Program-made: the position numbers and the translations under genes
Notes under the pieces: model-generated
Database searches by the model: none
What the model was told of the DNA's origin: nothing
Seen by the model: the letters and a program-made list of their open reading frames with translations, nothing else
Shown: positions 1-64,000 of the stretch, in pieces
How the letters are laid out: every line of letters begins with the position of its first letter
How positions within the stretch are numbered: position 1 is the first letter of the stretch
Source: Aureliella helgolandensis
GTDB lineage: Bacteria; Planctomycetota; Planctomycetia; Pirellulales; Pirellulaceae
Length of the DNA stretch: 64,000 bases
Assembly (NCBI RefSeq): GCF_007752135.1
Contig: NZ_CP036298.1
Span: 3,844,001 to 3,908,000 of the forward strand
Reading direction: 5' to 3'

Positions 1-206
1 CAGCTCCGTTCACCTTCCTGCTAGATCCTGGCTACAAATTCACCAACGCATATGGCCTGAGATGGGACGCCCCCAAGGAAACAGCCTACCCATCGACGTT
101 TCTAATCGATACCGATCGGACCGTGAAATACGCCAAGATCAGTAGCACGCACGGTGACCGCGCCGAAGTGAAGCAATTGATTGCTGCCATCAAGGAATTG
201 AAGTAG
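1..206 (+). CDS. Redoxin/thioredoxin-fold protein, C-terminal fragment
   Basis: The reading frame enters from the left edge (first complete codon at base 3) and stops with TAG at 204-206, so only about the last 67 residues are visible. The segment contains LDPGYKFTNAYGLRWDAP, then YPSTFLIDTDRTVKYAKIS, then a C-terminal helix ending AAIKELK. A 'YPSTFLID..G.V.Y' strand followed by a terminal helix is typical of AhpC/TSA and redoxin-type thioredoxin folds. The catalytic cysteine region would lie outside the window, so peroxidase versus reductase activity cannot be decided. No N-terminal or localisation information is available. Confidence 0.6.
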   Translation, partial: APFTFLLDPGYKFTNAYGLRWDAPKETAYPSTFLIDTDRTVKYAKISSTHGDRAEVKQLIAAIKELK

Positions 207-298
207 CAGTCTTGCGAAGATCGATTGTAGTGCCAATCGAATAGACAATTGGATATACTGGCAACTCCACCACCAGAGCCAGAGTTAGGAGTTGCCGC

Positions 299-1810
299 GT
301 GCCGAGTTCATTAAGTCCGATCGATTTTGGAATCATCGGGATCTACCTCATTGGCATGATTGCCGTTGGAGCGCTGTTAGCAAAGCGCAATACCAACGCC
401 AAAGAGTTCACGGCAGCCGGCGGGGCCATGGCAGGCTGGGTTGTAGGGCTCTCTATCTTTGGGACGTTTGTGAGCAGCATCAGTTTTCTTGCCAATCCGG
501 GCAAGGCTTATGCGGACAATTGGAATCCCTTTGCGTTCTCCCTTTCGTTGCCACTGGCCGCATACTTTGCAGCCAAATATTTTGTTCCCTTCTATCGTCG
601 CAGCGGTCATGTGTCTGCGTACCAGCACTTGGAAGAACGCTTTGGAAGCTGGGCGAGGTTCTATGCCGGTGTTTGTTACATGCTGACCCAAGTTGCCAGG
701 ATGGCGACGATCATGTACCTCGTCGCCTTGGCGCTGGCGCCGCTGACGGGCTGGAGTATCCACTGGATTATCGTGGGAACGGGCCTGATGGTAACGGCGT
801 ACACTTTGATGGGTGGCATTGAGGCGGTGATCTGGACCGATGCGGTGCAAAGTCTCGTGTTAACGCTGGGCATATTTATTGCCCTAGGCTTAATACTCTT
901 TCAGATGCCCGCAGGTCCCATGCAAGTGTTTGAGATTGCGCAAGAGCAGAACAAATTCTCGCTGGGTAGTCTCTCTACCAGCCTCAGTCAGTCCACGTTT
1001 TGGGGCGTGCTGTTGTACGGGACGTTTATTAATTTGCAAAATTTCGGCATTGATCAATCTTATGTCCAGCGCTACATCACGGCGAAGAGTGAGCGCGAGG
1101 CGGTGAAGAGTGTTTGGCTGGGAGCGCTCCTCTACATTCCCATCTCAGCCTTGCTGTTTCTTGTGGGGACAGGGTTGTTCTCGTTTTACACGGCCATGCC
1201 GGAACGCTTGCCTGCAGGGCTGGCTGCCGATGAAGTCTTTCCGCATTTTATCGTGACTGAATTTCCAATCGGTCTGAAAGGGATTTTGATCGCAAGCATC
1301 TTTGCGGCAGCGATGAGTAGCGTCGACTCTTCGCTCAACAGTTCCGCTACGCTGGTATTCGAAGATTGGTACAAGCGGCTGTTTCGCGCCTCCCCCACCG
1401 AACGCCAAGCGATGCGCGTGCTGCACACGGCGACTCTCGTCTTCGGGCTGTTGGGAACTGGAGCGGCGCTCGCGATGATTGGGGCGGCCAGCGCACTGGA
1501 TGTCTGGTGGAAGTTGGCTGGGATATTTTCGGGAGGTATGCTGGGCTTGTTTTTGCTCGGCATCCTGACGCAACACCGCAGAAGTACGTTTCCTCCCATG
1601 GCGGCACTTTGGGCAACGCTCGTCAGCGTAGTCCTGATCGTGTGGCTCAGCCTTTCCCAGACCGAACTATGGCCAGCGGCATTGGATGATTATCGCAATC
1701 CGTTGCATAACAATTGGACGATTGTCCTTGGGACGACTGTACTGGTCGTAGGCGGAGCCATGTTGAGTTCTCTGTTGAGCAAAAAGCCAATTCGCTCTGG
1801 AGGAGAGTGA
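299..1810 (+). CDS. Sodium:solute symporter (SSS family)
   Basis: A 503-residue, highly hydrophobic protein with about 13 predicted membrane helices. The first helix (IDFGIIGIYLIGMIAVGALL) is followed by the K..KEFTAAGG...GWVVGLSIFGTFVSSISFLANPG pattern of sodium/solute symporters, and a later IASIFAAAMSSVDSSLNSSATL segment matches the conserved SSS core helix with small and hydroxyl residues that binds Na+. Length fits the family. The start is GTG at 299 with AGGA about 8 bases upstream. It should import a small solute with Na+ across the inner membrane. Planctomycete SSS members are often annotated for sialic acid, sugars or amino acids, but the substrate cannot be read from sequence. It is separated from its neighbours and appears monocistronic. 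Confidence 0.9.
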   Translation: MPSSLSPIDFGIIGIYLIGMIAVGALLAKRNTNAKEFTAAGGAMAGWVVGLSIFGTFVSSISFLANPGKAYADNWNPFAFSLSLPLAAYFAAKYFVPFYRRSGHVSAYQHLEERFGSWARFYAGVCYMLTQVARMATIMYLVALALAPLTGWSIHWIIVGTGLMVTAYTLMGGIEAVIWTDAVQSLVLTLGIFIALGLILFQMPAGPMQVFEIAQEQNKFSLGSLSTSLSQSTFWGVLLYGTFINLQNFGIDQSYVQRYITAKSEREAVKSVWLGALLYIPISALLFLVGTGLFSFYTAMPERLPAGLAADEVFPHFIVTEFPIGLKGILIASIFAAAMSSVDSSLNSSATLVFEDWYKRLFRASPTERQAMRVLHTATLVFGLLGTGAALAMIGAASALDVWWKLAGIFSGGMLGLFLLGILTQHRRSTFPPMAALWATLVSVVLIVWLSLSQTELWPAALDDYRNPLHNNWTIVLGTTVLVVGGAMLSSLLSKKPIRSGGE

Positions 1811-2100
1811 CTGCAAGGCGACGTTGCTACGGAGCATGGGGGCTATCGAAATTGCAATCTGTCGCTTAAGTGGGGCAGCAGTCGATGTTGTTACAACGGC
1901 ATGCCAAGTACGATTCTAGCGTTGAAATTCGAAATGCGAGTAGAGCACTGATCTGCCACACAACGGGTGCATTATCAATCGGCTGGATGCCTTGCAGCTG
2001 TGTCTTGATGGTTGCGCACACTGGCTTGTCGCATGTGGGAGCTGGCCGCCAAGTTCGCAACCCGACTGTCGCTGTATCTGCGACTACTCTTCCTTGCTCA

Positions 2101-2216
2101 CCGGCTGTCGAAATAGTAACCCGCTGCGTAAGCAAGGAAAGGTGGTTGCCGCTGCAGGGCATTGGCGGACGCCAGCTTTGCGTCAAAATTCGAATTGCGA
2201 TTCAATCAATAGCCTG
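2101..2216 (-). repeat. 116-bp palindromic-end repeat, reverse-oriented copy
   Basis: It aligns along its whole 116 bp to the reverse complement of the copies at 15378, 19708 and 25480. Shared blocks include GAAATAGTAACCCGC, AGCAAGGAAAG, GTTGCCGCT and the closing inverted end. The left flank TTCCTTGCTCA is the same motif found inside the repeat itself, suggesting insertion into an older copy. Confidence 0.8.
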
Positions 2217-2502
2217 TTCCGGTTTGATTGGGATTCGCAGGCATCCGTGATCGGTCAGAAGCATCCAGGCGGACGTTTTGACAGGAAGATGGAGGCAGGA
2301 AGATGAAATGCTCTTCTATCTTCCTGCCAACATTTTCCTGCCAACAACACTCACTGCTGCACCTGACTCACGCCCAGCCAAACTCGACGGCGAGGGGGCA
2401 TAGCAAGTAAGCTCACCACTGCGAACCATTTCAGCGGTTCGTTCATGACTTTCCTCATTCACCAAGCAGCTTCAATCGTTGCTTCAGGTTTGATTTTAAG
2501 TT

Positions 2503-2618
2503 GCAGTCAAGGGGGAATGGTGACTTTGGATTTTAACACTGTGGTAGCGTCCCTTGGTGCCTTGTAGCGGTGACCACCTTTTCTTGCGCACGCAGTCGGT
2601 TACTATTTCGAAAGCGCG
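2503..2618 (+). repeat. 116-bp repeat, decayed copy
   Basis: Only the 3' three quarters match well: ATTTTAAC, GTAGCGTCCC, TGCCTTGTAGCGG, TTCTTGCGCACGCAG, GGTTACTATTTCGA. The 5' palindromic end is not recognisable. The downstream flank TCTCGCTGCGGGTT again resembles the repeat's own 3' segment. Confidence 0.55.
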
Positions 2619-2667
2619 TCTCGCTGCGGGTTGGGATGTCAGCGAGGCTGGGGGCCTTGAGGCTGAA

Positions 2668-3234
2668 TTAGACTTGCGCGTCGAGATTCCCGCCACTGCG
2701 ATTGATGTAGTTTCCCGGAAATACGTTTGACTGCGATTGCGATGTGCTGGATTCGTTCGAACTCGAACTACTTTCGGCAAGAGCCTCGAGCAGGTCCTCG
2801 AGATAGCTGGTTTCGCTCGAGCTGGACGTTGCTTCTGTTGATTGAGGTGGTGGGCCTCCACCGGGTGGACCTCCACCGTGTGGGCGTTTGCCCTGTCCGG
2901 CTTGCGCTGCACCGCCGTTTTTTGCCTGTGGACTTCCGAGACCGCTTACAAAGCTGTCTCCATCGAGTCCGTTCGATTCCAGGACTTTGCTGAGTGTTTC
3001 TTTCACTTGGCTTGAGCTGACTTGTGTGCCCGTACTAGCCAGTGATTCGAGCGCATCGCTGAATTCTGACTTGATCTTTTGTTGCCCCTCGGACGAGACG
3101 CCTTCCTGCTTCAGGAAACTTGTCAAATCAGAGTTGAGACGCTCGCCTGGATTGCCTCCACGAGACGGGCGGCTGGATGCACCCTGCTGAACCTGTGATG
3201 CAGCCGAGGAGTTGATGGACGGTATTGAACTCAT
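2668..3234 (-). CDS. Ser/Gly/Pro-rich hypothetical protein
   Basis: I do not recognise a family. The likely start is ATG at 3234, preceded by AAAGGAAAG about 9 bases upstream. The frame stays open further up but would overlap the neighbouring gene. The 188-residue product begins MSSIPSINSSAASQVQQG and has no signal peptide or membrane segment. Its middle (LTSFLKQEGVSSEGQQKIKS, then KETLSKVLESNGLDGDSF) looks like short amphipathic helices, possibly degenerate EF-hand-like pairs (NGLDGDSF). The C-terminal third is low complexity: a Gly/Pro block (GGGPPGGGPPP) and a Ser-rich block before a short NYINRSGGN tail. It lies downstream of the beta-propeller gene on the same strand, about 80 bases away. 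Confidence 0.5.
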   Translation of the reverse strand: MSSIPSINSSAASQVQQGASSRPSRGGNPGERLNSDLTSFLKQEGVSSEGQQKIKSEFSDALESLASTGTQVSSSQVKETLSKVLESNGLDGDSFVSGLGSPQAKNGGAAQAGQGKRPHGGGPPGGGPPPQSTEATSSSSETSYLEDLLEALAESSSSSNESSTSQSQSNVFPGNYINRSGGNLDAQV

Positions 3235-3313
3235 TTCAATTTCTTTCCTTTTGAAGAATCGGGTTTTTCCCAAAACGATGGGGTTTAATAGTCCTGCTAC
3301 GAAGATTCCTCCG

Positions 3314-4564
3314 CTACCCACCGATGCAGTAGAGCGACTGATTGCTTCGCAAATAGAGTCTGCCATCGGAAACCGCTGGTGAGGCGTTGAAATCGGTATC
3401 ATCTCCTTCAAGAATATTTTGGCTAACCAATTCAAACTTATCCCCTGGAGCGTAAACGAAGGTTCCGCGGCGTCGAGACACGACAAAGATTTTGTTAGCA
3501 ATCAGTATGGGGGAAGCGTAGACTGGGCGACCGCCTTCCAGTTCACTAACCCGCTCGCGGTAGATTTGTTCACCGGTCTCGGCCGAGGAACAGTAGGCAA
3601 TTCCTTTATCATCGATCCAGTACAACCGGCCTTGGTACAGCAGCGGAGTCGCGACGTAGGAGCTCAGGCGACTGGTCCACAACGTATTCGAATTGCCAAC
3701 GTCATCTTTTCCGCCCGCCCGAATCGCGATACTGCCTGACGACCGATAGCCGCCGAAAGCGTAGATGTTTTCGCCGTCCACGATTGTCGACGGGCAGACG
3801 TTGCCGGACATCGAAGTCGATGCATACCAATTCAGTTTGCCTGTGAGCGGGTCGAGTGCCCAAATTTCAGACGGTACTGAAATCACCAATTCGCGACTGC
3901 CGTCGGCAAGTGTTGCTAAGCGAGGTGTTCCATAGGTCAGCTCCAGCATGCCCGCTTCCTGCCGCCAAAGTTCTTTACCGGTGGCTTTGTCCAGAGCGAT
4001 GATCGACTTGCTTTCTTCCGCTGCATTGACAATAACGCTGTCTTCGAACAACACCAAACTGGCGGCAGAACCCCATTGTCGGTTGCTAGATTCTTTGCCT
4101 ACGTCCACTGACCAGATCTTTCGTCCGTCAAGATCCAAGCAATGCACGCCGCCTTTTCCGAAGAAGACGTAAACGAACTCTCCATCGCTGACGGGCGTGT
4201 TACTGGCGTAGCCATGCTCGGTTATGTAGCCCTGGAATGAGTCCTCGCGGTAGTCGACTGGATAGTCCGAAGCCCACAATGATTTTCCCGAACGCTTGTC
4301 GAAACACATTATTTGACGTTTCGAAGACGAATCATCATTGGTGTAACAGGTTAGCATCACGCGATCACCCACAATGATAGGACTTGAGGAACCGCTTCCC
4401 GGCAAGTCAACTTTCCAAAGTAGGTTTTGGTCGGACGACCAACTAGTGACTACCGAATCTGTCGATTTCGCGGAACCGTTGGGCCCGAGAAACTCCGCCC
4501 AATCGCTTGCCGAAGCCATAGAAGTAGCGCTCAGCACAAATGACAAGAATAGCAAACGCAACAT
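3314..4564 (-). CDS. Secreted PQQ-like beta-propeller repeat protein
   Basis: A 416-residue protein starting with a Sec signal peptide (MLRLLFLSFVLSATSMASA). The mature part has repeated blades of the BamB/PQQ type: NLLWKVDLPGSGSSSPIIVGDRV, CFDKRSGKSLWASD, CLDLDGRKIWSVDVG, ALDKATGKELWRQEAG, ALDPLTGKLNWYAS, YCSSAETGEQIYRERV. The 'D..TG...W' signature recurs. In planctomycetes such proteins are abundant and probably periplasmic. Some bind PQQ, others are scaffolds, and no catalytic residues of quinoprotein dehydrogenases are evident. Enzymatic function is unknown. It probably shares a transcript with the downstream Ser/Gly-rich gene. Confidence 0.85.
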   Translation of the reverse strand: MLRLLFLSFVLSATSMASASDWAEFLGPNGSAKSTDSVVTSWSSDQNLLWKVDLPGSGSSSPIIVGDRVMLTCYTNDDSSSKRQIMCFDKRSGKSLWASDYPVDYREDSFQGYITEHGYASNTPVSDGEFVYVFFGKGGVHCLDLDGRKIWSVDVGKESSNRQWGSAASLVLFEDSVIVNAAEESKSIIALDKATGKELWRQEAGMLELTYGTPRLATLADGSRELVISVPSEIWALDPLTGKLNWYASTSMSGNVCPSTIVDGENIYAFGGYRSSGSIAIRAGGKDDVGNSNTLWTSRLSSYVATPLLYQGRLYWIDDKGIAYCSSAETGEQIYRERVSELEGGRPVYASPILIANKIFVVSRRRGTFVYAPGDKFELVSQNILEGDDTDFNASPAVSDGRLYLRSNQSLYCIGG

Positions 4565-4694
4565 TGAGATTTCGCCTTTCGATGACCTGATGAAACTTGA
4601 GTTCCGTTCGAGCTGTTGGAAAGTTCAACACAAGGATCGCGCCGATAGGCCGCCGCGACCATGGGTGATTTGGAGAGCTAGCAGGCACAGTCGA

Positions 4695-5294
4695 CTACTG
4701 CGGACGCTGAGGTCGTCCGGAATCTCGTCCCGCGTCCGGGCCTGTTTCATGACCGGGACCATGCTGCGGTGGCCGATGGTTTTCCAGTTCCTGTTTCTGC
4801 TCAGCGGTCAGAATCGATGCTAGCTTTTTATCCACCGTTTTTTGCAGCGCGGCCAATCTTGCTTTCTGCTGTTCAGTTAAGTCGAGCGAATCGATTACAA
4901 ACGAGGGTAAGATCTCCCCAGGCCGCGGCGGTGCGCCGCCCGGGCCGCCGTGTTCGTCGCCTGGACTCCCCGGACCTCTAGGACCGCCGTACTCGCCTGC
5001 GGCACCAAGTGGATCCTGACTAGCTCGCGGTGGAGGCCCTTGGAAGCCTGGGCCACCGCGCCCCATTGGTCTGCCAGCTTGAGCTTGCATCGCCGACTGC
5101 AATTCAGCTTTGGTTAACATGCCATCTTTGTTAGCGTCTGCGAGCTCAAACAATTGTGCCATGTGTTCTAAGGGCGAGCCCCCAGGCCCGCCTGGTCCCC
5201 CCAAGCCGCGTCCACCTCCAGGTGGTTGTGCCATGGTTGTACTCGCGGCGAGTCCACAAATCGTCAGTGCGATAGCGTACGAGGTGCGTTGCAT
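4695..5294 (-). CDS. Secreted EF-hand protein with Gly/Pro-rich linker and LTxxQ-like helix
   Basis: I place the start at ATG 5294 (MQRTSYAIALTICGLAASTTMAQ), which gives a clean signal peptide and has AGGA about 10 bases upstream. The frame continues upstream but that extension has no signal character. The 199-residue product has one canonical EF-hand loop, DANKDGMLTKAEL, flanked by helices, then a long Gly/Pro-rich linker. A helical segment with two LTxxQ-type motifs follows (LTEQQKARLAALQ and LTAEQKQEL), as in Spy/CpxP-like periplasmic proteins. The tail is rich in Pro, Gly and charged residues. It is probably a periplasmic Ca2+-binding or metal-responsive protein; the role is inferred only. 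Confidence 0.65.
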   Translation of the reverse strand: MQRTSYAIALTICGLAASTTMAQPPGGGRGLGGPGGPGGSPLEHMAQLFELADANKDGMLTKAELQSAMQAQAGRPMGRGGPGFQGPPPRASQDPLGAAGEYGGPRGPGSPGDEHGGPGGAPPRPGEILPSFVIDSLDLTEQQKARLAALQKTVDKKLASILTAEQKQELENHRPPQHGPGHETGPDAGRDSGRPQRPQ

Positions 5295-5855
5295 GTGTTT
5301 GTGTCCTAGTGAAGGTTCAATTCGTTTGATTCGTGTCATTCGAATAGTGTTCGCGACCCATTGTTCAGGAATCCATGCGTCGTTTATGCGCATCTCGGGC
5401 CAAAAATCTTTCGAATTATCGATTTGATTGGGAAGATCCTTGGAAAAGCCTCAACGAGCTGCATGCCGCCTGTCTAAGAATTACGCGTTGATGGCAATTT
5501 CATAATCGTGGCGAAAACGCTGGCCCGACCATCGACTGTAGGACGCATGAGATATAGCATGAGGCTAGCTGGCTAATGATGTCGGCAGCTGCTAGTGCAT
5601 TGTCAACACTAAAAATTAGGGTTTAGCGAGCGTTCGGAAACGAGCGTTCGGAAAAAGGTGTCCGACACCCAAAGTGCACAGCACCCGAAGGGCCGTTCCG
5701 GCTTTTGGTGTCGGACACCTTTTTCCGGGCAACCCGAAAACTAAGCTTTGACGATGCACTAGAGGCATTTTCGTTGCATTTGGCATAGCTTCCGACTCAA
5801 CCGCTGGCTTCAATAGCAATAGCAAGTAAACAATCGATAGACGCAGTACAGAACC
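5295..5855. other. Intergenic region with REP-like inverted repeat
   Basis: No gene seen. It lies between divergent genes (EF-hand protein on the reverse strand, sigma factor forward) and so should hold both promoters, which I could not assign. It contains a 14-bp direct repeat (CGAGCGTTCGGAAA at about 5628 and 5640) running into a long inverted repeat. Confidence 0.5.
5649..5727. repeat. REP-like inverted repeat (AAAAAGGTGTCCGACACC arms)
   Basis: The left arm CGGAAAAAGGTGTCCGACACC (5649-5669) is the exact reverse complement of the right arm ending in TTTTTCCG near 5727. Each arm also contains the near-palindrome GGTGTCCGACACC. About 37 bases separate the arms. The shape and the GGTGTC core resemble REP elements mobilised by TnpA-REP tyrosine (Y1) transposases. 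It could also act as a bidirectional terminator because A/T runs flank the stem. Confidence 0.65.
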
Positions 5856-6425
5856 ATGAGCGAGGACGTAACCAAGATTCTTTTGGCGCTGGAGGCGGGG
5901 GATCGGCAGGCTGCAAGCCAGTTACTACCATTGGTGTACGACGAGCTGCGGAAGCTGGCGGCGCGACGAATGGTCCATGAGAAAGCCGCGTTGACGCTGC
6001 AGCCAACTGCTTTGGTGCATGAGGCCTACCTGCGATTGGTCGGTCCGCAGAACGCGGCGAACTGGGATGGACGCGGCCACTTTTTTGCCGCTGCCGCAGA
6101 GGCCATGCGTAGAATCCTGATCGACAACGCGCGGCGACGCGGACGCGAAAAACGGGGGGGAGACCGAGTCCAAGTGGACTTGCATGATGAGCATGCGTTC
6201 AACGTGCAGACAGACGCGGAGGACCTACTGTCTTTGGACGAAGCCCTGACAAAGCTGGCAGGGGAAGATGCGCAATTGGCGAAGCTGGTCGAACTCAAGT
6301 ACTTTGCGGGGATGACGATTGACGAAACCGCTCAGGTGCTGGGGGTATCGCCAAGAACTATCAAGCGCAATTGGGCCTACGCACGTGCCTGGTTAAGACG
6401 CCATATGGAAGGCATGAACGAATAA
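5856..6425 (+). CDS. ECF sigma factor, SigSK class
   Basis: A 189-residue sigma-70 family protein. Region 2 includes YDELRKLAARRM, LQPTALVHEAYLRLV and GHFFAAAAEAMRRILIDNARRR, which is the hallmark of the ECF_SigSK group (TIGR02999-like). Region 4 carries a helix-turn-helix, MTIDETAQVLGVSPRTIKRNWAYARAWLRR. It begins with ATG at 5856. The family directs RNA polymerase to dedicated promoters and in planctomycetes and acidobacteria is encoded next to Ser/Thr kinases rather than anti-sigma factors. Here the kinase gene follows after 53 bases, so phosphorylation-dependent control is likely but inferred. Confidence 0.93.
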   Translation: MSEDVTKILLALEAGDRQAASQLLPLVYDELRKLAARRMVHEKAALTLQPTALVHEAYLRLVGPQNAANWDGRGHFFAAAAEAMRRILIDNARRRGREKRGGDRVQVDLHDEHAFNVQTDAEDLLSLDEALTKLAGEDAQLAKLVELKYFAGMTIDETAQVLGVSPRTIKRNWAYARAWLRRHMEGMNE

Positions 6426-6478
6426 CTAGAACAGTTGCGGCAGGAACGGCTTCTCGTCACCACTAGATCTTTCTCACT

Positions 6479-8833
6479 ATGACTATCCCAAACGAACGCT
6501 CTGTTTTCCTGGATGCGATTGAAATCGAAGATCCGCTTGAACGCGGTGCATTCTTAAACCGCGCATGTACTAACGACGCTGTGTTGCGGGCGTCAGTTAA
6601 CGGCCTTTTGGCTGCGCACGAGATGCCAGATCACGTTTTGGATCTCGCTCTTGTCGCGAGTGAATCTAAAACCGGAACGGCGCGTCGAAAGCTGAGCGAA
6701 TTAGAGCTGCTTCCGACTGTTGAACATATTGGATTGATGATTGGGCCCTTCCGATTGATGGAGCAAATTGGCGAAGGCGGCTTTGGCCTAGTGTTCGTGG
6801 CGCAGCAGGAGACGCCGGTCAAGCGACGGGTCGCGTTGAAGATCATCAAGCCGGGATCTGGTTCGAAGGAAGTCATTGCGCGATTCGAGTTGGAACGCCA
6901 GGCGCTGGCGATGATGGACCACCCCAATATCGCTCGGGTGTTTGATGCGGGGATTACCGCCGATGCGCGTCCTTACTTTGTGATGGAACTTGTACGCGGG
7001 GTGCCCATCACCGACTACTGTGACAACTATCAGCTTAGTGTCGAAGCACGCATTCGGCTGTTTGAGGATATTTGCTCAGCGGTCCAACATGCCCACCAAA
7101 AAGGTGTCATCCATCGCGACTTGAAACCCTCGAATGTTATGGTCACATTGCATGATGACAAGGCGGTCGTGAAAGTGATTGACTTCGGAGTTGCTAAAGC
7201 GATTGACGAAGAACTCACCGAGAAGACGATCTACACTCGCTTCTATTCGATGATCGGCACTCCGCTGTATATGAGTCCTGAACAGGCACAGATGAGCGGT
7301 CTGGATGTAGATACTCGCAGCGATATCTACTCGCTGGGGGTGATGTTGTACGAGATGCTAGTCGGCACGACCCCGTTTGAACGCGAACGCATTAACTCGG
7401 TCGGCTTCGACGAGATGCGCCAAATCATTCGTGAAGAGGACCCGCCGATTCCCAGTGATCGCATTTCGACGTTGGGCAATCGTTTGACCACGGTTGTAGC
7501 CTCTCGACGTACCGGTCCGAGTCGTCTGAAGTCACAGCTGCGCGGCGATTTGGACTGGATCGTCATGAAGTCGCTCGAAAAGGATCGCAATCGCCGTTAT
7601 GAATCGGCTTCTGCGTTGGCCAGCGACTTGCGAAGGTACCTTGAGGAAAAGCCGATCGAGGCGAGACCGCCATCCTCGCTTTACCAGCTCGGCAAGTTTG
7701 CGCGTCGCCATCGCAAACCACTGCTTACCATTAGCTTGCTTGCTGCCTCGTTGCTGCTGGGGACAATCGTCAGCTTGTGGCAGATGTGGGAAGCAATTCG
7801 GGAACGAGATCAAAAGGAATTGGCATTACAGAAGGCGTTGATCGCAGAACGCGACGCCACCGATGCTCGACGAGAAATTGAACAATTCGCCGGTCGCTTA
7901 ACGCAAGCTAATCTGCTGATTGCCAGCGGGCAATCGCATGCGGAAAACAAGCGTTGGGCCTTAGCCAACCGGGATTTGATCGAAGCTAGGGATCTGCAGC
8001 CGACCTACTATTTGCCTTGGGTAATGCGCGGGCAGCTTTACGCGCGACTGAATCTGTGGAGCGAAGCTGCAGACGACTACAAGCGGGCGTTGGACTTGGG
8101 CGCCCCGGTCGATGAACCGCAGTGGTGGGGCGTCCCTGCTCTGTTCTTGCTTGCTGAAAAACAAGGTGCGTTCCTCCAACTTGAAACTAAGTTCGGAAGC
8201 TTTCTGCAGGATTCGCCAGCGAAACACAAGTGGAGTACGCTGCGTGGAGTTTTGCTTACGCCGACCAGTGCCGCGAGCGACCTGTTTATTGAATTGGCAG
8301 AAGTGTGGGTGGCTAATCCACCTCCGCGGCCTCCCCATCCTCAACGCAGTTTCGAGCGAGAGTTGCTCGGTTTGCTTCCACTAGGCCCAAGACCAGCGTT
8401 TGACCAACGCGCGCGGCAAGTTCACGTCGACATGCAGCCTCCATTCGTTTGCGACTATATTTTCGGATTGGCGCATCTGCGCGCGGGCCATTTTGAGGAA
8501 GCCACCTCTTGGCTGCGTTCCGCCGGAAACGCTAAAGATTGGCCATCACGCGGTTTAGTCGACGCCCCCCTGGCGATCGCCTTGAATAGTATCGGCAGTA
8601 AGGAAGAGGCTATGTCAGCTCTTGATCGTTCGAATCGTACGATCAAGAGTTGGATTAACGAAGCGTTGGAAGCGGCATCGAACGATCCCAAAGTACCATG
8701 GTTCGATCTTGTCGAAGGATTGGTGCTCAATCGCGATGCCAACCTACAACTGGAAAACGTTCCGCCCGATCTGCGCTTGCAGATTGACGCGATTCGGTCG
8801 AAAGCGATTGCCAAGATCTCGGGGATCGAATAG
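6479..8833 (+). CDS. Ser/Thr protein kinase with membrane helix and TPR-like C-terminus
   Basis: A 784-residue PknB-type kinase. The N-terminal 90 residues form a helical region typical of SigSK-linked kinases. The kinase domain spans about 91-390: Gly loop IGEGGFG (97-103), catalytic Lys121 in VALKII, HRDLKPSN (His212-Asp214), DFG (235-237), and the activation segment GTPLYMSPEQA. One membrane helix lies at about 413-435 (LLTISLLAASLLLGTIVSLW). A short coiled coil follows (RERDQKELALQKALIAERDA), then TPR-like helical repeats to the end. The kinase therefore faces the cytoplasm with the repeat region on the other side of the membrane. Its start is 53 bases after the sigma factor stop, so the two are probably co-transcribed. 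Confidence 0.93.
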   Translation: MTIPNERSVFLDAIEIEDPLERGAFLNRACTNDAVLRASVNGLLAAHEMPDHVLDLALVASESKTGTARRKLSELELLPTVEHIGLMIGPFRLMEQIGEGGFGLVFVAQQETPVKRRVALKIIKPGSGSKEVIARFELERQALAMMDHPNIARVFDAGITADARPYFVMELVRGVPITDYCDNYQLSVEARIRLFEDICSAVQHAHQKGVIHRDLKPSNVMVTLHDDKAVVKVIDFGVAKAIDEELTEKTIYTRFYSMIGTPLYMSPEQAQMSGLDVDTRSDIYSLGVMLYEMLVGTTPFERERINSVGFDEMRQIIREEDPPIPSDRISTLGNRLTTVVASRRTGPSRLKSQLRGDLDWIVMKSLEKDRNRRYESASALASDLRRYLEEKPIEARPPSSLYQLGKFARRHRKPLLTISLLAASLLLGTIVSLWQMWEAIRERDQKELALQKALIAERDATDARREIEQFAGRLTQANLLIASGQSHAENKRWALANRDLIEARDLQPTYYLPWVMRGQLYARLNLWSEAADDYKRALDLGAPVDEPQWWGVPALFLLAEKQGAFLQLETKFGSFLQDSPAKHKWSTLRGVLLTPTSAASDLFIELAEVWVANPPPRPPHPQRSFERELLGLLPLGPRPAFDQRARQVHVDMQPPFVCDYIFGLAHLRAGHFEEATSWLRSAGNAKDWPSRGLVDAPLAIALNSIGSKEEAMSALDRSNRTIKSWINEALEAASNDPKVPWFDLVEGLVLNRDANLQLENVPPDLRLQIDAIRSKAIAKISGIE

Positions 8834-9542
8834 TCGCCGACCGTGGATCGACAGCTTGAATACCCCACATCGCTGCGGATACGAACGAATGCACTTGAGT
8901 TGTTGAAAGTCGGTCTCCCAATACGACAAGCCATGTTTGGCAGCGACCACACGCCGATAAACCACTGTGTAAGCTTGGTAACTTACGACGACAAGCAAAA
9001 TCTGCAGGAACTGCCACCTTCTCAGGCGATAAGTCTTGCGACTATGTACGGGCGGGAACTCTGTTGCCTCAAGTTGGACGACGCTAGCTGCCCCTTCAAT
9101 TCCACGAACATCGCAGTGGTGTAAGCGAGAGTCCTGTTCGAAAGCCAAGCGGACAGCTGAGGACGGTCTCGCTCCATTGCCGAACCTACTGAAAACAACG
9201 ATTGAAAGAGCACTCCATGTTCTCGGAGTGGCTCCAACGCGATTCAGAGTGGATTTAAGCATTGAAATTGGGAACGCAAGTTGAGTAATGCTCAGTCGAC
9301 TGATGGGACGCGATCACAACAAGCCGGGAGCCCTGCGGCTGTTTCTTGGTGATTGCTAGCTTGTTGCAATTGGGAGGGGGGGACTTGTTGCTAAGGTTGC
9401 AGCCCACATCTGGCTGTAGCGGCGAGTACCTTTCCTTGCTCACGCGGCGGGGTGCAATGTTAACAAGCCGTCACGCGGCGGGTTTTAAGTAAGACAGACG
9501 GGTGCCGTTGGAGGATGGATGTGTGCGCGGATTCGTTAGGCA
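8834..9542. other. Intergenic region, no convincing gene
   Basis: About 700 bases between the kinase gene and a reverse-strand gene. Short open frames exist on both strands (for example 8843-9124 forward), but none has recognisable family features or a good ribosome site. A decayed copy of the 116-bp repeat occupies about 9355-9470. Confidence 0.5.
9355..9470 (+). repeat. 116-bp repeat, decayed copy
   Basis: The 3' part matches well: GGTTGCAGCCC, GGCTGTAGCGGC, ACCTTTCCTTGCTCACGCGG, ending AACAAGCCG. It is followed directly by TCACGCGGCGGGTTTTAAG, which is again the repeat's own internal sequence. The 5' palindromic end is eroded, so the left boundary is approximate. Confidence 0.55.
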
Positions 9543-10094
9543 TTAGAGCAAGATCGAGTTTGTTTCTGCCTGGAACAATTGGCTGATCAGCCACAAGAAG
9601 TCGAGCGGTCGCAGCCAGCGGAGCTCGGACTCCGACGCAACTAGGTGGGGAGTGTTGATCTGGGCGACACGGCCCTCGTCGTTCCAATCGATCACTAGAT
9701 CATCTTGAGCAAACGCAAAAATTCGCAGATTGACCGGGAAGGGGTTGGGGCCAACCCAAGGGGTGTACAAATACTGCAAATTGAGGCTCGTACCGTACAA
9801 CCATTGCATTGGCTTGGGGCTGTTAGAAAATGGGATGCCCATTGGTCTGGCCGGATAGATGTAGTCGGGTTCGCCGAGGTGTTGGAGCACTTCGGATTGA
9901 TGGGCATTGATACCGATGGTGGCGGAGCGGGTCGCCTCTCGCGCGTGGTGCACTCGCTCTAGGGATCCCAGCAGGCTCAGCAGAATAAACCAAATGGCCT
10001 TAATCTCGAGCGGTACAGGCATGGTATATGGTTCCCTTGGCGTGGGTGAAGTCGCTACGTTGGTAGGACCGCACGCAAACGGCCCGTATTCCAT
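9543..10094 (-). CDS. Hypothetical protein with N-terminal membrane helix
   Basis: Family not recognised. Two starts are possible. ATG at 10094 has GGGAGA upstream and gives 183 residues. ATG at 10022 (MPVPLEIKAIWFILLSLLG) puts a membrane helix at the very N-terminus and gives 159 residues. The rest appears soluble and extracytoplasmic. A segment IGINAHQSEVLQHLGEPDYI recalls the 'G.s..eV...LGePd' motif of small SmpA/OmlA-like lipoproteins, but the similarity is weak. A Trp/Pro-rich stretch with YGTSLNLQYLYTPWVG follows. It is divergent from the secreted FAD oxidoreductase gene. Confidence 0.5.
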   Translation of the reverse strand: MEYGPFACGPTNVATSPTPREPYTMPVPLEIKAIWFILLSLLGSLERVHHAREATRSATIGINAHQSEVLQHLGEPDYIYPARPMGIPFSNSPKPMQWLYGTSLNLQYLYTPWVGPNPFPVNLRIFAFAQDDLVIDWNDEGRVAQINTPHLVASESELRWLRPLDFLWLISQLFQAETNSILL

Positions 10095-10240
10095 GCACTT
10101 GGGATTCTCCCGGTAGATTGTTGATTTGGTATACTTGGGGCGGGCAATTCTTTGCCTACCCGTCGAACTCGAGGTGTTGCATACAGGGATGACTGTAGTG
10201 GCACTTTTACCCGCTCAATCAACTGCAGAGCTGATGCACC

Positions 10241-12514
10241 ATGATGCGTAGTAGATACCTGTTAACTTTCGCCCTTCTAGCACTCTTGCATACCGTGGGC
10301 TCGACAGCCGAAGTGTTGGTCGAAGCGGAGTCCTTTGAGCAGCATGGTGGATGGCAACTGGATACGCAATTCATCACAGAGATGGGCTCACCCTACCTGC
10401 TGGCGCATGGTCTGGGGCGGCCTGTGGAGGATGCTACCACTGAATTCAAAATGGACGAAGCGGGTGAGTACACCGTTTGGGTGAGAACGTACGACTGGGT
10501 GGCTCGCTGGGACGCAACTGGCTCGCCTGGCCGATTTAAGATTCGCATTGGCAACCAAGAACTCGCCAATGACTTGGGGATCGCTGGCAAGGATTGGAGT
10601 TGGCATCGCGCGGGGCAGGTTAAGCTCACAGCCGGAACGCACTCAATGCAATTGCAGGATTTGACTGGGTTTGATGGTCGATGCGATTCGATTTATCTCA
10701 CCACGGATGCGACTCAGGAGCCCGACAACAGTTCGGAGATGCTTTCTCCGTTCCGACGACGTTTGTTGGGCATCGAGCATCCTGTTGAAATCAAACAAGG
10801 CTACGATTTGGTGGTGGTTGGAGGGGGCTATAGTGGCATGGGAGCCGCAATTTCAGCTGCCCGGATGGGTTGCAAGGTTGCGTTGATTCAAGATCGTGGA
10901 GTCTTGGGGGGCAATGGTTCCAGCGAGGTTCGGGTTTGGGCGATGGGGCATATCCGCCGTGGCAAGTATCCTCGCATTGGTGAAATTATCGAGGAGTTTG
11001 CAGATTCTGCGACCAAGTCTCCGGGACGAGCCGAAGAATTTGGTGATGCGCACAAGGAGGAGGTCGTGCGGAGCGAGAAGAACATTGACCTCTTTCTCAA
11101 CCACCACGCCTTCCGCTTGTCTAAGGAGGGAGATGCCATCGAATCGGTCGACGCGATCGATACGCGGACCAACGCGGTTCGACGTTTTGAGGGAGCTTTG
11201 TTTGCCGATTGCACAGGCCATGGAACTCTCGGCTATCTAGCGGAAGCCGATTGGAATATGACCCCTGGTGGCAGGATGGGAATGAGTAATATGTGGACTT
11301 GGGATGAAGTTGGTGCCGAAACCTCCTTTCCGGAGACCCCCTGGGCGTTGCCCTTGAACATGGCCGACTTTCCCTATCCACGCGATCACCATGGACAATG
11401 GTTCTGGGAAAGTGGTTTTGACCAAGATCCACTTGGTGATGCGGAGGGGATTCGCGACTGGAACTTGCGAGCTGTGTACGGTGCGTTCAATGCCATGAAG
11501 AACGGAGATGGAGCCGCCGAACATCGCGATGCTGTTCTAACCTGGATCGCCTACATTGGCGGGCCACGTGAAAGTCGACGATTGACGGGCGACGTCGTGC
11601 TCACCCAACAAGATATTGTCAACAAACGCGAGTTCCCAGATGGCTGCGTGCCCAGTACTTGGAGCATCGACTTGCATTACCCCAAGGAACAGTACGCTCA
11701 AAAGTTTCCTGACAATCCGTTCATTTCGATAGCCGAGCACGATCGGCGGATCGATCGCCAATACGGTTACCCGGTGCCCTACCGATGTTTCTATTCCAGG
11801 AGCATTCCCAATCTGTTCATGGCGGGTAGATGCATTAGTGTGACACACGAAGCACTGGGAACGACTCGGGTCATGAAGACTTGCGGCATGATGGGAGAGG
11901 TTGTGGGGAAGGCAGCCAGCCTATGCACACAACACGAATGCCAGCCGCGCGATGTTTATCAAGACCATTTGTCAGAGTTAATTCAACTGCTGGAATTGCC
12001 TGGTAAGGCATTTCGAGAAACGGTTACCAGCCCGATTACCGTGCCCGATGATGCCTTGCCCAAAGCCGGTCCCTACGGTCCCGAAACGCTTGGCACCGCT
12101 TCACTGCCTGGCGTGGTAGTGGATGACAGGCAGGCGGATCTGAAAGGGAAGTGGACGGAAGGGGATGGACTCAAGGGATTTGTGGGATCTGGCTACCGCT
12201 ACGCTTCGGCCAATAGTGGGGCGCAAGCCGTGTTCACCCTCAAGGCAACTGAGGCGGGGCAGTTCCAAGTTCGTATCTCGTGGTTGCCCCACGAAAATCG
12301 TGGCGATCATGTATCCGTATCGGTGTTGCAAGCGACGCAAGCACCCCTTGCGACGACGGTTAACATGCGGAAGCCGGCTGCAGAGGATGGATTTGCCAAG
12401 CTGACCACACTAGAGCTCAAGAAGGGGGACGTTGTCAAAGTGGTCATCGATTCGGCAGACGCTGGCGGAACGGTGCATATTGACGCAGCCCAGTTGTTAC
12501 CCGTGAAAAAATAG
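10241..12514 (+). CDS. Secreted FAD-dependent oxidoreductase with golvesin-like C-terminus
   Basis: A 757-residue protein with a Sec signal peptide (RYLLTFALLALLHTVGSTAE). Residues 25-155 form a beta-sandwich, carbohydrate-binding-like domain (VLVEAESFEQHGGW...WVRTYDW). Residues 186-600 form an FAD_oxidored-type flavoprotein, with the dinucleotide motif DLVVVGGGYSGMGAAISAARMG (GGGYSG at 194-199), GGNGSSEVRVW, and the C-terminal FAD contact GRCISVTHEALGTTRVMKTCGM. Residues 622-757 form a golvesin/xanthan-lyase-like beta domain starting LPGVVVDDRQADL. It is probably periplasmic and acts on carbohydrate-like or surface polymers; the substrate is unknown. A flavinylated membrane protein gene follows after 12 bases. 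Confidence 0.85.
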   Translation: MMRSRYLLTFALLALLHTVGSTAEVLVEAESFEQHGGWQLDTQFITEMGSPYLLAHGLGRPVEDATTEFKMDEAGEYTVWVRTYDWVARWDATGSPGRFKIRIGNQELANDLGIAGKDWSWHRAGQVKLTAGTHSMQLQDLTGFDGRCDSIYLTTDATQEPDNSSEMLSPFRRRLLGIEHPVEIKQGYDLVVVGGGYSGMGAAISAARMGCKVALIQDRGVLGGNGSSEVRVWAMGHIRRGKYPRIGEIIEEFADSATKSPGRAEEFGDAHKEEVVRSEKNIDLFLNHHAFRLSKEGDAIESVDAIDTRTNAVRRFEGALFADCTGHGTLGYLAEADWNMTPGGRMGMSNMWTWDEVGAETSFPETPWALPLNMADFPYPRDHHGQWFWESGFDQDPLGDAEGIRDWNLRAVYGAFNAMKNGDGAAEHRDAVLTWIAYIGGPRESRRLTGDVVLTQQDIVNKREFPDGCVPSTWSIDLHYPKEQYAQKFPDNPFISIAEHDRRIDRQYGYPVPYRCFYSRSIPNLFMAGRCISVTHEALGTTRVMKTCGMMGEVVGKAASLCTQHECQPRDVYQDHLSELIQLLELPGKAFRETVTSPITVPDDALPKAGPYGPETLGTASLPGVVVDDRQADLKGKWTEGDGLKGFVGSGYRYASANSGAQAVFTLKATEAGQFQVRISWLPHENRGDHVSVSVLQATQAPLATTVNMRKPAAEDGFAKLTTLELKKGDVVKVVIDSADAGGTVHIDAAQLLPVKK

Positions 12515-12526
12515 CCGCAGCCCACC

Positions 12527-14347
12527 GTGTTACCGATCATCAATCCCAACGCTCCGGCCCCAAGAACGGTATTGCGTAGTTCCGTCCGGCGGCGTGGCTG
12601 GGGCGATGCGTGGCTGCATACCTTGCGCATCGCGTTGTTGTGCGGTTTGATTGGCGGTTTGCAGCAGATTTCCACACTACGAAGCCAATCTGAGACGCAA
12701 GGATTGGGATTGTCGCATGTTGTAGGCCAGTTCCCCAGTGCTCGGGAAATGGGAATTGCGTCAGAGGATGGTCTGCGTAACGTACGGGATGCGTCGGAAA
12801 ACAGTCTCGGCTGGGTAGCCACGACGAGTCCAGAGGCAGATCGGATTATTGGCTATTCGGGCCCTAACAACGTCCTGATTGCCGTCGATGAGAAACGCCG
12901 AATCACCGGCTTAGAACTCTTGTCATCGGGTGATACCCAAGAGCACGCGGATCTCGTTCGTCGGGACGAAGATTTTTGGCAGCAGTTCGTGGGGCAGGCG
13001 TGGGAGGAGTTAGCCGGACTCGAGATGGACGGGGTGAGCGGGGCAACTCTGACAAGTTTGGCCATCGCTGAGGCTCTTGCGTTAAGGACAACGGGAAAGC
13101 GGCTCAGTTTGCGTTTTCCAGATCCAATTACGCTCGATGATGCACGGCTCGTTTGCCCCAAGTGCACGCAATTGCAACGGGTGGAGCGTGGGTCGCTGCA
13201 ACAGTGGGAGATGTACGACGCCAGCCAGCAATTGTTGGGGACTCTTGTGCGAACGGGCCCCTTAGTCGATTCCGTTGAGGGATATCAGGGCCCGACTGAA
13301 CTTGTCATGTGGCTGAGCTCCCCGGATGCCGATGGGGTTCCAGGGAACATGCTCACAGCGAATTCCCTTCTAGAAAAGGTGAAAATTCGGAGTTCGTACG
13401 ACAACGAGCCGTATGTTGGATACGTGCGGCAAGAGTATGGATTTTGGCCACTTTTTGCGGGAAGATCGCTGAAGTCCCTGGGAGGGATCGACCTCGAGGC
13501 AGAGAAGATCGAAGGAGTCTCCGGGGCTACCATGACCTCCTTGGCGGTAGCCGAGACCATTGGGCTTGCAGCGACGCGCATTCAAAACTTGGTGGGGCCG
13601 CAGAAGAAGGCCTTAGCGAGAGGTTGGAATTGGTCGGTTACCGAGCTCGCGACCGCTGTGGTGGCGGTCTTGAGTCTGGTGTGGTGTCGCTCGCACTGGC
13701 GAGGTCGCAAGTGGCCGAGGCGATTGTGGCAGCTGGGGTGCTTTGTGATACTGGGGATTGGGACCGGGAATCTCCTGTCGATTGCGCTGTTTGCGGGGTG
13801 GACGACGGCGGGAGTTGGCCCCATGCTATTTGCGCCTGGGTTGGCGGTATTGCTAGCGGTGGCACTGGTCTCTCCTGTCTTGTTGCGACAGAATGTCTAT
13901 TGCGACCATCTCTGTCCCCACGGTGCTCTGCAGCAATGGGCTAGGCCCCTACGAGTTCGCATACCGCATTTTTGCCGGCCACTTCCAACCCTCTGGGGAA
14001 CGTCAATTTCGCGTCTTGCGGTTCGAGCTCTCAAGCTGAGTCGAGGGCTGGTGATCCTGGCAGCCATTTTCTGGACCGTCACTGAAACCTCGATTGCCCT
14101 GACTTGGCTGGAGCCCTTCGACACCTACGCATGGAAAGTGGGGGTGTCGGCGAGTATTGTGATCTGGCTGTTGAGTCTACTACTTGTACTTTGGCGCCCC
14201 ATGTCGTACTGTCAGTTGGCATGTCCGACCGGCCATGTCTTGGGCATGTTGAAGAGTGCCAGACGCACCCGGCACAGTTTATGGATCGACGTTCCGCTAT
14301 TAGCCGTAACCATGGTGGTTTGGACTTATTTAATCTCCATGCGATGA
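12527..14347 (+). CDS. NosR-like membrane protein with two FMN-binding domains and CxxxCP motifs
   Basis: A 606-residue protein. An N-terminal membrane helix (about 32-50) leads into two tandem extracytoplasmic FMN_bind domains. Each ends in an ApbE-type flavinylation motif: DGVSGATLTS (168-177) and EGVSGATMTS (329-338), with the flavin expected on Thr174 and Thr335. A CPKC pair (210-213) lies between them. The C-terminal half has about six membrane helices and two CxxxCP motifs, CDHLCP (459-464) and CQLACP (562-567), as in NosR and related quinol-to-flavin electron carriers. It starts at GTG 12527 with a weak ribosome site, 12 bases after the FAD oxidoreductase stop, so co-translation is likely. 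Role inferred: moving electrons across the membrane to or from an extracytoplasmic flavoenzyme. Confidence 0.85.
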   Translation: MLPIINPNAPAPRTVLRSSVRRRGWGDAWLHTLRIALLCGLIGGLQQISTLRSQSETQGLGLSHVVGQFPSAREMGIASEDGLRNVRDASENSLGWVATTSPEADRIIGYSGPNNVLIAVDEKRRITGLELLSSGDTQEHADLVRRDEDFWQQFVGQAWEELAGLEMDGVSGATLTSLAIAEALALRTTGKRLSLRFPDPITLDDARLVCPKCTQLQRVERGSLQQWEMYDASQQLLGTLVRTGPLVDSVEGYQGPTELVMWLSSPDADGVPGNMLTANSLLEKVKIRSSYDNEPYVGYVRQEYGFWPLFAGRSLKSLGGIDLEAEKIEGVSGATMTSLAVAETIGLAATRIQNLVGPQKKALARGWNWSVTELATAVVAVLSLVWCRSHWRGRKWPRRLWQLGCFVILGIGTGNLLSIALFAGWTTAGVGPMLFAPGLAVLLAVALVSPVLLRQNVYCDHLCPHGALQQWARPLRVRIPHFCRPLPTLWGTSISRLAVRALKLSRGLVILAAIFWTVTETSIALTWLEPFDTYAWKVGVSASIVIWLLSLLLVLWRPMSYCQLACPTGHVLGMLKSARRTRHSLWIDVPLLAVTMVVWTYLISMR

Positions 14348-14375
14348 ATTCGAACTGCGGAATGCTTGCCCTCCG

Positions 14376-15251
14376 ATGACTTCCTCTCCTTATTCCTTCC
14401 TACAGCACCAGCAGAGTGCGAGAAACGCGCAGACGGCGACAGCGTGGGACCATTTTGCTTCGCATCGCACTCAAATTACAAATCAGCTGCGGGGCATCGT
14501 GGGGCGATGCGTGGGGCGACATGCTCTGCGAATGTGCGTGTTGGGCGCGGGGAACTGCAATGACCTCGACCTCCTGGAACTGTGTCAATTGTTTGCGCAA
14601 CTCACGCTGGTTGATATCGATCGCAGCGCCTTGCAAGCGGCGGTAGCTCGGGTTGGATTGGAGGCGAGTGATCAGATTGAAATTAGGGCTCCTCTCGACC
14701 TGACCGGGCTCAGCCCCGAGTTTGCCCACTGGAGTGAATGTCTGCCCACGCCGGGTGTCGTCAAGTCGGCTCTGGAGCGACTGCGGGGTACATCTCAGCT
14801 GGAGGTTTTATCAGGTGGCTTTGACGTCGTGCTCTCCAGTTGCGTGTTAACCCAGCTGATCGATTCAGCTCAGCGCGCGATTGGCGAGGATCATGAAGAA
14901 TTCTTTGATTTGCTGTCAGCGCTTCGCCTGCGGCACATTGAGCATATGCTCGAGCTGCTGCGAGGCGATGGCGTGGGGCTACTGGTTACCGATCTGGTTT
15001 CTACCGATACCTGGCCCGGCATGCGTGAGCTGCCCATCGAGCAACTTCCACAAGCCGCCGCGGCTGCGGTGCGGGACAAGAATTTTTTTAGTGGCGTAAA
15101 TCCATCGGTGATTTATCACTTGTTGAAAAACCATCCCACACTCTCCGCTAAAATTAGTCAGGTTACTCCCATTTCGCCTTGGATTTGGGATTGGGGCACT
15201 CGCGCTTATGTCGTGTACGGAATGCAATTTCGACGCAGCGCTCACGGATAG
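14376..15251 (+). CDS. SAM-dependent methyltransferase-like protein
   Basis: A 291-residue soluble protein. The segment LRMCVLGAGNCNDLDLLELC followed by LTLVDIDRSALQAAVARVG matches motif I and the acidic end of strand 2 of class I methyltransferases. A later GGFDVVLSSCVLTQLIDSA matches strand 4, and LLRGDGVGLLVTDLVS matches strand 5. No substrate-recognition family is recognisable. It begins 28 bases after the NosR-like gene and is probably in the same transcription unit. I see no obvious functional connection to the two flavoproteins. Confidence 0.65.
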   Translation: MTSSPYSFLQHQQSARNAQTATAWDHFASHRTQITNQLRGIVGRCVGRHALRMCVLGAGNCNDLDLLELCQLFAQLTLVDIDRSALQAAVARVGLEASDQIEIRAPLDLTGLSPEFAHWSECLPTPGVVKSALERLRGTSQLEVLSGGFDVVLSSCVLTQLIDSAQRAIGEDHEEFFDLLSALRLRHIEHMLELLRGDGVGLLVTDLVSTDTWPGMRELPIEQLPQAAAAAVRDKNFFSGVNPSVIYHLLKNHPTLSAKISQVTPISPWIWDWGTRAYVVYGMQFRRSAHG

Positions 15252-15652
15252 GGGGCGTCGAGAGCGTCCCAGACAACTGCGCTATCTGAGGTGCTAAGAT
15301 TGGTGCAAAATGCCGCTGTTGGATTTGAAATGTGGACTTGGCATCCAGCCGGTTCGCTGGGGCACTCCAGGCCTTGACGGGCTGTTGATTTAATCGCAAT
15401 TTGAATTTTAATGCGGAGGTAGCATCCTTAATTGCCTTGTAGCGGAGGTTATCTTTCCTTGCTCGCGCAGCGGGTTACTATTTCAACAGCCCGTTGAGTT
15501 CTGGATCAATCCTGAATACGTGTTAGCATTCGTCCGCTTGGCCCCACGAGGTTGCCGCAAGACGCATAGACAACTAACACCGTACACCACATAAACCGTA
15601 CATCACTTACAAAGAATAATAGACTCACAAAGAATAATAGGGCAGCTTGATC
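15252..15652. other. Intergenic region with a full 116-bp repeat copy
   Basis: No gene. It contains the repeat at 15378-15493. Near the downstream gene there is an 18-base-period direct repeat (ACAAAGAATAATAG at 15609-15622 and 15627-15640) in the likely leader of the FAD oxidoreductase gene. Confidence 0.6.
15378..15493 (+). repeat. 116-bp palindromic-end repeat with TTGA flanking duplication
   Basis: A full copy. The ends CGGGCTGTTGA and TCAACAGCCCG are perfect inverted repeats of 11 bp. It is flanked by TTGA on both sides (15374-15377 and 15494-15497), consistent with a 4-bp target duplication. Unlike most other copies, the flanks do not resemble the repeat itself. Confidence 0.88.
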
Positions 15653-17755
15653 ATGAAGCGAATAATCTTTCTTTGCCTAGGGGTGATTCTGACTCCCACG
15701 GTTCGCGCCGAAGAGCGGAGCTATGACATCGTCGTCTACGGCGGGACCAGTGCGGCCGTGACAACGGCGGTCCAAGCTCGGAAGCTGGGGAAGACGGTTG
15801 CCATTGTCTGTCCCGAGAATCATTTGGGTGGCCTGACGTCCAGCGGGCTGGGGTGGACCGATTCGGGAAAGAAGGAGGCGATTGGTGGGATTAGCCGCGA
15901 CTTCTACCATCGCGTATGGAAGCACTACCAGAAGCCACAGGCGTGGCGTTGGCAACCACAGGCCGAGTTTGGCAATCGCAATCAAGGAGGGCCTTCCGCG
16001 CGCGGGGATGGTCGCACCATGTGGGTGTTTGAACCACACGTGGCGGAAGCAATCTTCGAAGAGTTGATCGCTGAACACGAGATTCCGGTATTCCGAGATC
16101 AGTGGTTGGATCGAACGCCTCTGGAGAACTCCGCCGAAAACTCGCAACGCACCGTCGGTGTGGTGATGGAAGGTCGTCGCATTAAGGCGATTGCGACCGT
16201 GGATGGAAATACCTACGTGGCGAGGGCCTTTGTCGATGCGACCTACGAAGGTGATCTCTTGGCTGCCGCCGGAGTCTCCTTCCATGTGGGGCGAGAGGCA
16301 AATTCCGTCTACGACGAACAATGGAATGGGATTCAGGTCGGCACGCTCCACCACAAGCACTGGTTTAATCACCCCGTGGATCCCTACCGTGTTGCAGGGG
16401 ATCCGGCGAGTGGTTTACTGGCTGGAGTTAGCGCAGAACCGCCTGGAGTGAAAGGGGAGGGGGACCATCGTGTTCAAGCGTATTGTTTTCGCATGTGCCT
16501 TAGCAAATCGCCCGAAAATCGCGTTGCATTTCCAAAACCAGATGGCTACGACGCGGATCAGTATGCATTGCTCTTGAGGGTTTTCGACTATGGCTGGCGG
16601 GAAGCGTTTGAGAAATTCGACATGATGCCGAATTACAAAACGGATACCAACAACCATGGCCCCTTTAGCACTGACTTCATTGGGGAAAATTACGACTACC
16701 CCGAGGCAAGTTACGAGCGGCGGGCTGAGATTGTAAGAGCACATGAGATCTATCAGAAAGGGATGATGTACTTTCTAGCCAATGATCCTCGTGTACCGGC
16801 TGAAGTACAGGAGAGCATGAATGAATGGGGACTGCCAACGGACGAATTCAAAGACAATGGCGGCTGGCCCCATCAGATTTATGTGCGGGAAGCACGACGG
16901 ATGATTGGTAGTTATGTGATGACGGAGCATGATTGTTTGGACAGTAAAGTGACACCAGATTCCATCGGTATGGGCTCGTATACGCTTGACTCCCACAATG
17001 TGCAGAGATACATCACTCCGGAAGGCTTTGTGCAGAACGAAGGGGATATTGGCGTCCACACACCACGCCCCTACGAAATCGCCCTAGGCGCCATTTTGCC
17101 TAAACGAGATGAGTGCGAGAATTTGGTCGTGCCGGTGTGCGTGTCCTCCAGCCACATCGCGTTCGGTTCCATTCGCATGGAACCGGTGTTCATGATCTTA
17201 GGACATTCGGCTGCAACGGTACTGCATCTAGCTTTGGAACGAGACCAAGCCGTACAAGAGGTTGAATACGCCAGCATACGCAAACAGCTGCTTGAGGATG
17301 GGCAAGTGTTGGAGCTGGAAGAACGCGGTGCGAACCGCTCACGAAGTTTGCCCGGAGTCGTCGTGGATGACCGGCAAGCGGAGTTGCTTGGCAATTGGCA
17401 AGGTTCCTCCACCAATCCGCCTTTTGTCGATTCAGGATACCATCACAATGGCAAAGTCGCCGACTCCCAGACGCGTGCCGTCTATCGAGCGGAGCTTGCC
17501 CCCGGCCGTTATGAGGTGCGATTATCGTGGTCTCAGAACGCCAACCGTGCCAGCAACGTTCCGGTCTTGATCCAACACAAGGATCAGAAGACGCGTGTCA
17601 GCATTAATCAGAAGACCAAACCGGGAGGCGACGGGCTTTTTCATTCGCTGGGGAAATTCGATTTCGGACCTTCGGCAGTGGTTGAGATCGGCACGCAAGA
17701 TACCGACGGGTACGTGATTCTGGACTCGGTCCAGTTCCTCCCGATCTCCGAATAG
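15653..17755 (+). CDS. Secreted FAD-dependent oxidoreductase with golvesin-like C-terminus
   Basis: The start is set at ATG 15653, giving 700 residues with signal peptide MKRIIFLCLGVILTPTVRAEE. A TTG two codons upstream is less likely. The FAD_oxidored domain begins at once after the signal peptide: SYDIVVYGGTSAAVTTAVQA, then NHLGGLTSSGLGWTD and GGISRDFY, with SLPGVVVDDRQAEL marking the switch to a golvesin-like beta domain (566-700). The first FAD enzyme at 10241 carries the same C-terminal module, but this protein lacks the N-terminal carbohydrate-binding-like domain. It is probably a periplasmic oxidoreductase of the planctomycete family often found near sulfatases and glycan-degrading genes. 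Substrate unknown. Confidence 0.86.
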   Translation: MKRIIFLCLGVILTPTVRAEERSYDIVVYGGTSAAVTTAVQARKLGKTVAIVCPENHLGGLTSSGLGWTDSGKKEAIGGISRDFYHRVWKHYQKPQAWRWQPQAEFGNRNQGGPSARGDGRTMWVFEPHVAEAIFEELIAEHEIPVFRDQWLDRTPLENSAENSQRTVGVVMEGRRIKAIATVDGNTYVARAFVDATYEGDLLAAAGVSFHVGREANSVYDEQWNGIQVGTLHHKHWFNHPVDPYRVAGDPASGLLAGVSAEPPGVKGEGDHRVQAYCFRMCLSKSPENRVAFPKPDGYDADQYALLLRVFDYGWREAFEKFDMMPNYKTDTNNHGPFSTDFIGENYDYPEASYERRAEIVRAHEIYQKGMMYFLANDPRVPAEVQESMNEWGLPTDEFKDNGGWPHQIYVREARRMIGSYVMTEHDCLDSKVTPDSIGMGSYTLDSHNVQRYITPEGFVQNEGDIGVHTPRPYEIALGAILPKRDECENLVVPVCVSSSHIAFGSIRMEPVFMILGHSAATVLHLALERDQAVQEVEYASIRKQLLEDGQVLELEERGANRSRSLPGVVVDDRQAELLGNWQGSSTNPPFVDSGYHHNGKVADSQTRAVYRAELAPGRYEVRLSWSQNANRASNVPVLIQHKDQKTRVSINQKTKPGGDGLFHSLGKFDFGPSAVVEIGTQDTDGYVILDSVQFLPISE

Positions 17756-17829
17756 ATCCATTGGGCCACCAGCAGGCATTCTGCTGAGTGGTCGCTGCTT
17801 CCTCCTCGTTTGTTCAATCGGAAATTCCC

Positions 17830-18177
17830 ATGAAGCTGCTGCTGGCCATTATTCAGCCAACGAAATTGCAAACCGTTCGTGAAGCTCTGGATCGCATTGG
17901 AGTGGAGCGGATGACGGTCTGCGACGCACTTGGATTCGGGCGGCAGCGCGGTCAAACGGAGAGTTATCGGGGAATGGAGTATCAAGTGCAGATGTTGCGC
18001 AAGGTCTCGCTCGAAATTTGGGTCAACGACGATTTTGTGGAGCGGACGATTGAGACGATTCAGCGGGCTTCGCGAACTGGCACCAATGGACATATCGGTG
18101 ATGGGAAAATCTTCCTTCTTCCGACCGAACAAGCGTTTTCGGTAGCGGATGGTACGGTCGGACCAGGGGCGGTTTAG
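17830..18177 (+). CDS. PII-family nitrogen regulatory protein
   Basis: A 115-residue protein from ATG 17830 (MKLLLAIIQPTKLQTVREAL). The T-loop GRQRGQTESYRGMEYQV keeps Tyr51, the residue uridylylated by GlnD in GlnB/GlnK. The signature near the end, HIGDGKIFLLP, matches the PII C-terminal pattern for ATP and 2-oxoglutarate binding, although three residues appear inserted before it (RTGTNGHIGDG compared with the usual TGKIGDG). PII proteins sense 2-oxoglutarate and ATP/ADP and bind partner transporters or enzymes. Its usual neighbour amtB is absent. Instead an MFS transporter gene starts five bases after the stop, so the transporter may be the partner (inference). Confidence 0.87.
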   Translation: MKLLLAIIQPTKLQTVREALDRIGVERMTVCDALGFGRQRGQTESYRGMEYQVQMLRKVSLEIWVNDDFVERTIETIQRASRTGTNGHIGDGKIFLLPTEQAFSVADGTVGPGAV

Positions 18178-18182
18178 ACGCA

Positions 18183-19439
18183 ATGATTTTCCGGTTTTGT
18201 CTGTATGGATTTCTAAAAAACCAACGTTATTTTGAGCCCTTCTTTATGCTGGCGTTGCTGGCACAGAATTTGGACTTCTTAACGATTGGAATCTTGTATG
18301 CGGTGCGATCGTTGACGATCAACCTGTTGGAGATTCCCTCGGGCGCGCTTGCAGATGGATTTGGGCGACGCAACACGATGATCGGTTCGCTGGTCGCCTA
18401 CATCGTCAGCTTCCTAACGTTTGCTTGGGCACCTCATCCCAGCTATCTGTTCGCAGCGATGGTGTTGTATGGGATTGGTGATTCCTTTCGGACTGGCACC
18501 CATAAGGCGATGATTTTTGAATGGCTGCGGTTGCAGGGCAGGGCGGATGAACGCACCAAGATTTATGGAATCACTCGCAGTTGGAGTAAATTTGGCTCTG
18601 CATTGAGCGCGATTTTGGCTGCCGTCTGCCTATTGCTCGGCGGTGACTTTCGCAGCGTCTTTCTGCTGGCGACGCTTCCCTATATCGCCAACGTCATCAA
18701 TTTGATCGGGTATCCGGCAGAGCTCGACGGGATGGTCTACCGCGAGAGTTTTCGCAGTACGCTCCGCGAAGTTGCGCGGAACCTCCGTAAGACATTATCG
18801 GATGCATGGAAGACCGCTAGCCTACGTCGCCTGATGGCCGAGTCGATGGCTTGGGAGGGAGTCTTTGGTGCGATTAAGGATTACCTCCAACCCGTTCTGG
18901 TCGCTGTGATGGTTGCCCGCTTTCTTCCCCGCTCCACCGATGGCTCTGCGACTGTGTCGCTGGAGGCATCGATGACCAATCCCTCTGTGGTGGCGTTGAT
19001 CGCTGGTGTTTACACCGTGTTGTTCTTTGCCAGTGGTTGGGCAAGTCGGCTGTCCCATCGCATCGTTTCCTGGTGTGGTTCCCAGGATGCTGCAGCACAT
19101 TGGTTGTGGAAATTCAACCTCAGTTTGTTTGTGGCGCTGTTGGTGGCTGACCTTGTGGGGGGCGTCATCGTGGTGGCTCTCTGTTTTGTCCTGCTGAGCG
19201 TTCTGCAGAATGCTTGGCGTCCCATCCTGATCAGCCGATTCGATGATCATGGGGCAGCCAGCCAAGGGGCCACTGTGCTTTCCATCGAAAGCCAAGCCCA
19301 ACGGCTAGCGACGTTTGCCATCGCTCCATTGGCGGGTTGGAGTGTGGATGTCGTAGCGCACCGTCACTGGCCCGGAGAGTTTTGGCCACTGGCGTTGGTC
19401 GGCGGACTGGCGGCAGCGTTTGCATTGCGTTTGCGGTGA
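18183..19439 (+). CDS. Major facilitator superfamily transporter
   Basis: A 418-residue protein with about 12 membrane helices. Between helices 2 and 3 it has the MFS signature as SGALADGFGRRNTMI (G-x-L-a-D-r-x-G-R-r). A long charged loop near the middle (YRESFRSTLREVARNLRKT) separates the two halves. It starts at ATG 18183, five bases after the PII gene, so the two are almost certainly co-transcribed and possibly translationally coupled. Overall the protein resembles poorly characterised MFS members. The substrate cannot be predicted, though pairing with PII hints at nitrogen- or carbon-status control. Confidence 0.85.
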   Translation: MIFRFCLYGFLKNQRYFEPFFMLALLAQNLDFLTIGILYAVRSLTINLLEIPSGALADGFGRRNTMIGSLVAYIVSFLTFAWAPHPSYLFAAMVLYGIGDSFRTGTHKAMIFEWLRLQGRADERTKIYGITRSWSKFGSALSAILAAVCLLLGGDFRSVFLLATLPYIANVINLIGYPAELDGMVYRESFRSTLREVARNLRKTLSDAWKTASLRRLMAESMAWEGVFGAIKDYLQPVLVAVMVARFLPRSTDGSATVSLEASMTNPSVVALIAGVYTVLFFASGWASRLSHRIVSWCGSQDAAAHWLWKFNLSLFVALLVADLVGGVIVVALCFVLLSVLQNAWRPILISRFDDHGAASQGATVLSIESQAQRLATFAIAPLAGWSVDVVAHRHWPGEFWPLALVGGLAAAFALRLR

Positions 19440-19618
19440 CAAGCCCAAGACTTCAACCAAATCGAATTTTCGGGTTGGTTGCGTGCCCTAGTGAACGTGT
19501 GGCTTAATGAAAACTTAGGCCGACGCGCAATGGATTATTGAGCTAAAAGTGTGGTTGCTATTACCGTGAAAGCAGCGATCCGAATCACGTGGTGCGTTGA
19601 CCACCCTTCCTTGCTCAT

Positions 19619-19853
19619 GGGGCTGTTGATTCAATTGCGTCTTTAGCGTGAGCGCGAAGCTCGCGTCCCCAAATATCCAGTTGCTTCGAACACCTGTCCT
19701 TGCTCACCGGGCTGTTGATTTAATCGCAATTTGAATTTTAACGCGGCGGTTGCGTCCCAAGCTGCCTTGTAGCGGCAACTATCTTCCCTTGCTCACGCAG
19801 CGGGTTACTATTTCGACAGCCCGTCACGCAGCGGGTTACTATTCACCAACCCG
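19619..19853 (+). repeat. Older 116-bp repeat copy interrupted by a younger one
   Basis: Bases 19619-19707 (89 bp) align to the first 89 bp of the repeat, from the GGGCTGTTGATT end to CCTTGCTCAC. Bases 19828-19853 (26 bp) align to its last part, GCAGCGGGTTACTATT to CCCG. The two parts add to 115 bp. Between them are a 4-bp TCAC duplication and the younger copy at 19708-19823. Confidence 0.7.
19708..19823 (+). repeat. 116-bp palindromic-end repeat with TCAC flanking duplication
   Basis: A full copy from CGGGCTGTTGA to TCGACAGCCCG, flanked by TCAC at 19704-19707 and 19824-19827. It differs from the 15378 and 25480 copies by a few substitutions only. Confidence 0.88.
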
Positions 19854-20094
19854 CCAGCTGGCCAGCAAGAAAAACACTGGGCTGGTCCGTGCCACTCCGC
19901 CCTAAAATCCAATTTGGTAGAAGATTGGGGGGGCTCGTCATTTTCCGCTTGCCGCGTACTATGCAGGCTCTAGCGCTTTCACCGCATCGCCCTTCTCAAC
20001 CATAAATCACGAGAGCGACTGCACCGAAGATACCTCCCGGGCGAGCCACCAAGCGAGTGCCGCTGCGTTTCCATCACCAGGTTTTCAAGCTCTC

Positions 20095-20472
20095 ATGCTG
20101 CTATTCCAAACCAAAGATCTTTTTTTCGTTCCAGTAGTCAAATCGGCGGCAGCCGCTCAGGGGTTGGAGTTGGCGACTGTGCTTAACTGCGATTCTCCCA
20201 AACTGGAGACGCTCGACGCCGCTCTCATTCGCATTTGTCTTGTAGATCTCAGCTCGGTGCCGGTCAGCAAAATTGCAGAGACGGCGGCCAGCTACCGAGC
20301 TCGCTTTCCCGCAGCTCAGCTCATCGGCTTTGGGCCGCACGTGCAGACTCAACGCTTAGAGGCAGCTCGAGCCGCTGGTTTTGACCACGTGTTGTCGCGT
20401 GGCCAGCTAGACCACCAGCTTGCAGATCTGTTGCCGGTGTGGCGCGCCGAGGCGGATGCCAAAGCCTCTTGA
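20095..20472 (+). CDS. CheY-like receiver-fold hypothetical protein
   Basis: A 125-residue protein. The pattern of alternating strands and helices, with ALIRICLVDLSSVPVSKI in the position of the receiver strand 3 and phospho-acceptor loop, QLIGFGPHVQTQRLEAARAAG as strand 4 and helix 4, and FDHVLSRGQLDHQLADLL as strand 5 and helix 5, suggests a response-regulator-like fold. The N-terminal acidic pair expected for Mg2+ binding is not evident, so it may be a non-phosphorylated pseudo-receiver. It has no output domain and no adjacent histidine kinase. Start ATG 20095, with no strong ribosome site. Confidence 0.5.
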   Translation: MLLFQTKDLFFVPVVKSAAAAQGLELATVLNCDSPKLETLDAALIRICLVDLSSVPVSKIAETAASYRARFPAAQLIGFGPHVQTQRLEAARAAGFDHVLSRGQLDHQLADLLPVWRAEADAKAS

Positions 20473-20721
20473 GAAGGCGTTGGCGCTAGGTGGAGACCAA
20501 GCCTGGAACTTCGTCGACTGCTTGCAGTCCGATTGGATTCGAGCGGGAAACTGATACAACATAGGTCCGCAAGTTCTTTTGTTTCCGGTCAGTGGATGCG
20601 GAGCGATTCCCAAGGGAAGAGTAACCGTGGCTCCAGCGGTTTTCTGATGGAAGCCACGGATATTGCGGGCCGTCACTGGCTAAACTTCACGCCTAGCAGC
20701 TAACTCTGGAAAGAATTCAAT

Positions 20722-21213
20722 ATGATGTGGGTTGATGTGGTCTCGCGGGTTGTCCATGTGGGCACTGCGATCGCTTTGGTTGGGGGAAGTGTTTTTACAC
20801 TTTTCGTGTTGTTGCCGGCTGCCAAACTACTTTCGCCGGAGGCCCATGAGACATTGGCCTCTGGCATTGGTGCGCGCTGGAAGCGTTTTGTGCACTTGGG
20901 AGTGCTGCTCTTCTTGGCGAGTGGTTTCTACAACTACTTCCAAGCCATTCCATTGCACAAGGGGGACGGGCTCTATCACGCGCTGGTCGGTACGAAGATA
21001 TTGCTGGCCTTGTTCGTCTTCTTTGTCTCTGCTGCTTTGGTGGGACGCAGTGCGGGCCTGCAGGCGATTCGCGATCAACGCGAAAAATGGCTGAAGATCC
21101 TTGTCTTGGTTGCGGCCATCATCGTTTGCATCTCTGGCTTTGTGAAGGTTCGTGGCACGACGTCGTTGGATGCCGCCGAGGTGACCGTGACGGAACCTGA
21201 AGTTGCCCCTTAG
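20722..21213 (+). CDS. Four-helix membrane protein, CopD-like
   Basis: A 163-residue integral membrane protein with four helices. The first, VVHVGTAIALVGGSVFTLFVLLPAA, contains the 'H.G.a...GG..f....l.P' motif of CopD/YndK-like proteins. The others are FVHLGVLLFLASGFYNYF, ALVGTKILLALFVFFVSAALV and ILVLVAAIIVCISGFVKV. The tail is acidic. Conserved His residues in helices 1 and 2 could bind copper or haem, but no direct evidence exists. Start ATG 20722, with GGAAAG about 9 bases upstream. It stands alone, convergent with the radical SAM gene. Confidence 0.6.
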   Translation: MMWVDVVSRVVHVGTAIALVGGSVFTLFVLLPAAKLLSPEAHETLASGIGARWKRFVHLGVLLFLASGFYNYFQAIPLHKGDGLYHALVGTKILLALFVFFVSAALVGRSAGLQAIRDQREKWLKILVLVAAIIVCISGFVKVRGTTSLDAAEVTVTEPEVAP

Positions 21214-21413
21214 CAGGCTGCATTGCAATGGCAGCTCGTGGGCACCGAACGGGTTGCAGGTTTGCTATTTGATCCGCACGAGGAAGCCTTGTGCGAGCGG
21301 GGCCCTGAGGCAACGGGATTACCCTGGGCAGCGAGAGCGCAGGTAGGCCACGAAGAAAACGACTGGGTGCGCCAGTGAGCGGCCAACCCTGAATGGATGC
21401 GGTGTTTGAATCT

Positions 21414-22403
21414 TTAGGTTGCGGGGGAGGGATGCTGGTAAGCACTTCCTTGAAAGGTGTTCCGCGCCTCCATGACGTTCACCAAACGCTGCTTGATGGT
21501 GCCTTTGTTCAAGCACCATTGGGGAGCGACCAGATTGCTGGGAGGCGCATCACCCGAAATGCGTTCGATCACCATATCTGGCGGAAGTCGTTCAAGAAAG
21601 TCAGCCAGCACTTCAATGTATTCATCCAGCTCCATCAACGTTACTTCGCCGCTGCGGACTTGATCGGCCAATTCAGTGCGCTCGACTGCATACAGATTAT
21701 GGATTTTAACAGCCGCAGGCTGCCAGGCGGCAACTTGGTCAGCAGTCGCCATCATCATTTCATGCGATTCTCCAGGTAGGCCGAGCATGATGTGCAGGCT
21801 GATTTCAAACTTCCGTCCTGTCACTCGCTGCATCGCCTCAACAGCCGCTGCGTGCCCATGGCCGCGATTCATCCACTCCAGGCTGGCGTCGTGGACGGTT
21901 TGGACCCCTAATTCCAGCGACACATACTTGTGTTCCGCAAACTCGTCGACGAGTTCGAGGACATCGTCGGGGACGCAGTCGGGACGTGTACCGATTACCA
22001 GCCCCACCACCCGCTCGTCTTCCAGAGCGGTTTCCCAGAGGGTCCGGAGTTTATCCAAGGGACCGTAGGTATTGGTTGCCGGTTGAAAGTAGGCTAAGAA
22101 TTTCTCAGTGTCGTAGCGTCGCCGCAGCCCGTCGATACCGCGCTGAATCTGAGAGGCAATTGCATCCCGCCGAACTCGCCGACTGGGACTGAACGAGCGG
22201 TTGTCGCAGAAGACGCACCCCCCCTTCGCTACCGTCCCGTCCACGTTGGGACAAGTGAACCCTCCATCCAAGCTGATTTTCTGGACTCTTCCACCGAATC
22301 GTTGCTTTAGGTAAAGATTCAGTGGATAGTATCGATGACCCAAACTCCGCCAGTCGACGGCTGGGAATTCAGAATCAGGGGCGCTGAAAATTGACGTAGT
22401 CAT
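21414..22403 (-). CDS. TIGR01212-family radical SAM protein (YhcC-like)
   Basis: A 329-residue protein. The iron-sulfur site reads GGFTCPNVDGTVAKGGCVFC (Cys51, Cys63, Cys66), the spacing characteristic of the TIGR01212/YhcC group. It is preceded by LNLYLKQRFGGRVQKISLD and followed by FLAYFQPATNTYGPLDKL and VGLVIGTRPDCVPDDVL, all conserved family blocks. The TIM-barrel core continues with YVSLELGVQT and ISLHIMLGLPGE. The family's reaction is not established, although it resembles Elp3-like enzymes. Start ATG 22403. It is divergent from the FHA gene with about 140 bases between them. Confidence 0.88.
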   Translation of the reverse strand: MTTSIFSAPDSEFPAVDWRSLGHRYYPLNLYLKQRFGGRVQKISLDGGFTCPNVDGTVAKGGCVFCDNRSFSPSRRVRRDAIASQIQRGIDGLRRRYDTEKFLAYFQPATNTYGPLDKLRTLWETALEDERVVGLVIGTRPDCVPDDVLELVDEFAEHKYVSLELGVQTVHDASLEWMNRGHGHAAAVEAMQRVTGRKFEISLHIMLGLPGESHEMMMATADQVAAWQPAAVKIHNLYAVERTELADQVRSGEVTLMELDEYIEVLADFLERLPPDMVIERISGDAPPSNLVAPQWCLNKGTIKQRLVNVMEARNTFQGSAYQHPSPAT

Positions 22404-22543
22404 TTGCTCGGCGTAAATTAGAAGGTACGGAAGCTACTAGAGCTCGACCCGAAATTCTAGTCGTTGAGACTCATTTCGATAGAGCTAAGAAACGCTCGGA
22501 GCGGAAATGTCTTATTTGAATAACGTAGTACTGGAGCGTTGTC

Positions 22544-22978
22544 ATGGCTGAATACGGTCAACTTGTACCCACAGGCGGGGGGGATAGCATTTCCCTTAAG
22601 AAAGACAAATTGTTGGTGGGTCGACGGGAATCGTGTGATATCGTGTTGCGCTTCGCTAACGTCTCCAGCCAGCATGCGTTGCTCACGCTCGAAGCCGGGT
22701 ACTGGTTCTGCAAGGACTTGGGGAGTCGCAATGGCACCAAGGTTGAAAATTTGCGAATCAGTCGCAAACGCTTGGATCCCGGTACCGTGATCGCTTTTGC
22801 CAAACATGCATATACGGTGGACTACGATCCGGAAGCCTTGGGTGCGTTTGGTGCTCCGCCGCCAGACGATGATCACATGGAAGAGGTCCTGCGTCGTGGT
22901 TTGATGGATCGTGCCGGTCTATCGCGGCGAGACGATAAAGACCCGTTTGCCAATCGCAACTTGGCGGATGACGATTAA
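22544..22978 (+). CDS. FHA-domain protein
   Basis: A 144-residue protein that is almost entirely one forkhead-associated domain (residues 5-95). Phosphothreonine-binding residues are in place: VGRRES (Gly26-Arg27), VSSQHA (Ser41, His44) and DLGSRNGTKV (Asn63-Gly64). The last 50 residues are acidic and low complexity, with no other domain. It probably reads Ser/Thr phosphorylation by one of the many kinases in such genomes; no specific partner is linked here. Start ATG 22544, with GGAG about 8 bases upstream. Confidence 0.87.
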   Translation: MAEYGQLVPTGGGDSISLKKDKLLVGRRESCDIVLRFANVSSQHALLTLEAGYWFCKDLGSRNGTKVENLRISRKRLDPGTVIAFAKHAYTVDYDPEALGAFGAPPPDDDHMEEVLRRGLMDRAGLSRRDDKDPFANRNLADDD

Positions 22979-23031
22979 TCCGTATCTTGTAGTCTTTACT
23001 CCGCTCGGCACCTCTCACTTTGGTTTCCTAG

Positions 23032-23355
23032 ATGAACTCCGCTCCGCGCATTGCACACACGGTCTATTTTTCCTTGCACGACAGCTCGCCCGCCAACGTC
23101 CAAGCACTGTTGGGCGAGTGCCAGAAATACCTCAACAACCACCCAGGACTTGAGTTTTTTGCAGTTGGCACACCGCATCCGGATTTGGACCGACCGGTCA
23201 ATGATAGAGCATTTGACGTTTGCTTGAACACCGTCTTTACCGACCTCGCAGCCCATGATGCTTACCAAATTGAGCCCAGGCATTTAGAGTTCATCGAACG
23301 CAACAAGCCGAGTTGGAAGCAAGTGCGCGTGTTCGACTCCAATTTAGAGGCCTAG
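23032..23355 (+). CDS. Dabb-family (stress-responsive A/B barrel) protein
   Basis: A 107-residue protein with the ferredoxin-like dimeric alpha/beta barrel pattern of Dabb proteins: IAHTVYFSLHDSSPANVQALL at the start, FFAVGTP, then FDVCLNTVFTDLAAHDAYQI and PRHLEFIERNKPSWKQVRVFD. The 'H.v.F.l' opening and the 'D...y..hp.H..f' segment are family signatures. Functions vary and are mostly unknown. It lies 53 bases after the FHA gene on the same strand and could be co-transcribed. Confidence 0.8.
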   Translation: MNSAPRIAHTVYFSLHDSSPANVQALLGECQKYLNNHPGLEFFAVGTPHPDLDRPVNDRAFDVCLNTVFTDLAAHDAYQIEPRHLEFIERNKPSWKQVRVFDSNLEA

Positions 23356-23692
23356 GGGCTGTGGAGTGGCCCGCAGCAAAGCGAACCGGGGCTTGTTCCG
23401 CGGGGGACGCCCCAGGCGAAGCCGCTGCCCAGATGAGGTGGAATGCTGCGCCGGATCTTGTCGACGCGTTGAATCAGGTTGCTGGCTTACGCTGAGTGGG
23501 CGCGGACGGCTGGTTTGAGGGCGTTGCTGGTTTTGCCGCGAGGGTAGCTTCCTGAATTGTCCGGTAGCGTTGACTAGCTTCCTTGCTTCCTTGCTTACCG
23601 GGCTGTCGATTTAATAGCAATTTGAATATTAACGCGGAGGTTGCGTCCCAAACTGCCTTGTAGCGGCAACTATCTTTCCTTGCTCACGCAGC
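23356..23692. other. Intergenic region, repeat-bearing, left of the insertion sequence
   Basis: No gene. From about 23507 there is a degraded older repeat copy (CCGCGAGGGTAGC, GTCCGGTAGCGTTGACTA, TTCCTTGCTTAC) that leads straight into the younger repeat copy at 23599. Confidence 0.55.
23599..23692 (+). repeat. 116-bp repeat, left part, split by insertion sequence
   Basis: The first 94 bp of a copy whose remaining 22 bp continue at 25228-25249, giving exactly 116 bp once the insertion sequence and one AGC are removed. Left flank TTAC (23595-23598), right flank TCAC (25250-25253): a 3-of-4 match for the expected target duplication. Confidence 0.88.
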
Positions 23693-25224
23693 TAGGCTGT
23701 GAAGTTTTTTCACCAACGGACTCTTTTGGTATTCCAACCACGAAATTTTTTCGAATTGGCGGCTGAAAGTCTTACTTGGTCGGATTGTTGGCCAGCAAGT
23801 TAGCTCGTGTCCATCATGCTCATCTCTTCGAGTTGTGTTATTTCTCAACCAAGCGGTTGCCTTGCAACTGCTTAGCTTGCCAAGGCCCCCAGGTTTACCA
23901 TGCGTGTGAAGTTAAAGGCCACGGCATGCCATAGCGCTACCGCTTTGACCTTCACCAGTCCTCGAACTTTGAATTGCCGAAGGTTCCGATTGCGGCAGTC
24001 CGCATTGGGAAATTCGGCAACCGACGGGCGCGTCTTGTAAAGCTCTTTGTATTCCTCTTTGGCCATTCTCGCGCGAAACGCTGTGTATTCGTCGCTTTCG
24101 CCAGGTTGCTGCGCGTGAGGATCTTTGCCTTTGCTTTCCAATACCGATCCACGGGGGATCGTGGAGACGACTTCGGTCCCTTTAGACTCCACGGTCTTAA
24201 CATCGCCCTTGGTTGCGTAAGCGGAATCGACCAATTGCGTCTTGGGTGTCTTGTCGTAAGTTGAGCACACTTTCTCGTGCATTGGTGCCATTTGGCCACT
24301 GTCAGTTCCCGAGTTGATAACATCGACAGCGACTATTACTCGCGAGTCAGCATCGGTTGCGAACTGGACGTTGAAGGCCGGATCGAAGCCACCATTGGCC
24401 ATCTTCATATTACGGGCGTCAGGGTCCGTAGTGCTCACGCGAGTCTTTTCGCCGTCACCTTTTCTCCGAGACTCGCGCTGCTTACTAAGCTCCTCAAACT
24501 GTCGCAAAGCCTCATCTAATCGCTCTTGACGCTCACGCGATGCTCGTTCGACTGCCGCTTGGCGACGTGCGTCTCCATCGGAACGATCGGATTCGTTCTC
24601 GGATTCTTTCTTCAATCTATCTACGTGAGCCTGAGCCTGCTGCTGCAATGACTCAAGCGTCGGCTTGCGGCGAAACGAACTACTGCCTGCACTAGCCCGA
24701 ACGCGCATTCCGTCTTGGGCAATGGTCTCCAGGGGCACCAGACCTTGGGCGACCAACGAGGCAACCGTGTCAACGAGCGTCTTCTCCAAGAATGCTCCGT
24801 TCTCCACTCGAAAGTCGCTCAACGTGTGATAATTGACCGTGACATTTCCGAGCGTCCATAAATAGGCTATGTCCGTCTCGCATCGGCGACCAAGTTCTCG
24901 GGCTGTGCCGATGCCATCCAAGGTTGCCAGAAGCCACAGTGAAACCAGTATCTCCGGCGCAATACTATTGCGGCCAACGGTGCTCTTGGTGACAACGATC
25001 TTTTCATACAGAGGTTCTAGGTCCAACGTTTTGACAAACGACCAGACAATGCGAGCACGATGGTCGCGCGGAAGCATATCTTCAAGTGAAAGCATGTGCA
25101 TTTCCACTTGAATACGATGGGGGCGGGAAACACGAGCAAGCTGCGATGGTTTTTGAGTATTCATGCTATAGTTGTAGCGCCTAAAATTAATTTGCAAACC
25201 ACTTGGCTAAAAATTCACAGCCTA
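23693..25224 (-). mobile_element. IS1182-family insertion sequence, 1532 bp
   Basis: The ends are inverted repeats TAGGCTGTGAA (left, from 23693) and its complement TTCACAGCCTA (right, to 25224). Similarity continues through a T-rich stretch. AGC lies at both borders (23690-23692 and 25225-25227), a 3-bp target duplication confirmed by the exact reconstruction of the host repeat. It contains a single intact transposase gene on the reverse strand. Confidence 0.88.
23872..25164 (-). CDS. IS1182-family transposase
   Basis: ATG at 25164 gives 430 residues (MNTQKPSQLARVSRPHRIQV). A TTG start 11 codons upstream is possible. The N-terminal DUF772-type domain reads LEDMLPRDHRARIVW, then IAPEILVSLWLLATLDGIG, TARELGRRCETDIAYLW and YHTLSDFRV. 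The DDE core follows: IAQDGMRVRA (first Asp), a charged helical insert, FNVQFATDADSRVIVAVDV, LVDSAYATKGDVK (second Asp) and a C-terminal NRNLRQFKVRGLVKVKAVAL block before LWHAVAFNFTRM. The gene is uninterrupted, so the element may be active. Confidence 0.92.
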   Translation of the reverse strand: MNTQKPSQLARVSRPHRIQVEMHMLSLEDMLPRDHRARIVWSFVKTLDLEPLYEKIVVTKSTVGRNSIAPEILVSLWLLATLDGIGTARELGRRCETDIAYLWTLGNVTVNYHTLSDFRVENGAFLEKTLVDTVASLVAQGLVPLETIAQDGMRVRASAGSSSFRRKPTLESLQQQAQAHVDRLKKESENESDRSDGDARRQAAVERASRERQERLDEALRQFEELSKQRESRRKGDGEKTRVSTTDPDARNMKMANGGFDPAFNVQFATDADSRVIVAVDVINSGTDSGQMAPMHEKVCSTYDKTPKTQLVDSAYATKGDVKTVESKGTEVVSTIPRGSVLESKGKDPHAQQPGESDEYTAFRARMAKEEYKELYKTRPSVAEFPNADCRNRNLRQFKVRGLVKVKAVALWHAVAFNFTRMVNLGALAS

Positions 25225-25227
25225 AGC

Positions 25228-25249
25228 GGGTTACTATTTCGACAGCCCG
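25228..25249 (+). repeat. 116-bp repeat, right part of the split copy
   Basis: GGGTTACTATTTCGACAGCCCG completes the copy begun at 23599-23692. Confidence 0.85.
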
Positions 25250-25479
25250 TCACGCGGCGGGGTACGATTGGTACCGTCCCTGGTAGCATGGCCCCCCGGG
25301 CCGTGAGAATCACCCAACCCGTGCGTCGCCCCAATCGTTGACGCTAGCAAGCCGCAATTCGCAATCTCACACCGCGAGTGCCGCTCTTTCTAACGCTGCC
25401 TCCTAAGGCATTTTTCAGGCTAACGGCCAAAGCTGAATCCTGAACCATTCTGAAGCGGCGATCACCTGTCCTTGCTCAC

Positions 25480-25595
25480 CGGGCTGTTGATTTAATAGCA
25501 ATTTGAATTTTAACGCGGAGGTTGCGTCCCAAACTGCCTTGTAGCGGCAACTATCTTTCCTTGCTCACGCGGCGGGTTACTATTTCAACAGCCCG
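25480..25595 (+). repeat. 116-bp palindromic-end repeat, full copy
   Basis: Runs from CGGGCTGTTGA to TCAACAGCCCG. The internal sequence is nearly identical to the copy at 23599. Flanks are TCAC (25476-25479) and TTAC (25596-25599), a 3-of-4 match. Confidence 0.88.
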
Positions 25596-25672
25596 TTACG
25601 CGGCGGGGTACAATTGAAGCAAACCGTCTTGGGGGCTAGGGCTGGGATCGTTGGAAATGCGCCACGGCGCAT

Positions 25673-26527
25673 TTAGGTGGGTTTGTCCTTTTGCACTGGG
25701 CGGATTTTTCCGGTTTGCTCTTCGTGGATCGCCTGCTGAATGGAGTCGATGTAGAGGGTGATGGCGTGGTCGGAGAGGTGGTCGATTTTCCACTGTTTCA
25801 GCGACATGAAGAACCCGTACCAACGATCGCGCCAGCGGCGCCACGGACGATACTTCCGCAGCTTCCCGAATGCATTGAAATACATCTCTCGGCCCGCATG
25901 GCGGTAGCCAAGCCAGGGAGGTGGGACACGGCAGACAACATCATTGTTGTTTACCCAACGGTAGTGGGCAAGTTTTACGAAGTTGATATAGCGGTTGTCA
26001 CCCACTCGAGGGCTGCCGAAGGTGAACAATGCTTCCGGGTTGGCCGGAATCTCCGACAGCTTGCACCTTCCTGCACAGATGGTTGCCATGGCTCCGCCGA
26101 GAGAATGGCCGGCAAACCACAGGGTTTTCTCATTTTGCTTGAGCGCTCGTTCGAGTCGCGGCCAAAGGTCATCGACTTCGCACTTAAAGCCCAAGTGAAC
26201 CCGGCCAGCGGTTTCTGCCACCACAGCCAGAGCGTTCACATCGGCTTTGATGTCGTTCCATTCGTTCGGCTCAGTACCGCGACAGACGACAACGCAGTCG
26301 AATTGGTTTGCAAAAATATATGCTTGGGCACCATCTTCGTCGAAATATTCGTAGTGCTCAAAGCCTACCGAGTCGATTGCATCCCAAACGATATCGGGTC
26401 GGTAGTAGGAGATCTTCGACAGCTCGGCGAACAGCAGCGATTGCTGCAGCAGCCCGAGTTCAGAGATCGGCCGCTGGAGCGGTTCACTGAGCACGCGAAT
26501 CGCTTCTTCGACAATGGGAATTGCCAC
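25673..26527 (-). CDS. Class 3 lipase-family alpha/beta hydrolase
   Basis: A 284-residue protein starting at GTG 26527 with GGAG upstream. It has the Lipase_3 features: CVVVCRGTEPNEWNDIKADV (the oxyanion and 'FRGT' region), the nucleophile elbow AGHSLGGAMA with Ser142, TFGSPRVGD, then YRWVNNNDVVCRVPP with Asp196 and KIDHLSDHAITLYI with a candidate catalytic His254. No signal peptide is present, so it is probably cytoplasmic or membrane-associated. The family hydrolyses acyl esters; the natural substrate is unknown. It lies downstream of citrate synthase on the same strand, about 100 bases away. Confidence 0.87.
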   Translation of the reverse strand: MAIPIVEEAIRVLSEPLQRPISELGLLQQSLLFAELSKISYYRPDIVWDAIDSVGFEHYEYFDEDGAQAYIFANQFDCVVVCRGTEPNEWNDIKADVNALAVVAETAGRVHLGFKCEVDDLWPRLERALKQNEKTLWFAGHSLGGAMATICAGRCKLSEIPANPEALFTFGSPRVGDNRYINFVKLAHYRWVNNNDVVCRVPPPWLGYRHAGREMYFNAFGKLRKYRPWRRWRDRWYGFFMSLKQWKIDHLSDHAITLYIDSIQQAIHEEQTGKIRPVQKDKPT

Positions 26528-26625
26528 GTCACTTGCACTCCATGATCAAGCCATTAGGTTCTTCCGTCGAATTTTCTTCGGTAGCGACGTCTGCCGCACC
26601 GAAGGGCTTTAAAGTGGTCGGCGTC

Positions 26626-27942
26626 TTAGCGTTGATCCATAGGCACGATATCCCGCACGGCAGGACCATTATAGATCTGGCGCGGGCGTCCAATGCGGTT
26701 CGTGGGAGACTGGTGCATTTCAACCCAGTGGGCAATCCATCCGGGCAGTCTACCAATCGCGAACATCACGGTAAACATTTGGGTGGGGAGTCCCATGGCG
26801 CGATAGATGATTCCCGAGTAGAAATCGACGTTGGGATAGAGTTTGCGCTCGATGAAGTATTCGTCTTCGAGAGCCACTTTTTCGAGCTGCTGGGCGACTG
26901 CAAAGAGTGGATCGTCGATATTCAGCTTAGCAAGCAGTTTGTCGCAAGCCTTTTTGATGATGGTCGCCCGTGGGTCGAAGTTCTTGTACACGCGGTGTCC
27001 GAAACCCATGAGACGGAAACCGTCTTGCTTGTCCTTCGCCATGGCCACGTACTTCTTGACGTCACAATTATCGTCGGCAATCGTCTGCAGCATCTTGATG
27101 CAGGCTTCATTGGCACCGCCATGGAGAGGCCCCCAAAGAGCACAAATTCCTGCCGAGATCGAAGCGAAGAGGTTTGCGTTGGAGGATCCCACCATTCGCA
27201 CGGTGGACGTGCTGCAGTTCTGCTCGTGATCGGCGTGGCAGATCAGCAATAGATTCAAGGCTTCGACGAATACTGGATCCGGTTCGTAGTCCTGGGTTGG
27301 CAAGGCGAACATCATCCGCAGGAAGTTCTCGCAATACGAGAGCTGGTTCTGCGGATACATGAACGGTTGGCCGGACGACTTCTTGTAGCTATATGCCGCA
27401 ATCGTCGGTAGTTTTGCCAAGAGACGGTGGATCGAGATCTCCACTTGCCGGTCATCGTGCGGATCGAGCGAGTCTTGGTAGAACGTCGAGAGGGCCCCAA
27501 CCACGGAGGATAGGATGGCCATCGGGTGGGCGTCCTTAGGAAACCCATTGTAAAACGACCGCATGTCCTCGTGGATCATCGTGTGCTGGCGAATCGATTC
27601 GCGAAATTCAGTGCACTCCTGCTCGTTGGGAAGTTTTCCATAGATGAGCAAGTAACAAGTTTCAACAAAGTCGCATTCGGCCGCAATCTGCTCGATGGGA
27701 TAGCCGCGATAGCGCAAGATGCCTTTCTCGCCATCGAGGAACGTCACCGCACTAATGGTGCTGCCGGTGTTGACGTAACCCTCGTCCAGGGTCACGCAAC
27801 CGGTTTCACGACGTAGCGCTGAAATATCAAGCGCTTTCTCATCCTCAGTGCCCACAATTACTGGCAGGTCGATCTCTTGCTCCCCGATCTTTAATCGAGC
27901 GACTTGGGTCTGGGAATCGGTAGGATTAGTAGCGGTAGACAT
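26626..27942 (-). CDS. gltA: Citrate synthase
   Basis: A 438-residue type II citrate synthase. It condenses acetyl-CoA and oxaloacetate into citrate at the entry of the TCA cycle. Family blocks are complete: TCYLLIYGKLPN, HPMAILSSVVGALSTFY, CHADHEQNCSTSTVR, GPLHGGANEA with catalytic His274, GFGHRVYKNFDPRA with His316, and NVDFYSGIIY with catalytic Asp373. The N-terminal beta domain (RLKIGEQEIDLPVIVGTE) is typical of the GltA subtype regulated by NADH in Gram-negatives. Start ATG 27942 with GGAG upstream. It stands as a single gene or with the downstream lipase. Confidence 0.96.
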   Translation of the reverse strand: MSTATNPTDSQTQVARLKIGEQEIDLPVIVGTEDEKALDISALRRETGCVTLDEGYVNTGSTISAVTFLDGEKGILRYRGYPIEQIAAECDFVETCYLLIYGKLPNEQECTEFRESIRQHTMIHEDMRSFYNGFPKDAHPMAILSSVVGALSTFYQDSLDPHDDRQVEISIHRLLAKLPTIAAYSYKKSSGQPFMYPQNQLSYCENFLRMMFALPTQDYEPDPVFVEALNLLLICHADHEQNCSTSTVRMVGSSNANLFASISAGICALWGPLHGGANEACIKMLQTIADDNCDVKKYVAMAKDKQDGFRLMGFGHRVYKNFDPRATIIKKACDKLLAKLNIDDPLFAVAQQLEKVALEDEYFIERKLYPNVDFYSGIIYRAMGLPTQMFTVMFAIGRLPGWIAHWVEMHQSPTNRIGRPRQIYNGPAVRDIVPMDQR

Positions 27943-28297
27943 TCATTGGCTCCGGCAGTGCCTATGGCACAAGATCTCAGCGTTGTTATAGACTTGCGGC
28001 GCGAACGGCTCGTTCAAGGGTGAAGAATCCTGGACACGCGACACTGCAGTTTACCCTTACCGCTCCGGTGGGACAATTGACCGTCACGAAACTTTGCGCT
28101 CCCCCGGGAGGGATGGCTCACCAGAAATGGCTGCTACCGCGGAGGAAACTAGGCAACTCCACCGGTTGTACCTTTTGCATCGCAGATGTTCTCGGCAATA
28201 AGGGAATAAGTTGCCCTGAGTCGCAGTTGCGGAATGCCGGGGAGGAGGTTGGGCGTTTCCCCCCGGAAAACGCGTGATGGCAGGCGGGGAAATTCTG
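27943..28297. other. Intergenic region, no gene seen
   Basis: About 355 bases between citrate synthase and the PLP-enzyme gene, both on the reverse strand. It presumably contains the citrate synthase promoter. Short overlapping frames have no coding features, and I see no riboswitch or strong hairpin. Confidence 0.4.
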
Positions 28298-29521
28298 TTA
28301 GGCTCGCGCAAAATCTAAAATCGCCTGAGAAAATTGCTCGATCAACCATTCCGCCGGTTCGACGCCACACGAGACCCGAATCGTTCCCTCGGTAATTCCC
28401 AGTGAGACGCGTTGGCTTTCGCTGTATCCACGATGGCTGGTCGTTGCCGGATGCGAGAGCGTGGTGCAAATATCCCCCAGCGAAGGAGCGAATGGAATTT
28501 CAGGAGCCAATTTACGGAATAAGTCGGCAACCTCGGGACGCTGCAGAGGTAGATGAAACGTCAGCATCCAACCGTATCCTCCGCGGAGTTGTTCCTTGGC
28601 GAACTGATGCTGCGGATGGTGCGTTAGCCCCGGATAGTCCACCTCGATCGTTGTGGGCAATGCATCGAGCGCTTCCGCCAACGCCAGGGCATTGACGCAC
28701 GCGCGTTCTAGACGAAGGGCCAACGACATCAGGCCGCGATGGGTCAGGTAGCAGTCTAGTGGGCTGCTGGCCATCCCAAAGGTGCTGATCGTATCCTGGA
28801 TGCAGTCCATCAACTGGCGATCGTTTCCAGCCACCAAGCCGAGCATGCTATCGCTATGGCCGTTCACTTGTTTACTCAAGCTTTCGACAACGAAATCAGC
28901 TCCGTAGCTCAACGGTTGGCAGACCAAGTGGGTGGCAAAGGTATTGTCGACGACCAGCTTGCCGCCCGCAGCATGAGTTGCGACCGATATATCTTCCAGG
29001 CGCGCCACGCTCAGTCTTGGATTGCTAAGGGTTTCGACCAGCACCAAATCAACCTTTTGTCGGCTGAGTTCGTCAATTTGGACTTTGTCAGTAGGATCAA
29101 AATGGCGTGTCGTGATTTGCCATTTGGCCAGCGAGTGCTCGAAAAGGCGGCTGGTCTTGCCGTACAATTCTTGGCCGAGCCAGACCTGGCCGCCTGGCTC
29201 GAGTATTCCCATGGCTACGGCGCTAATGGCGCTCATTCCCTGAGCGGTAATACTAGCCTGCGATGCGCCGTGGAGACTGGCGAGTTTGTGGGCCAAACTG
29301 CGTTCGTTGGGATGGCCGTCGCGTCGGTAGGCAAACGCATCGTTGGCTCCCGACAAGGCTTGATCCGCAGCCATTGGGGAATCCAACTGCCAGACCGTCG
29401 ACAGAATGAGTGGCTCGATGTGCGGGACCGAGCCTGGTTCCATGGGGCCCGCACTTCGCAAGGCTTCACACTCTAGTTGATTCTCCCAGCGTTGAGGCCC
29501 AGCAGTCTGTTTGTTCATCAT
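28298..29521 (-). CDS. Cys/Met metabolism PLP-dependent enzyme (cystathionine synthase/lyase type)
   Basis: A 407-residue fold-type I PLP enzyme. Motifs include AYRRDGHPNERSLAHKLASL, ITAQGMSAISAV, VWLGQELYGKTSRLFEH, LVLVETLSNPRL, LVVDNTFATHLVCQPL (Asp192 pairs with the PLP ring nitrogen) and the PLP-lysine site VESLSKQVNGHSDSMLG (Lys217). These place it in the trans-sulfuration family with cystathionine gamma-synthase, cystathionine lyases and methionine gamma-lyase, which cannot be separated by eye. Start ATG 29521 with AAGGA six bases upstream. It is divergent from the permease gene, with 92 bases between. Confidence 0.88.
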   Translation of the reverse strand: MMNKQTAGPQRWENQLECEALRSAGPMEPGSVPHIEPLILSTVWQLDSPMAADQALSGANDAFAYRRDGHPNERSLAHKLASLHGASQASITAQGMSAISAVAMGILEPGGQVWLGQELYGKTSRLFEHSLAKWQITTRHFDPTDKVQIDELSRQKVDLVLVETLSNPRLSVARLEDISVATHAAGGKLVVDNTFATHLVCQPLSYGADFVVESLSKQVNGHSDSMLGLVAGNDRQLMDCIQDTISTFGMASSPLDCYLTHRGLMSLALRLERACVNALALAEALDALPTTIEVDYPGLTHHPQHQFAKEQLRGGYGWMLTFHLPLQRPEVADLFRKLAPEIPFAPSLGDICTTLSHPATTSHRGYSESQRVSLGITEGTIRVSCGVEPAEWLIEQFSQAILDFARA

Positions 29522-29613
29522 TCAAATCCTTCGCCCTTATCGCGCACGCACGGTGCGCTTGATTTTGCTAAGTTAGCGTTTCGAAATTTAACGGAGTTTA
29601 CTGGGAGGACTTC

Positions 29614-31275
29614 ATGACGAACAAGTATCGCTGGGCTGCAGTGGGAGACATCAACGCATTTTTTGGCTTGGTGCTCGACAATGTTGCCGGCTTGATATTG
29701 ATTGTCAGCTTGCTCAATCTGAATTATGCATTTCCAGTAGATTTCGCACTGCGGTACATGATACCGGGCACCGCGATTGGTGTGCTGATCGGTGACTTGG
29801 CTTTCTTCTGGCTCGCTTTTTCCTTAGCAAAACGCTGCGGAAGCTCTTCCGTTACAGCCATGCCGCTTGGCTTGGACACCCCTAGCACTTTCGGCATGAT
29901 TTTCTTTGTACTGGGGCCCGCCTACCAAGCGGGGTTACCGGCCGGCGAAACGTCGGAGCAGGCCATCCATGCCGCTGCGATGCATGCGTGGCAGATCGGT
30001 ATTTGCAGCATCGTGATCAGCGGGCTCATCAAACTGGTGTGTTCCCTGGGGAGCGGCTGGGTGCGGCGGTGTGTGCCCCGGGCTGGATTGCTGGGATCTC
30101 TGGCGGCCGTGGCTTTGGTGTTGATCACCTACCAACCCTTGGTGGAAATCTTGCGCTACCCGTCCATTGGGCTCCTGGCACTGGCCGTAATTCTGACGGC
30201 TTTGGTCGGCCGCGTTCCACTGCCGTTCAAACTTCCCGGTGCTGTCGGTGGTCTGGTCGTCGCGGGAATCATGTTTACTCTACTGCAAACTACGGGCATG
30301 ATTGAGCAGGAGTCGGCAGGAGCGGTCGTCACTGCACAGCAAACGTGGCCCACCGAGTGGCTGACCGCACTCAACTTCGGCTGGCTGTCCGCCATGGGCG
30401 ATACCTTTCATTATCTGCCGGTTGTCATCCCATTTGCGTTGGCGACAGTCGTGGGAGGGATCGATTGCACGGAAAGTGCAGCCGCAGCGGGAGATGAATA
30501 CGAAACCCGTTCGGTGATTGCCATCGAAGCCGTCGCTACCTTTATCGCTGGTATCTGTGGTGCGGTTATTCAAACAACACCTTACATCGGACATCCCGCC
30601 TACAAAGCAATGGGGGGTCGCGCCGCTTATACCTTGGCAACCGCGCTGCTGATTGGTTTCCTTGGAACGAGCGGACTGTTTTATTACTTCTATGCCTTCA
30701 TCCCCAAGGCGGCGGTCTACCCCATCCTCGTCTTCGTGGGCCTCGAAATCACTGCCCAGAGTTTTCTAGCGACACCGCGTCGCCATTACCCGGCAGTTGC
30801 GCTGGCCTGCGTGCCCGCGCTGGCTGTGCTAGTGAATATCTTTGCTGGCGAAATACAGGGAGCACTCCTAGGAAATGGCTTGGATCCACAGAGCCTCTTT
30901 GGAGGGGAACTGCAATCTAAGTTGGCGACGACGCAAATGCTCTCCAATGGTTTTATCTTGACCAGTGTCCTGTGGGCCTCTGCCTTGGCAATGGCCATTG
31001 ACCGGCGTCTGATCGCGGCCGCAGGCTTTTACAGTGTGGCTGCCGGCTGTGCGCTGTTCGGTTTGATCCATTCGCCGTTGGCCAACGCCCCGATCGTATC
31101 TCCCGCGAGCTTTGGTATCCTGCCAGAGGTCGCTGTTCTGCCAGCGGAGAGTCTACCCACGGTTTTAGGGTGGACAGGTGGCTATCTGTTGGTCGCTGCT
31201 ACAATGCTTGTCTGGCAAGGCTATTTGATTTGTACTCATCAAACCGAGAGTGTAGACCACTCGTCTGCCGAGTGA
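29614..31275 (+). CDS. NCS2/AzgA-like nucleobase permease family protein
   Basis: A 553-residue membrane protein with about 13-14 helices. The N-terminal FFGLVLDNVAGLILIVSLL and the middle VVIPFALATVVGGIDCTESA, followed by AAAGDEYETRSVIAIEAVA, recall the xanthine/uracil (NCS2) and AzgA families, in which this half-helix region binds substrate. The 'tTPYIGHPAYKAMGGRAAYTLATAL' stretch likewise resembles the AzgA 'E..aGi..GGRTG' helix, though the key residues differ. Substrate therefore uncertain. GGGAGGA lies 7 bases before ATG 29614. Confidence 0.7.
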   Translation: MTNKYRWAAVGDINAFFGLVLDNVAGLILIVSLLNLNYAFPVDFALRYMIPGTAIGVLIGDLAFFWLAFSLAKRCGSSSVTAMPLGLDTPSTFGMIFFVLGPAYQAGLPAGETSEQAIHAAAMHAWQIGICSIVISGLIKLVCSLGSGWVRRCVPRAGLLGSLAAVALVLITYQPLVEILRYPSIGLLALAVILTALVGRVPLPFKLPGAVGGLVVAGIMFTLLQTTGMIEQESAGAVVTAQQTWPTEWLTALNFGWLSAMGDTFHYLPVVIPFALATVVGGIDCTESAAAAGDEYETRSVIAIEAVATFIAGICGAVIQTTPYIGHPAYKAMGGRAAYTLATALLIGFLGTSGLFYYFYAFIPKAAVYPILVFVGLEITAQSFLATPRRHYPAVALACVPALAVLVNIFAGEIQGALLGNGLDPQSLFGGELQSKLATTQMLSNGFILTSVLWASALAMAIDRRLIAAAGFYSVAAGCALFGLIHSPLANAPIVSPASFGILPEVAVLPAESLPTVLGWTGGYLLVAATMLVWQGYLICTHQTESVDHSSAE

Positions 31276-31451
31276 GAGTTTGGGAGCTACGGGAGTTCGG
31301 AACGTCATCGAATTGACAAGATAGCAGCGAGTCGCAGGGGGGCGGTGCCTTTGCCAGACCCTTCCTCGCCTGCGCACAGCTCAAATTAGACTGAAGCATT
31401 CGTTCGGCAGCCTAGTGCATGCGTGCGAATATTGCCTACGATGGAAAATCC

Positions 31452-33026
31452 ATGAATTTGAAGATTACCGACCGGTTCAATCAAGAGTTGCCTGCTGACG
31501 AATCACTCGTCAATCAGCCACGCCAAGTTTCCGATGCCGCATTTTCATTTGTCACTCCCCGCCATCCCAGTGCGCCTAACGTCCTACATCGCTCACTCGA
31601 GGTGGCACGACTGATTGGGCTGAACGAAGAGGATCTGGAGTCCGATGACTTTGTCGAAATCTTCAGTGGTGCAAAGCAATTACCCGGGACAAAGCCGTAT
31701 GCCATGTGCTATGGGGGGCATCAATTCGGTTCATGGGCGGGGCAATTGGGAGATGGACGTGCCATCAATTTGATGGAGGTCGAACATGCCGGCAAGCATT
31801 GGACATTGCAACTCAAGGGCGCAGGTGCAACGCCCTATTCCCGCACCGCCGACGGACTTGCGGTCCTCCGAAGTTCGCTGCGGGAGCACTTGTGTAGCGA
31901 AGCGATGTATCATCTGGGGATTCCCACCAACCGTTCGTTATGCCTGATTTCAACGGGGGACCAAGTCGTCCGCGACGTGCTCTACGATGGTCATCCCCGT
32001 CCAGAACCTGGAGCCATTGTATGTCGTGTAGCGCCCAGCTTCATTCGCTTTGGCAGCTTTGAAATCCTGGCATCACGCAATGAATTGAAGCTACTCGAGA
32101 TGCTCGCCGATTACACGATTCGTCATTTCTTTCCGAAGATTGATGGCAGCAGTCCAAGTCGCTACGTCGACTTTTTCAGCGCCGTTTGCCAAAGTACGAT
32201 TGAGATGGTCTTGCATTGGCAACGCGTCGGATTCGTGCATGGCGTGATGAACACCGACAATATGTCTATCCATGGTGAGACAATTGATTACGGGCCCTAC
32301 GGTTGGTTGGAGGGGTTTGATTCCGATTGGACCCCCAATACAACAGATCGTTCGCACCGCCGCTATCGGTTTGGCAACCAGCCACAGATTGCTCTTTGGA
32401 ATCTTGTGTGTCTGGCCAACGCCCTGTATCCAATCGTCCGCGAGGCCGCACCGTTGCAGGCTGCGATGGATCAGGCGCAAGCGGACTTCAACCGCAAGTC
32501 GACTGAAATGCAATTAGCCAAGCTCGGGGTTACGGATGTGTTGCCTGGAGACGGCGAATTGATCGCCCAGCTACAGTTGGCGCTACAAGCTGCGGAAACG
32601 GACATGACCCTTTTCTATCGACTCCTGGGCAACTGCGAGCGGACGCAGTTGGAGAGTAACCCGTCGCACGGACTTGAAGTAGTGCAGGATGCGCTCTACG
32701 AGCCCGACCAGTTGTCTGGTGAAGTTCGCCAACAGTGGCAAGCATGGTTCTTAGCGTACGGGCGGCGACTGGGGGCCGCTGCCATGGCAGATGATATTCG
32801 CCGGAGGCAAATGAATGGCATCAACCCCAAATACGTCCTGCGAAATTACATGGCTCAGCTAGCCATTGACGCGGCCGAGGAGGGGGACAACGCCTTGATC
32901 GAAGAGCTGCATCGTCTTCTTACTGCTCCCTATGAAGAACAACCTGAATCTGAGCGGTGGTTCGCCAAACGACCCGATTGGGCACGCCACAAGGTCGGTT
33001 GTTCTATGCTCTCTTGCAGCTCTTGA
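31452..33026 (+). CDS. selO: Protein adenylyltransferase SelO (YdiU)
   Basis: ATG 31452 (MNLKITDRFNQELPAD) gives 524 residues and has GGAAAA upstream. An ATG 11 codons earlier is less like the family N-terminus. SelO blocks are present: MCYGGHQFGSWAGQLGDGRA, LQLKGAGATPYSRTADGLAV, LRSSLREHLCSEAMYHLGIP, RVAPSFIRFGSFEI, GFVHGVMNTDNMSIHGETID and YGPYGWLEGFD. The pseudokinase fold binds ATP upside down and transfers AMP to Ser/Thr/Tyr of target proteins, linked to redox stress. The C-terminus ends GCSMLSCSS, with Cys in the place where some homologues carry selenocysteine. Convergent with the anti-sigma gene. Confidence 0.93.
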   Translation: MNLKITDRFNQELPADESLVNQPRQVSDAAFSFVTPRHPSAPNVLHRSLEVARLIGLNEEDLESDDFVEIFSGAKQLPGTKPYAMCYGGHQFGSWAGQLGDGRAINLMEVEHAGKHWTLQLKGAGATPYSRTADGLAVLRSSLREHLCSEAMYHLGIPTNRSLCLISTGDQVVRDVLYDGHPRPEPGAIVCRVAPSFIRFGSFEILASRNELKLLEMLADYTIRHFFPKIDGSSPSRYVDFFSAVCQSTIEMVLHWQRVGFVHGVMNTDNMSIHGETIDYGPYGWLEGFDSDWTPNTTDRSHRRYRFGNQPQIALWNLVCLANALYPIVREAAPLQAAMDQAQADFNRKSTEMQLAKLGVTDVLPGDGELIAQLQLALQAAETDMTLFYRLLGNCERTQLESNPSHGLEVVQDALYEPDQLSGEVRQQWQAWFLAYGRRLGAAAMADDIRRRQMNGINPKYVLRNYMAQLAIDAAEEGDNALIEELHRLLTAPYEEQPESERWFAKRPDWARHKVGCSMLSCSS

Positions 33027-33041
33027 AAGGCCAAGAGCTGC
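33016..33041. terminator. Hairpin between convergent selO and anti-sigma genes
   Basis: Perfect 10-bp stem GCAGCTCTTG / CAAGAGCTGC with a six-base loop. It overlaps the selO stop codon. No long T-run follows, so it may be a bidirectional, non-canonical terminator. Confidence 0.5.
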
Positions 33042-33054
33042 GATTTCTCCGGAT

Positions 33055-34656
33055 CTAATTGCCTTGCAAGTGAATCAATAGAATGGCAGCTTGCTCTGCC
33101 TCGCCGAGCGAAGCACCACCTCCTTGAAAGTCCGCGTTCCTACTTGCAGAAGGCGTTAGCCACATCAATGAAGGAGATTGGTTGAACGTCGTTCCGAGTT
33201 CAGCAGCGAGGCGATCTGCTTGAGCGCGACTGGTGAAGACGGCGATGCTGGTAGGAGTTGCCGCAGATGTTCCGCCAGCAGGTCCTAAATCTTCGGTCAC
33301 GCCTGATCCTACTGGAGAAGCAAATTCCTCAACTGAAACTAGGTCCAGGTCAATGTTTTCGGCGATGGTCATCAGTCCTTCAACCGTTGTACTGCCACTG
33401 AGAGTGAGCAGGCCAATGGGGGCGGTAATCGCATTCTGGGGAGCTTGCGAAGTGGCGTCCTTTCCAGCAGTAGACATTTCGTTGGGATCAATTCCAAGCA
33501 GCTTGGATTGTGCCACCAACTGCTGTTGAACTTCTGTGGGCATCCAGGAGCTGCTGCGCAAGACCGACACGCGATGGGTAGCACGGGCCTCAGCCCGAAT
33601 TCCAAATGAATTTGCCTCGGGCACTTGGGGACTCGCCGGCAAGCTCCTCGCACGCATCTTGGCACTTGGGGCAGCGGAAGATGGTTCTGGCATGGCGGAG
33701 GGTTGTGTTGCCATATTAAGCGCCAGCTGCGGTTCGCTGGGGGCGCCACCGAGCAATTCCTGCGGCATCTCGAACGCCATGGCCTCACCGGCATTCCTTG
33801 CAGGCGCCATTTCTCTCGTTTCTGAAGTCTCTGCTAGTGCCTCGCTGGGTGGAGTGGTAGGCAGAGTGGCGGCAGCCCTAGCTTGCATCGAAAACTGCTC
33901 TGCAGCTGGGGGAAACGCCCCTGCATCGTTGATAGCCGACTCCGACTCTGAAGTTGCCGAAGCGCTCTGGAAGGAGAAGTCATCGGATTCAAGGGCTCGT
34001 TTGAGTGGATCCTCCTCCCATTGGGAACGGTCTAGCTCCTCCGATTGCCTGTTCGGAATGCCGATGGGCTCCGCTGCGGTGCCAGCTAGGGCGTCTGCGC
34101 CATTGCTGGGCTGGCCATTCGTTGCCAGAATCTGCATCGGGGCTTCAGGCCAGAGCAAGCGGCCGACACCCAGCATCACGAGGATGCTGGCAGCCAAGGC
34201 GAGGAGTCGAAGTCTTGGCCAACCACTGCGGCGCGACTGTGGGTGAGGAGGGACACCTGCCCCCGGTCCACCTGAGTTTCCTACAGTGAGTGGATTGGTA
34301 TAGCCACCTTCGGAATCAAGACTGTTTTCAACGGCATCGCAAGTGTCGAAAATGCGCGTGGCGGCATGGTCTTCGACGGGTGCGACTTGCGGGGCAGCGG
34401 TGGCTAAGGCGGCAATTTCGTCAGCATCTGTGGTGACGGGGCTTGGTAAATCTAAGACCAGTTTTCGGATGCGTTGCAGATCCTCAAACGTACTGCGCAC
34501 GTCCCCGTCATTTTCGATCTTTTGCTCCACCAGCCGGCATTGTTCCGCGGGCAATTCATCGTCCAAGTAGGCAGACAGCCACTCTTCTTGAAATCCATCG
34601 GAGGCAGCCAATGTGTTCTCGCGCGAAGAATCGTGTTCGGGTTTGGGAAAGTTCAT
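33055..34656 (-). CDS. Membrane anti-sigma factor with long extracytoplasmic domain
   Basis: A 533-residue protein whose start overlaps the ECF sigma gene stop by four bases. The N-terminal anti-sigma region (EEWLSAYLDDELPAEQCRLV, then RSTFEDLQRIRKL) resembles zinc-type anti-sigma domains but lacks the HxxxCxxC motif. One membrane helix lies at about 149-168 (LRLLALAASILVMLGVGRLL). The remaining 350 residues are extracytoplasmic, rich in Ala, Ser and Pro at first, then more structured, with TVEGLMTIAENIDLDLVSVE and SIAVFTSRAQADRLAAELGT near the end. It should hold the sigma factor inactive until a signal outside the membrane; the signal is unknown. Confidence 0.8.
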   Translation of the reverse strand: MNFPKPEHDSSRENTLAASDGFQEEWLSAYLDDELPAEQCRLVEQKIENDGDVRSTFEDLQRIRKLVLDLPSPVTTDADEIAALATAAPQVAPVEDHAATRIFDTCDAVENSLDSEGGYTNPLTVGNSGGPGAGVPPHPQSRRSGWPRLRLLALAASILVMLGVGRLLWPEAPMQILATNGQPSNGADALAGTAAEPIGIPNRQSEELDRSQWEEDPLKRALESDDFSFQSASATSESESAINDAGAFPPAAEQFSMQARAAATLPTTPPSEALAETSETREMAPARNAGEAMAFEMPQELLGGAPSEPQLALNMATQPSAMPEPSSAAPSAKMRARSLPASPQVPEANSFGIRAEARATHRVSVLRSSSWMPTEVQQQLVAQSKLLGIDPNEMSTAGKDATSQAPQNAITAPIGLLTLSGSTTVEGLMTIAENIDLDLVSVEEFASPVGSGVTEDLGPAGGTSAATPTSIAVFTSRAQADRLAAELGTTFNQSPSLMWLTPSASRNADFQGGGASLGEAEQAAILLIHLQGN

Positions 34657-35243
34657 GATGCACTCAAACCAAGCTGCAAAGCTCGGTCTTGCAGTAAATT
34701 TCTAAGTTCCAACCGAGCTCGATGTAGCCGGCTGCGGACTGTCCCAATCGGGATCTGTAGGGTTTCTGCGATCGCTTCGTAGTCCATTCCATCAAAATCG
34801 CGTAACACCAATACGACTCTTCGCTCTTCATCCAATTTCAACATTGCATCCTGCACACACCGTTGCGTCTCCGTTTGTTCCAAGCGGTCCTCGGGACGCT
34901 CAAGGCTTCCCACTGTGTCGACGGCCTGTTCCATCCCCGTCCTAGGGAGTTGGCTTTCCAACCGGCGTCGCCTGCGATTGCTAATCAGTTGGTTCATCGC
35001 AATCCGAGCGAGCCAGGTATAAAACTGACTTTCGCCCGCGAATTGTGGGAGTTTCTGGTAAGCCTTGGTAAACGCTTCCTGAACGATATCTTCGGCCAGC
35101 TCCCGGTCGCCACTGGCGTGAATCATAAGCCCCAACAATCGGCGTTGGTACTGTTCCACGATTTCTGCATAGGCAGAAGAATCGCCCGCGAGCACTCTGT
35201 CGATAGCGCTCTGGTCGACCGATATTTGTTCGTCGCTCAACAT
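34653..35243 (-). CDS. ECF RNA polymerase sigma factor, RpoE-like
   Basis: A 196-residue sigma factor. Region 2: YAEIVEQYQRRLLGLMIHAS, then DRELAEDIVQEAFTKAYQKL and FYTWLARIAMNQLISNRRRR. Region 4: LDEERRVVLVLRDFDGMDYEAIAETLQIPIGTVRSRLHRARLELR. The order and sequence match the RpoE/ECF group controlled by membrane anti-sigma factors. The anti-sigma gene overlaps its stop codon by four bases (ATGA). Start ATG 35243. A GGAACT-N16-GTCTAG promoter-like pair lies just upstream, consistent with autoregulation. Confidence 0.94.
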   Translation of the reverse strand: MLSDEQISVDQSAIDRVLAGDSSAYAEIVEQYQRRLLGLMIHASGDRELAEDIVQEAFTKAYQKLPQFAGESQFYTWLARIAMNQLISNRRRRRLESQLPRTGMEQAVDTVGSLERPEDRLEQTETQRCVQDAMLKLDEERRVVLVLRDFDGMDYEAIAETLQIPIGTVRSRLHRARLELRNLLQDRALQLGLSAS

Positions 35244-35746
35244 GGGGTTCCGAAGGGGGCTAGACGCAGTTTTCGGGGAGTAGTTCCACCAACTCCTGAA
35301 AACGTGCTGTTTGATACAATCGGGATGGAACGGATAAGGCTAACGATGAGTGCTTGAGTTTGAGAAGCCGTGAGAGTGCGAAGGTCGCAAATTATGGATC
35401 AAGGACGCGGTTCGTCCATCGTTGGGATTTGCCGTTGGCCAACTAGGCCCCGTGGCGCGCCAACAAACCATCGCTGCTGGCCCAAGTAGATTAGGCGACT
35501 CAGCGGTGGACGAGGATAAGGTTTCAAGGGAGCTGAAAAAAAATGATAAAATGCAGGCTGCCGCAAAACAGATCCTCTATCATCTGGCAGTTTGGGTAGT
35601 CTAGGTAGCTGCTGGTGTTTGCGTTTCCCCCGATCTAGCTGCAAACGCAATAGTACGTTCCCAGTCAGCGCCGGTGAAGTGCTCAGTTCTTCCAATTGCG
35701 GCCCATGATACACCATAACAGTCCATCTCCCGAGAGGCCTTAATTC
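35244..35746. other. Intergenic region between divergent sigma and sulfatase genes
   Basis: No gene. It contains the ECF-type promoter at 35260-35287 for the sigma gene. An imperfect inverted repeat (GTTTTCGGGGAGT with ACTCCTGAAAAC) overlaps that promoter and could be a regulatory site. GAGAGG precedes the sulfatase start. Confidence 0.5.
35260..35287 (-). promoter_or_regulatory. Probable ECF-type autoregulatory promoter
   Basis: Read on the reverse strand: GGAACT (35287-35282), 16 bases, GTCTAG (35265-35260), about 17 bases before the sigma gene ATG. This matches the RpoE-type -35 GGAAC and -10 GTCT elements at the usual spacing. Confidence 0.6.
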
Positions 35747-37249
35747 ATGCTGTTGCAATCGTTTCGCGTAACCCACTTACAGGGGTTGCTGCCGTTGACT
35801 TTTCTCTTGAGCGTCGCCTCGCTTGGTTTGAAAACCGTGCAGGCGAGTACTCCAGAAGACCAGTCGCAACGCCCCAATATTGTGTTGTTTGTGACCGACG
35901 ATCAGAGCGGGGATATTCATGCATTGGGAAATCCAGCCATTCGGACGCCGAACCTGGATGCCTTAGCCGCTGAGGGAACGATTTTTGATCAGGCCTATTG
36001 CACGACTGCCAGCTGTAGTGCTTCGCGATCGGTGATCCTGAGTGGACTGCACAACCATTTCAACGGTCATTATGGGCATGAACATTCCTACCATCATTTC
36101 AGTTCGTTCGAGCGTGTGAAGAGCTTGCCAGTTCGGCTGACGCAAGCCGGGTATCACACCGCGCGAATTGGCAAGTTCCATGTCGCTCCGGAAGCGGTCT
36201 ATCATTTTGACAAGGCATTGCCAGGCAATGCACGAAACCCCGTCTTGATGGCAGAGAACGTCAAGCAACATCTCAGCAGCCTTGACGGTCAGCAGCCCTT
36301 TTTCCTTTATTTCTGCACCGCTGACCCCCATCGCGGCGGTGGCACGCGAGAGGATTTGCCGCATTCCCCCAATGCGTTTGGCAATATCCCGTCCGGGTAT
36401 GAGGGAGTTGAGAGTACCTATTACCACCCCAATGATGTTCGCGTGCCGGCCTTTTTGCCCGACACTCCAACCGCTCGCGCCGAACTGGCAATGTACTACG
36501 AGAGCATTTCTAGAATTGATCAGGGGCTGGGGCGTTTGGTTGCCAACCTGCGAGAGCTAGGTGTGGAGGACAACACCATCATCATTTTCACCAGCGATCA
36601 TGGGATGGCATTTCCCGGTGCGAAAACGACGTTGTACGAACCGGGAATGCATGTCCCGATGTTGGTCCGCGATCCACGTGCATCGCAACGGGGCATTACC
36701 AATCATGCGATGCTCAGCCACGTTGATTTGACTCCCACAATTCTCGATCTGGCGGGCTGCTACAGCCAAGACACCAACCCGGCTGAGGACTTCCACGGTC
36801 GTAGCTGGGCCGAGTTGATTGGGCATTCCAGCTCAGGGGATCATGATTCCGATTCTACCGATAAGTGGGATAAAGTTTACGCATCGCATACGTTCCATGA
36901 AATCCAAATGTACTATCCGATGAAAGTCGTACACGGTAGACAGTACAAATTGATTTGGAATATTGCCTTCCCACTTCCCTACCCATTCGCCTCGGACCTG
37001 TGGTCTGCTCCGACGTGGCAGAAACAATTTGAGCAGGGGCCCGAGACACTTTACGGACAACGCACTGTCGAGCAGTACATCCACCGTCCCGAGTTTGAGC
37101 TGTTTGACTTAGTCAATGATCCCGACGAGACTCGAAATCTCGCCTTGGAGCCCGAACACGCCCAAAGACTCCAAGCCATGCAACAAGAGCTCAAGGCGTT
37201 TCAGAAGCGGACCAGCGATCCGTGGATTCTAAAGTGGAATTATGAGTAG
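35747..37249 (+). CDS. Secreted sulfatase (heparan N-sulfatase-like, S1 family)
   Basis: A 500-residue protein with an N-terminal signal segment (LPLTFLLSVASLGLKTVQAS). It has the alkaline-phosphatase-like sulfatase core: RPNIVLFVTDDQSGD (metal-binding Asp51-Asp52), the formylglycine site SCSASRSVILSG with Cys90 (CxAxR instead of the common CxPxR), GKFHVAPE, FFLYFCTADPHRGGG, and IIIFTSDHGMAFPGAKTTLYEPG. The closing FELFDLVNDPDETRNLA is typical of the SGSH-like subgroup. It hydrolyses sulfate esters or N-sulfate on polysaccharides in the periplasm. Activation needs a formylglycine-generating enzyme or an anSME, neither of which is in the window. Confidence 0.92.
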   Translation: MLLQSFRVTHLQGLLPLTFLLSVASLGLKTVQASTPEDQSQRPNIVLFVTDDQSGDIHALGNPAIRTPNLDALAAEGTIFDQAYCTTASCSASRSVILSGLHNHFNGHYGHEHSYHHFSSFERVKSLPVRLTQAGYHTARIGKFHVAPEAVYHFDKALPGNARNPVLMAENVKQHLSSLDGQQPFFLYFCTADPHRGGGTREDLPHSPNAFGNIPSGYEGVESTYYHPNDVRVPAFLPDTPTARAELAMYYESISRIDQGLGRLVANLRELGVEDNTIIIFTSDHGMAFPGAKTTLYEPGMHVPMLVRDPRASQRGITNHAMLSHVDLTPTILDLAGCYSQDTNPAEDFHGRSWAELIGHSSSGDHDSDSTDKWDKVYASHTFHEIQMYYPMKVVHGRQYKLIWNIAFPLPYPFASDLWSAPTWQKQFEQGPETLYGQRTVEQYIHRPEFELFDLVNDPDETRNLALEPEHAQRLQAMQQELKAFQKRTSDPWILKWNYE

Positions 37250-37946
37250 CTCCAGGGCTGGCTAGTCGGCTCGCGGGGGGCTTCCCCCCGATTGCTGACT
37301 CTAGTTGTGACGTTGCATATTGCGAAATGCGCGCGAAGCTCGATCTGTGCGCATTGGTCCCAGTGCATTGTTGCCAATGTACTGGATTGGGGGGCATTAG
37401 ATTGGGGCACGCGGCCTGCGTTTACCGGTGCATCGTTTGGAGAGAGCTCTACAGGGCAACCCTTCTAGACCGCGTGGTTCGCAAACTGGGCGCGACCTGA
37501 ACAATCGGAATAATTGTTCGTCTTTCGCAATTCTTCGACTCTTACCCAGTCCCCCGACGATATCTAACCGTAGAGACACAATGCAAGCATTGCTTGAGTC
37601 CTCTTGGGCCGCTCCTCGGAGCGGAACTGAGATGGTTTCCTCACTCAAAAGCGTTGACAAACCAGACTTGGACAGTGTGCGAACGTTATGTAGACGTTCC
37701 ACGCCGTCTCCCTTCACTCCCGCGTCGGAGTGGAGATGCGGTTGATGTCATGTAAGAGTTTGGGTGCAAGCGTGGTGAAGAACTGACTCACATTGCTCCG
37801 GCGAGTGTCTCGAGAAGGTAGTGAAATCTGCGTCGCTTGATTGTTTGGATGAGCGTTGTAGTTGAGTTTGTTGTGCGGCACTACCAAGGCAGTGGTGTCG
37901 CGATATCAATAGTATGTGTCAATTTTTTGATCGAACTGAGACCCTC
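37250..37946. other. Intergenic region, no gene seen
   Basis: About 700 bases between sulfatase and sigma-70 genes on the same strand. Short frames on both strands have no family features. It likely holds the sigma factor promoter and a long leader. No 116-bp repeat is present. Confidence 0.45.
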
Positions 37947-38864
37947 ATGTCCGACTATACCGACAGCGTGGATGAGCTAACCGAAGCCCGAGATGCCTTG
38001 CGTGCAAGTCGTCGTAAAGTGGTTCGCGAGGATGTCCAGCCACAGTCGCCACTCGAAACCTATTTGCGAGAAATCAACGAGACTCCGTTGTTATCCGCTG
38101 CAGAAGAGCGAGATTTGGCACGACGTATTGGCAGCGGTGACGTCCGAGCACGCGACCATATGGTCCGGGCTAATTTGCGGTTGGTGGTCAACATCGCCAG
38201 GGGATATGTGGGAAAGGGACTCGGTCTTCAGGATTTAATTGAAGAGGGCAACTTGGGGTTGTTGCGGGCCGTAGAAGGGTTCGACCCGGAAGTGGGAACG
38301 CGTTTCAGTACTTATGCTAGTTACTGGATCAAGCAGTCGATCAAGCGTGCCTTGATCAACTCGGCCAAAACCATACGCATCCCGGCTTACATGGTTGAAC
38401 TGCTAAGCAAATGGAGACGGGCTTCGGCCCGACTCTCCGAAGAATTAGGCCGCTCGCCAACTCAAGAAGAGGTTGGTCGCATCCTAGGCCTGCCACGCAA
38501 GAAGTTGCCCATCATCAAAAAAGCGATTCAGATCTATAACAGCACACCTCAGAGTGATCAGTCTGAATCCGGCTGGTCACTCGGCGAGATGGTGCAGGAC
38601 GAACGCTTGAAAGCTCCCGACGAAGAACTGCTGGACCACGATGTTCTGAGCACGGTACTAGATCTGCTCGAAACGCTTGATACTCGCGAAGCGACGGTAT
38701 TACGTATGCGTTTCGGGCTGGCGGATACCGAATCCCATACCCTCAAAGAAATTGGACTGGAACTGGGGCTGACTCGCGAACGAGTCCGTCAGATTGAAAC
38801 GGAAGCCCTGGCAAAACTCGCAGATGGTTTGCGAGATCCCAAAGAGCGGGCTGGCTTGGTCTAG
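37947..38864 (+). CDS. RpoD-like sigma-70 factor (group 1/2 type)
   Basis: ATG 37947 (MSDYTDSVDELTEARDALRA) gives 305 residues; an upstream ATG at 37914 has no ribosome site. Region 1.2 is PLETYLREINETPLLSAAEE. Region 2 is MVRANLRLVVNIARGYVGKG, then LGLQDLIEEGNLGLLRAVEG and RFSTYASYWIKQSIKRALIN. Region 3 and region 4.2 follow (SHTLKEIGLELGLTRERVRQ, then IETEALAKL). The protein lacks the long N-terminal region 1.1 and non-conserved region of RpoD, so it is probably an alternative group 2 (RpoS-like) factor. Convergent with the glycosyltransferase gene. Confidence 0.93.
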   Translation: MSDYTDSVDELTEARDALRASRRKVVREDVQPQSPLETYLREINETPLLSAAEERDLARRIGSGDVRARDHMVRANLRLVVNIARGYVGKGLGLQDLIEEGNLGLLRAVEGFDPEVGTRFSTYASYWIKQSIKRALINSAKTIRIPAYMVELLSKWRRASARLSEELGRSPTQEEVGRILGLPRKKLPIIKKAIQIYNSTPQSDQSESGWSLGEMVQDERLKAPDEELLDHDVLSTVLDLLETLDTREATVLRMRFGLADTESHTLKEIGLELGLTRERVRQIETEALAKLADGLRDPKERAGLV

Positions 38865-39016
38865 CGACTTGCTAACCCATGAAGTGTTGATGGCAATTTA
38901 CAGGGAAGATGCAGACAGTGGGCTGTCTGCCGAACGTACAACTCACCACTCCCATCCGTGAAGACGCCCAGCGATCAAGAAGATCAGCCGCGTCACTGGC
39001 AAGTGGTGCCTATCGT

Positions 39017-39058
39017 GCAGTCGAGAGAGTTTTACCCCACCGAGACTCTCTCGACTGC
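39017..39058. terminator. Perfect hairpin between convergent genes
   Basis: 14-bp perfect stem GCAGTCGAGAGAGT / ACTCTCTCGACTGC with a 14-base loop, in the gap between the sigma-70 gene and the reverse-strand glycosyltransferase. No T-run follows. It is possibly a bidirectional terminator or an RNA structure. Confidence 0.5.
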
Positions 39059-39097
39059 GGACTTCCATCTTTGGTCCAATTCGTGGCTGTCGCGGTT

Positions 39098-40237
39098 CTA
39101 CTCCTGGACGCGACTCGTCGGCGTTCGCTCTAGATAGCGTTGCCACAAGCTCAGGTACAGCTCCTCGTGCCGAGCAATCATCTGATGGAGCGAGAAGTGT
39201 TCTTCGACTCTCGCGACAGCTGCCGCCCCCATCTTAGCGCGACCTGTGTCGTCTCTCAGCATCGCGTTGGTCCAACGGCACAGTGTATTCACGTCTCCCA
39301 ATTGATAGAGCAGGCCCGTTTGCCCCGACTCCACCAAATCGCGAGTTCCGGGAATGTCGGTGGCGGCAACAGGAATTCCAAGTGCCATGGCTTCCAAAAT
39401 CGTGTTGCTCTGTCCCTCGTAGAGACTTCCGTTCCATAGCAGATCACAACTGGCCAGTAGTTGGGTGGCATCGCTGCGGTGACCTAGGAACCGAACTCCA
39501 GATTCCGCGCCGACATGGTCGCGATACTCCTGCAGTTGACTGCGCTGCGGACCGTCGCCCACGATCAGCAACCACACGTCTTGATAAGCGACTTGCACCA
39601 TCTGCCCGGCCCAAATCAAATCGCGGTAGCCCTTCTGCTTCCAGAGACGCCCGATGGCCATTACGATTCGGTCACGAGGCGGCAAGTTGAACATCTCGCA
39701 AAGCTCGCGGCGGGAAAGCCGTTGTACCTCCGGAGTTTCCACAGCATTGGGGATGACCGTGAATTTCTCCGAGTCAATACCGTGCTGCCGGTAGAAATCT
39801 GTGACCGCGGAGGTGTTCGTCACGATCGCGTCGGTGTGACGCATGAGTCGTCGGTCGATGGCGAACTGCCAGCCTTGCTTCCAGGGATCGACACAGCGTT
39901 CGCCGGCAATGCACACGGGAACGCCAGCGGATTTTGCGGCCATACGTCCATAGCTGTTCGCGGCAAACAGCCAGGTATGGACAACGTGCGGCTTGAGGTC
40001 CGACAGTAGACGCCTAAGCCGTCGATAGGCAAACGGATCGAACTTCCCTCGCTTGCCGATGAAGTGCAGTTCAATTCCCGCCGCCCGCAACACCTCTTCG
40101 TACGGCCCCGAGTGCGTCAAGACAATGACGTGAACTTCAAACCGCTCGGGATTGAGATGTTGTGCGAGCAGTGTCAACTGCTTTTCAGCACCACCCTGCA
40201 CGAGTGTTGGTATGATGAGACAAAGTTTTATGCGCAT
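39098..40237 (-). CDS. GT4 glycosyltransferase
   Basis: A 379-residue GT-B fold enzyme. The N-terminal Rossmann domain has LCLIIPTLVQGGAEKQLTLL and the acceptor region KPHVVHTWLFAANSYGRMAA. The C-terminal donor domain has the GT4 signature: FTVIPNAVETP, MAIGRLWKQKGYRDLI, LIVGDGPQRSQLQEY, then NGSLYEGQSNTILEAMALGIPVAATDIPG with the E-x7-E motif. It transfers a sugar from a nucleotide donor, probably to a surface glycan. Start ATG 40237. It is last in a reverse-strand set with another GT4 (22-base gap) and hpt. Confidence 0.88.
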   Translation of the reverse strand: MRIKLCLIIPTLVQGGAEKQLTLLAQHLNPERFEVHVIVLTHSGPYEEVLRAAGIELHFIGKRGKFDPFAYRRLRRLLSDLKPHVVHTWLFAANSYGRMAAKSAGVPVCIAGERCVDPWKQGWQFAIDRRLMRHTDAIVTNTSAVTDFYRQHGIDSEKFTVIPNAVETPEVQRLSRRELCEMFNLPPRDRIVMAIGRLWKQKGYRDLIWAGQMVQVAYQDVWLLIVGDGPQRSQLQEYRDHVGAESGVRFLGHRSDATQLLASCDLLWNGSLYEGQSNTILEAMALGIPVAATDIPGTRDLVESGQTGLLYQLGDVNTLCRWTNAMLRDDTGRAKMGAAAVARVEEHFSLHQMIARHEELYLSLWQRYLERTPTSRVQE

Positions 40238-40259
40238 AGCGTTCTACTGCGAGGCAATC

Positions 40260-41489
40260 TCACTCCTGTTTGTTTTCCGAAACCAAACTCTGCTGCAACG
40301 CCGCAGGTTCGGCGGGCTTTCGAGGCTGCGCATTGAGTTTCAAATGCTCGCCAATTGCGGCCAGCAGGGGATCCTTGGTCGCATGCGCCACATAGTTCCG
40401 CTGCAACTGTATTGCGGAGGAAGCGTAAGGACTCGGATCGCTCCACCAGCGTTCCAGATTCTCTCGCAAGGCCGCCTCGTTTTGAGAGGTAAACAGATGC
40501 AGGGATGCGTGTTCTCCAAGCCAGCGTCGGGCCGTGGGCGATTCGGCGGACAGGAAGGGGAGACCGCTGGCCATGCAGGTAGGAATCAGCCAGCTCAGAC
40601 CATTGCCCGCGGCCGGGAAGACGCATAGGTCCGCGACCTGCAGGATTTCGGTCAGCTCCGTAAAAATACCTGGCATGGCAACCAAATGGTGTATCCCGCG
40701 GTCCCGCAGCGCTTCGTAGTAACGCCCACGCGTGGTCCCATCTCCCAGGATCCACAGACGCAGCGCCCGTTGCGAGTCGATGACGGGGGCTAGAGCGCGG
40801 ATCAACAGCTCGACATTCCAGCTGTCGCTGAGTTCTCCGGGGCAAACGACTACTCGGTCGGTCGATCGAATGAAGAGATCATGATTGATCTCGCTTAGGA
40901 TTTGCCGCGCCACGCGGCGTGCTGCTTTGCTACGATCAATCGGGCGGGCGACAAAACTTGCGGCGCGGAGGATTTTCGAATCGACGATGCCGAGCGATAA
41001 CAGACGTTGGTGCGCGGCGGCATGGGGCGCAATGACCAGGTCAGCTTTGCGGCAAACTTCCAATGCCATCGTCGAGGGTTGCCAGCGGAGATCGGGCTGA
41101 GCATGCAATTCTGGAGGATCAAAGCGGACAACCACCGGGGGCCGCTGACTGGGTGGCAAGCGGGCAAAGCAAGCCGATGCTTCGTGTTCCGCACTATCGC
41201 AGTAGATCCAGTCGAAGTCCCGGCACTCGCGCTCGATGTAATCGGCAACCGCGCGTAAATACTTTCCCACCCGCAGGGGCGAGGTCGGTACGGCATCGAT
41301 GCGCTGAATTGGCAATTCCAGGCACTGTACCCGATTGGGCCAGCTTCGATGCCAACGCGGAGACAAGATATGGACTCGGTGTCCCTGCTGGTGCAATTCG
41401 ACAGCCCAGTCCGACAGACGCAGAGTCGCATCGGTGGTTTGTGGCCAGAACTGGCGAGTCAGAATGAGAACCCGTTGAGAGTCACCCAT
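40260..41489 (-). CDS. GT4-like glycosyltransferase
   Basis: A 409-residue GT-B-type protein. The N-terminus is RVLILTRQFWPQTTDATLRL (glycosyltransferase 4-like acceptor domain). The C-terminal half has VVVCPGELSDSWNVELLIRAL, LWILGDGTTRGRYYEAL, and LTEILQVADLCVFPAAGNGL, then TCMASGLPFLSAESP. The final E-x7-E motif is weak, so donor binding may differ from classical GT4. The gap to hpt is 17 bases and to the next glycosyltransferase 22 bases. Acceptor and donor unknown. Confidence 0.8.
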   Translation of the reverse strand: MGDSQRVLILTRQFWPQTTDATLRLSDWAVELHQQGHRVHILSPRWHRSWPNRVQCLELPIQRIDAVPTSPLRVGKYLRAVADYIERECRDFDWIYCDSAEHEASACFARLPPSQRPPVVVRFDPPELHAQPDLRWQPSTMALEVCRKADLVIAPHAAAHQRLLSLGIVDSKILRAASFVARPIDRSKAARRVARQILSEINHDLFIRSTDRVVVCPGELSDSWNVELLIRALAPVIDSQRALRLWILGDGTTRGRYYEALRDRGIHHLVAMPGIFTELTEILQVADLCVFPAAGNGLSWLIPTCMASGLPFLSAESPTARRWLGEHASLHLFTSQNEAALRENLERWWSDPSPYASSAIQLQRNYVAHATKDPLLAAIGEHLKLNAQPRKPAEPAALQQSLVSENKQE

Positions 41490-41506
41490 GGCGCGGTGCT
41501 TGTGAA

Positions 41507-42037
41507 TTAGACAGTGTTCGCCTCGATCTCAGCTGGTTCCAGCACCGCTAGAAAAGGGAGATTTCGATAGAGATCTTGATAGTCTAATCCATAGCCGACG
41601 ACAAATTCGTCGGGAATGTTGAAAGCGACGAAATCCGGTACCAAGGAGACTTGCTGGCGTTCCTTCTTATGCAGGAGCACCGCGCTGGATAAACTCAGCG
41701 GTTGCATTTCTGCGATGCACTCCATCACCGCTTCGAGGGTCTTGCCGGTGTCAAAGATGTCGTCAACCACTAAAACGTCCCGATCCTTGACGTCGAGCAT
41801 CATGTCATCGCGAATCCACAGCGAGCCCGACTCGGTGCCGCCACGGTAGCTACTTGCTTGAATCAAACTGACCCGCACGGGCATGGAAAGCTGGCGGATC
41901 AGATCAGCCAGCAGCACTAAACTGCCCGTCATGACCGCCACGATGGTGAGCGGTTCCGTCCCATAGCGGGCGGCGATCTCGGCGGACATGGCCGCCACTC
42001 CGTCTCGCAGTTGATTTTCGGTCAGAATAGTCTTCAC
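41507..42037 (-). CDS. hpt: Hypoxanthine phosphoribosyltransferase
   Basis: A start at GTG 42037 with GGAAAA upstream gives 176 residues, the usual length. An upstream open extension has no family resemblance. The protein begins VKTILTENQLRDGVAAMSAE and has the PRPP-binding motif VLVVDDIFDTGKTLEAV, preceded by VAVMTGSLVLLADLIRQL, RVSLIQASSYRGGTESG and WIRDDMMLDVKDRD, and ends with VGYGLDYQDLYRNLPFLAVL, the C-terminal block of HPRT/XGPRT-type enzymes. It converts hypoxanthine or guanine plus PRPP to IMP or GMP in purine salvage. Confidence 0.93.
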   Translation of the reverse strand: MKTILTENQLRDGVAAMSAEIAARYGTEPLTIVAVMTGSLVLLADLIRQLSMPVRVSLIQASSYRGGTESGSLWIRDDMMLDVKDRDVLVVDDIFDTGKTLEAVMECIAEMQPLSLSSAVLLHKKERQQVSLVPDFVAFNIPDEFVVGYGLDYQDLYRNLPFLAVLEPAEIEANTV

Positions 42038-42425
42038 GGATATTTTCCAGCTGTGGCAAGAGGACGACGACGCGCCTCTGTCTGGCTGCGCTACGCAGGT
42101 AGGATGAGAATTTGCGGTGCGGCGCCCAAGGGGACTGAGCGGCGGAGCTAGCGGTTGTGCGAAACGGTTACATACCCCGTCAACGAGGTGGTAGTTTCTA
42201 ACGCGCTCCGACACTCGCCGAGCACTGGTGCCAGCGCTCCCAACCGTCCACTTCCATGAATTCTCGGCCTAAGTGTAAATCAATTCTGCTGCTGAGCAGG
42301 AGCGATTGCCGTCCAGAGAGGCTCGTAACCGGACAGTTTACCGAATCGTTCCAAAGAGTGCGACGGGCGTACTGGAATGCAGTACGCCCGGTACGCATGA
42401 CTGGAGTCATATTTTTGCCTGAGCA

Positions 42426-45400
42426 CTACCTCAGCGGTCCTCCGACCGGAGAATTGGCCGTTCGGGTGTTGCCGGCAGGAGCTATTGCAGGGGCCAGCAA
42501 CGATTCAATGTTGGGGGACACGGGCAGCCCTACTGTCGGTTCTGACAACCCTCCTTGGGCCGGCAGATGATTCATTGGGGAACGCGTATCGAGCTGAGAA
42601 CTTGGGGCGCTCTCCAGTGGTTGGGATGGCATGCTCGCCATTTGCTCCCGCAGCTCCAGCTCTGTTTCATTCAGCCCGTAATCCAGGATCGCGTTTCCGA
42701 GGGCCCCCCCTCGGGTATCGGCGCGAATTGGACCTGGATCGATCCACAAGCCTTCGGCATCCAGTTCCATGGTGCCGAGATCCAAATCGAGGCTCCGCCG
42801 GAGCGCTTCGAAGTTGACGTAAATGCCGATGAGCGTATTCTGGGTTCGCAGAAACGCATCGAGCCCTTGAAACGCATCGAGTGCAGCCGTGTTTCCGGAG
42901 GGCCGTCCCAAGGTTTCATTGATGAGGCGGATGTCGGCGTTCACACTATTCTGCAAGGCAGCATTCTGGACTGCGAAGCGTTGAATTTCAAAGGACAGCT
43001 GATTCTGACGCACCGTCCGCAACGAGCTTCGCAAGGAGCTCCAGATCCCGTCTTCGAACTGGTAGTAAGACCGCTTGGCACGTTGGTACGTGATCAACAC
43101 CTGACGATAGTTATTGCGTTCTTGAAGCCGCGTAATCGGTGCATCCCAAGCCAATCCAACACGAAGTCGGCCGGTCGAACTGCGAAGCGCGAGGGGATTG
43201 TCACCGACGTTCTGCACGTCTCCGCTGAAGGTGAGATCCAAGTAGCTCTCCAAATCATCGGCGACGACTTCGATGGATCGCCAGGTATTGACGATCGCTG
43301 CACGATTGTTCAACCAATCGCGGCGATGACTGCGGGCAATCTCAAGTGCCGACTGCGGGTCGATGTCAATTTCCGGCAAGAGCACGGATTCCGTTCGAGC
43401 CCGAGCTTGTACGATCTGCAGCGCCAGGACGGTATCGTTGAGGTCTGCAATGAAGTCTTGCGAGGCCAAGATGACATTGTCGCTAACGTCGATGAAACGT
43501 TGGCGAGCAGTGGTCGGAGTGGAGGACCCTGCCAGCAGTCGCTCAATGGAGGCATGCACTTCTTCCAGACTAGCTCGCTGCTTCTCGAGCCGCGTGATAA
43601 GTTCTGCAAGCTCACTCTCAAGTTGTGTCGGCAGTTCCTCAAGGCCCTCTCCCTCTAGGAACGACAAATTGAAGTTGCCGAAGGGAAGCAGGCTGCAAAC
43701 CATGTCCTTCTCCTGCAGGGCAACCTGTCGCAGTTGCTCCAGTTGCTGTAGTCGCGTCGGAAGATTCTGACGAAGTACCGCGATGTCATTTTCAATTGCC
43801 CTGATATCGACCTGGGCGATGCGGTCGACCAACGCTCTGACCGGATCAATTTGCGGTAGCAGTTGGCTCAGTTCCATGGTGAGACCGCGGGTCGAATCAA
43901 CAACGCGTTCATCGGCCCCCGTGTCGGGATTGGTTTCGACACGCGCCAGCTCTAGGATGCGGGTGTTCGTCTCCCCCAGTCCTTTACGGTAGCCTTGAAC
44001 CTCTAACCGCCGGTTCCGCAACTCTTGCGAAATCAGCTTGAAGGGTTCCAGCAACGGATCCCTGATCTCTACGCACAGATAAGGTGGCAATCCCAAGTCC
44101 GCTTTGAAGCCGTCGAGTGTTTGTTCGTAGCTGGTTTGAGCACTCAGCAGTTGTGTTTGAGCGTCGAACAGGTTCTGTCGGGCTTTGGCGACCTGCAATT
44201 GTTGTTGCGGCAGCTCCGTTAACTCCTCTGGCATGGTGGACTGCAGCTCGCGGTATCCATCTTGGAACTGCAAGTAGATGTCCTCCAGCTGGAGAATGTT
44301 TTCCTGTTGGTTCGCGATATTCAATTGTGATTGCAGCAGGCCTAAGTAGCCCTGTGCACCGGGCGTAGCTGACGTACCGCCACCGCCACTGCCACCACCG
44401 CTAAAGATTCCGCCCAGTGCCGAGAAGCCTTCGAAGCCCGATCCGCCAAAGACACCCCCGCGGCGTTGAGGCCCTGTGCCGTTGGAATTTCGACCTGTGG
44501 CGATGTCGACATAAAAGGCACGACGATAGCGTTCAAAGGCGCGCACGTTGGCCAACAGAGTGCGTTCCGCGAGCGTCAAGCGTTCGAGCACAACGTCGCG
44601 ACCGCCTTGCCGCAGCAGAGGTTGCAGCAAGGTGAAGTCGAGGAGCGAAGTGGCGGATTGATCGTTGGGGCCCGCGACTTGCCAAGTCAGGTTGTTGGCA
44701 AATCCAACCAACAAATCGGCACCGGTCGCGAAGCGCTTCCGCATCGAAAACGGTCGACCACCACGGCTGCTGGCACCAGTACTAAATACGGAGCTACTCT
44801 CGGGCGTGGTTGGATCTCCGCGACGCGGGCCGTCGGAGGTGTAGGAACCCTGCCATCCGCCGAAGAACTGGGAATCGAGTAGGAAGCGTTCACTGCTCAC
44901 GTCCAACGCGGATAAGTACAACTCTTCACGGGCACTTTGGTAGGAAGGGGAATGCAGCAATGCCGTGCGCACCGCTTCATTCAGGTCTAGCACCAACACG
45001 CCTCGTTCATCGAGCGGCAGGTAATTCCACCATTCGGGATTTTCGGCTGCGTTCGTGCGCCCGTTGGCTTCCCACAGCGGGTATCCCTTTTTGCCGTCAA
45101 CGACCCGCATGAATTGGGCTGCCTGAGGGTCATCCTCTGGCATGGGGGGGCGGTCGGGATTGAACGGGTCAAACATACGACTGCGACCATCAATCTCGAC
45201 GCGGTAGGGAGCGCTGACAACCTCGCAGCTCTGGCGAACTTTTTCGTCCAGCAGGTAGTAGGCTTCGGTGTCGGTCTTGCAGCGATAGTTCTGCCGAGAA
45301 CAGCCAACCGACATTAGGCTTGCAGAGAAGGCCGCTCCTAATCCAAACGCCCGCACTGCCTGTCGGAAACTTGCTCGCAGAGAGCACTGACGGCGCCGGG

Positions 45401-45440
45401 ACTTCACGGAGCGAATTCTGTCTTGGGTAGCTAGACTCAT
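42426..45440 (-). CDS. Very large TolC-family outer-membrane lipoprotein-like protein
   Basis: ATG 45440 (MSLATQDRIRSVKSRRRQ), with AAGG about 9 bases upstream, gives 1004 residues; ATG 45449 is an alternative. A helix and lipobox-like AASLMSVGC region (AAFSASLMSVGC) near residue 40 suggests lipidation. The outer-membrane efflux (TolC) pattern appears as LDLNEAVRTALLHSPSYQSAREEL, TLLQPLLRQGGRDVVLERLT, and again as IDIDPQSALEIARSHRRDWLNNRAAIVNTW and LVIGLAWDAPI-type strands near the C-terminus (RLRVGLAWDAPITRLQERNN). Between the halves is a long insert with Gly-rich (GGGSGGGG) and coiled-coil stretches. TolC proteins are usually 430-500 residues, so this is about twice as long. It likely forms an export channel. 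Confidence 0.75.
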   Translation of the reverse strand: MSLATQDRIRSVKSRRRQCSLRASFRQAVRAFGLGAAFSASLMSVGCSRQNYRCKTDTEAYYLLDEKVRQSCEVVSAPYRVEIDGRSRMFDPFNPDRPPMPEDDPQAAQFMRVVDGKKGYPLWEANGRTNAAENPEWWNYLPLDERGVLVLDLNEAVRTALLHSPSYQSAREELYLSALDVSSERFLLDSQFFGGWQGSYTSDGPRRGDPTTPESSSVFSTGASSRGGRPFSMRKRFATGADLLVGFANNLTWQVAGPNDQSATSLLDFTLLQPLLRQGGRDVVLERLTLAERTLLANVRAFERYRRAFYVDIATGRNSNGTGPQRRGGVFGGSGFEGFSALGGIFSGGGSGGGGTSATPGAQGYLGLLQSQLNIANQQENILQLEDIYLQFQDGYRELQSTMPEELTELPQQQLQVAKARQNLFDAQTQLLSAQTSYEQTLDGFKADLGLPPYLCVEIRDPLLEPFKLISQELRNRRLEVQGYRKGLGETNTRILELARVETNPDTGADERVVDSTRGLTMELSQLLPQIDPVRALVDRIAQVDIRAIENDIAVLRQNLPTRLQQLEQLRQVALQEKDMVCSLLPFGNFNLSFLEGEGLEELPTQLESELAELITRLEKQRASLEEVHASIERLLAGSSTPTTARQRFIDVSDNVILASQDFIADLNDTVLALQIVQARARTESVLLPEIDIDPQSALEIARSHRRDWLNNRAAIVNTWRSIEVVADDLESYLDLTFSGDVQNVGDNPLALRSSTGRLRVGLAWDAPITRLQERNNYRQVLITYQRAKRSYYQFEDGIWSSLRSSLRTVRQNQLSFEIQRFAVQNAALQNSVNADIRLINETLGRPSGNTAALDAFQGLDAFLRTQNTLIGIYVNFEALRRSLDLDLGTMELDAEGLWIDPGPIRADTRGGALGNAILDYGLNETELELREQMASMPSQPLESAPSSQLDTRSPMNHLPAQGGLSEPTVGLPVSPNIESLLAPAIAPAGNTRTANSPVGGPLR

Positions 45441-45954
45441 CTGCAGCATCCTTGCTGTTCAATCTGTCAATCTGAGGGCTTGCACGTACTTTGTTGCTGC
45501 CCACAACTCGGGCTCGACTATGTTTTGCAGCAGGCGTGTTTGCGACCGGTTCAAATGGGGCTAAGGCCCGTCAAAGATCCAGTAAGCGGATTTTGAAGTG
45601 GCAACGAAACACTTAAATGCTTGTGCGGTGGAGAGCACTCGCGCCATGCCTGTCACTGACAAATTCGGACTGTAGCGGTAGTAGGCTTGATTACAATTCT
45701 TCCAGGCATTCCATTTGTCCGATCTGACGCGGTTCTCCCATTTTAACAGCCGGGTAAACGATTCAACCGACAACTGTCCCTGCTGAGGAGGGGGTTTAAG
45801 GTTATACTTCTGGCGAAAAGCAGCTGAATTTGTACAAGTTGGCGGTGGTTCCAAGTAACATAAAGAGCTTGTATGCTCCGCGTTTGTACTGAGCACTCGC
45901 CGTGCTTGGACAGCACAGCTTATCTACTCCTCCTGTTTTGGAATTGATGTTGCC
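45441..45954. other. Intergenic region between divergent genes
   Basis: About 510 bases between the TolC-like gene and the coiled-coil membrane protein, which are divergent. A reverse-strand frame at 45561-45896 has no recognisable features. The region probably contains both promoters, which I cannot pinpoint. Confidence 0.4.
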
Positions 45955-47430
45955 ATGGGCTTGGGTGGTATTCTCGTACTTCTGGCATTGCTCGTCTCGC
46001 TGATCGTGTTCATCTACATCATTGTGGTGACCGCGCGCAGCTGGGGGATTCTGCACACTTTGCTGCTCTGCACTCTATTCATAGAGTCCTGGGTATTTAT
46101 GTTTTTCACCGCTGGCGTGCACTACGAGCGGGTCACAGCGACCGAGAGCGCCCACAAAGCGCAAATCGCAGCCGAGAGAGCGGAGAGTGAGACCACACGC
46201 TTGCTCTACGGTGACTTTAGTATGTCCCCGGAAGCTCAAGATGCAGTGATTCCACTGAAGGGGGAACTGCTGAGACTGACGGCAGATCGCGGACGTGTAT
46301 GGCGTCGCGTCTCGCTACTTCAGGTCGGTACCGCCGATTACCAACTCGAACTGATGAGCTCGGCTCCAGCAGAAGCGGTTGATGAATTTGGTGAGCCAGC
46401 TGCCGCGGCCGCTCCACAGATCAACAGCGACAGTCTGCCTCAAGGCTTGGTGGTGTACGCATTTTCGGAGACGATTTCCGAAGAGGATGTCGCGATTCCT
46501 GACTTTTTCCTCGGTGAATTTACTGTCAGCCAGAGTCAAGCTGGCCAGGTTACGCTGGAACCCACGCGAGAATTGATGAGTGATCAAGCTCAGAGAATCA
46601 GCGAGGGGCGGGCGACTTCGTGGTCTCTCTACGAATTGTTGCCGCTCGACAGCCATGTGGCGTTTGCCGCTCCAGGTTCGCAGCCCACGGAAGAAGCGGT
46701 GTTTGGAAGGATCGACGAGGAAACCCTGACAGGCCTCTTCGATGCGATTCCCGAAGAAAACAATCGCCGTGAGAAAATTGCTTCGCAGTATCTCTTGGAC
46801 GGCAAGCGAGCTCCCGATAACGCGCCCCCTGAGAGCGTGTGGGTTCAAGTAAACCTACTCAAAGATTTTGAACTGCAAGTCGATAGTGCCGATTCGGCCA
46901 ACCTGACCGAGCGTGGCTACTTTGATTCCACCGGGCGAAGTATCGACACCCGAATCAAACGCGGTGAAGAGGGGCCAGTGACTCTCAATCCTGAGGGAAC
47001 GCGTGGGAAGTTAATCGTCCTCCAGGAGGCAGCAGCGCGACCTCTCATCGCCAGTGGCGTCGCCGAGGAAGTTCAACGCATCTACGTTCGCCCACTGGTC
47101 GATTACGAAGAGGCCTTCAGCAACTACTCCATCATGAAACGGAAACTGTCCGACAGCATCTCCGTGATTCAGCGTGAAACCGCCGACATCAACCAAGCCA
47201 ACCAACTTGGACGCGAGATGGTGATTTTTAGTCAAGCAGAAAACCAGAAGCTGGCCTTTGATCTTGAGCACACTCAACAAGAGGTGACCGTCGTAACTCA
47301 GCTCGTCGAGCAGGCCACGCAGCAATTGCAGGCTCTGCGAACTGAAGTCAGCAAGCTCTACCGCGAGGTGCAAGCCAAGCGAAAGCAATTGGTCGCCCAA
47401 CAGCTGAGCATGCTCACCGCGACTCCTTAG
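45955..47430 (+). CDS. Two-helix membrane protein with C-terminal coiled coil
   Basis: A 491-residue protein. Two membrane helices open it (LVLLALLVSLIVFIYIIVV and ILHTLLLCTLFIESWVFMF). A helical region YERVTATESAHKAQIAAERA follows, then a beta-rich soluble domain (LVVYAFSE, FFLGEFTV) and a long C-terminal coiled coil (VIQRETADINQANQLGREMV to EVSKLYREVQAKRKQLVAQQL). I do not recognise a named family, although similar proteins occur in planctomycetes. It is probably anchored in the inner membrane with the rest on one side. It starts at ATG 45955 and lies divergent from the TolC-like gene. Confidence 0.6.
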   Translation: MGLGGILVLLALLVSLIVFIYIIVVTARSWGILHTLLLCTLFIESWVFMFFTAGVHYERVTATESAHKAQIAAERAESETTRLLYGDFSMSPEAQDAVIPLKGELLRLTADRGRVWRRVSLLQVGTADYQLELMSSAPAEAVDEFGEPAAAAAPQINSDSLPQGLVVYAFSETISEEDVAIPDFFLGEFTVSQSQAGQVTLEPTRELMSDQAQRISEGRATSWSLYELLPLDSHVAFAAPGSQPTEEAVFGRIDEETLTGLFDAIPEENNRREKIASQYLLDGKRAPDNAPPESVWVQVNLLKDFELQVDSADSANLTERGYFDSTGRSIDTRIKRGEEGPVTLNPEGTRGKLIVLQEAAARPLIASGVAEEVQRIYVRPLVDYEEAFSNYSIMKRKLSDSISVIQRETADINQANQLGREMVIFSQAENQKLAFDLEHTQQEVTVVTQLVEQATQQLQALRTEVSKLYREVQAKRKQLVAQQLSMLTATP

Positions 47431-47499
47431 ACCACGGGCCCTGGTTTACTGGGTAGTGAGGTTTGCTGGAGAGTTAAGGCCCTACCAGGCCACGAGTGT

Positions 47500-48396
47500 C
47501 TAGAAGTCGAGATACTCCTCATAGGCCTCACGGATACTGCCTGCTTGAGGACGTTGGCCCGTCCAGCGATAGAAGTCGTAGACTTCCGACATTACCGATT
47601 GCTCGAGTTCGGATACCAGACGCCATGGAGTCGCCGGGAGAGGCCCCCATCTCGCTTGGTGGCGGCGATCGGCGAACAGGGTCGTGGGCCCTCTAGCTGA
47701 CAATTGTTTGAGTAGGTCGAACTGCTCGGTTTGGCGATGCGTTGATCCATCATCAATAATGAGAAGAGGAGGCAGCTCTTCCGCCTCGACTGGTTCTGCA
47801 CTCAGTTCGGTAAGTGTCGCTTCGCCCGAGGCTACGCAAGTTGTTGCTTTCAATAGTTCGGGGGACCCGTTAAAAATGGCTTCGAGATCAGAGGCTGGTG
47901 GGCCATCGCTCCAGAGGATTTTTCCGGCAAAGCCGAGTTCAGCGGCCGCCGCGTAGCAGCTCCGCATTCGCAGTGAGTCTCCATATAGCCAAACGACCGG
48001 CAGTAGGGCAGGGGAGGCCGTACTAGCTGCAACCTCCTCCATCGCGGAGGTCACAATGCCGAAGCCCACGCCATTCCAACAGTCCCATTGACCATCGCGG
48101 TAGCGCGCCGAGGTCACGCTGCCCACAAATTGGGTGATGGGGCACCCTTCGCACAACAGTCCGACAGCGAGGGAGTCGAGTGGGGTAAAAAATCGGGCTG
48201 CCGCAAACTTCATCGCTCGCATCCCCTCCACCGCAGCCGCGAAGCAATTCGTCTCGACTTCCACGGTAATGACTTGCCAATCGAGCCTCAGTTGCCGAAA
48301 GGCGCGTTCCATGACGAACTGAGTTGGCTTGCCTGCTACGCTGTCACCAATGCAACAGAGAATTGGTTGTGTTGCTGAGCCCATAGACGTATTCAT
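47500..48396 (-). CDS. Shikimate-dehydrogenase-like protein lacking the catalytic lysine
   Basis: ATG 48396 (MNTSMGSATQPILCCIGDSV) gives 298 residues. The N-terminal part, CIGDSVAGKPTQFVMERAFRQL and AAAVEGMRAMKFAAARFFTPL, has the order of the shikimate dehydrogenase substrate domain, but the 'SLSP' serines and the 'NVTxPxK' lysine are replaced (RFFTPLDS). The rest resembles a Rossmann-like domain with VVWLYGDSLRMRSCYAAAAELGF, then LPPLLIIDDGSTHRQ. The start has no clear ribosome site and an earlier start at 48546 cannot be excluded. It is probably not an active shikimate dehydrogenase; function unknown. Confidence 0.5.
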   Translation of the reverse strand: MNTSMGSATQPILCCIGDSVAGKPTQFVMERAFRQLRLDWQVITVEVETNCFAAAVEGMRAMKFAAARFFTPLDSLAVGLLCEGCPITQFVGSVTSARYRDGQWDCWNGVGFGIVTSAMEEVAASTASPALLPVVWLYGDSLRMRSCYAAAAELGFAGKILWSDGPPASDLEAIFNGSPELLKATTCVASGEATLTELSAEPVEAEELPPLLIIDDGSTHRQTEQFDLLKQLSARGPTTLFADRRHQARWGPLPATPWRLVSELEQSVMSEVYDFYRWTGQRPQAGSIREAYEEYLDF

Positions 48397-48842
48397 ACAA
48401 GGTGGGGACGGTGCGGAAGTCGCGCCATGGAACCATCCCGATTCCGACAGCTGACCACAAGTTCTATCGTCAGTTCTTTCCTGCAATCCAAGGTAACAGG
48501 CAAACCGATTGGCGCGAATGGTCCGATTGTAGGACCCGCGGCTCAAGCCCCCGTGAGATTCACGCCTTCGGTTCAGGCTCGCTCACACCGTCCCGCCCTG
48601 AGCAATCTAAGCTTCACGAGCTCCAGCTGTCCCATTTTGAGGCACTTTCGCAACCGCGAGGGAGCGAGCGGACTCCCCTGCTAGCCGTGTTTGCAGAAAT
48701 GCTTGCATTGCAGTCTTGGCGGAATCCGGCATTCGGTCCAACGAGGATTCACCAGTCCACCGGCCGAGCATTTCGAAGTCATTCAGTTCTAAGCGCGATT
48801 CGCAAAGTCACCTCCGTGAAAGAGAAACCATGCCATTGCGAC
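48397..48842. other. Intergenic or leader region upstream of a membrane protein gene
   Basis: A forward open frame continues through this stretch from 48402, but its residues have no hydrophobic or domain pattern, so I treat it as non-coding leader. It lies between divergent genes. Confidence 0.4.
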
Positions 48843-49718
48843 ATGGGGGACAAACCAGTCGCCCCATGTGACGTACCTTGGGGGGACGATGCGTTGGTAG
48901 CCTTCGAACGCTTCGGACCTGCAAGTCAAGGTTGCATGATTGCCTTGTGCGGCCTAGTGGCAGCAGTGGCAATGGGGTGGTATCCAGCGTTGTGGATGCA
49001 ACCGACGTTGGTCGGCATATTTTGGGGAAGCATTTTTCTTGCCGGAATCGCCTGTGCCGACTTTGGCAACGGGCATCTCGCCGTCATCTTCTTGGCAGGC
49101 GGAATTGCCACGTTGGCCACGCTGGGGTGTATTAGGCTCACCGAATTCCCTCCCTCGGACTGTCTGTTGACCACCACACTGATCCTTGCGGCAGCATGGT
49201 TCGTTTCTCGACTCGATCGACTCACGCGTCCGAGCAGCTTCCAGCACTCGCCGCGACCTGAGACCGCAAGCATGTCGGGGATGGTCAGACGGCGTCCGGA
49301 CTCTCGTCTAAGATTCTCGATCTGGGACATCCTGTTCCTCACCTGCGTGGCCGCATGCGCGTGCAGCGCGTATCCGGGGCTTGAGACCTCTCCGCTATTG
49401 TTAGCCAGTCTATGGATTGCCGTGTTGGGTGGGCTGATCAGTAGTTGGGCAGCCTGTCGCTGGACTTGGCAAGACCAGTGGGCCCCCCTGCAGATCCTGT
49501 CCCTCGGCGCGATGTTTGGCATCAGCGCTGCCATCGTGATTCTGCAGTCTCCCATGCCAATCGGGAGAACGGTCAGTTGGCTGCTGCAGGGGCCGTTTAA
49601 CGTCATTGCAGCTCAAGCGACTACCGTTTTACTGTTCAGCGGTGCCCTAAGATGGGATCAGTACTGCCGCTCCAACTACGGCGTTCGGAGTGCTCCGGCG
49701 ACGGCCGATAGGGCTTGA
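48843..49718 (+). CDS. Hypothetical multi-helix membrane protein
   Basis: ATG 48843 (MGDKPVAPCDVPWGDDALVA) gives 291 residues; no strong ribosome site is present. About six hydrophobic segments: CMIALCGLVAAVAMGWYP, LVGIFWGSIFLAGIACA, LAVIFLAGGIATLATLG, LLTTTLILAAAWFVS, then RFSIWDILFLTCVAACACSA, a helix style common in planctomycete membrane proteins, and LLLASLWIAVLGGLISSWAA. No family or function is recognisable. Confidence 0.5.
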   Translation: MGDKPVAPCDVPWGDDALVAFERFGPASQGCMIALCGLVAAVAMGWYPALWMQPTLVGIFWGSIFLAGIACADFGNGHLAVIFLAGGIATLATLGCIRLTEFPPSDCLLTTTLILAAAWFVSRLDRLTRPSSFQHSPRPETASMSGMVRRRPDSRLRFSIWDILFLTCVAACACSAYPGLETSPLLLASLWIAVLGGLISSWAACRWTWQDQWAPLQILSLGAMFGISAAIVILQSPMPIGRTVSWLLQGPFNVIAAQATTVLLFSGALRWDQYCRSNYGVRSAPATADRA

Positions 49719-50103
49719 GGCCTTGTTGAATAGAAGAACGCGTTGAATAGGAGAACGCGTTGAATAGGAGAATGGCAAGAGTTTTTATGCGCAGGCGGTG
49801 CCCTGAAATGCTTTGCAATCCACCATTCCCTGCTGGCGGTCAATTGGCTTAGTGCACGCCCGAGTGCCAGCAATCTTCCCCCAGATCTCCTAGATCAACG
49901 GGCGTGAATCACGGCAAGGTCAGTTCGTGCGGATTATTACGGTTCTAGCAAACTTTCCGTCCCGGCTGTGCCGATAAGCAGCTCTGTAACGAGTTTTCGG
50001 ATGATTCCGAATTTTACATTGTGCGCGGTTAGTCGGCTAAGGCGTGGTCGACTGGCGTACAAGCGATGCCGACTACGGACGATGTGCCGCTGGAGAGATA
50101 TTG
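49719..50103. other. Intergenic region with a short tandem repeat
   Basis: It carries three copies of a 17-18 bp unit (GTTGAATAGGAGAACGC-like) at about 49723-49775, then unremarkable sequence. GGAGAG precedes the barrel protein start at 50104. Confidence 0.5.
49723..49775 (+). repeat. 17-bp tandem repeat, three units
   Basis: TTGTTGAATAGAAGAACG, CGTTGAATAGGAGAACG and CGTTGAATAGGAGAATGG in direct succession, with one or two changes per unit. Confidence 0.75.
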
Positions 50104-51681
50104 ATGAAGATGCTCAGTGGACGGATGCACTGGCTAGCGATGGGGCTTGCTCTTGTCGTGAGTGCTCAAGGATTTACAACGAAGACACTTTTGGGACAAT
50201 CGCCGTATGGCATCCCAACTGGCCCACAGGGCATGGGAGCTCCTTCCATGATGGGGATGCCCAACGGACAATTCCCGGACGCACCGATGAGTATGGCGTT
50301 CAAGGGCCCTCCACCGATGGAAGTCGCGTATGCCAGCCACGCTGGTCGATGCGATGGTAGTGGATGCGACACCGCGGGTTGCGGTTGTGGAGGTGGCGGA
50401 GCCATGGGGTTCTGCGGTGGCGATCATTGTGGCGGCGTATGCGGTGGCATGTGCGGCGGTAGTGGTGGCCTGATGAATCGTTTGGGCTGTGGAGCATGCG
50501 GCGGTGCCGGATGCAATGCCTGCGGTGGTGGCTTGGGCGGCGGCCTGGGTGGTGACGGTCTCGGTAGCCACGGCTGCTTGTTGGGACGCGGACTCTTCGG
50601 TGGTCGACTAGCTGGGTTGCTCGGCCCTCTGGCGCCTTACAGTGAATCCGGCACCGGTGCCCAACGCTACTTCGATTTCTACGGCGGTACCATTGGACTG
50701 AAGCGTACCAGCAACGTCGGCGGATTCCAAAGTTACAGTCGTGACGTCAATTTGAACTTCGTTCCAGTTACTCAAGTTTCGGTAGACTCCGCGAATATCA
50801 ACAGCGTTCTAAATACGTCGGATCTCGATCTGGACGAAATGCGATTTGGGCTAGAGCTGATCGCAAGCTTGCAAGTCGGAGTTGGTTCGAACGTTGAAGC
50901 CCGCTACTTCGGTCTCAACTCGTGGGAAGATAATGCCACGCTCAGCGTGGTCGGCTCTGGCACCCCAACCCTTGACTCTGTCTTTAGTCAGTTTGGAACC
51001 GTGCCAGCTGGTGGCTACGACGATACCGACAACAGTTTCATTCACAGCATCGATTATGAATCTGCGATGCACAGTGGAGAAGTGAACTTCCGACGTCGCT
51101 TTGTAGCACCGGTTAGCTGGGTGCAGGGATCATGGTTGATGGGGATTCGCTATTTTGATCTCGACGAGCGTTTTGGATTCCATGCAACGGGTAGCCAAAA
51201 CAATACGTTCGCTGCGGATCAGCTTCGCTTCTTCGACTACAACACCAGCACTCGTAATGAAATGACCGGTTTCCAGGTCGGCAGTGATCTATGGGTGAAC
51301 GTCATTCCGGGGCTTCAAGTGGGTGTAGAATCGAAGAGCGGGATTTTTGGAAACCATGCTGAGGTCGAATCGATTGCGGTTTCCAATTCCATCCCAGGAG
51401 CTCGTGAGTTTCTGCAAACGGGGGAAACCGCCTACTTAGCAGAATTGACCGCATCGGCTGTCTACCGTTTGTCGTACTCTTGGTCGGTTAAGACTTCCTA
51501 CAACCTGTTGTATGTCGACAACGTAGCCTTGGCACCCGAGAACATGAATGTTCGAGGCTTCGGTAGCAGTGCGGGAGCTGTCGCTGGCACGTTCGACGCG
51601 GCAACTCGTGAACCGTTCATCAACACCGATGGTGAGGCCGTCTATCAAGGTTGGTCCATCGGCGGCGAGTTTCTGTTCTAG
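50104..51681 (+). CDS. BBP7-like outer-membrane beta-barrel protein with Cys/Gly-rich region
   Basis: ATG 50104 with GGAGAG about 10 bases upstream gives 525 residues and a signal peptide (LAMGLALVVSAQG). Residues 81-160 are Gly- and Cys-rich with 13 cysteines (for example CDGSGCDTAGCGCGGGG and CGACGGAGCNACGGG). The remainder alternates aromatic and charged residues in a barrel pattern, with ARYFGLNSWEDNATLS, GEVNFRRRFVAPVSW and WLMGIRYFDLDERFGF, and ends in the aromatic GGEFLF signature of outer-membrane barrels. This fits the planctomycete BBP7 barrel group. A strong terminator follows. It is probably a structural or porin-like cell-envelope protein. Confidence 0.75.
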   Translation: MKMLSGRMHWLAMGLALVVSAQGFTTKTLLGQSPYGIPTGPQGMGAPSMMGMPNGQFPDAPMSMAFKGPPPMEVAYASHAGRCDGSGCDTAGCGCGGGGAMGFCGGDHCGGVCGGMCGGSGGLMNRLGCGACGGAGCNACGGGLGGGLGGDGLGSHGCLLGRGLFGGRLAGLLGPLAPYSESGTGAQRYFDFYGGTIGLKRTSNVGGFQSYSRDVNLNFVPVTQVSVDSANINSVLNTSDLDLDEMRFGLELIASLQVGVGSNVEARYFGLNSWEDNATLSVVGSGTPTLDSVFSQFGTVPAGGYDDTDNSFIHSIDYESAMHSGEVNFRRRFVAPVSWVQGSWLMGIRYFDLDERFGFHATGSQNNTFAADQLRFFDYNTSTRNEMTGFQVGSDLWVNVIPGLQVGVESKSGIFGNHAEVESIAVSNSIPGAREFLQTGETAYLAELTASAVYRLSYSWSVKTSYNLLYVDNVALAPENMNVRGFGSSAGAVAGTFDAATREPFINTDGEAVYQGWSIGGEFLF

Positions 51682-51731
51682 TAGGACTTAGACCTCACGC
51701 CAAGTAGAGCAAATTCATCGCGCATCGCTCG

Positions 51732-51763
51732 AAAGGGCCAGCTTCCAAGCTGGCCCTTTTTTT
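51732..51763 (+). terminator. Rho-independent terminator
   Basis: 13-bp stem AAAGGGCCAGCTT / AAGCTGGCCCTTT with a two-base loop and a run of T's. It lies 50 bases after the BBP7-like gene. Confidence 0.9.
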
Positions 51764-51800
51764 ATGCTTGGAACAAAATGCCACGCATCGCAATGGTTGC

Positions 51801-52916
51801 TTAGGCGCCGGGATGCAATTCTTGGATTGCGCCGGAGATTCTGTTAAGAAACCGACTCTTGCCGTATAGAGTTTCCAAGGATTGGATGGAGGGCAGGTCG
51901 ATGGAGGAGGCCCTGAAATTGCGCATGATTTTCGTCAAGGATTCTAAGTCATTGGGTGGAAAGAGTAGTCCAGTCTGGCCGGGAATGATGAAGTCCAGGG
52001 CGCCCCCTTGGGACGCTGCGATCACAGGGGTGCCGGCCGCCATGGACTCGATGGCAATCATGCCGAAGTCCTCGATTCCTGGAAAAATAAGCGCTTCCGC
52101 GTGAGCGAGGAGCGAGTCCCAGCGCTGGTCATTCGGACGCACCTCAAAGCGTATGTGGGAGCGTCCCTTGGGGCCCGCTTGTGAGCGCAAATGCGACAGA
52201 TAGGGCCCATCTCCCGCCACGACCAATTGGACACCTGCTCGTTGCGCTGCCTCGATGGCTAGGTCGAAACGCTTGTAGCTGACCAGGGCACCGGCGGCCA
52301 GGAAATAGGGTTCAGCTACAATTCGAGCCGTCTGCCGCGCGTTGGAAAATCGGACCATTTCGATCGGCGGTGCGAGGACTTCTGCATCGTGGCGACCGTA
52401 GTATTTTTCAGTGCGTTTTTTAACAAAGGTCGAGTTTACGAAGTACTTGTCGACCCGATGTTGCGAGGCAACATCCCAGGTGCGAAGTTGGCTGCTTGCA
52501 AATTGAATCAAGGGGGAGGCCAGGGGAATCCGCTTCAGTCCACCGATGTATTCGAAGCGTTGATCCCAGACGTATCGCATGGGGGAATGCAGGTAGCACA
52601 AATGCTTCGCATAGGGGCCGGGGATGACTCCTTTGGCGACGCAGCTGGAGGTGCTGATGATTAAATCAAAGTCTTGCAGCGGAAAGCTTTCCATGATACT
52701 TGGCAGAATCGGAAGCAATGCTTTGCGAATTCGTCGGAAGGGCCACAATCCTCGTGGGCAGATGATCCTGCGGGAATTGATGGTTTCTGGCATGCGCCGC
52801 GCATCATGAAACATCGTGTACACAGGCGCTGCTGGATAGAGCTCAAGCAGGGTTTCTAAGACCTTCTCTCCGCCGCGGTGAGAGACAAGCCAGTCGTGGA
52901 CGTAAGCAACTCGCAT
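51801..52916 (-). CDS. GT4 glycosyltransferase
   Basis: ATG 52916 (MRVAYVHDWLVSHRGGEKVL) gives 371 residues. The N-terminal motif HDWLVSHRGGEKVLE is typical of mannosyl-type GT4 enzymes. The donor domain has FLAAGALVSYKRFDLAIEAA, LVVAGDGPYLSHLRS, and ALIFPGIEDFGMIAIESMAA, with the E-x7-E motif. It has a 5-base gap to the next upstream gene, within the polysaccharide cluster. It is the last gene of the reverse-strand run. Donor and acceptor unknown. Confidence 0.9.
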   Translation of the reverse strand: MRVAYVHDWLVSHRGGEKVLETLLELYPAAPVYTMFHDARRMPETINSRRIICPRGLWPFRRIRKALLPILPSIMESFPLQDFDLIISTSSCVAKGVIPGPYAKHLCYLHSPMRYVWDQRFEYIGGLKRIPLASPLIQFASSQLRTWDVASQHRVDKYFVNSTFVKKRTEKYYGRHDAEVLAPPIEMVRFSNARQTARIVAEPYFLAAGALVSYKRFDLAIEAAQRAGVQLVVAGDGPYLSHLRSQAGPKGRSHIRFEVRPNDQRWDSLLAHAEALIFPGIEDFGMIAIESMAAGTPVIAASQGGALDFIIPGQTGLLFPPNDLESLTKIMRNFRASSIDLPSIQSLETLYGKSRFLNRISGAIQELHPGA

Positions 52917-52921
52917 GTCCG

Positions 52922-53947
52922 TTAGCTTTCGATTGCGTGGTTGAGGGAAGTCCATGTTTGTTGAGCGGTTTCCGCCCAGCAGTAGCTGCGTGCATGGACG
53001 AGGCCTTGCTCTGACATCGTTTTCTGCAACGCGCGGTTGTTGGCGATGCGCAAGATGCCGTCTGCGATACTTTCAATGTCGTAGGGGTCGACTAAGTGGG
53101 CGGCTGTTCCGGCAACCTCGGGCAGCGAGGTGACCGAAGAGGTGACTACCGGCACACCGGAAGCCATGGACTCAATGACAGGCAGACCAAAACCTTCATA
53201 GAGCGAGGGATAGACAAAGAGCTCCGCACCGGCGTAAAGCAGAGGCAATTGTTGTTCTGCAACATATCCAGCCATATGCACCCCTTCAGGTCCTCGGTCG
53301 AAGCCGACACTGTTGAAGACCCGACCGCTTGCTCCCGCCAGAACTAGCGAGAGGCCCGGCAATTGTGGACTGGCAATTTCCCATGCTTGAAGGAGCCGTG
53401 CCAGATTCTTTCTAGGTTCGATGGAACCAACGCATAGTAGATATCTCTCAGGCAGGTTGAGTTCGTTCCGCAATTGGGCGATTTGCTGCTCAGGATACGG
53501 ATGAAAGACGCTGTCGACACCGCTGTAGATGACGTCGATTTTCTCTTCAGGGATGTTGCAGAGTTCGACAATTCGGCTTTTAGAAAAATGCGATACGGTA
53601 ATGACCCGCTGGACGCGACGAGCGAGTCGTGGAACTAAGAATTGATACCAAGCCGCAAATGCTTTGGTGAAGCAATCCGCTTGATCGAAGTAGGCGCAGT
53701 CGTGAATAGTGACCACCTGATTCCGCACCGACAGAGGCCCGGTGGTGGAGGGCGACCACAGTACCGAGCTACGCATCTTGCGAGGCAGTTGAACCTGCTC
53801 CCACAGGTGACCACGAATTCCAACAGCCGCCTGGGATGGTTCGATGACAGTCATCCGATCGCCAAGTCGGGCGACGATTTCACGCGCGTATCGCTGCTGG
53901 CCCGTTAGCTGCTGAGCAAGATACCTGCCGTTGACTTCTACCTGCAT
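52922..53947 (-). CDS. GT4 glycosyltransferase
   Basis: ATG 53947 (MQVEVNGRYLAQQLTGQQRYARE) with TAGGAAC upstream gives 341 residues. The N-terminal NGRYLAQQLTGQQRYAREIV is typical of the GT4 subgroup with WbaZ/MshA-like mannosyltransferases. The donor domain has LLCVGSIEPRKNLARLLQAW, LVLAGASGR and LFVYPSLYEGFGLPVIESMASG. It lies between the polymerase (16 bases) and the last glycosyltransferase (5 bases), so it is surely in the polysaccharide operon. Confidence 0.92.
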   Translation of the reverse strand: MQVEVNGRYLAQQLTGQQRYAREIVARLGDRMTVIEPSQAAVGIRGHLWEQVQLPRKMRSSVLWSPSTTGPLSVRNQVVTIHDCAYFDQADCFTKAFAAWYQFLVPRLARRVQRVITVSHFSKSRIVELCNIPEEKIDVIYSGVDSVFHPYPEQQIAQLRNELNLPERYLLCVGSIEPRKNLARLLQAWEIASPQLPGLSLVLAGASGRVFNSVGFDRGPEGVHMAGYVAEQQLPLLYAGAELFVYPSLYEGFGLPVIESMASGVPVVTSSVTSLPEVAGTAAHLVDPYDIESIADGILRIANNRALQKTMSEQGLVHARSYCWAETAQQTWTSLNHAIES

Positions 53948-53963
53948 AGTTGTTCCTAGAGTA

Positions 53964-55253
53964 CTACTCAAGAGGCTGCGCACTGGCACGGGAAAGAGTC
54001 GCACTCCGGTACTCCACAATCCACACGACTGCTAAGAGTGCCACAATGCCTGGAAACGTGCGTGTGCTACTGAAATAGAGCAAGCGAGGCGTTTCCAAGA
54101 TGGCAATGACGACCAGGGGATAGAAGCAGATTCCAGCGATGGTGTTCGCCGTAAACCCACGGTACAGGCGTCCCGAAGCGAAGCCACAGAATGTCCAAAA
54201 TACCAAAAAGCCTGCTGTACCAAAATCGAGCAACGGCTGGAACACTCCCCCACCATTGTTCAGCTCAGGCGTGGCGTAGTTATGCAGCAGATCTTCAAAA
54301 ACACGATCGGGATCAACACCCGTCAGCTTGGAATAGGAAATGGGCGAATCGGCCACGCCCGGGAAATTCCACAGCGAATAGAATGTTGAATAGGGGAGTG
54401 GCAATTGGACGTTCAAGCGACTTGCCATCACGCCATTGTTATGGGCCGCAGTGTAGTATCCTCCCACCCGCCATAAAGTAAACTCAGCGATGGAATCGAA
54501 TTCATCTTCGTAATATTTCCACGATCGGAACGATTCGCTGATAGCGAAAAAGGACAACAAACCGAGGACCGCAAGAATTGGTAACGCTTGGAGGAAGGAA
54601 TGAACTGGAGGACTGTACTGTCGCCCCACCACCTTCTGTTGAAAATACAGAATGCACATGGGCAATAGTATTTCGATGAACGCCAAACGCTCACCTAAGA
54701 GAATCGCCCTTGCAAAGGCAATTCCCAACAAGGCGGTGAGCGGCCAAAGCAGGTGCTGGTGGCCTCGCAAGTAGAGCCACATTCCAATCGGCACCGCTGC
54801 CAGTGAGAACTGGGAGCAGGTTGTAATTCCAGGGATCGTCCCAAAGTAGGCTTCACGAATCGTTGCATCCACCTGCACGTCTTCACCGAACAGCAGATCG
54901 GGGAGCATGGCCAACGAAAACCCGCGACCGATTCCAATCGCGAGCCATACCATATAGCCAAAACAGCTCAAGGAAAACAAACCCCAAAAGCAGCGTTTAA
55001 GTACTGGGTCGGAGGTCGGATTGAGTCCCGACGATGTCTTGCCGGTTGCGTGCCCTAGCTGGCACCCCAATAGGAAAACTGCGACGGCTCCCAATCCCAA
55101 CAGCAAATGATTGAAGTCGAAATATTTGGGAGTGCCATAGAGCACGTAGTCATGCTCGCGTTGCAGGTAGGCGACCAGTAGAGTGCCCCCGACCGCAAGA
55201 AAATAGAGCCAGCTTGGGCGCAACCACCAGAGTGAGTTCAGTTTCGGATTCAT
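53964..55253 (-). CDS. Wzy-like oligosaccharide repeat-unit polymerase
   Basis: ATG 55253 (MNPKLNSLWWLRPSWLYFLA) gives 429 residues with about 10-12 membrane helices. The start overlaps the flippase stop by four bases (ATGA). A longer frame upstream is only the out-of-phase shadow of the flippase. A large periplasmic-type loop sits before the last helices (SESFRSWKYYEDEFDSIAEF, then YSTFYSLWNFPGVADSP), as in O-antigen/EPS polymerases. Sequence alone cannot prove polymerase function; the gene order supports it. Confidence 0.75.
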   Translation of the reverse strand: MNPKLNSLWWLRPSWLYFLAVGGTLLVAYLQREHDYVLYGTPKYFDFNHLLLGLGAVAVFLLGCQLGHATGKTSSGLNPTSDPVLKRCFWGLFSLSCFGYMVWLAIGIGRGFSLAMLPDLLFGEDVQVDATIREAYFGTIPGITTCSQFSLAAVPIGMWLYLRGHQHLLWPLTALLGIAFARAILLGERLAFIEILLPMCILYFQQKVVGRQYSPPVHSFLQALPILAVLGLLSFFAISESFRSWKYYEDEFDSIAEFTLWRVGGYYTAAHNNGVMASRLNVQLPLPYSTFYSLWNFPGVADSPISYSKLTGVDPDRVFEDLLHNYATPELNNGGGVFQPLLDFGTAGFLVFWTFCGFASGRLYRGFTANTIAGICFYPLVVIAILETPRLLYFSSTRTFPGIVALLAVVWIVEYRSATLSRASAQPLE

Positions 55254-56641
55254 GTTGTCGCGCTGATGTCTGTATTCGATGTGCTGTGCCAAAGTGGTCG
55301 ACCCACATGAGTCCAAATCCCGAGCTTTCGGCGAGCCCACCACCATAAAAGCGCATTCTGGACGACGAGGCTCGCGGTGCTGCCAACCGCCAAACCAAGG
55401 CTGCCGTAAAGCCGCGCGCCGACATACCCAACTACTAGTAGTGTAATTGTGGCGAAGAGATTTACGAGTAAAACGGCCGATTGATGACCAGTCATCACCA
55501 GTACGGGCGGAGGGTTCCCAAGCACGATCAAGCACAGGTAGCCGAGCGTCAAGACAACCACCGTGGGACCTGCTCCAGCGTAAGATTCGCCAAACACCAG
55601 GGTTAGCACCATTTCTGGGAACAATGCCAACAGGCCCAAGGCTGCCAGCGAAGGGATTGCTGCATAGGTAGCCGTGCTTCGCAGGATCTGCTGCAGCTCC
55701 GCCGAGCGATGTTGAGAATGCAATCTGGGGATGGTGGCGAGGATGGTCATCATCGCCATTTGCACGGGCATGGCAGAAATCAGCAAACATCTCTTGGCAG
55801 CACCGTAGACACCCAATTCGGTGGGGGAAAGACAGATTGCGCCCAACCAGATATCGAATTGTTGCGTCCCGAAAGAAAGAAGTTGATTGACTAGCAGGGT
55901 TAGGCTCACGCTCGTCATGATCCCTTTCTCGGTAGGAGTCAACACAACGGCCGGTGCAGACCCGCCGTGCAGGCGCATCGTCGCTCGTAGACCCACCAAG
56001 ACCCACGGAAGTGTTATGGCAACAGAGATCACGGTGAAGAACAGAACGGTTGCTAGGCTGGATGGAGTGAGTGTGAACCAGCTGATTCCCACGTAGCCCA
56101 GCAGAAGCAATCCAAGGAAAAGGACGTTGCTGACCGGGCCTCCAGTAACCCCGCCGGTGTAGAGGCTGGCAAGTTTGAGGTTGGCGTATCCTCGCAGCAA
56201 TTCTGCTCCTACCTTCTGCCAACTCAGCAACAGCACGCCCGACGCGGTCAGCGCGGCAATGGCCAGTGCGTCCCCGTAGTTCGAAAGCTGCGCAGACATG
56301 CTGTAGAGTGAGCATCCCACCAGAATACTGGCAGCTAGCGAAGTGACAGCTAGAGTTCTCAAGATACGAACTGCATAGCTTTTCGCGCGATCCGGCGCGT
56401 TGCGACCCAGGTTCTCTGATACAAAGCGAACCGCTACTTCATCCAGGCCTGACATGGCCAGCATCGTACCCAGCGTAAGGGCCGTGGTGATCAGCAGGTA
56501 GACTCCGTAGCTGGCTGGCCCAAGAATGCGGGCGGCGAGAATATTACCGGCGAGCGTAGCGACAATGCCTACCACGCGAGAGCCGACAACCCATTTCGCA
56601 TTGCGTTGGTGCGGTGATTGCTGTGGTTGATCAGCAATCAT
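55250..56641 (-). CDS. Wzx-like oligosaccharide flippase
   Basis: A 463-residue protein with about 12-14 helices. The N-terminus KWVVGSRVVGIVATLAGNIL, then AARILGPASYGVYLLITTAL, is the classical start of polysaccharide biosynthesis (PST/MOP) flippases; later SLTLLVNQLLSFGTQQFDIW and MPVQMAMMTILATIPRLHSQ match the family. It translocates undecaprenyl-linked repeat units across the inner membrane. Start ATG 56641, two bases after the sugar transferase stop. Confidence 0.9.
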   Translation of the reverse strand: MIADQPQQSPHQRNAKWVVGSRVVGIVATLAGNILAARILGPASYGVYLLITTALTLGTMLAMSGLDEVAVRFVSENLGRNAPDRAKSYAVRILRTLAVTSLAASILVGCSLYSMSAQLSNYGDALAIAALTASGVLLLSWQKVGAELLRGYANLKLASLYTGGVTGGPVSNVLFLGLLLLGYVGISWFTLTPSSLATVLFFTVISVAITLPWVLVGLRATMRLHGGSAPAVVLTPTEKGIMTSVSLTLLVNQLLSFGTQQFDIWLGAICLSPTELGVYGAAKRCLLISAMPVQMAMMTILATIPRLHSQHRSAELQQILRSTATYAAIPSLAALGLLALFPEMVLTLVFGESYAGAGPTVVVLTLGYLCLIVLGNPPPVLVMTGHQSAVLLVNLFATITLLVVGYVGARLYGSLGLAVGSTASLVVQNALLWWWARRKLGIWTHVGRPLWHSTSNTDISATT

Positions 56642-56643
56642 CG

Positions 56644-58176
56644 TTAGTAGGCTCCCTCTTTGAAGAGGACAACTTTAACGGTGCAAGCCAGGATGTAGAG
56701 ATCGAGCCATACTGACCAGTTCAACACGTAATAGTCCACCAGTTCAATGCGCTCTTGATAGCTGGTATTATTGCGGCCTGAAACTTGCCACAATCCGGTG
56801 ATGCCTGGTAGCACTTCGCGATAGTGCATGTAGCTGCTGCCATACTTTTCGGCCTCATCGGGGAGAATGGGGCGCGGGCCAACCAAACTCATATCCCCGA
56901 TCAGGACGTTCCAAAGTTGGGGCAGCTCATCCAAGCTTGTTTGGCGCAGTAGGTTTCCAATCCATGTAATCCGTGGATCGTTCTTAAGCTTGTAGGTGCT
57001 CGACCATTCTGCTGCTTCCTGGGGATTGCGAGCAAGGTATTCAGCCAGAAGTTTGTCAGCGTTGGGCCGCATGGTGCAGAACTTCTTGGCGTAGAATCGC
57101 TTTCCACCACGCCCGATTCGCTCCGAATCAAAGAACGCCGACGCGCCAGTAGTAACCTTGATTAATAGAGCTAATGCCGCAATCAGCGGCAGGAGCAGCA
57201 GGCCAGCAAAGGCGGTAATCGAGAGATCAATAAAACGCTTGGCGGCATAGGCACCGGGATTGGTAAGTTGGTTCGTTACGGAAATCGCAGGCAGTCTTGC
57301 CGCTTCGCATTCCTCCAGCCACAAGCTGGGAAAGCCTTCCAGTGGCGGGATAATGATCCAGTGCCGCAATTGGCTCTGAGTGCGGGTTGCGAGTGCAACA
57401 AACAGTTCATGTTCGAAGGAATCGACGGCCATCATTGCGCGATTGACCTTGGACGCTTTGGCGACAACTTCCAACTCATTGATCGAACCTAGCCAGGGAG
57501 CGATGTCGCTGCTGATTGCCGTGGACGGCACGTCCGATACATAGCCCACCGGTCGAAGGCCCCACTGGGGTTCTCGGGCAAGTTGCAATTGAGTGTCGAG
57601 CGATAGGCTCTCCGTGCTCACCACGATAACCCGTGTTCCCCACCAGTCCGCTGTGCCAAAAAGGCTGCGGCAGGTTGCCCTACAAAATGCGGCCACCAGG
57701 AAAGCGAGAAATGCCCCAACACCCAACTTGCAGAACAGCGATATCTGAAAGGTTCCAAATAGCTTCAGTACTATTGTTGTGCCGAGCCAGACGCTAAGAG
57801 CCCCCAATACCCAGCCACGAAATTGCCGCACGGGCTTGGGAGGGATGGCGCCATAAGAACGCTGTAACCAGCCGACCAACAACAGGCCAATTGCTAACAT
57901 CACATAACCCTTGGCCTGTACCGAGCTTATGGGGTGTAGGTAAGGGAGATGGGGAAGTTGAGAGAGGATTTCAGCCAGGAAGATGCTACCCAATACGGAA
58001 AGAGTGTCGCTCAGTAGGTAGAGCGCACGCATCGGCAGACCGCTGGTGGTACCCACCATCTTGGGCCGTTCGGATTTGTTGGACTGCTGGTCGTTTTCCA
58101 TTCGGCTTACGGTAACCTCTCCGGAAACGACCTCTCCGGAAACGTCGAGGGCGCGATTCTGTAAAGCGGCAGCCAT
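56644..58176 (-). CDS. Polyprenyl-phosphate sugar phosphotransferase (WbaP-like)
   Basis: ATG 58176 gives 510 residues; TTG 58203 and ATG 58100 are alternatives. The N-terminal half has about four membrane helices ([20 protein letters not shown] and following) and a CoA-binding-like soluble domain. The C-terminal catalytic domain has a membrane hairpin ([20 protein letters not shown]), then [57 protein letters not shown] and [20 protein letters not shown]. These are hallmarks of enzymes that start polysaccharide repeat-unit synthesis by moving a sugar-1-phosphate to undecaprenyl phosphate. An in-frame 15-bp duplication in the N-terminus encodes [10 protein letters not shown]. Confidence 0.92.
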
Positions 58177-58249
58177 TTGCGGTTTTTCGAATTGGGGCAA
58201 CAAGTTGAAATTTGGCTAATCGAGGATGAAGGGAGCTGCACGGTCGCTC

Positions 58250-59635
58250 CTAAGTGGTGTGGAACGCTGTCTGCGAATGCTGTAGCGAGCTTCGCTTGTG
58301 ATAGGCAACTCGTACCAAAGCACAAGCAAGGATCGCCCAAGCAATTGCGAGTGCGACCCCGTTGCACGCGTTGGCAATACGGACCAAGGTCTCGGCAAAA
58401 TCTGGAGAGCTTGGAATCAGATTGGCAGTCGCTGCTATTGCAGGCCGCAATCCGTGAAGTATCAAAATGTTGACAAAGGGGAGGCAAAGCAGGGCGATCA
58501 CGGTTCTACGTGGCCCCGTACCTAGCTCTAGCCATGACGGATGCGACCCGCAATAGCCGGCTAGTATGGGTAGGGCTAGCAGAACGATTTCGTAAATTTG
58601 ATGGTAGATGCAACAAAACATGGTGAGCAACAAAAACGCACTGTTGACGCTTGTCGCAGAACTGGAACTCTCGGACTGAGTCAACCACAGCACGCAACTA
58701 GCAATAGCCAGCATGAACAATCCGATGCCTACAGTACCGCTTGCAGGCAAGGTGCGATCTAACAGGTACTCCACCGACGACGCTGCATCAACCCGTCCAC
58801 TCGTCGACACGGTTTGGACGTCAGGATGCGACTGGAAATGAGTTTGATTGCTGGTTAGACGACTGCTCAGTGTTCCAGCAGAAAGCTCTCCGGCGCGAGC
58901 AAAGACGATTGCCAAGCCCAACAGGAAGCACATCCCGCCAATGAATAGCCCCCTGAAGGCCGAACGCGCGTCTCCCCGGGCGGCCAGCAACAACCCCGCT
59001 GGTCCACCAAATGTCGGCTTGAGCGTCAAGAAAACCAATCCTAAAGCGGAGTACCAGCTGGAAAGGTTCGCGTGTTTGCGGCGCTCTCCAAATTCGAGGG
59101 CAACCATCATCGCGACCGATAACGCCAAACTAATTTGCCCACTCTGCAAAGCAGTTCTGCCGGGTTGAAGCAGCAGGAGCAAGCCGGCAAAACCACACAC
59201 GACGGCCGGGCGAGCCGATCCGTTGACCAGTCGAAGCACGCTCCAGGCAAAGACCAACAGCAAGGCGAGACTGCACAGCGCGTACAAGATGGTGGCGACC
59301 AATACAGGCGGCACCGCAAAGGGTGCGTAGAGCAACAGCATTAAGGGGGAATACAAAGGGAAATGGTTCGTTACAGGATATTGTTGCATGTAATCCGTGG
59401 GCAGTTCCGTGTTCGAATTGTATGGATTCACTCCATCCCAAACGGCACGTATCGGATAATATATCGTGTCATCGAAATCGCGATACATCCGCGTTCGCCC
59501 TTCAGACGAATCGGGCGCAAGGCAAAAACTGCGATACACTACTCCGGAGGCCACGATTGCGAAAAACAGGATCATGGCTGTGTCTTTGAGCGCGGTGGGA
59601 GCTCGACTCGTGTTTGGTTTGTTGGCGAGCGTCAA
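58250..59635 (-). CDS. GT87-like membrane glycosyltransferase (DUF2029)
   Basis: A 461-residue protein with about 10-12 membrane helices. The first periplasmic loop contains MYRDFDDTIYYPIRAVWDGVNPYNS, the acidic 'D..vYy.a......g..pY' pattern of DUF2029/GT87 enzymes, which use polyprenyl-phosphate sugars. LFLTLKPTFGGPAGLLLAARG later corresponds to the family 'KP' helix. The TTG start overlaps the deacetylase stop (TTGA). It probably adds a sugar on the periplasmic side during polysaccharide assembly. Confidence 0.78.
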   Translation of the reverse strand: MTLANKPNTSRAPTALKDTAMILFFAIVASGVVYRSFCLAPDSSEGRTRMYRDFDDTIYYPIRAVWDGVNPYNSNTELPTDYMQQYPVTNHFPLYSPLMLLLYAPFAVPPVLVATILYALCSLALLLVFAWSVLRLVNGSARPAVVCGFAGLLLLLQPGRTALQSGQISLALSVAMMVALEFGERRKHANLSSWYSALGLVFLTLKPTFGGPAGLLLAARGDARSAFRGLFIGGMCFLLGLAIVFARAGELSAGTLSSRLTSNQTHFQSHPDVQTVSTSGRVDAASSVEYLLDRTLPASGTVGIGLFMLAIASCVLWLTQSESSSSATSVNSAFLLLTMFCCIYHQIYEIVLLALPILAGYCGSHPSWLELGTGPRRTVIALLCLPFVNILILHGLRPAIAATANLIPSSPDFAETLVRIANACNGVALAIAWAILACALVRVAYHKRSSLQHSQTAFHTT

Positions 59636-60663
59636 CGCAATCCCTCCGCCCTAACTGGCTGTGTGCCCGTTGGTTTCGCGAGGGGTGGTGCTGCCGGCAC
59701 CGGGCGTGCCTTTAATCGACCCAAACGGTCGATCTGGTGCGCAAAATCTGCCATAGGCACGACTTCGTAGACTCTCGCGAAATCGGCGAGTACCGCTTTG
59801 GCAAAGGCTCTTTTTACGGTCCCCTTGAGGCCCATGGCCGGGAAGAAACTGAGGTCCAGCTCTTCGTCTCCGCCTAGGAAATCGAGCGGGTGTAGCAGCA
59901 GTGACGGCGCTACCCCGGAAATGCGGCAGCAGGTCAAAGCAAACTTCCAGTAGGCCCATGCCAAAGTTTCTGAGTAACTGGCTAGGTACAGCAGGTAGCT
60001 CAGGTGGAAGGGGACTCTTACCCATGGAATGGTTGTAACGGGGATTTCAATCAGCGGCGGAGTTTGGCTGCCAGCAGGAAACTCCCAACGATAGGGCTTG
60101 AGCGGGCGGAATCCCTCCGTGAAACTACCGAACAGATTCTTGCGCTCGCTACGCTTCTCATCATCGAGTTGCGTCGAAAGAAAATAGTAGGCTCGAGCCA
60201 CTGGGCCTAAATAGGTTGGGAAAGTGGACGCGTCGTACAAGTAGCCCCGATCTGCCAAGCAACGCAGCACACTCGGAGAAAAACTGAAACCAGGACCACG
60301 AAACCCAATCGTCTTTTTGCCCGTAGCTAAATGGATTGCTTCTTCGGCCGCTGTAAACTCCGCGCTGAGCTTCGCTTCACTATAGAGGTGCAACCATGGC
60401 TCATGATGGAAGGAATGGTTGCCAATTTCATGACCAGCCTTGGCAATCTGAGCCAAAGCTCCATGATTCTTCGGAAGGATCGCATCCTGCCCAATTACAA
60501 AGACCGTAATTGTGAGGTTCAGGTCCGAGAGAATCTCCAAAACAAACGGTACGACGCTGTCCAGATAACTTGGGAAACTCTCCCAACCTTCATCTCCGTG
60601 CGTTTTCAAATAGGACCACTTGTTGTCTAGGTCCAATGATAGGCTGGCGCTAAGCTTGTTCAT
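59632..60663 (-). CDS. Polysaccharide deacetylase (NodB/CE4-like)
   Basis: ATG 60663 (MNKLSASLSLDLDNKWSYLK) gives 343 residues. The CE4 signature is visible: SLDLDN with metal-binding and catalytic Asp11 and Asp13, GHEIGNHSFHHEP with His83 and His87, and TIGFRGPGFSFSPSVLRCL ('fRpPyG'-like). A 'LLHPLDFL' motif near 285 supplies the late His. It has no signal peptide, so it may act on cytoplasmic lipid-linked intermediates. The family removes N-acetyl groups from sugars. One base separates it from the upstream FAD gene. Confidence 0.87.
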   Translation of the reverse strand: MNKLSASLSLDLDNKWSYLKTHGDEGWESFPSYLDSVVPFVLEILSDLNLTITVFVIGQDAILPKNHGALAQIAKAGHEIGNHSFHHEPWLHLYSEAKLSAEFTAAEEAIHLATGKKTIGFRGPGFSFSPSVLRCLADRGYLYDASTFPTYLGPVARAYYFLSTQLDDEKRSERKNLFGSFTEGFRPLKPYRWEFPAGSQTPPLIEIPVTTIPWVRVPFHLSYLLYLASYSETLAWAYWKFALTCCRISGVAPSLLLHPLDFLGGDEELDLSFFPAMGLKGTVKRAFAKAVLADFARVYEVVPMADFAHQIDRLGRLKARPVPAAPPLAKPTGTQPVRAEGLR

Positions 60664-60664
60664 G

Positions 60665-62041
60665 CTAGGCGGATTCCTCAAAGGCTGAAGCATTCACGTT
60701 GCAAATCTCGTCGATCGAGGATTCGGCCAGCTTGATTGTCTCATTGACGTTCAATGTACCATTCACTATCTGGGAGGAGTTCACCAAGTAGATCCCTGGT
60801 TGACTGGTGGTGGTGCCTAGCACGTTGCTACTGTAGTTAAGGACCGGCAGCGGGAAGACCTGTTTGACACGGGAAATGCGAAATTCCAATACTTGGTCGG
60901 CATCAAACGCAGGATACAAGTCACGCATGCCATCTAAGAAACTCTGCTGCACCTGATCGTCAGTCTCACTCCAGATCGAATCGCCTTGAGCCGCATACTT
61001 GGGGAGATAGACCAGACCATGCCCAGCCAGTTCATGGGGAGACACCAACGCGCTCATTTCGATGATGCCTGTAAACGGAGCCGGAGTCGTGATGTTGGTC
61101 ACGTAGTAGCCGCCCAACGGCTTGCGCAACAGCAACGACGCACATACGATTCCGATGTACTCAATCTTTTCAAGCGACTCTCGTTCCCGCGGTGATAGTT
61201 GCGGACAGATTCGTGCGGGAGTCGGGCTCGTTACGACCACTTTGTCAAAGGTCACGCGTTCGCTGTCTGCCAGGTGCACTTGGACTGGTCCACCGCTCTG
61301 ACTTCGAATCTGAGCGACGGTGGTGTTGCAGGCGATTCGAACGTTGAGGTCTCGCAATTTGTCGACCATGGCATTTAGAAACGTTTGATAGCCTCCGGAC
61401 ACGTAGCCGAATTTTTCTTGCTTCTGCCCACCGTTGCGGGCCGCGTACATGCGTTGGATGGTCGCCCAAATGAAGGCGGCATTGGTGCGTTCCCAAGCAT
61501 CGCCCAGTTTGGCTTTTAGCAGTGGTTTCCATATTCGCTCAAAGGTGCGGCGTCCGGAGTGGCGCAGCAACCAAACACCAATAGGTATGCGTTCCAATTT
61601 CTGCCAGTCGCGAATCTTTGATGCATGCCAGATCGTCCAGCCGAGTCGTATCTTGTCGATCAGCCGCAAGGGAGGGAACTTCAGAAATTCCTGCGCATTG
61701 GACATCGAGTAAAGTTTTCCATCGACCAAGAATCCGGTCTTCGTTTGCGACCATTGCACTTTCTCCGCCAGCTGCAACTCCTGCAAGAGTTGCATTGTGA
61801 AACGGTCGCTAGCGAGCGTTACATGGTAGTGCCGATCCCACTGGATTGGCCCAAGTTGCCACGCATCTGCCAGGCCACCGGGATGGTCAGCGCGTTCCAG
61901 AATCGTCACATGTTTTCCACGCTCTGCCAGCCGCAGTGCTAGGGTCAGTCCCAGCACTCCGCCACCTACGATTCCGATAGTTTCCGGTCTATTGTTCACC
62001 GATTCGACGACTCTCAACCTAGATGTTTCTGAATTCAGCAA
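60665..62041 (-). CDS. NAD(P)/FAD-dependent oxidoreductase of protoporphyrinogen-oxidase/amine-oxidase type
   Basis: A 458-residue flavoprotein starting at TTG 62041. The FAD motif TIGIVGGGVLGLTLALRLAE (GGGVLG at 26-31) is followed by VTILERADHPGGLADAW and QWDRHYHV. A substrate domain covers WHASKIRDWQKLERIPIGVW. The C-terminal FAD contact is QPGIYLVNSSQIVNGTLNV. Members of this group occur in exopolysaccharide clusters next to deacetylases and glycosyltransferases, where their sugar or lipid substrate is not known. A 290-base gap separates it from the upstream acetyltransferase, so it may begin a transcription unit. Confidence 0.85.
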   Translation of the reverse strand: MLNSETSRLRVVESVNNRPETIGIVGGGVLGLTLALRLAERGKHVTILERADHPGGLADAWQLGPIQWDRHYHVTLASDRFTMQLLQELQLAEKVQWSQTKTGFLVDGKLYSMSNAQEFLKFPPLRLIDKIRLGWTIWHASKIRDWQKLERIPIGVWLLRHSGRRTFERIWKPLLKAKLGDAWERTNAAFIWATIQRMYAARNGGQKQEKFGYVSGGYQTFLNAMVDKLRDLNVRIACNTTVAQIRSQSGGPVQVHLADSERVTFDKVVVTSPTPARICPQLSPRERESLEKIEYIGIVCASLLLRKPLGGYYVTNITTPAPFTGIIEMSALVSPHELAGHGLVYLPKYAAQGDSIWSETDDQVQQSFLDGMRDLYPAFDADQVLEFRISRVKQVFPLPVLNYSSNVLGTTTSQPGIYLVNSSQIVNGTLNVNETIKLAESSIDEICNVNASAFEESA

Positions 62042-62332
62042 GGGGACCTGATCTCTCGTCCAAGACCCAAATACTCGGATTAGATCTAGAGGACGGTCGT
62101 AGTCCTCGGGAGCCCATGTCTCCGCCAGAGTTGGACGGTTTCCTCAAAAAATGCAGTGTCTGGAGTGAAATGCGGCGGCCTGAGCAAGGCGTCGCATTGT
62201 GATTGTTGCCTGTTACGGAATAGGGGACAGGCGCCCCGCGAACTCGACGCGCCGCTCCGTCCCGCCAGAAACGGGGCTGATGCTAAGTAGAGCAATTGCG
62301 GTACGTGTGCGGTCGCGCGTTCCCATGGGAAG
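62042..62332. other. Spacer within polysaccharide cluster
   Basis: About 290 bases without a supported gene. It probably carries a promoter for the FAD oxidoreductase operon, but none could be assigned. Confidence 0.4.
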
Positions 62333-63010
62333 CTACGGTTCCTCCGATTTAAGCGAAGCTGCTAAATGGGGGTAGTTCTTGTCGGCAGAATCTAGTCCAA
62401 GCTCGAGTACCACTCGCTCGTTGATTTGGAATTGAAGGCCACAATAATCGCACTGAACATGAATGGGGGTGTTGTGAGCCAGGTCGCACCATTTCATTAA
62501 GGGACGTCCGCAGCGACACACCGCGCCAATCGAGCGTCCAGGGTTGCCTAGTACCAAATGAAAGTCGGCTACGGTGCGGGTAACAATTGTGCCCATTCCA
62601 ATCATCGCAAAGCGGCCAATTACGAGGTCACACCCGATCCTAGCCCCGGCGCCAATGGTGGCGCCTTCACGCACACGCGTTGGCAGAGTCGCAGCATCGG
62701 GGGAGCTCGATCGCAATTCCGAAAGATCATTCGTCGTTGCGCGGGGGAACCTGTCGTTTGTGAAAATCACTCCGGCGCTAATCATTACGCCGTCTTCAAT
62801 TATGACCGCATTGCATATATAGACCATGGAGTTAATTTTCACTCGATGGCCGATTTGCACATCGTAGGCGATGTAGGATTTTCCCCCGACGATGCATTGT
62901 TCACCCAAACGCGCTCCATGGCGAATATGCACGTTGTCCCAGACGGACGTGCCACGCCCCAGGGATACGTTCTGTTCAACGATAGCAGTCGGGTGAATTC
63001 TTACATCCAT
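62333..63010 (-). CDS. Left-handed beta-helix sugar N-acetyltransferase (WbpD/WlbB-like)
   Basis: A 225-residue protein with hexapeptide repeats: IHPTAIVEQNVSLGRGTSVW, then VHIRHGARLGEQCIVGGKSY, AYDVQIGHRVKINSMVYICN and AGVIFTNDRFPRA, the pattern of WbpD-type N-acetyltransferases that acetylate the 3-amino group of UDP-sugar uronic acids. After the helix, RCGRP and CDYCG (Cys165, Cys167, Cys187, Cys190) form a possible small zinc-binding tail. It sits two bases after the dehydrogenase-like gene, so they belong to one nucleotide-sugar pathway. Confidence 0.87.
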   Translation of the reverse strand: MDVRIHPTAIVEQNVSLGRGTSVWDNVHIRHGARLGEQCIVGGKSYIAYDVQIGHRVKINSMVYICNAVIIEDGVMISAGVIFTNDRFPRATTNDLSELRSSSPDAATLPTRVREGATIGAGARIGCDLVIGRFAMIGMGTIVTRTVADFHLVLGNPGRSIGAVCRCGRPLMKWCDLAHNTPIHVQCDYCGLQFQINERVVLELGLDSADKNYPHLAASLKSEEP

Positions 63011-63012
63011 CT

Positions 63013-64000
63013 CTATTGAAATCCTACCGATTCGGACAACTCACTGCCTACTTGGGACCAGCTGCTTTCCCACATGGCGTTATAGCAAGCGTCGATGACT
63101 TCGACCGAGGCAAGGGCGTCCTGTAACGAGATGCGTGGCAATTCCCCACTGCGGATCGATGTCACGAAATCATTGAGCTGATTGGTGAATGCATCGACCT
63201 TGTTGTAGCCATTTCCAAAGATGGTCCATTGTTCATCTTCAGCTCTCCGGTACTTGGATTCCTTCCAGCCAACGTGCAAGGTACCGGCAGATCCGTAGAT
63301 ACTGACGTAGTTGTCAAGTTCTTTGTTGAGGCTCCATGAGAGATCGATACTCCCCATGACTCCGCTGGCGCTTCTGACAAAAATCTGCACAGTATCTTCG
63401 ACGGCAATGTCTTGGATACGTAGTCCTTCCACCACGCGGATTTCTGCGATGGGCCCCAGGAAGTAGCGAGTGATATCGACAGAGTGTGTTCCATTGTCGA
63501 TCAGGACACCGCCGCCACTGATGCTAGGATCACTATTCCATCGATGGGACATGTCCACGCGAGCAGTGAACGCATTCTCAAACAGCACTACGTCACCGAT
63601 GACGCCTGAAGCGATCAGCGACTTGGCGGCAACGATATCGCTGCTGTAGCGAAATTTTGACGCCATCGTGAGTATCGCAGTCGATTCTTCAGCAGCGGCC
63701 AGCATCAGCTTCGCTTCGCTAAGTCCGACTGCCAGCGGTTTTTCACAAAGTACGTGGATGTTGCGCTTGAGAAGTTCGCAAGTGATCTCGGGATGTGTCA
63801 CCGGTGGAGTGCACAGAACGACGGCTTCGCAGTCGGTCTCTTCAATCATCGCCAAATAGTCGCTGAAAGCGGAGCAGTGGGCACGCTCTGCCATGGCTGT
63901 AGCAGCCTCGAGGCTAATGTCCGTGACTCCCACCAATTGGGCATCCTTCGATTTTTCAAAAGCGAGTAGGTAGCTTTGGGCAATCGCGCCTGCGCCGATG
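63013..64000 (-). CDS. Gfo/Idh/MocA-family oxidoreductase, 5' end outside window
   Basis: At least 328 residues are visible; the start lies beyond the right edge. The N-terminal Rossmann motif IGAGAIAQSYLLAFE is followed by LVGVTDIS, VVLCTPPVTHPE and the family signature HVLCEKPLAVG. The C-terminal half includes GGGVLIDNGTHSVDITRYFL, the substrate-side block with a catalytic-type His, and ends with DACYNAMWESS. Such enzymes oxidise sugar hydroxyls. Next to a WbpD-like acetyltransferase it could be a WbpB-like UDP-sugar-uronate 3-dehydrogenase; that is inference, and the partner aminotransferase is not in view. Confidence 0.85.
   Translation of the reverse strand, partial: IGAGAIAQSYLLAFEKSKDAQLVGVTDISLEAATAMAERAHCSAFSDYLAMIEETDCEAVVLCTPPVTHPEITCELLKRNIHVLCEKPLAVGLSEAKLMLAAAEESTAILTMASKFRYSSDIVAAKSLIASGVIGDVVLFENAFTARVDMSHRWNSDPSISGGGVLIDNGTHSVDITRYFLGPIAEIRVVEGLRIQDIAVEDTVQIFVRSASGVMGSIDLSWSLNKELDNYVSIYGSAGTLHVGWKESKYRRAEDEQWTIFGNGYNKVDAFTNQLNDFVTSIRSGELPRISLQDALASVEVIDACYNAMWESSWSQVGSELSESVGFQ

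Follow-up and report, generated by a model that had tools for sequence, protein, structure and literature searches.

Planctomycetes host REPs of the published class-3 TnpA_Y1 group, which have a CnGA 5' foot and are organised in REPtrons, in which genes for HUH enzymes featuring NHVH or NHIH and Y----Q motifs are flanked by hairpin repeats recurring in the genome (available parts of PMC6006769). Insertion sequences that target REPs, such as ISPsy8 (PMC1525189) and ISPpu9 (PMC8450116), are already known from the accessible text of these reports. Likewise known is QMITE2 of Coxiella burnetii, a MITE that holds a REP and is hit via this REP by IS1111 (accessible passages of PMC10969869).

Here we describe a 116-bp repeat that is a real non-autonomous mini-transposon (MITE) of a planctomycete chromosome. 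As in QMITE2, the MITE holds a REP and is hit by an IS via the REP. However, the QMITE2 REP is of the GTAG type, and the accessible passages on QMITE2 are silent on the insertion of the MITE itself in REPs, whereas here 41 of 75 copies are so inserted, at a palindromic target. The hosts, the enzyme motifs and the flanking hairpin repeats of class-3 REPtrons are shared by the system described here, but the genome under study differs from what the available parts of PMC6006769 describe in holding the repeats without a clear enzyme, in the MITE and in tandem arrays. The IS found here, called ISx, resembles ISPsy8 and ISPpu9, being found in the REP in 15 of 17 copies. In the accessible text, those IS have other hosts and other REPs, whereas here the REP hit by ISx also receives a MITE, at a different base position. 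No earlier description of a planctomycete MITE or of the REP motif was recognised in the open-licence literature searched, and the combination of a palindromic target and a self-carried REP site in a MITE was not found there either, including the available parts of PMC3733652 and PMC6749651. The new part is the self-carried landing site of the MITE in the REP. The finding connects DDE-driven MITEs with HUH-driven REPs, two kinds of small bacterial repeats that have mostly been treated separately.

Copies of the 116-bp repeat in the window and in the genome

The window, i.e., the whole 64,000-nucleotide stretch analysed, is part of a single-contig 8.44-Mb genome, placed in Pirellulaceae (Planctomycetota). 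The following features were identified, in window positions:

2101-2216, minus strand: diverged 116-bp MITE copy without target duplication
2525-2618, plus strand: old diverged MITE relative, approximately 76-78% across MITE positions 23-116
9362-9473, plus strand: older REP-containing repeat, related to the MITE's right half
15378-15493, plus strand: 116-bp MITE copy outside REP, exact TTGA duplication (15374-15377 and 15494-15497)
19708-19823, plus strand: 116-bp MITE copy in a REP half-site, exact TCAC duplication (19704-19707 and 19824-19827)
19787-19805, minus strand: REP half-site within the copy at 19708 (MITE positions 80-98)
23599-23692, plus strand: first 94 bases of a split MITE copy, interrupted by ISx
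23693-25224, minus strand: ISx, 1,532 bp, ends TAGGCTGTGAA, inserted where the MITE copy carries its REP half-site, 3-bp duplication AGC
23872-25197, minus strand: ISx transposase, 441 aa, with DDE_Tnp_1, DUF772 and DDE_Tnp_1_6 domains (Pfam)
25225-25249, plus strand: last 25 bases of the split MITE copy; the AGC shared with 23690-23692 is the 3-bp duplication of ISx
25480-25595, plus strand: 116-bp MITE copy in a REP half-site, flanked by TCAC and TTAC (3 of 4 bases equal)

An earlier note on this DNA had listed five 116-bp copies, and all five were found where it placed them. The copy at 23599 is one 116-bp unit once ISx and one AGC are removed, and is flanked by TTAC and TCAC, equal at 3 of 4 bases. 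The flanking duplications also agree with the note: those of the copies at 15378 and 19708 are exact, those of the copies at 23599 and 25480 match at three of four bases, and the copy at 2101 has none. The GTTGC...GCAAC pair described for the interior does not hold as a general feature; for instance, the copy at 15378 has GGAGGTT in place of GGCAACT. The note had overlooked that the copies at 19708, 23599 and 25480 sit in the REP, that the MITE itself bears a REP half-site, further examples of which occur at 15457-15475 (one base changed) and 25559-25577, and that the insertion in the copy at 23599 is an IS landing in the same repeat.

The 11-base MITE end CGGGCTGTTGA has 222 exact matches in the genome, as opposed to 15 for the reversed control. 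Copies were accepted when both ends had at most 2 mismatches, the length was 95-140 bp and the score to the consensus was at least 0.62; the resulting set of 75, drawn from the matches listed, is a minimum, as copies missing an end or near a stretch end were left out. Of these 75 copies, 64 measure exactly 116 bp; the remaining ones measure 115 bp (4 copies), 117 bp (4), 120 bp (2) and 131 bp (1). Target duplications of 4 bp are exact in 49 copies, differ by one base in 12 and are absent in 14, while shuffling the partners yielded 5.0 exact duplications on average and at most 11 in 1000 shuffles. Other duplication lengths are rare (2 bp in 3 copies, 3 bp in 1, 5 bp in 1, and 6-10 bp in none). 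In an alignment of 25 rows, the terminal inverted repeats pair in almost every row. The family is short, of near-constant length, with inverted ends, a fixed-length target duplication and no coding capacity for a transposase; variable length without duplications, the outcome that would have spoken against a MITE, was not seen. When 119 genomes of the family were queried with the MITE, matches came from its own genome and, as short REP-side stretches, from 3 others. The 22-base right end of the MITE had 0 matching stretches in a wider collection of genome contigs, from which the own genome is possibly excluded.

Target palindrome and insertion into the REP

The palindromic site used by the MITE is also present in the REP family, part of which the MITE carries. 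The duplications are surrounded by the symmetric palindrome CCC-N3-GC-[TNNA]-GC-N3-GGG, as derived from a matrix built from the 22 exact-duplication copies outside the REP. The symmetrised information over 24 bp amounts to 10.7 bits, whereas 500 sets of randomly chosen window sites gave 1.4 on average and 2.4 at most. In leave-one-out tests, 20 of these 22 sites stay within the top 0.33% of window positions; the other two rank at 0.68% and 3.2%. The REP sites with exact duplications, which did not contribute to the matrix, behave similarly, with 26 of 27 within the top 0.41% and the remaining one at 4.1%.

The 41 copies inserted in the REP, assigned with a tolerance of 6 mismatches over 20 scored bases, are found at one base position, AACCCGCNGC(GTGA)GCAAGGA. 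They occur in either orientation (17 in one and 24 in the opposite), as a symmetric target predicts. Since MITE positions 80-98 are themselves a REP half-site, copies nest. For 73 copies, the two flanks were joined and aligned to the own-genome loci examined; 33 match across the junction, 9 of them without gaps, and 40 have no match. The matching "empty" sites are paralogous, i.e., within the same genome, and five places were checked. Among them, in genome positions, are:

1171674: matches 1170997-1171115 (97%)
1342876: matches 3554525-3554644 (93%)
2365876: matches 2365459-2365544 (91%)
630827: matches 939110-939200 (99%), within the MITE copy at 939114

The last case shows one MITE sitting in another, because the flanks of the copy at 630827 match inside the copy at 939114.

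The nearly uniform length, the inverted ends, the 4-bp duplications and the uninterrupted paralogous sites all fit a non-autonomous DDE-type transposon and bear out the MITE reading of the note; the DDE chemistry itself is suggested by the duplications and ends. Very probably, the MITE is a non-autonomous DDE-type transposon, the transposase of which has a 4-bp stagger and prefers CCC-N3-GC-[TNNA]-GC-N3-GGG. The mobilising enzyme would cut its target with this stagger, and a dimeric transposase might make the symmetric choice of target. The MITE lands at one base of the dispersed REP half-site, and an unrelated IS uses the same repeat at another position. The weak points of this model are that no autonomous partner was found in the families and end matches searched and that 14 of 75 copies have no duplication, and 12 of 75 match at only three of four bases. 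The two outlying target sites (4.1% in the REP, 3.2% outside it) and the 40 of 73 copies lacking a matching paralogous site also count against it.

The REP family and its relation to TnpA_Y1 genes

The REP ACCCGCNGCGTNAGCAAGG occurs in 255 exact copies in the own genome, with 0 in the control. Sixty-six of these places were sorted: 21 fall within the 75 MITE copies, 31 are clustered and 14 stand alone. The REP arrays examined consist of units of 119, 121, 133, 226 and 241 bp (91-97% matches). Among 60 genomes, the exact pattern was found 83 times in G013, a genome of the same genus as that of the window, 11 times in G039 and once in three others, and 54 genomes have none. A wider pattern matched 8 of 244 genomes of the phylum, with 82 matches in G271 and 16 in G233. 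High REP copy numbers were therefore observed in the own genome, G013, G039, G271 and G233, where controls gave 0 matches. Among the 80 stretches listed out of 84 that match the motif, some belong to Rhodopirellula europaea, to R. solitaria and to MAG SJ586 of the Pirellulaceae, and REP palindromes are formed in loci of G013, G233, G271, G354 and G364.

In G271, two REP palindromes are located one on each side of a Y1 gene, and the encoded protein, used as query, found matches in 9 of 12 genomes, some of them short pieces only. We analysed 19 of 20 Y1 loci (L244, the second piece of the L236 gene, was dropped), using a REP pattern chosen after some loci had been viewed; the loci flanked on both sides lie in genomes other than the own one. 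REP variants flank the gene on both sides in 9 of the 19 loci and are absent in 10 when up to 2 mismatches are allowed (0 control sites); at up to 3 mismatches, they are found on both sides in 12, on one side in 1 and on none in 6 (3 control sites). Five open Y1 proteins (L231, L232, L233, L235 and L241), inspected by eye, carry NHVH, W[TA] and Y----Q motifs, the exceptions being one NHIH and one W followed by N; these motifs fit class 3 as described in the available parts of PMC6006769. Because variants flank HUH (Y1) genes in other planctomycetes, the REP is most likely that of the class-3 TnpA_Y1 group. Having Y1_Tnp is not in itself a mark of REP-bearing genomes, as it was found in 17 of 18 genomes, with or without the REP.

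No clear class-3 gene was found in the own genome; its class-3 match is a 63-aa piece with 37% identity and an internal stop, with one REP-like site on one side only, at 3 mismatches. The REP is absent from all flanking stretches examined of seven own-genome Y1 matches. The REP may derive from a class-3 TnpA_Y1 (HUH) system no longer intact in this genome. Two other Y1 genes (L212 and L214) lie beside different repeats, visible as repeated peptide letters in nearby ORFs, which are perhaps another REP system.

The REP half-site in the 116-bp unit and the REP variants beside Y1 genes in other planctomycetes would both be expected if the unit were REPIN-like, with a TnpA_Y1 (RAYT) enzyme copying it in single-stranded form and the flanking repeats being part of the unit. 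We consider this very unlikely, as exact 4-bp duplications accompany 49 of 75 copies, including 22 sites outside the REP, the target is symmetric and the own genome has no clear class-3 gene. The duplications at non-REP sites weaken this explanation in particular; Y1 enzymes of the TnpA_Y1 kind are not known to make target duplications.

Candidate mobilising enzymes and other REP carriers

A DDE-type MITE transposon calls for a partner with MITE ends, and none was found among the PF01609, PF05598 and PF13586 families of the own genome. The PF01609 profile gave 45 matches. The ends of the 470-, 445- and 501-aa families and of ISx were viewed, and none are MITE ends; for a single 461-aa copy and a 117-aa fragment, the near-exact 10-base MITE end was not seen as a pair. 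PF13586 gave nothing and PF05598 gave ISx alone (17 matches, all at 444-codon ISx frames). MITE-end matches, from the first 3.97 Mb of the genome apart from a single end at 3937844, revealed no partner. Among the matches listed, two end pairs with other spacing were resolved as a tandem REP array (2341060/2342242) and as a MITE split by ISx (3553019/3554669). The 470-aa DDE IS (11 matches, L161-L171; ends GGTGTCSGACAC) is often found beside TTTT/AAAA runs and terminator-like hairpins. The MITE transposase may have been lost from the genome, or may belong to a family outside those searched.

ISx is present in 17 copies, each 1,532 bp in length. Fifteen are inserted in the REP at CCCGCN|GCNGCGT, so that most copies occupy one REP position, and the other two (L182 and L184) match the REP partly. 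The 3-bp duplications are exact in 15 of the 17 copies and differ by one base in two. ISx might be taken as the autonomous partner of the MITE, as its ends TAGGCTGTGAA resemble CGGGCTGTTGA, it uses the same repeat and no other DUF772 family turned up in the genome (all 17 matches are ISx). Yet its duplication is 3 bp rather than 4 bp, its base position in the REP is different, and 14 of the 15 copies in the REP have the same orientation (L176 is opposite), whereas the MITE has no strong bias, which makes the partnership very unlikely. That the 116-bp unit is a conserved structural RNA or a regulatory element of constant length has a negligible probability and was rejected. The consensus does fold at -32 kcal/mol with paired ends, but RNA-type covariation is absent (two-sided changes in 1 of 32 predicted pairs; covariation term -0.35), so that the structural RNA named in the note as a refuting outcome was not seen; no Rfam match was obtained in the window at gathering threshold (0 matches) and the duplications mark insertions.

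For the MITE transposon, we tentatively suggest a role as the vehicle of a REP whose HUH transposase is gone. Insertions in the REP might bring fresh targets, and both families might spread together, because the MITE carries the REP half-site as a landing pad. Should the MITE carry and renew the site in which it lands, repeat families could expand by nesting within repetitive DNA and outlast the enzyme by which they were first dispersed. With a defined palindromic target, the missing transposase also becomes open to testing.

Other REP carriers were observed in related genomes. In G013 (MAG SJ586), an element of 231-236 bp with inverted AACCCGGATTATTCAT ends is present at ten places (L260, L267, L269, L274, L286, L290, L296, L300, L301 and L332), with a REP palindrome seen in several, and an 82-bp version occurs at L283 and L328; it seems to be another MITE-like REP carrier. 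Loci L207 and L208 of G233 contain REP palindromes bounded by inverted CTGGACAGCGCCA-like ends and are perhaps a third such carrier. If the G013 and G233 elements hold, orphan REPs would repeatedly have persisted by being borne on MITEs. At L255, L256 and L258 of G354, the letters after the REP palindromes are GGCTGTCGAAAT-like and resemble the right end of the MITE, perhaps as a relative or an ancestor of it. REP arrays approximately 180 bp apart were also seen in CALISD loci (e.g., L320 and L323) of a MAG named Granulosicoccaceae, a gammaproteobacterial name, for which misnaming, contamination or transfer are possible.
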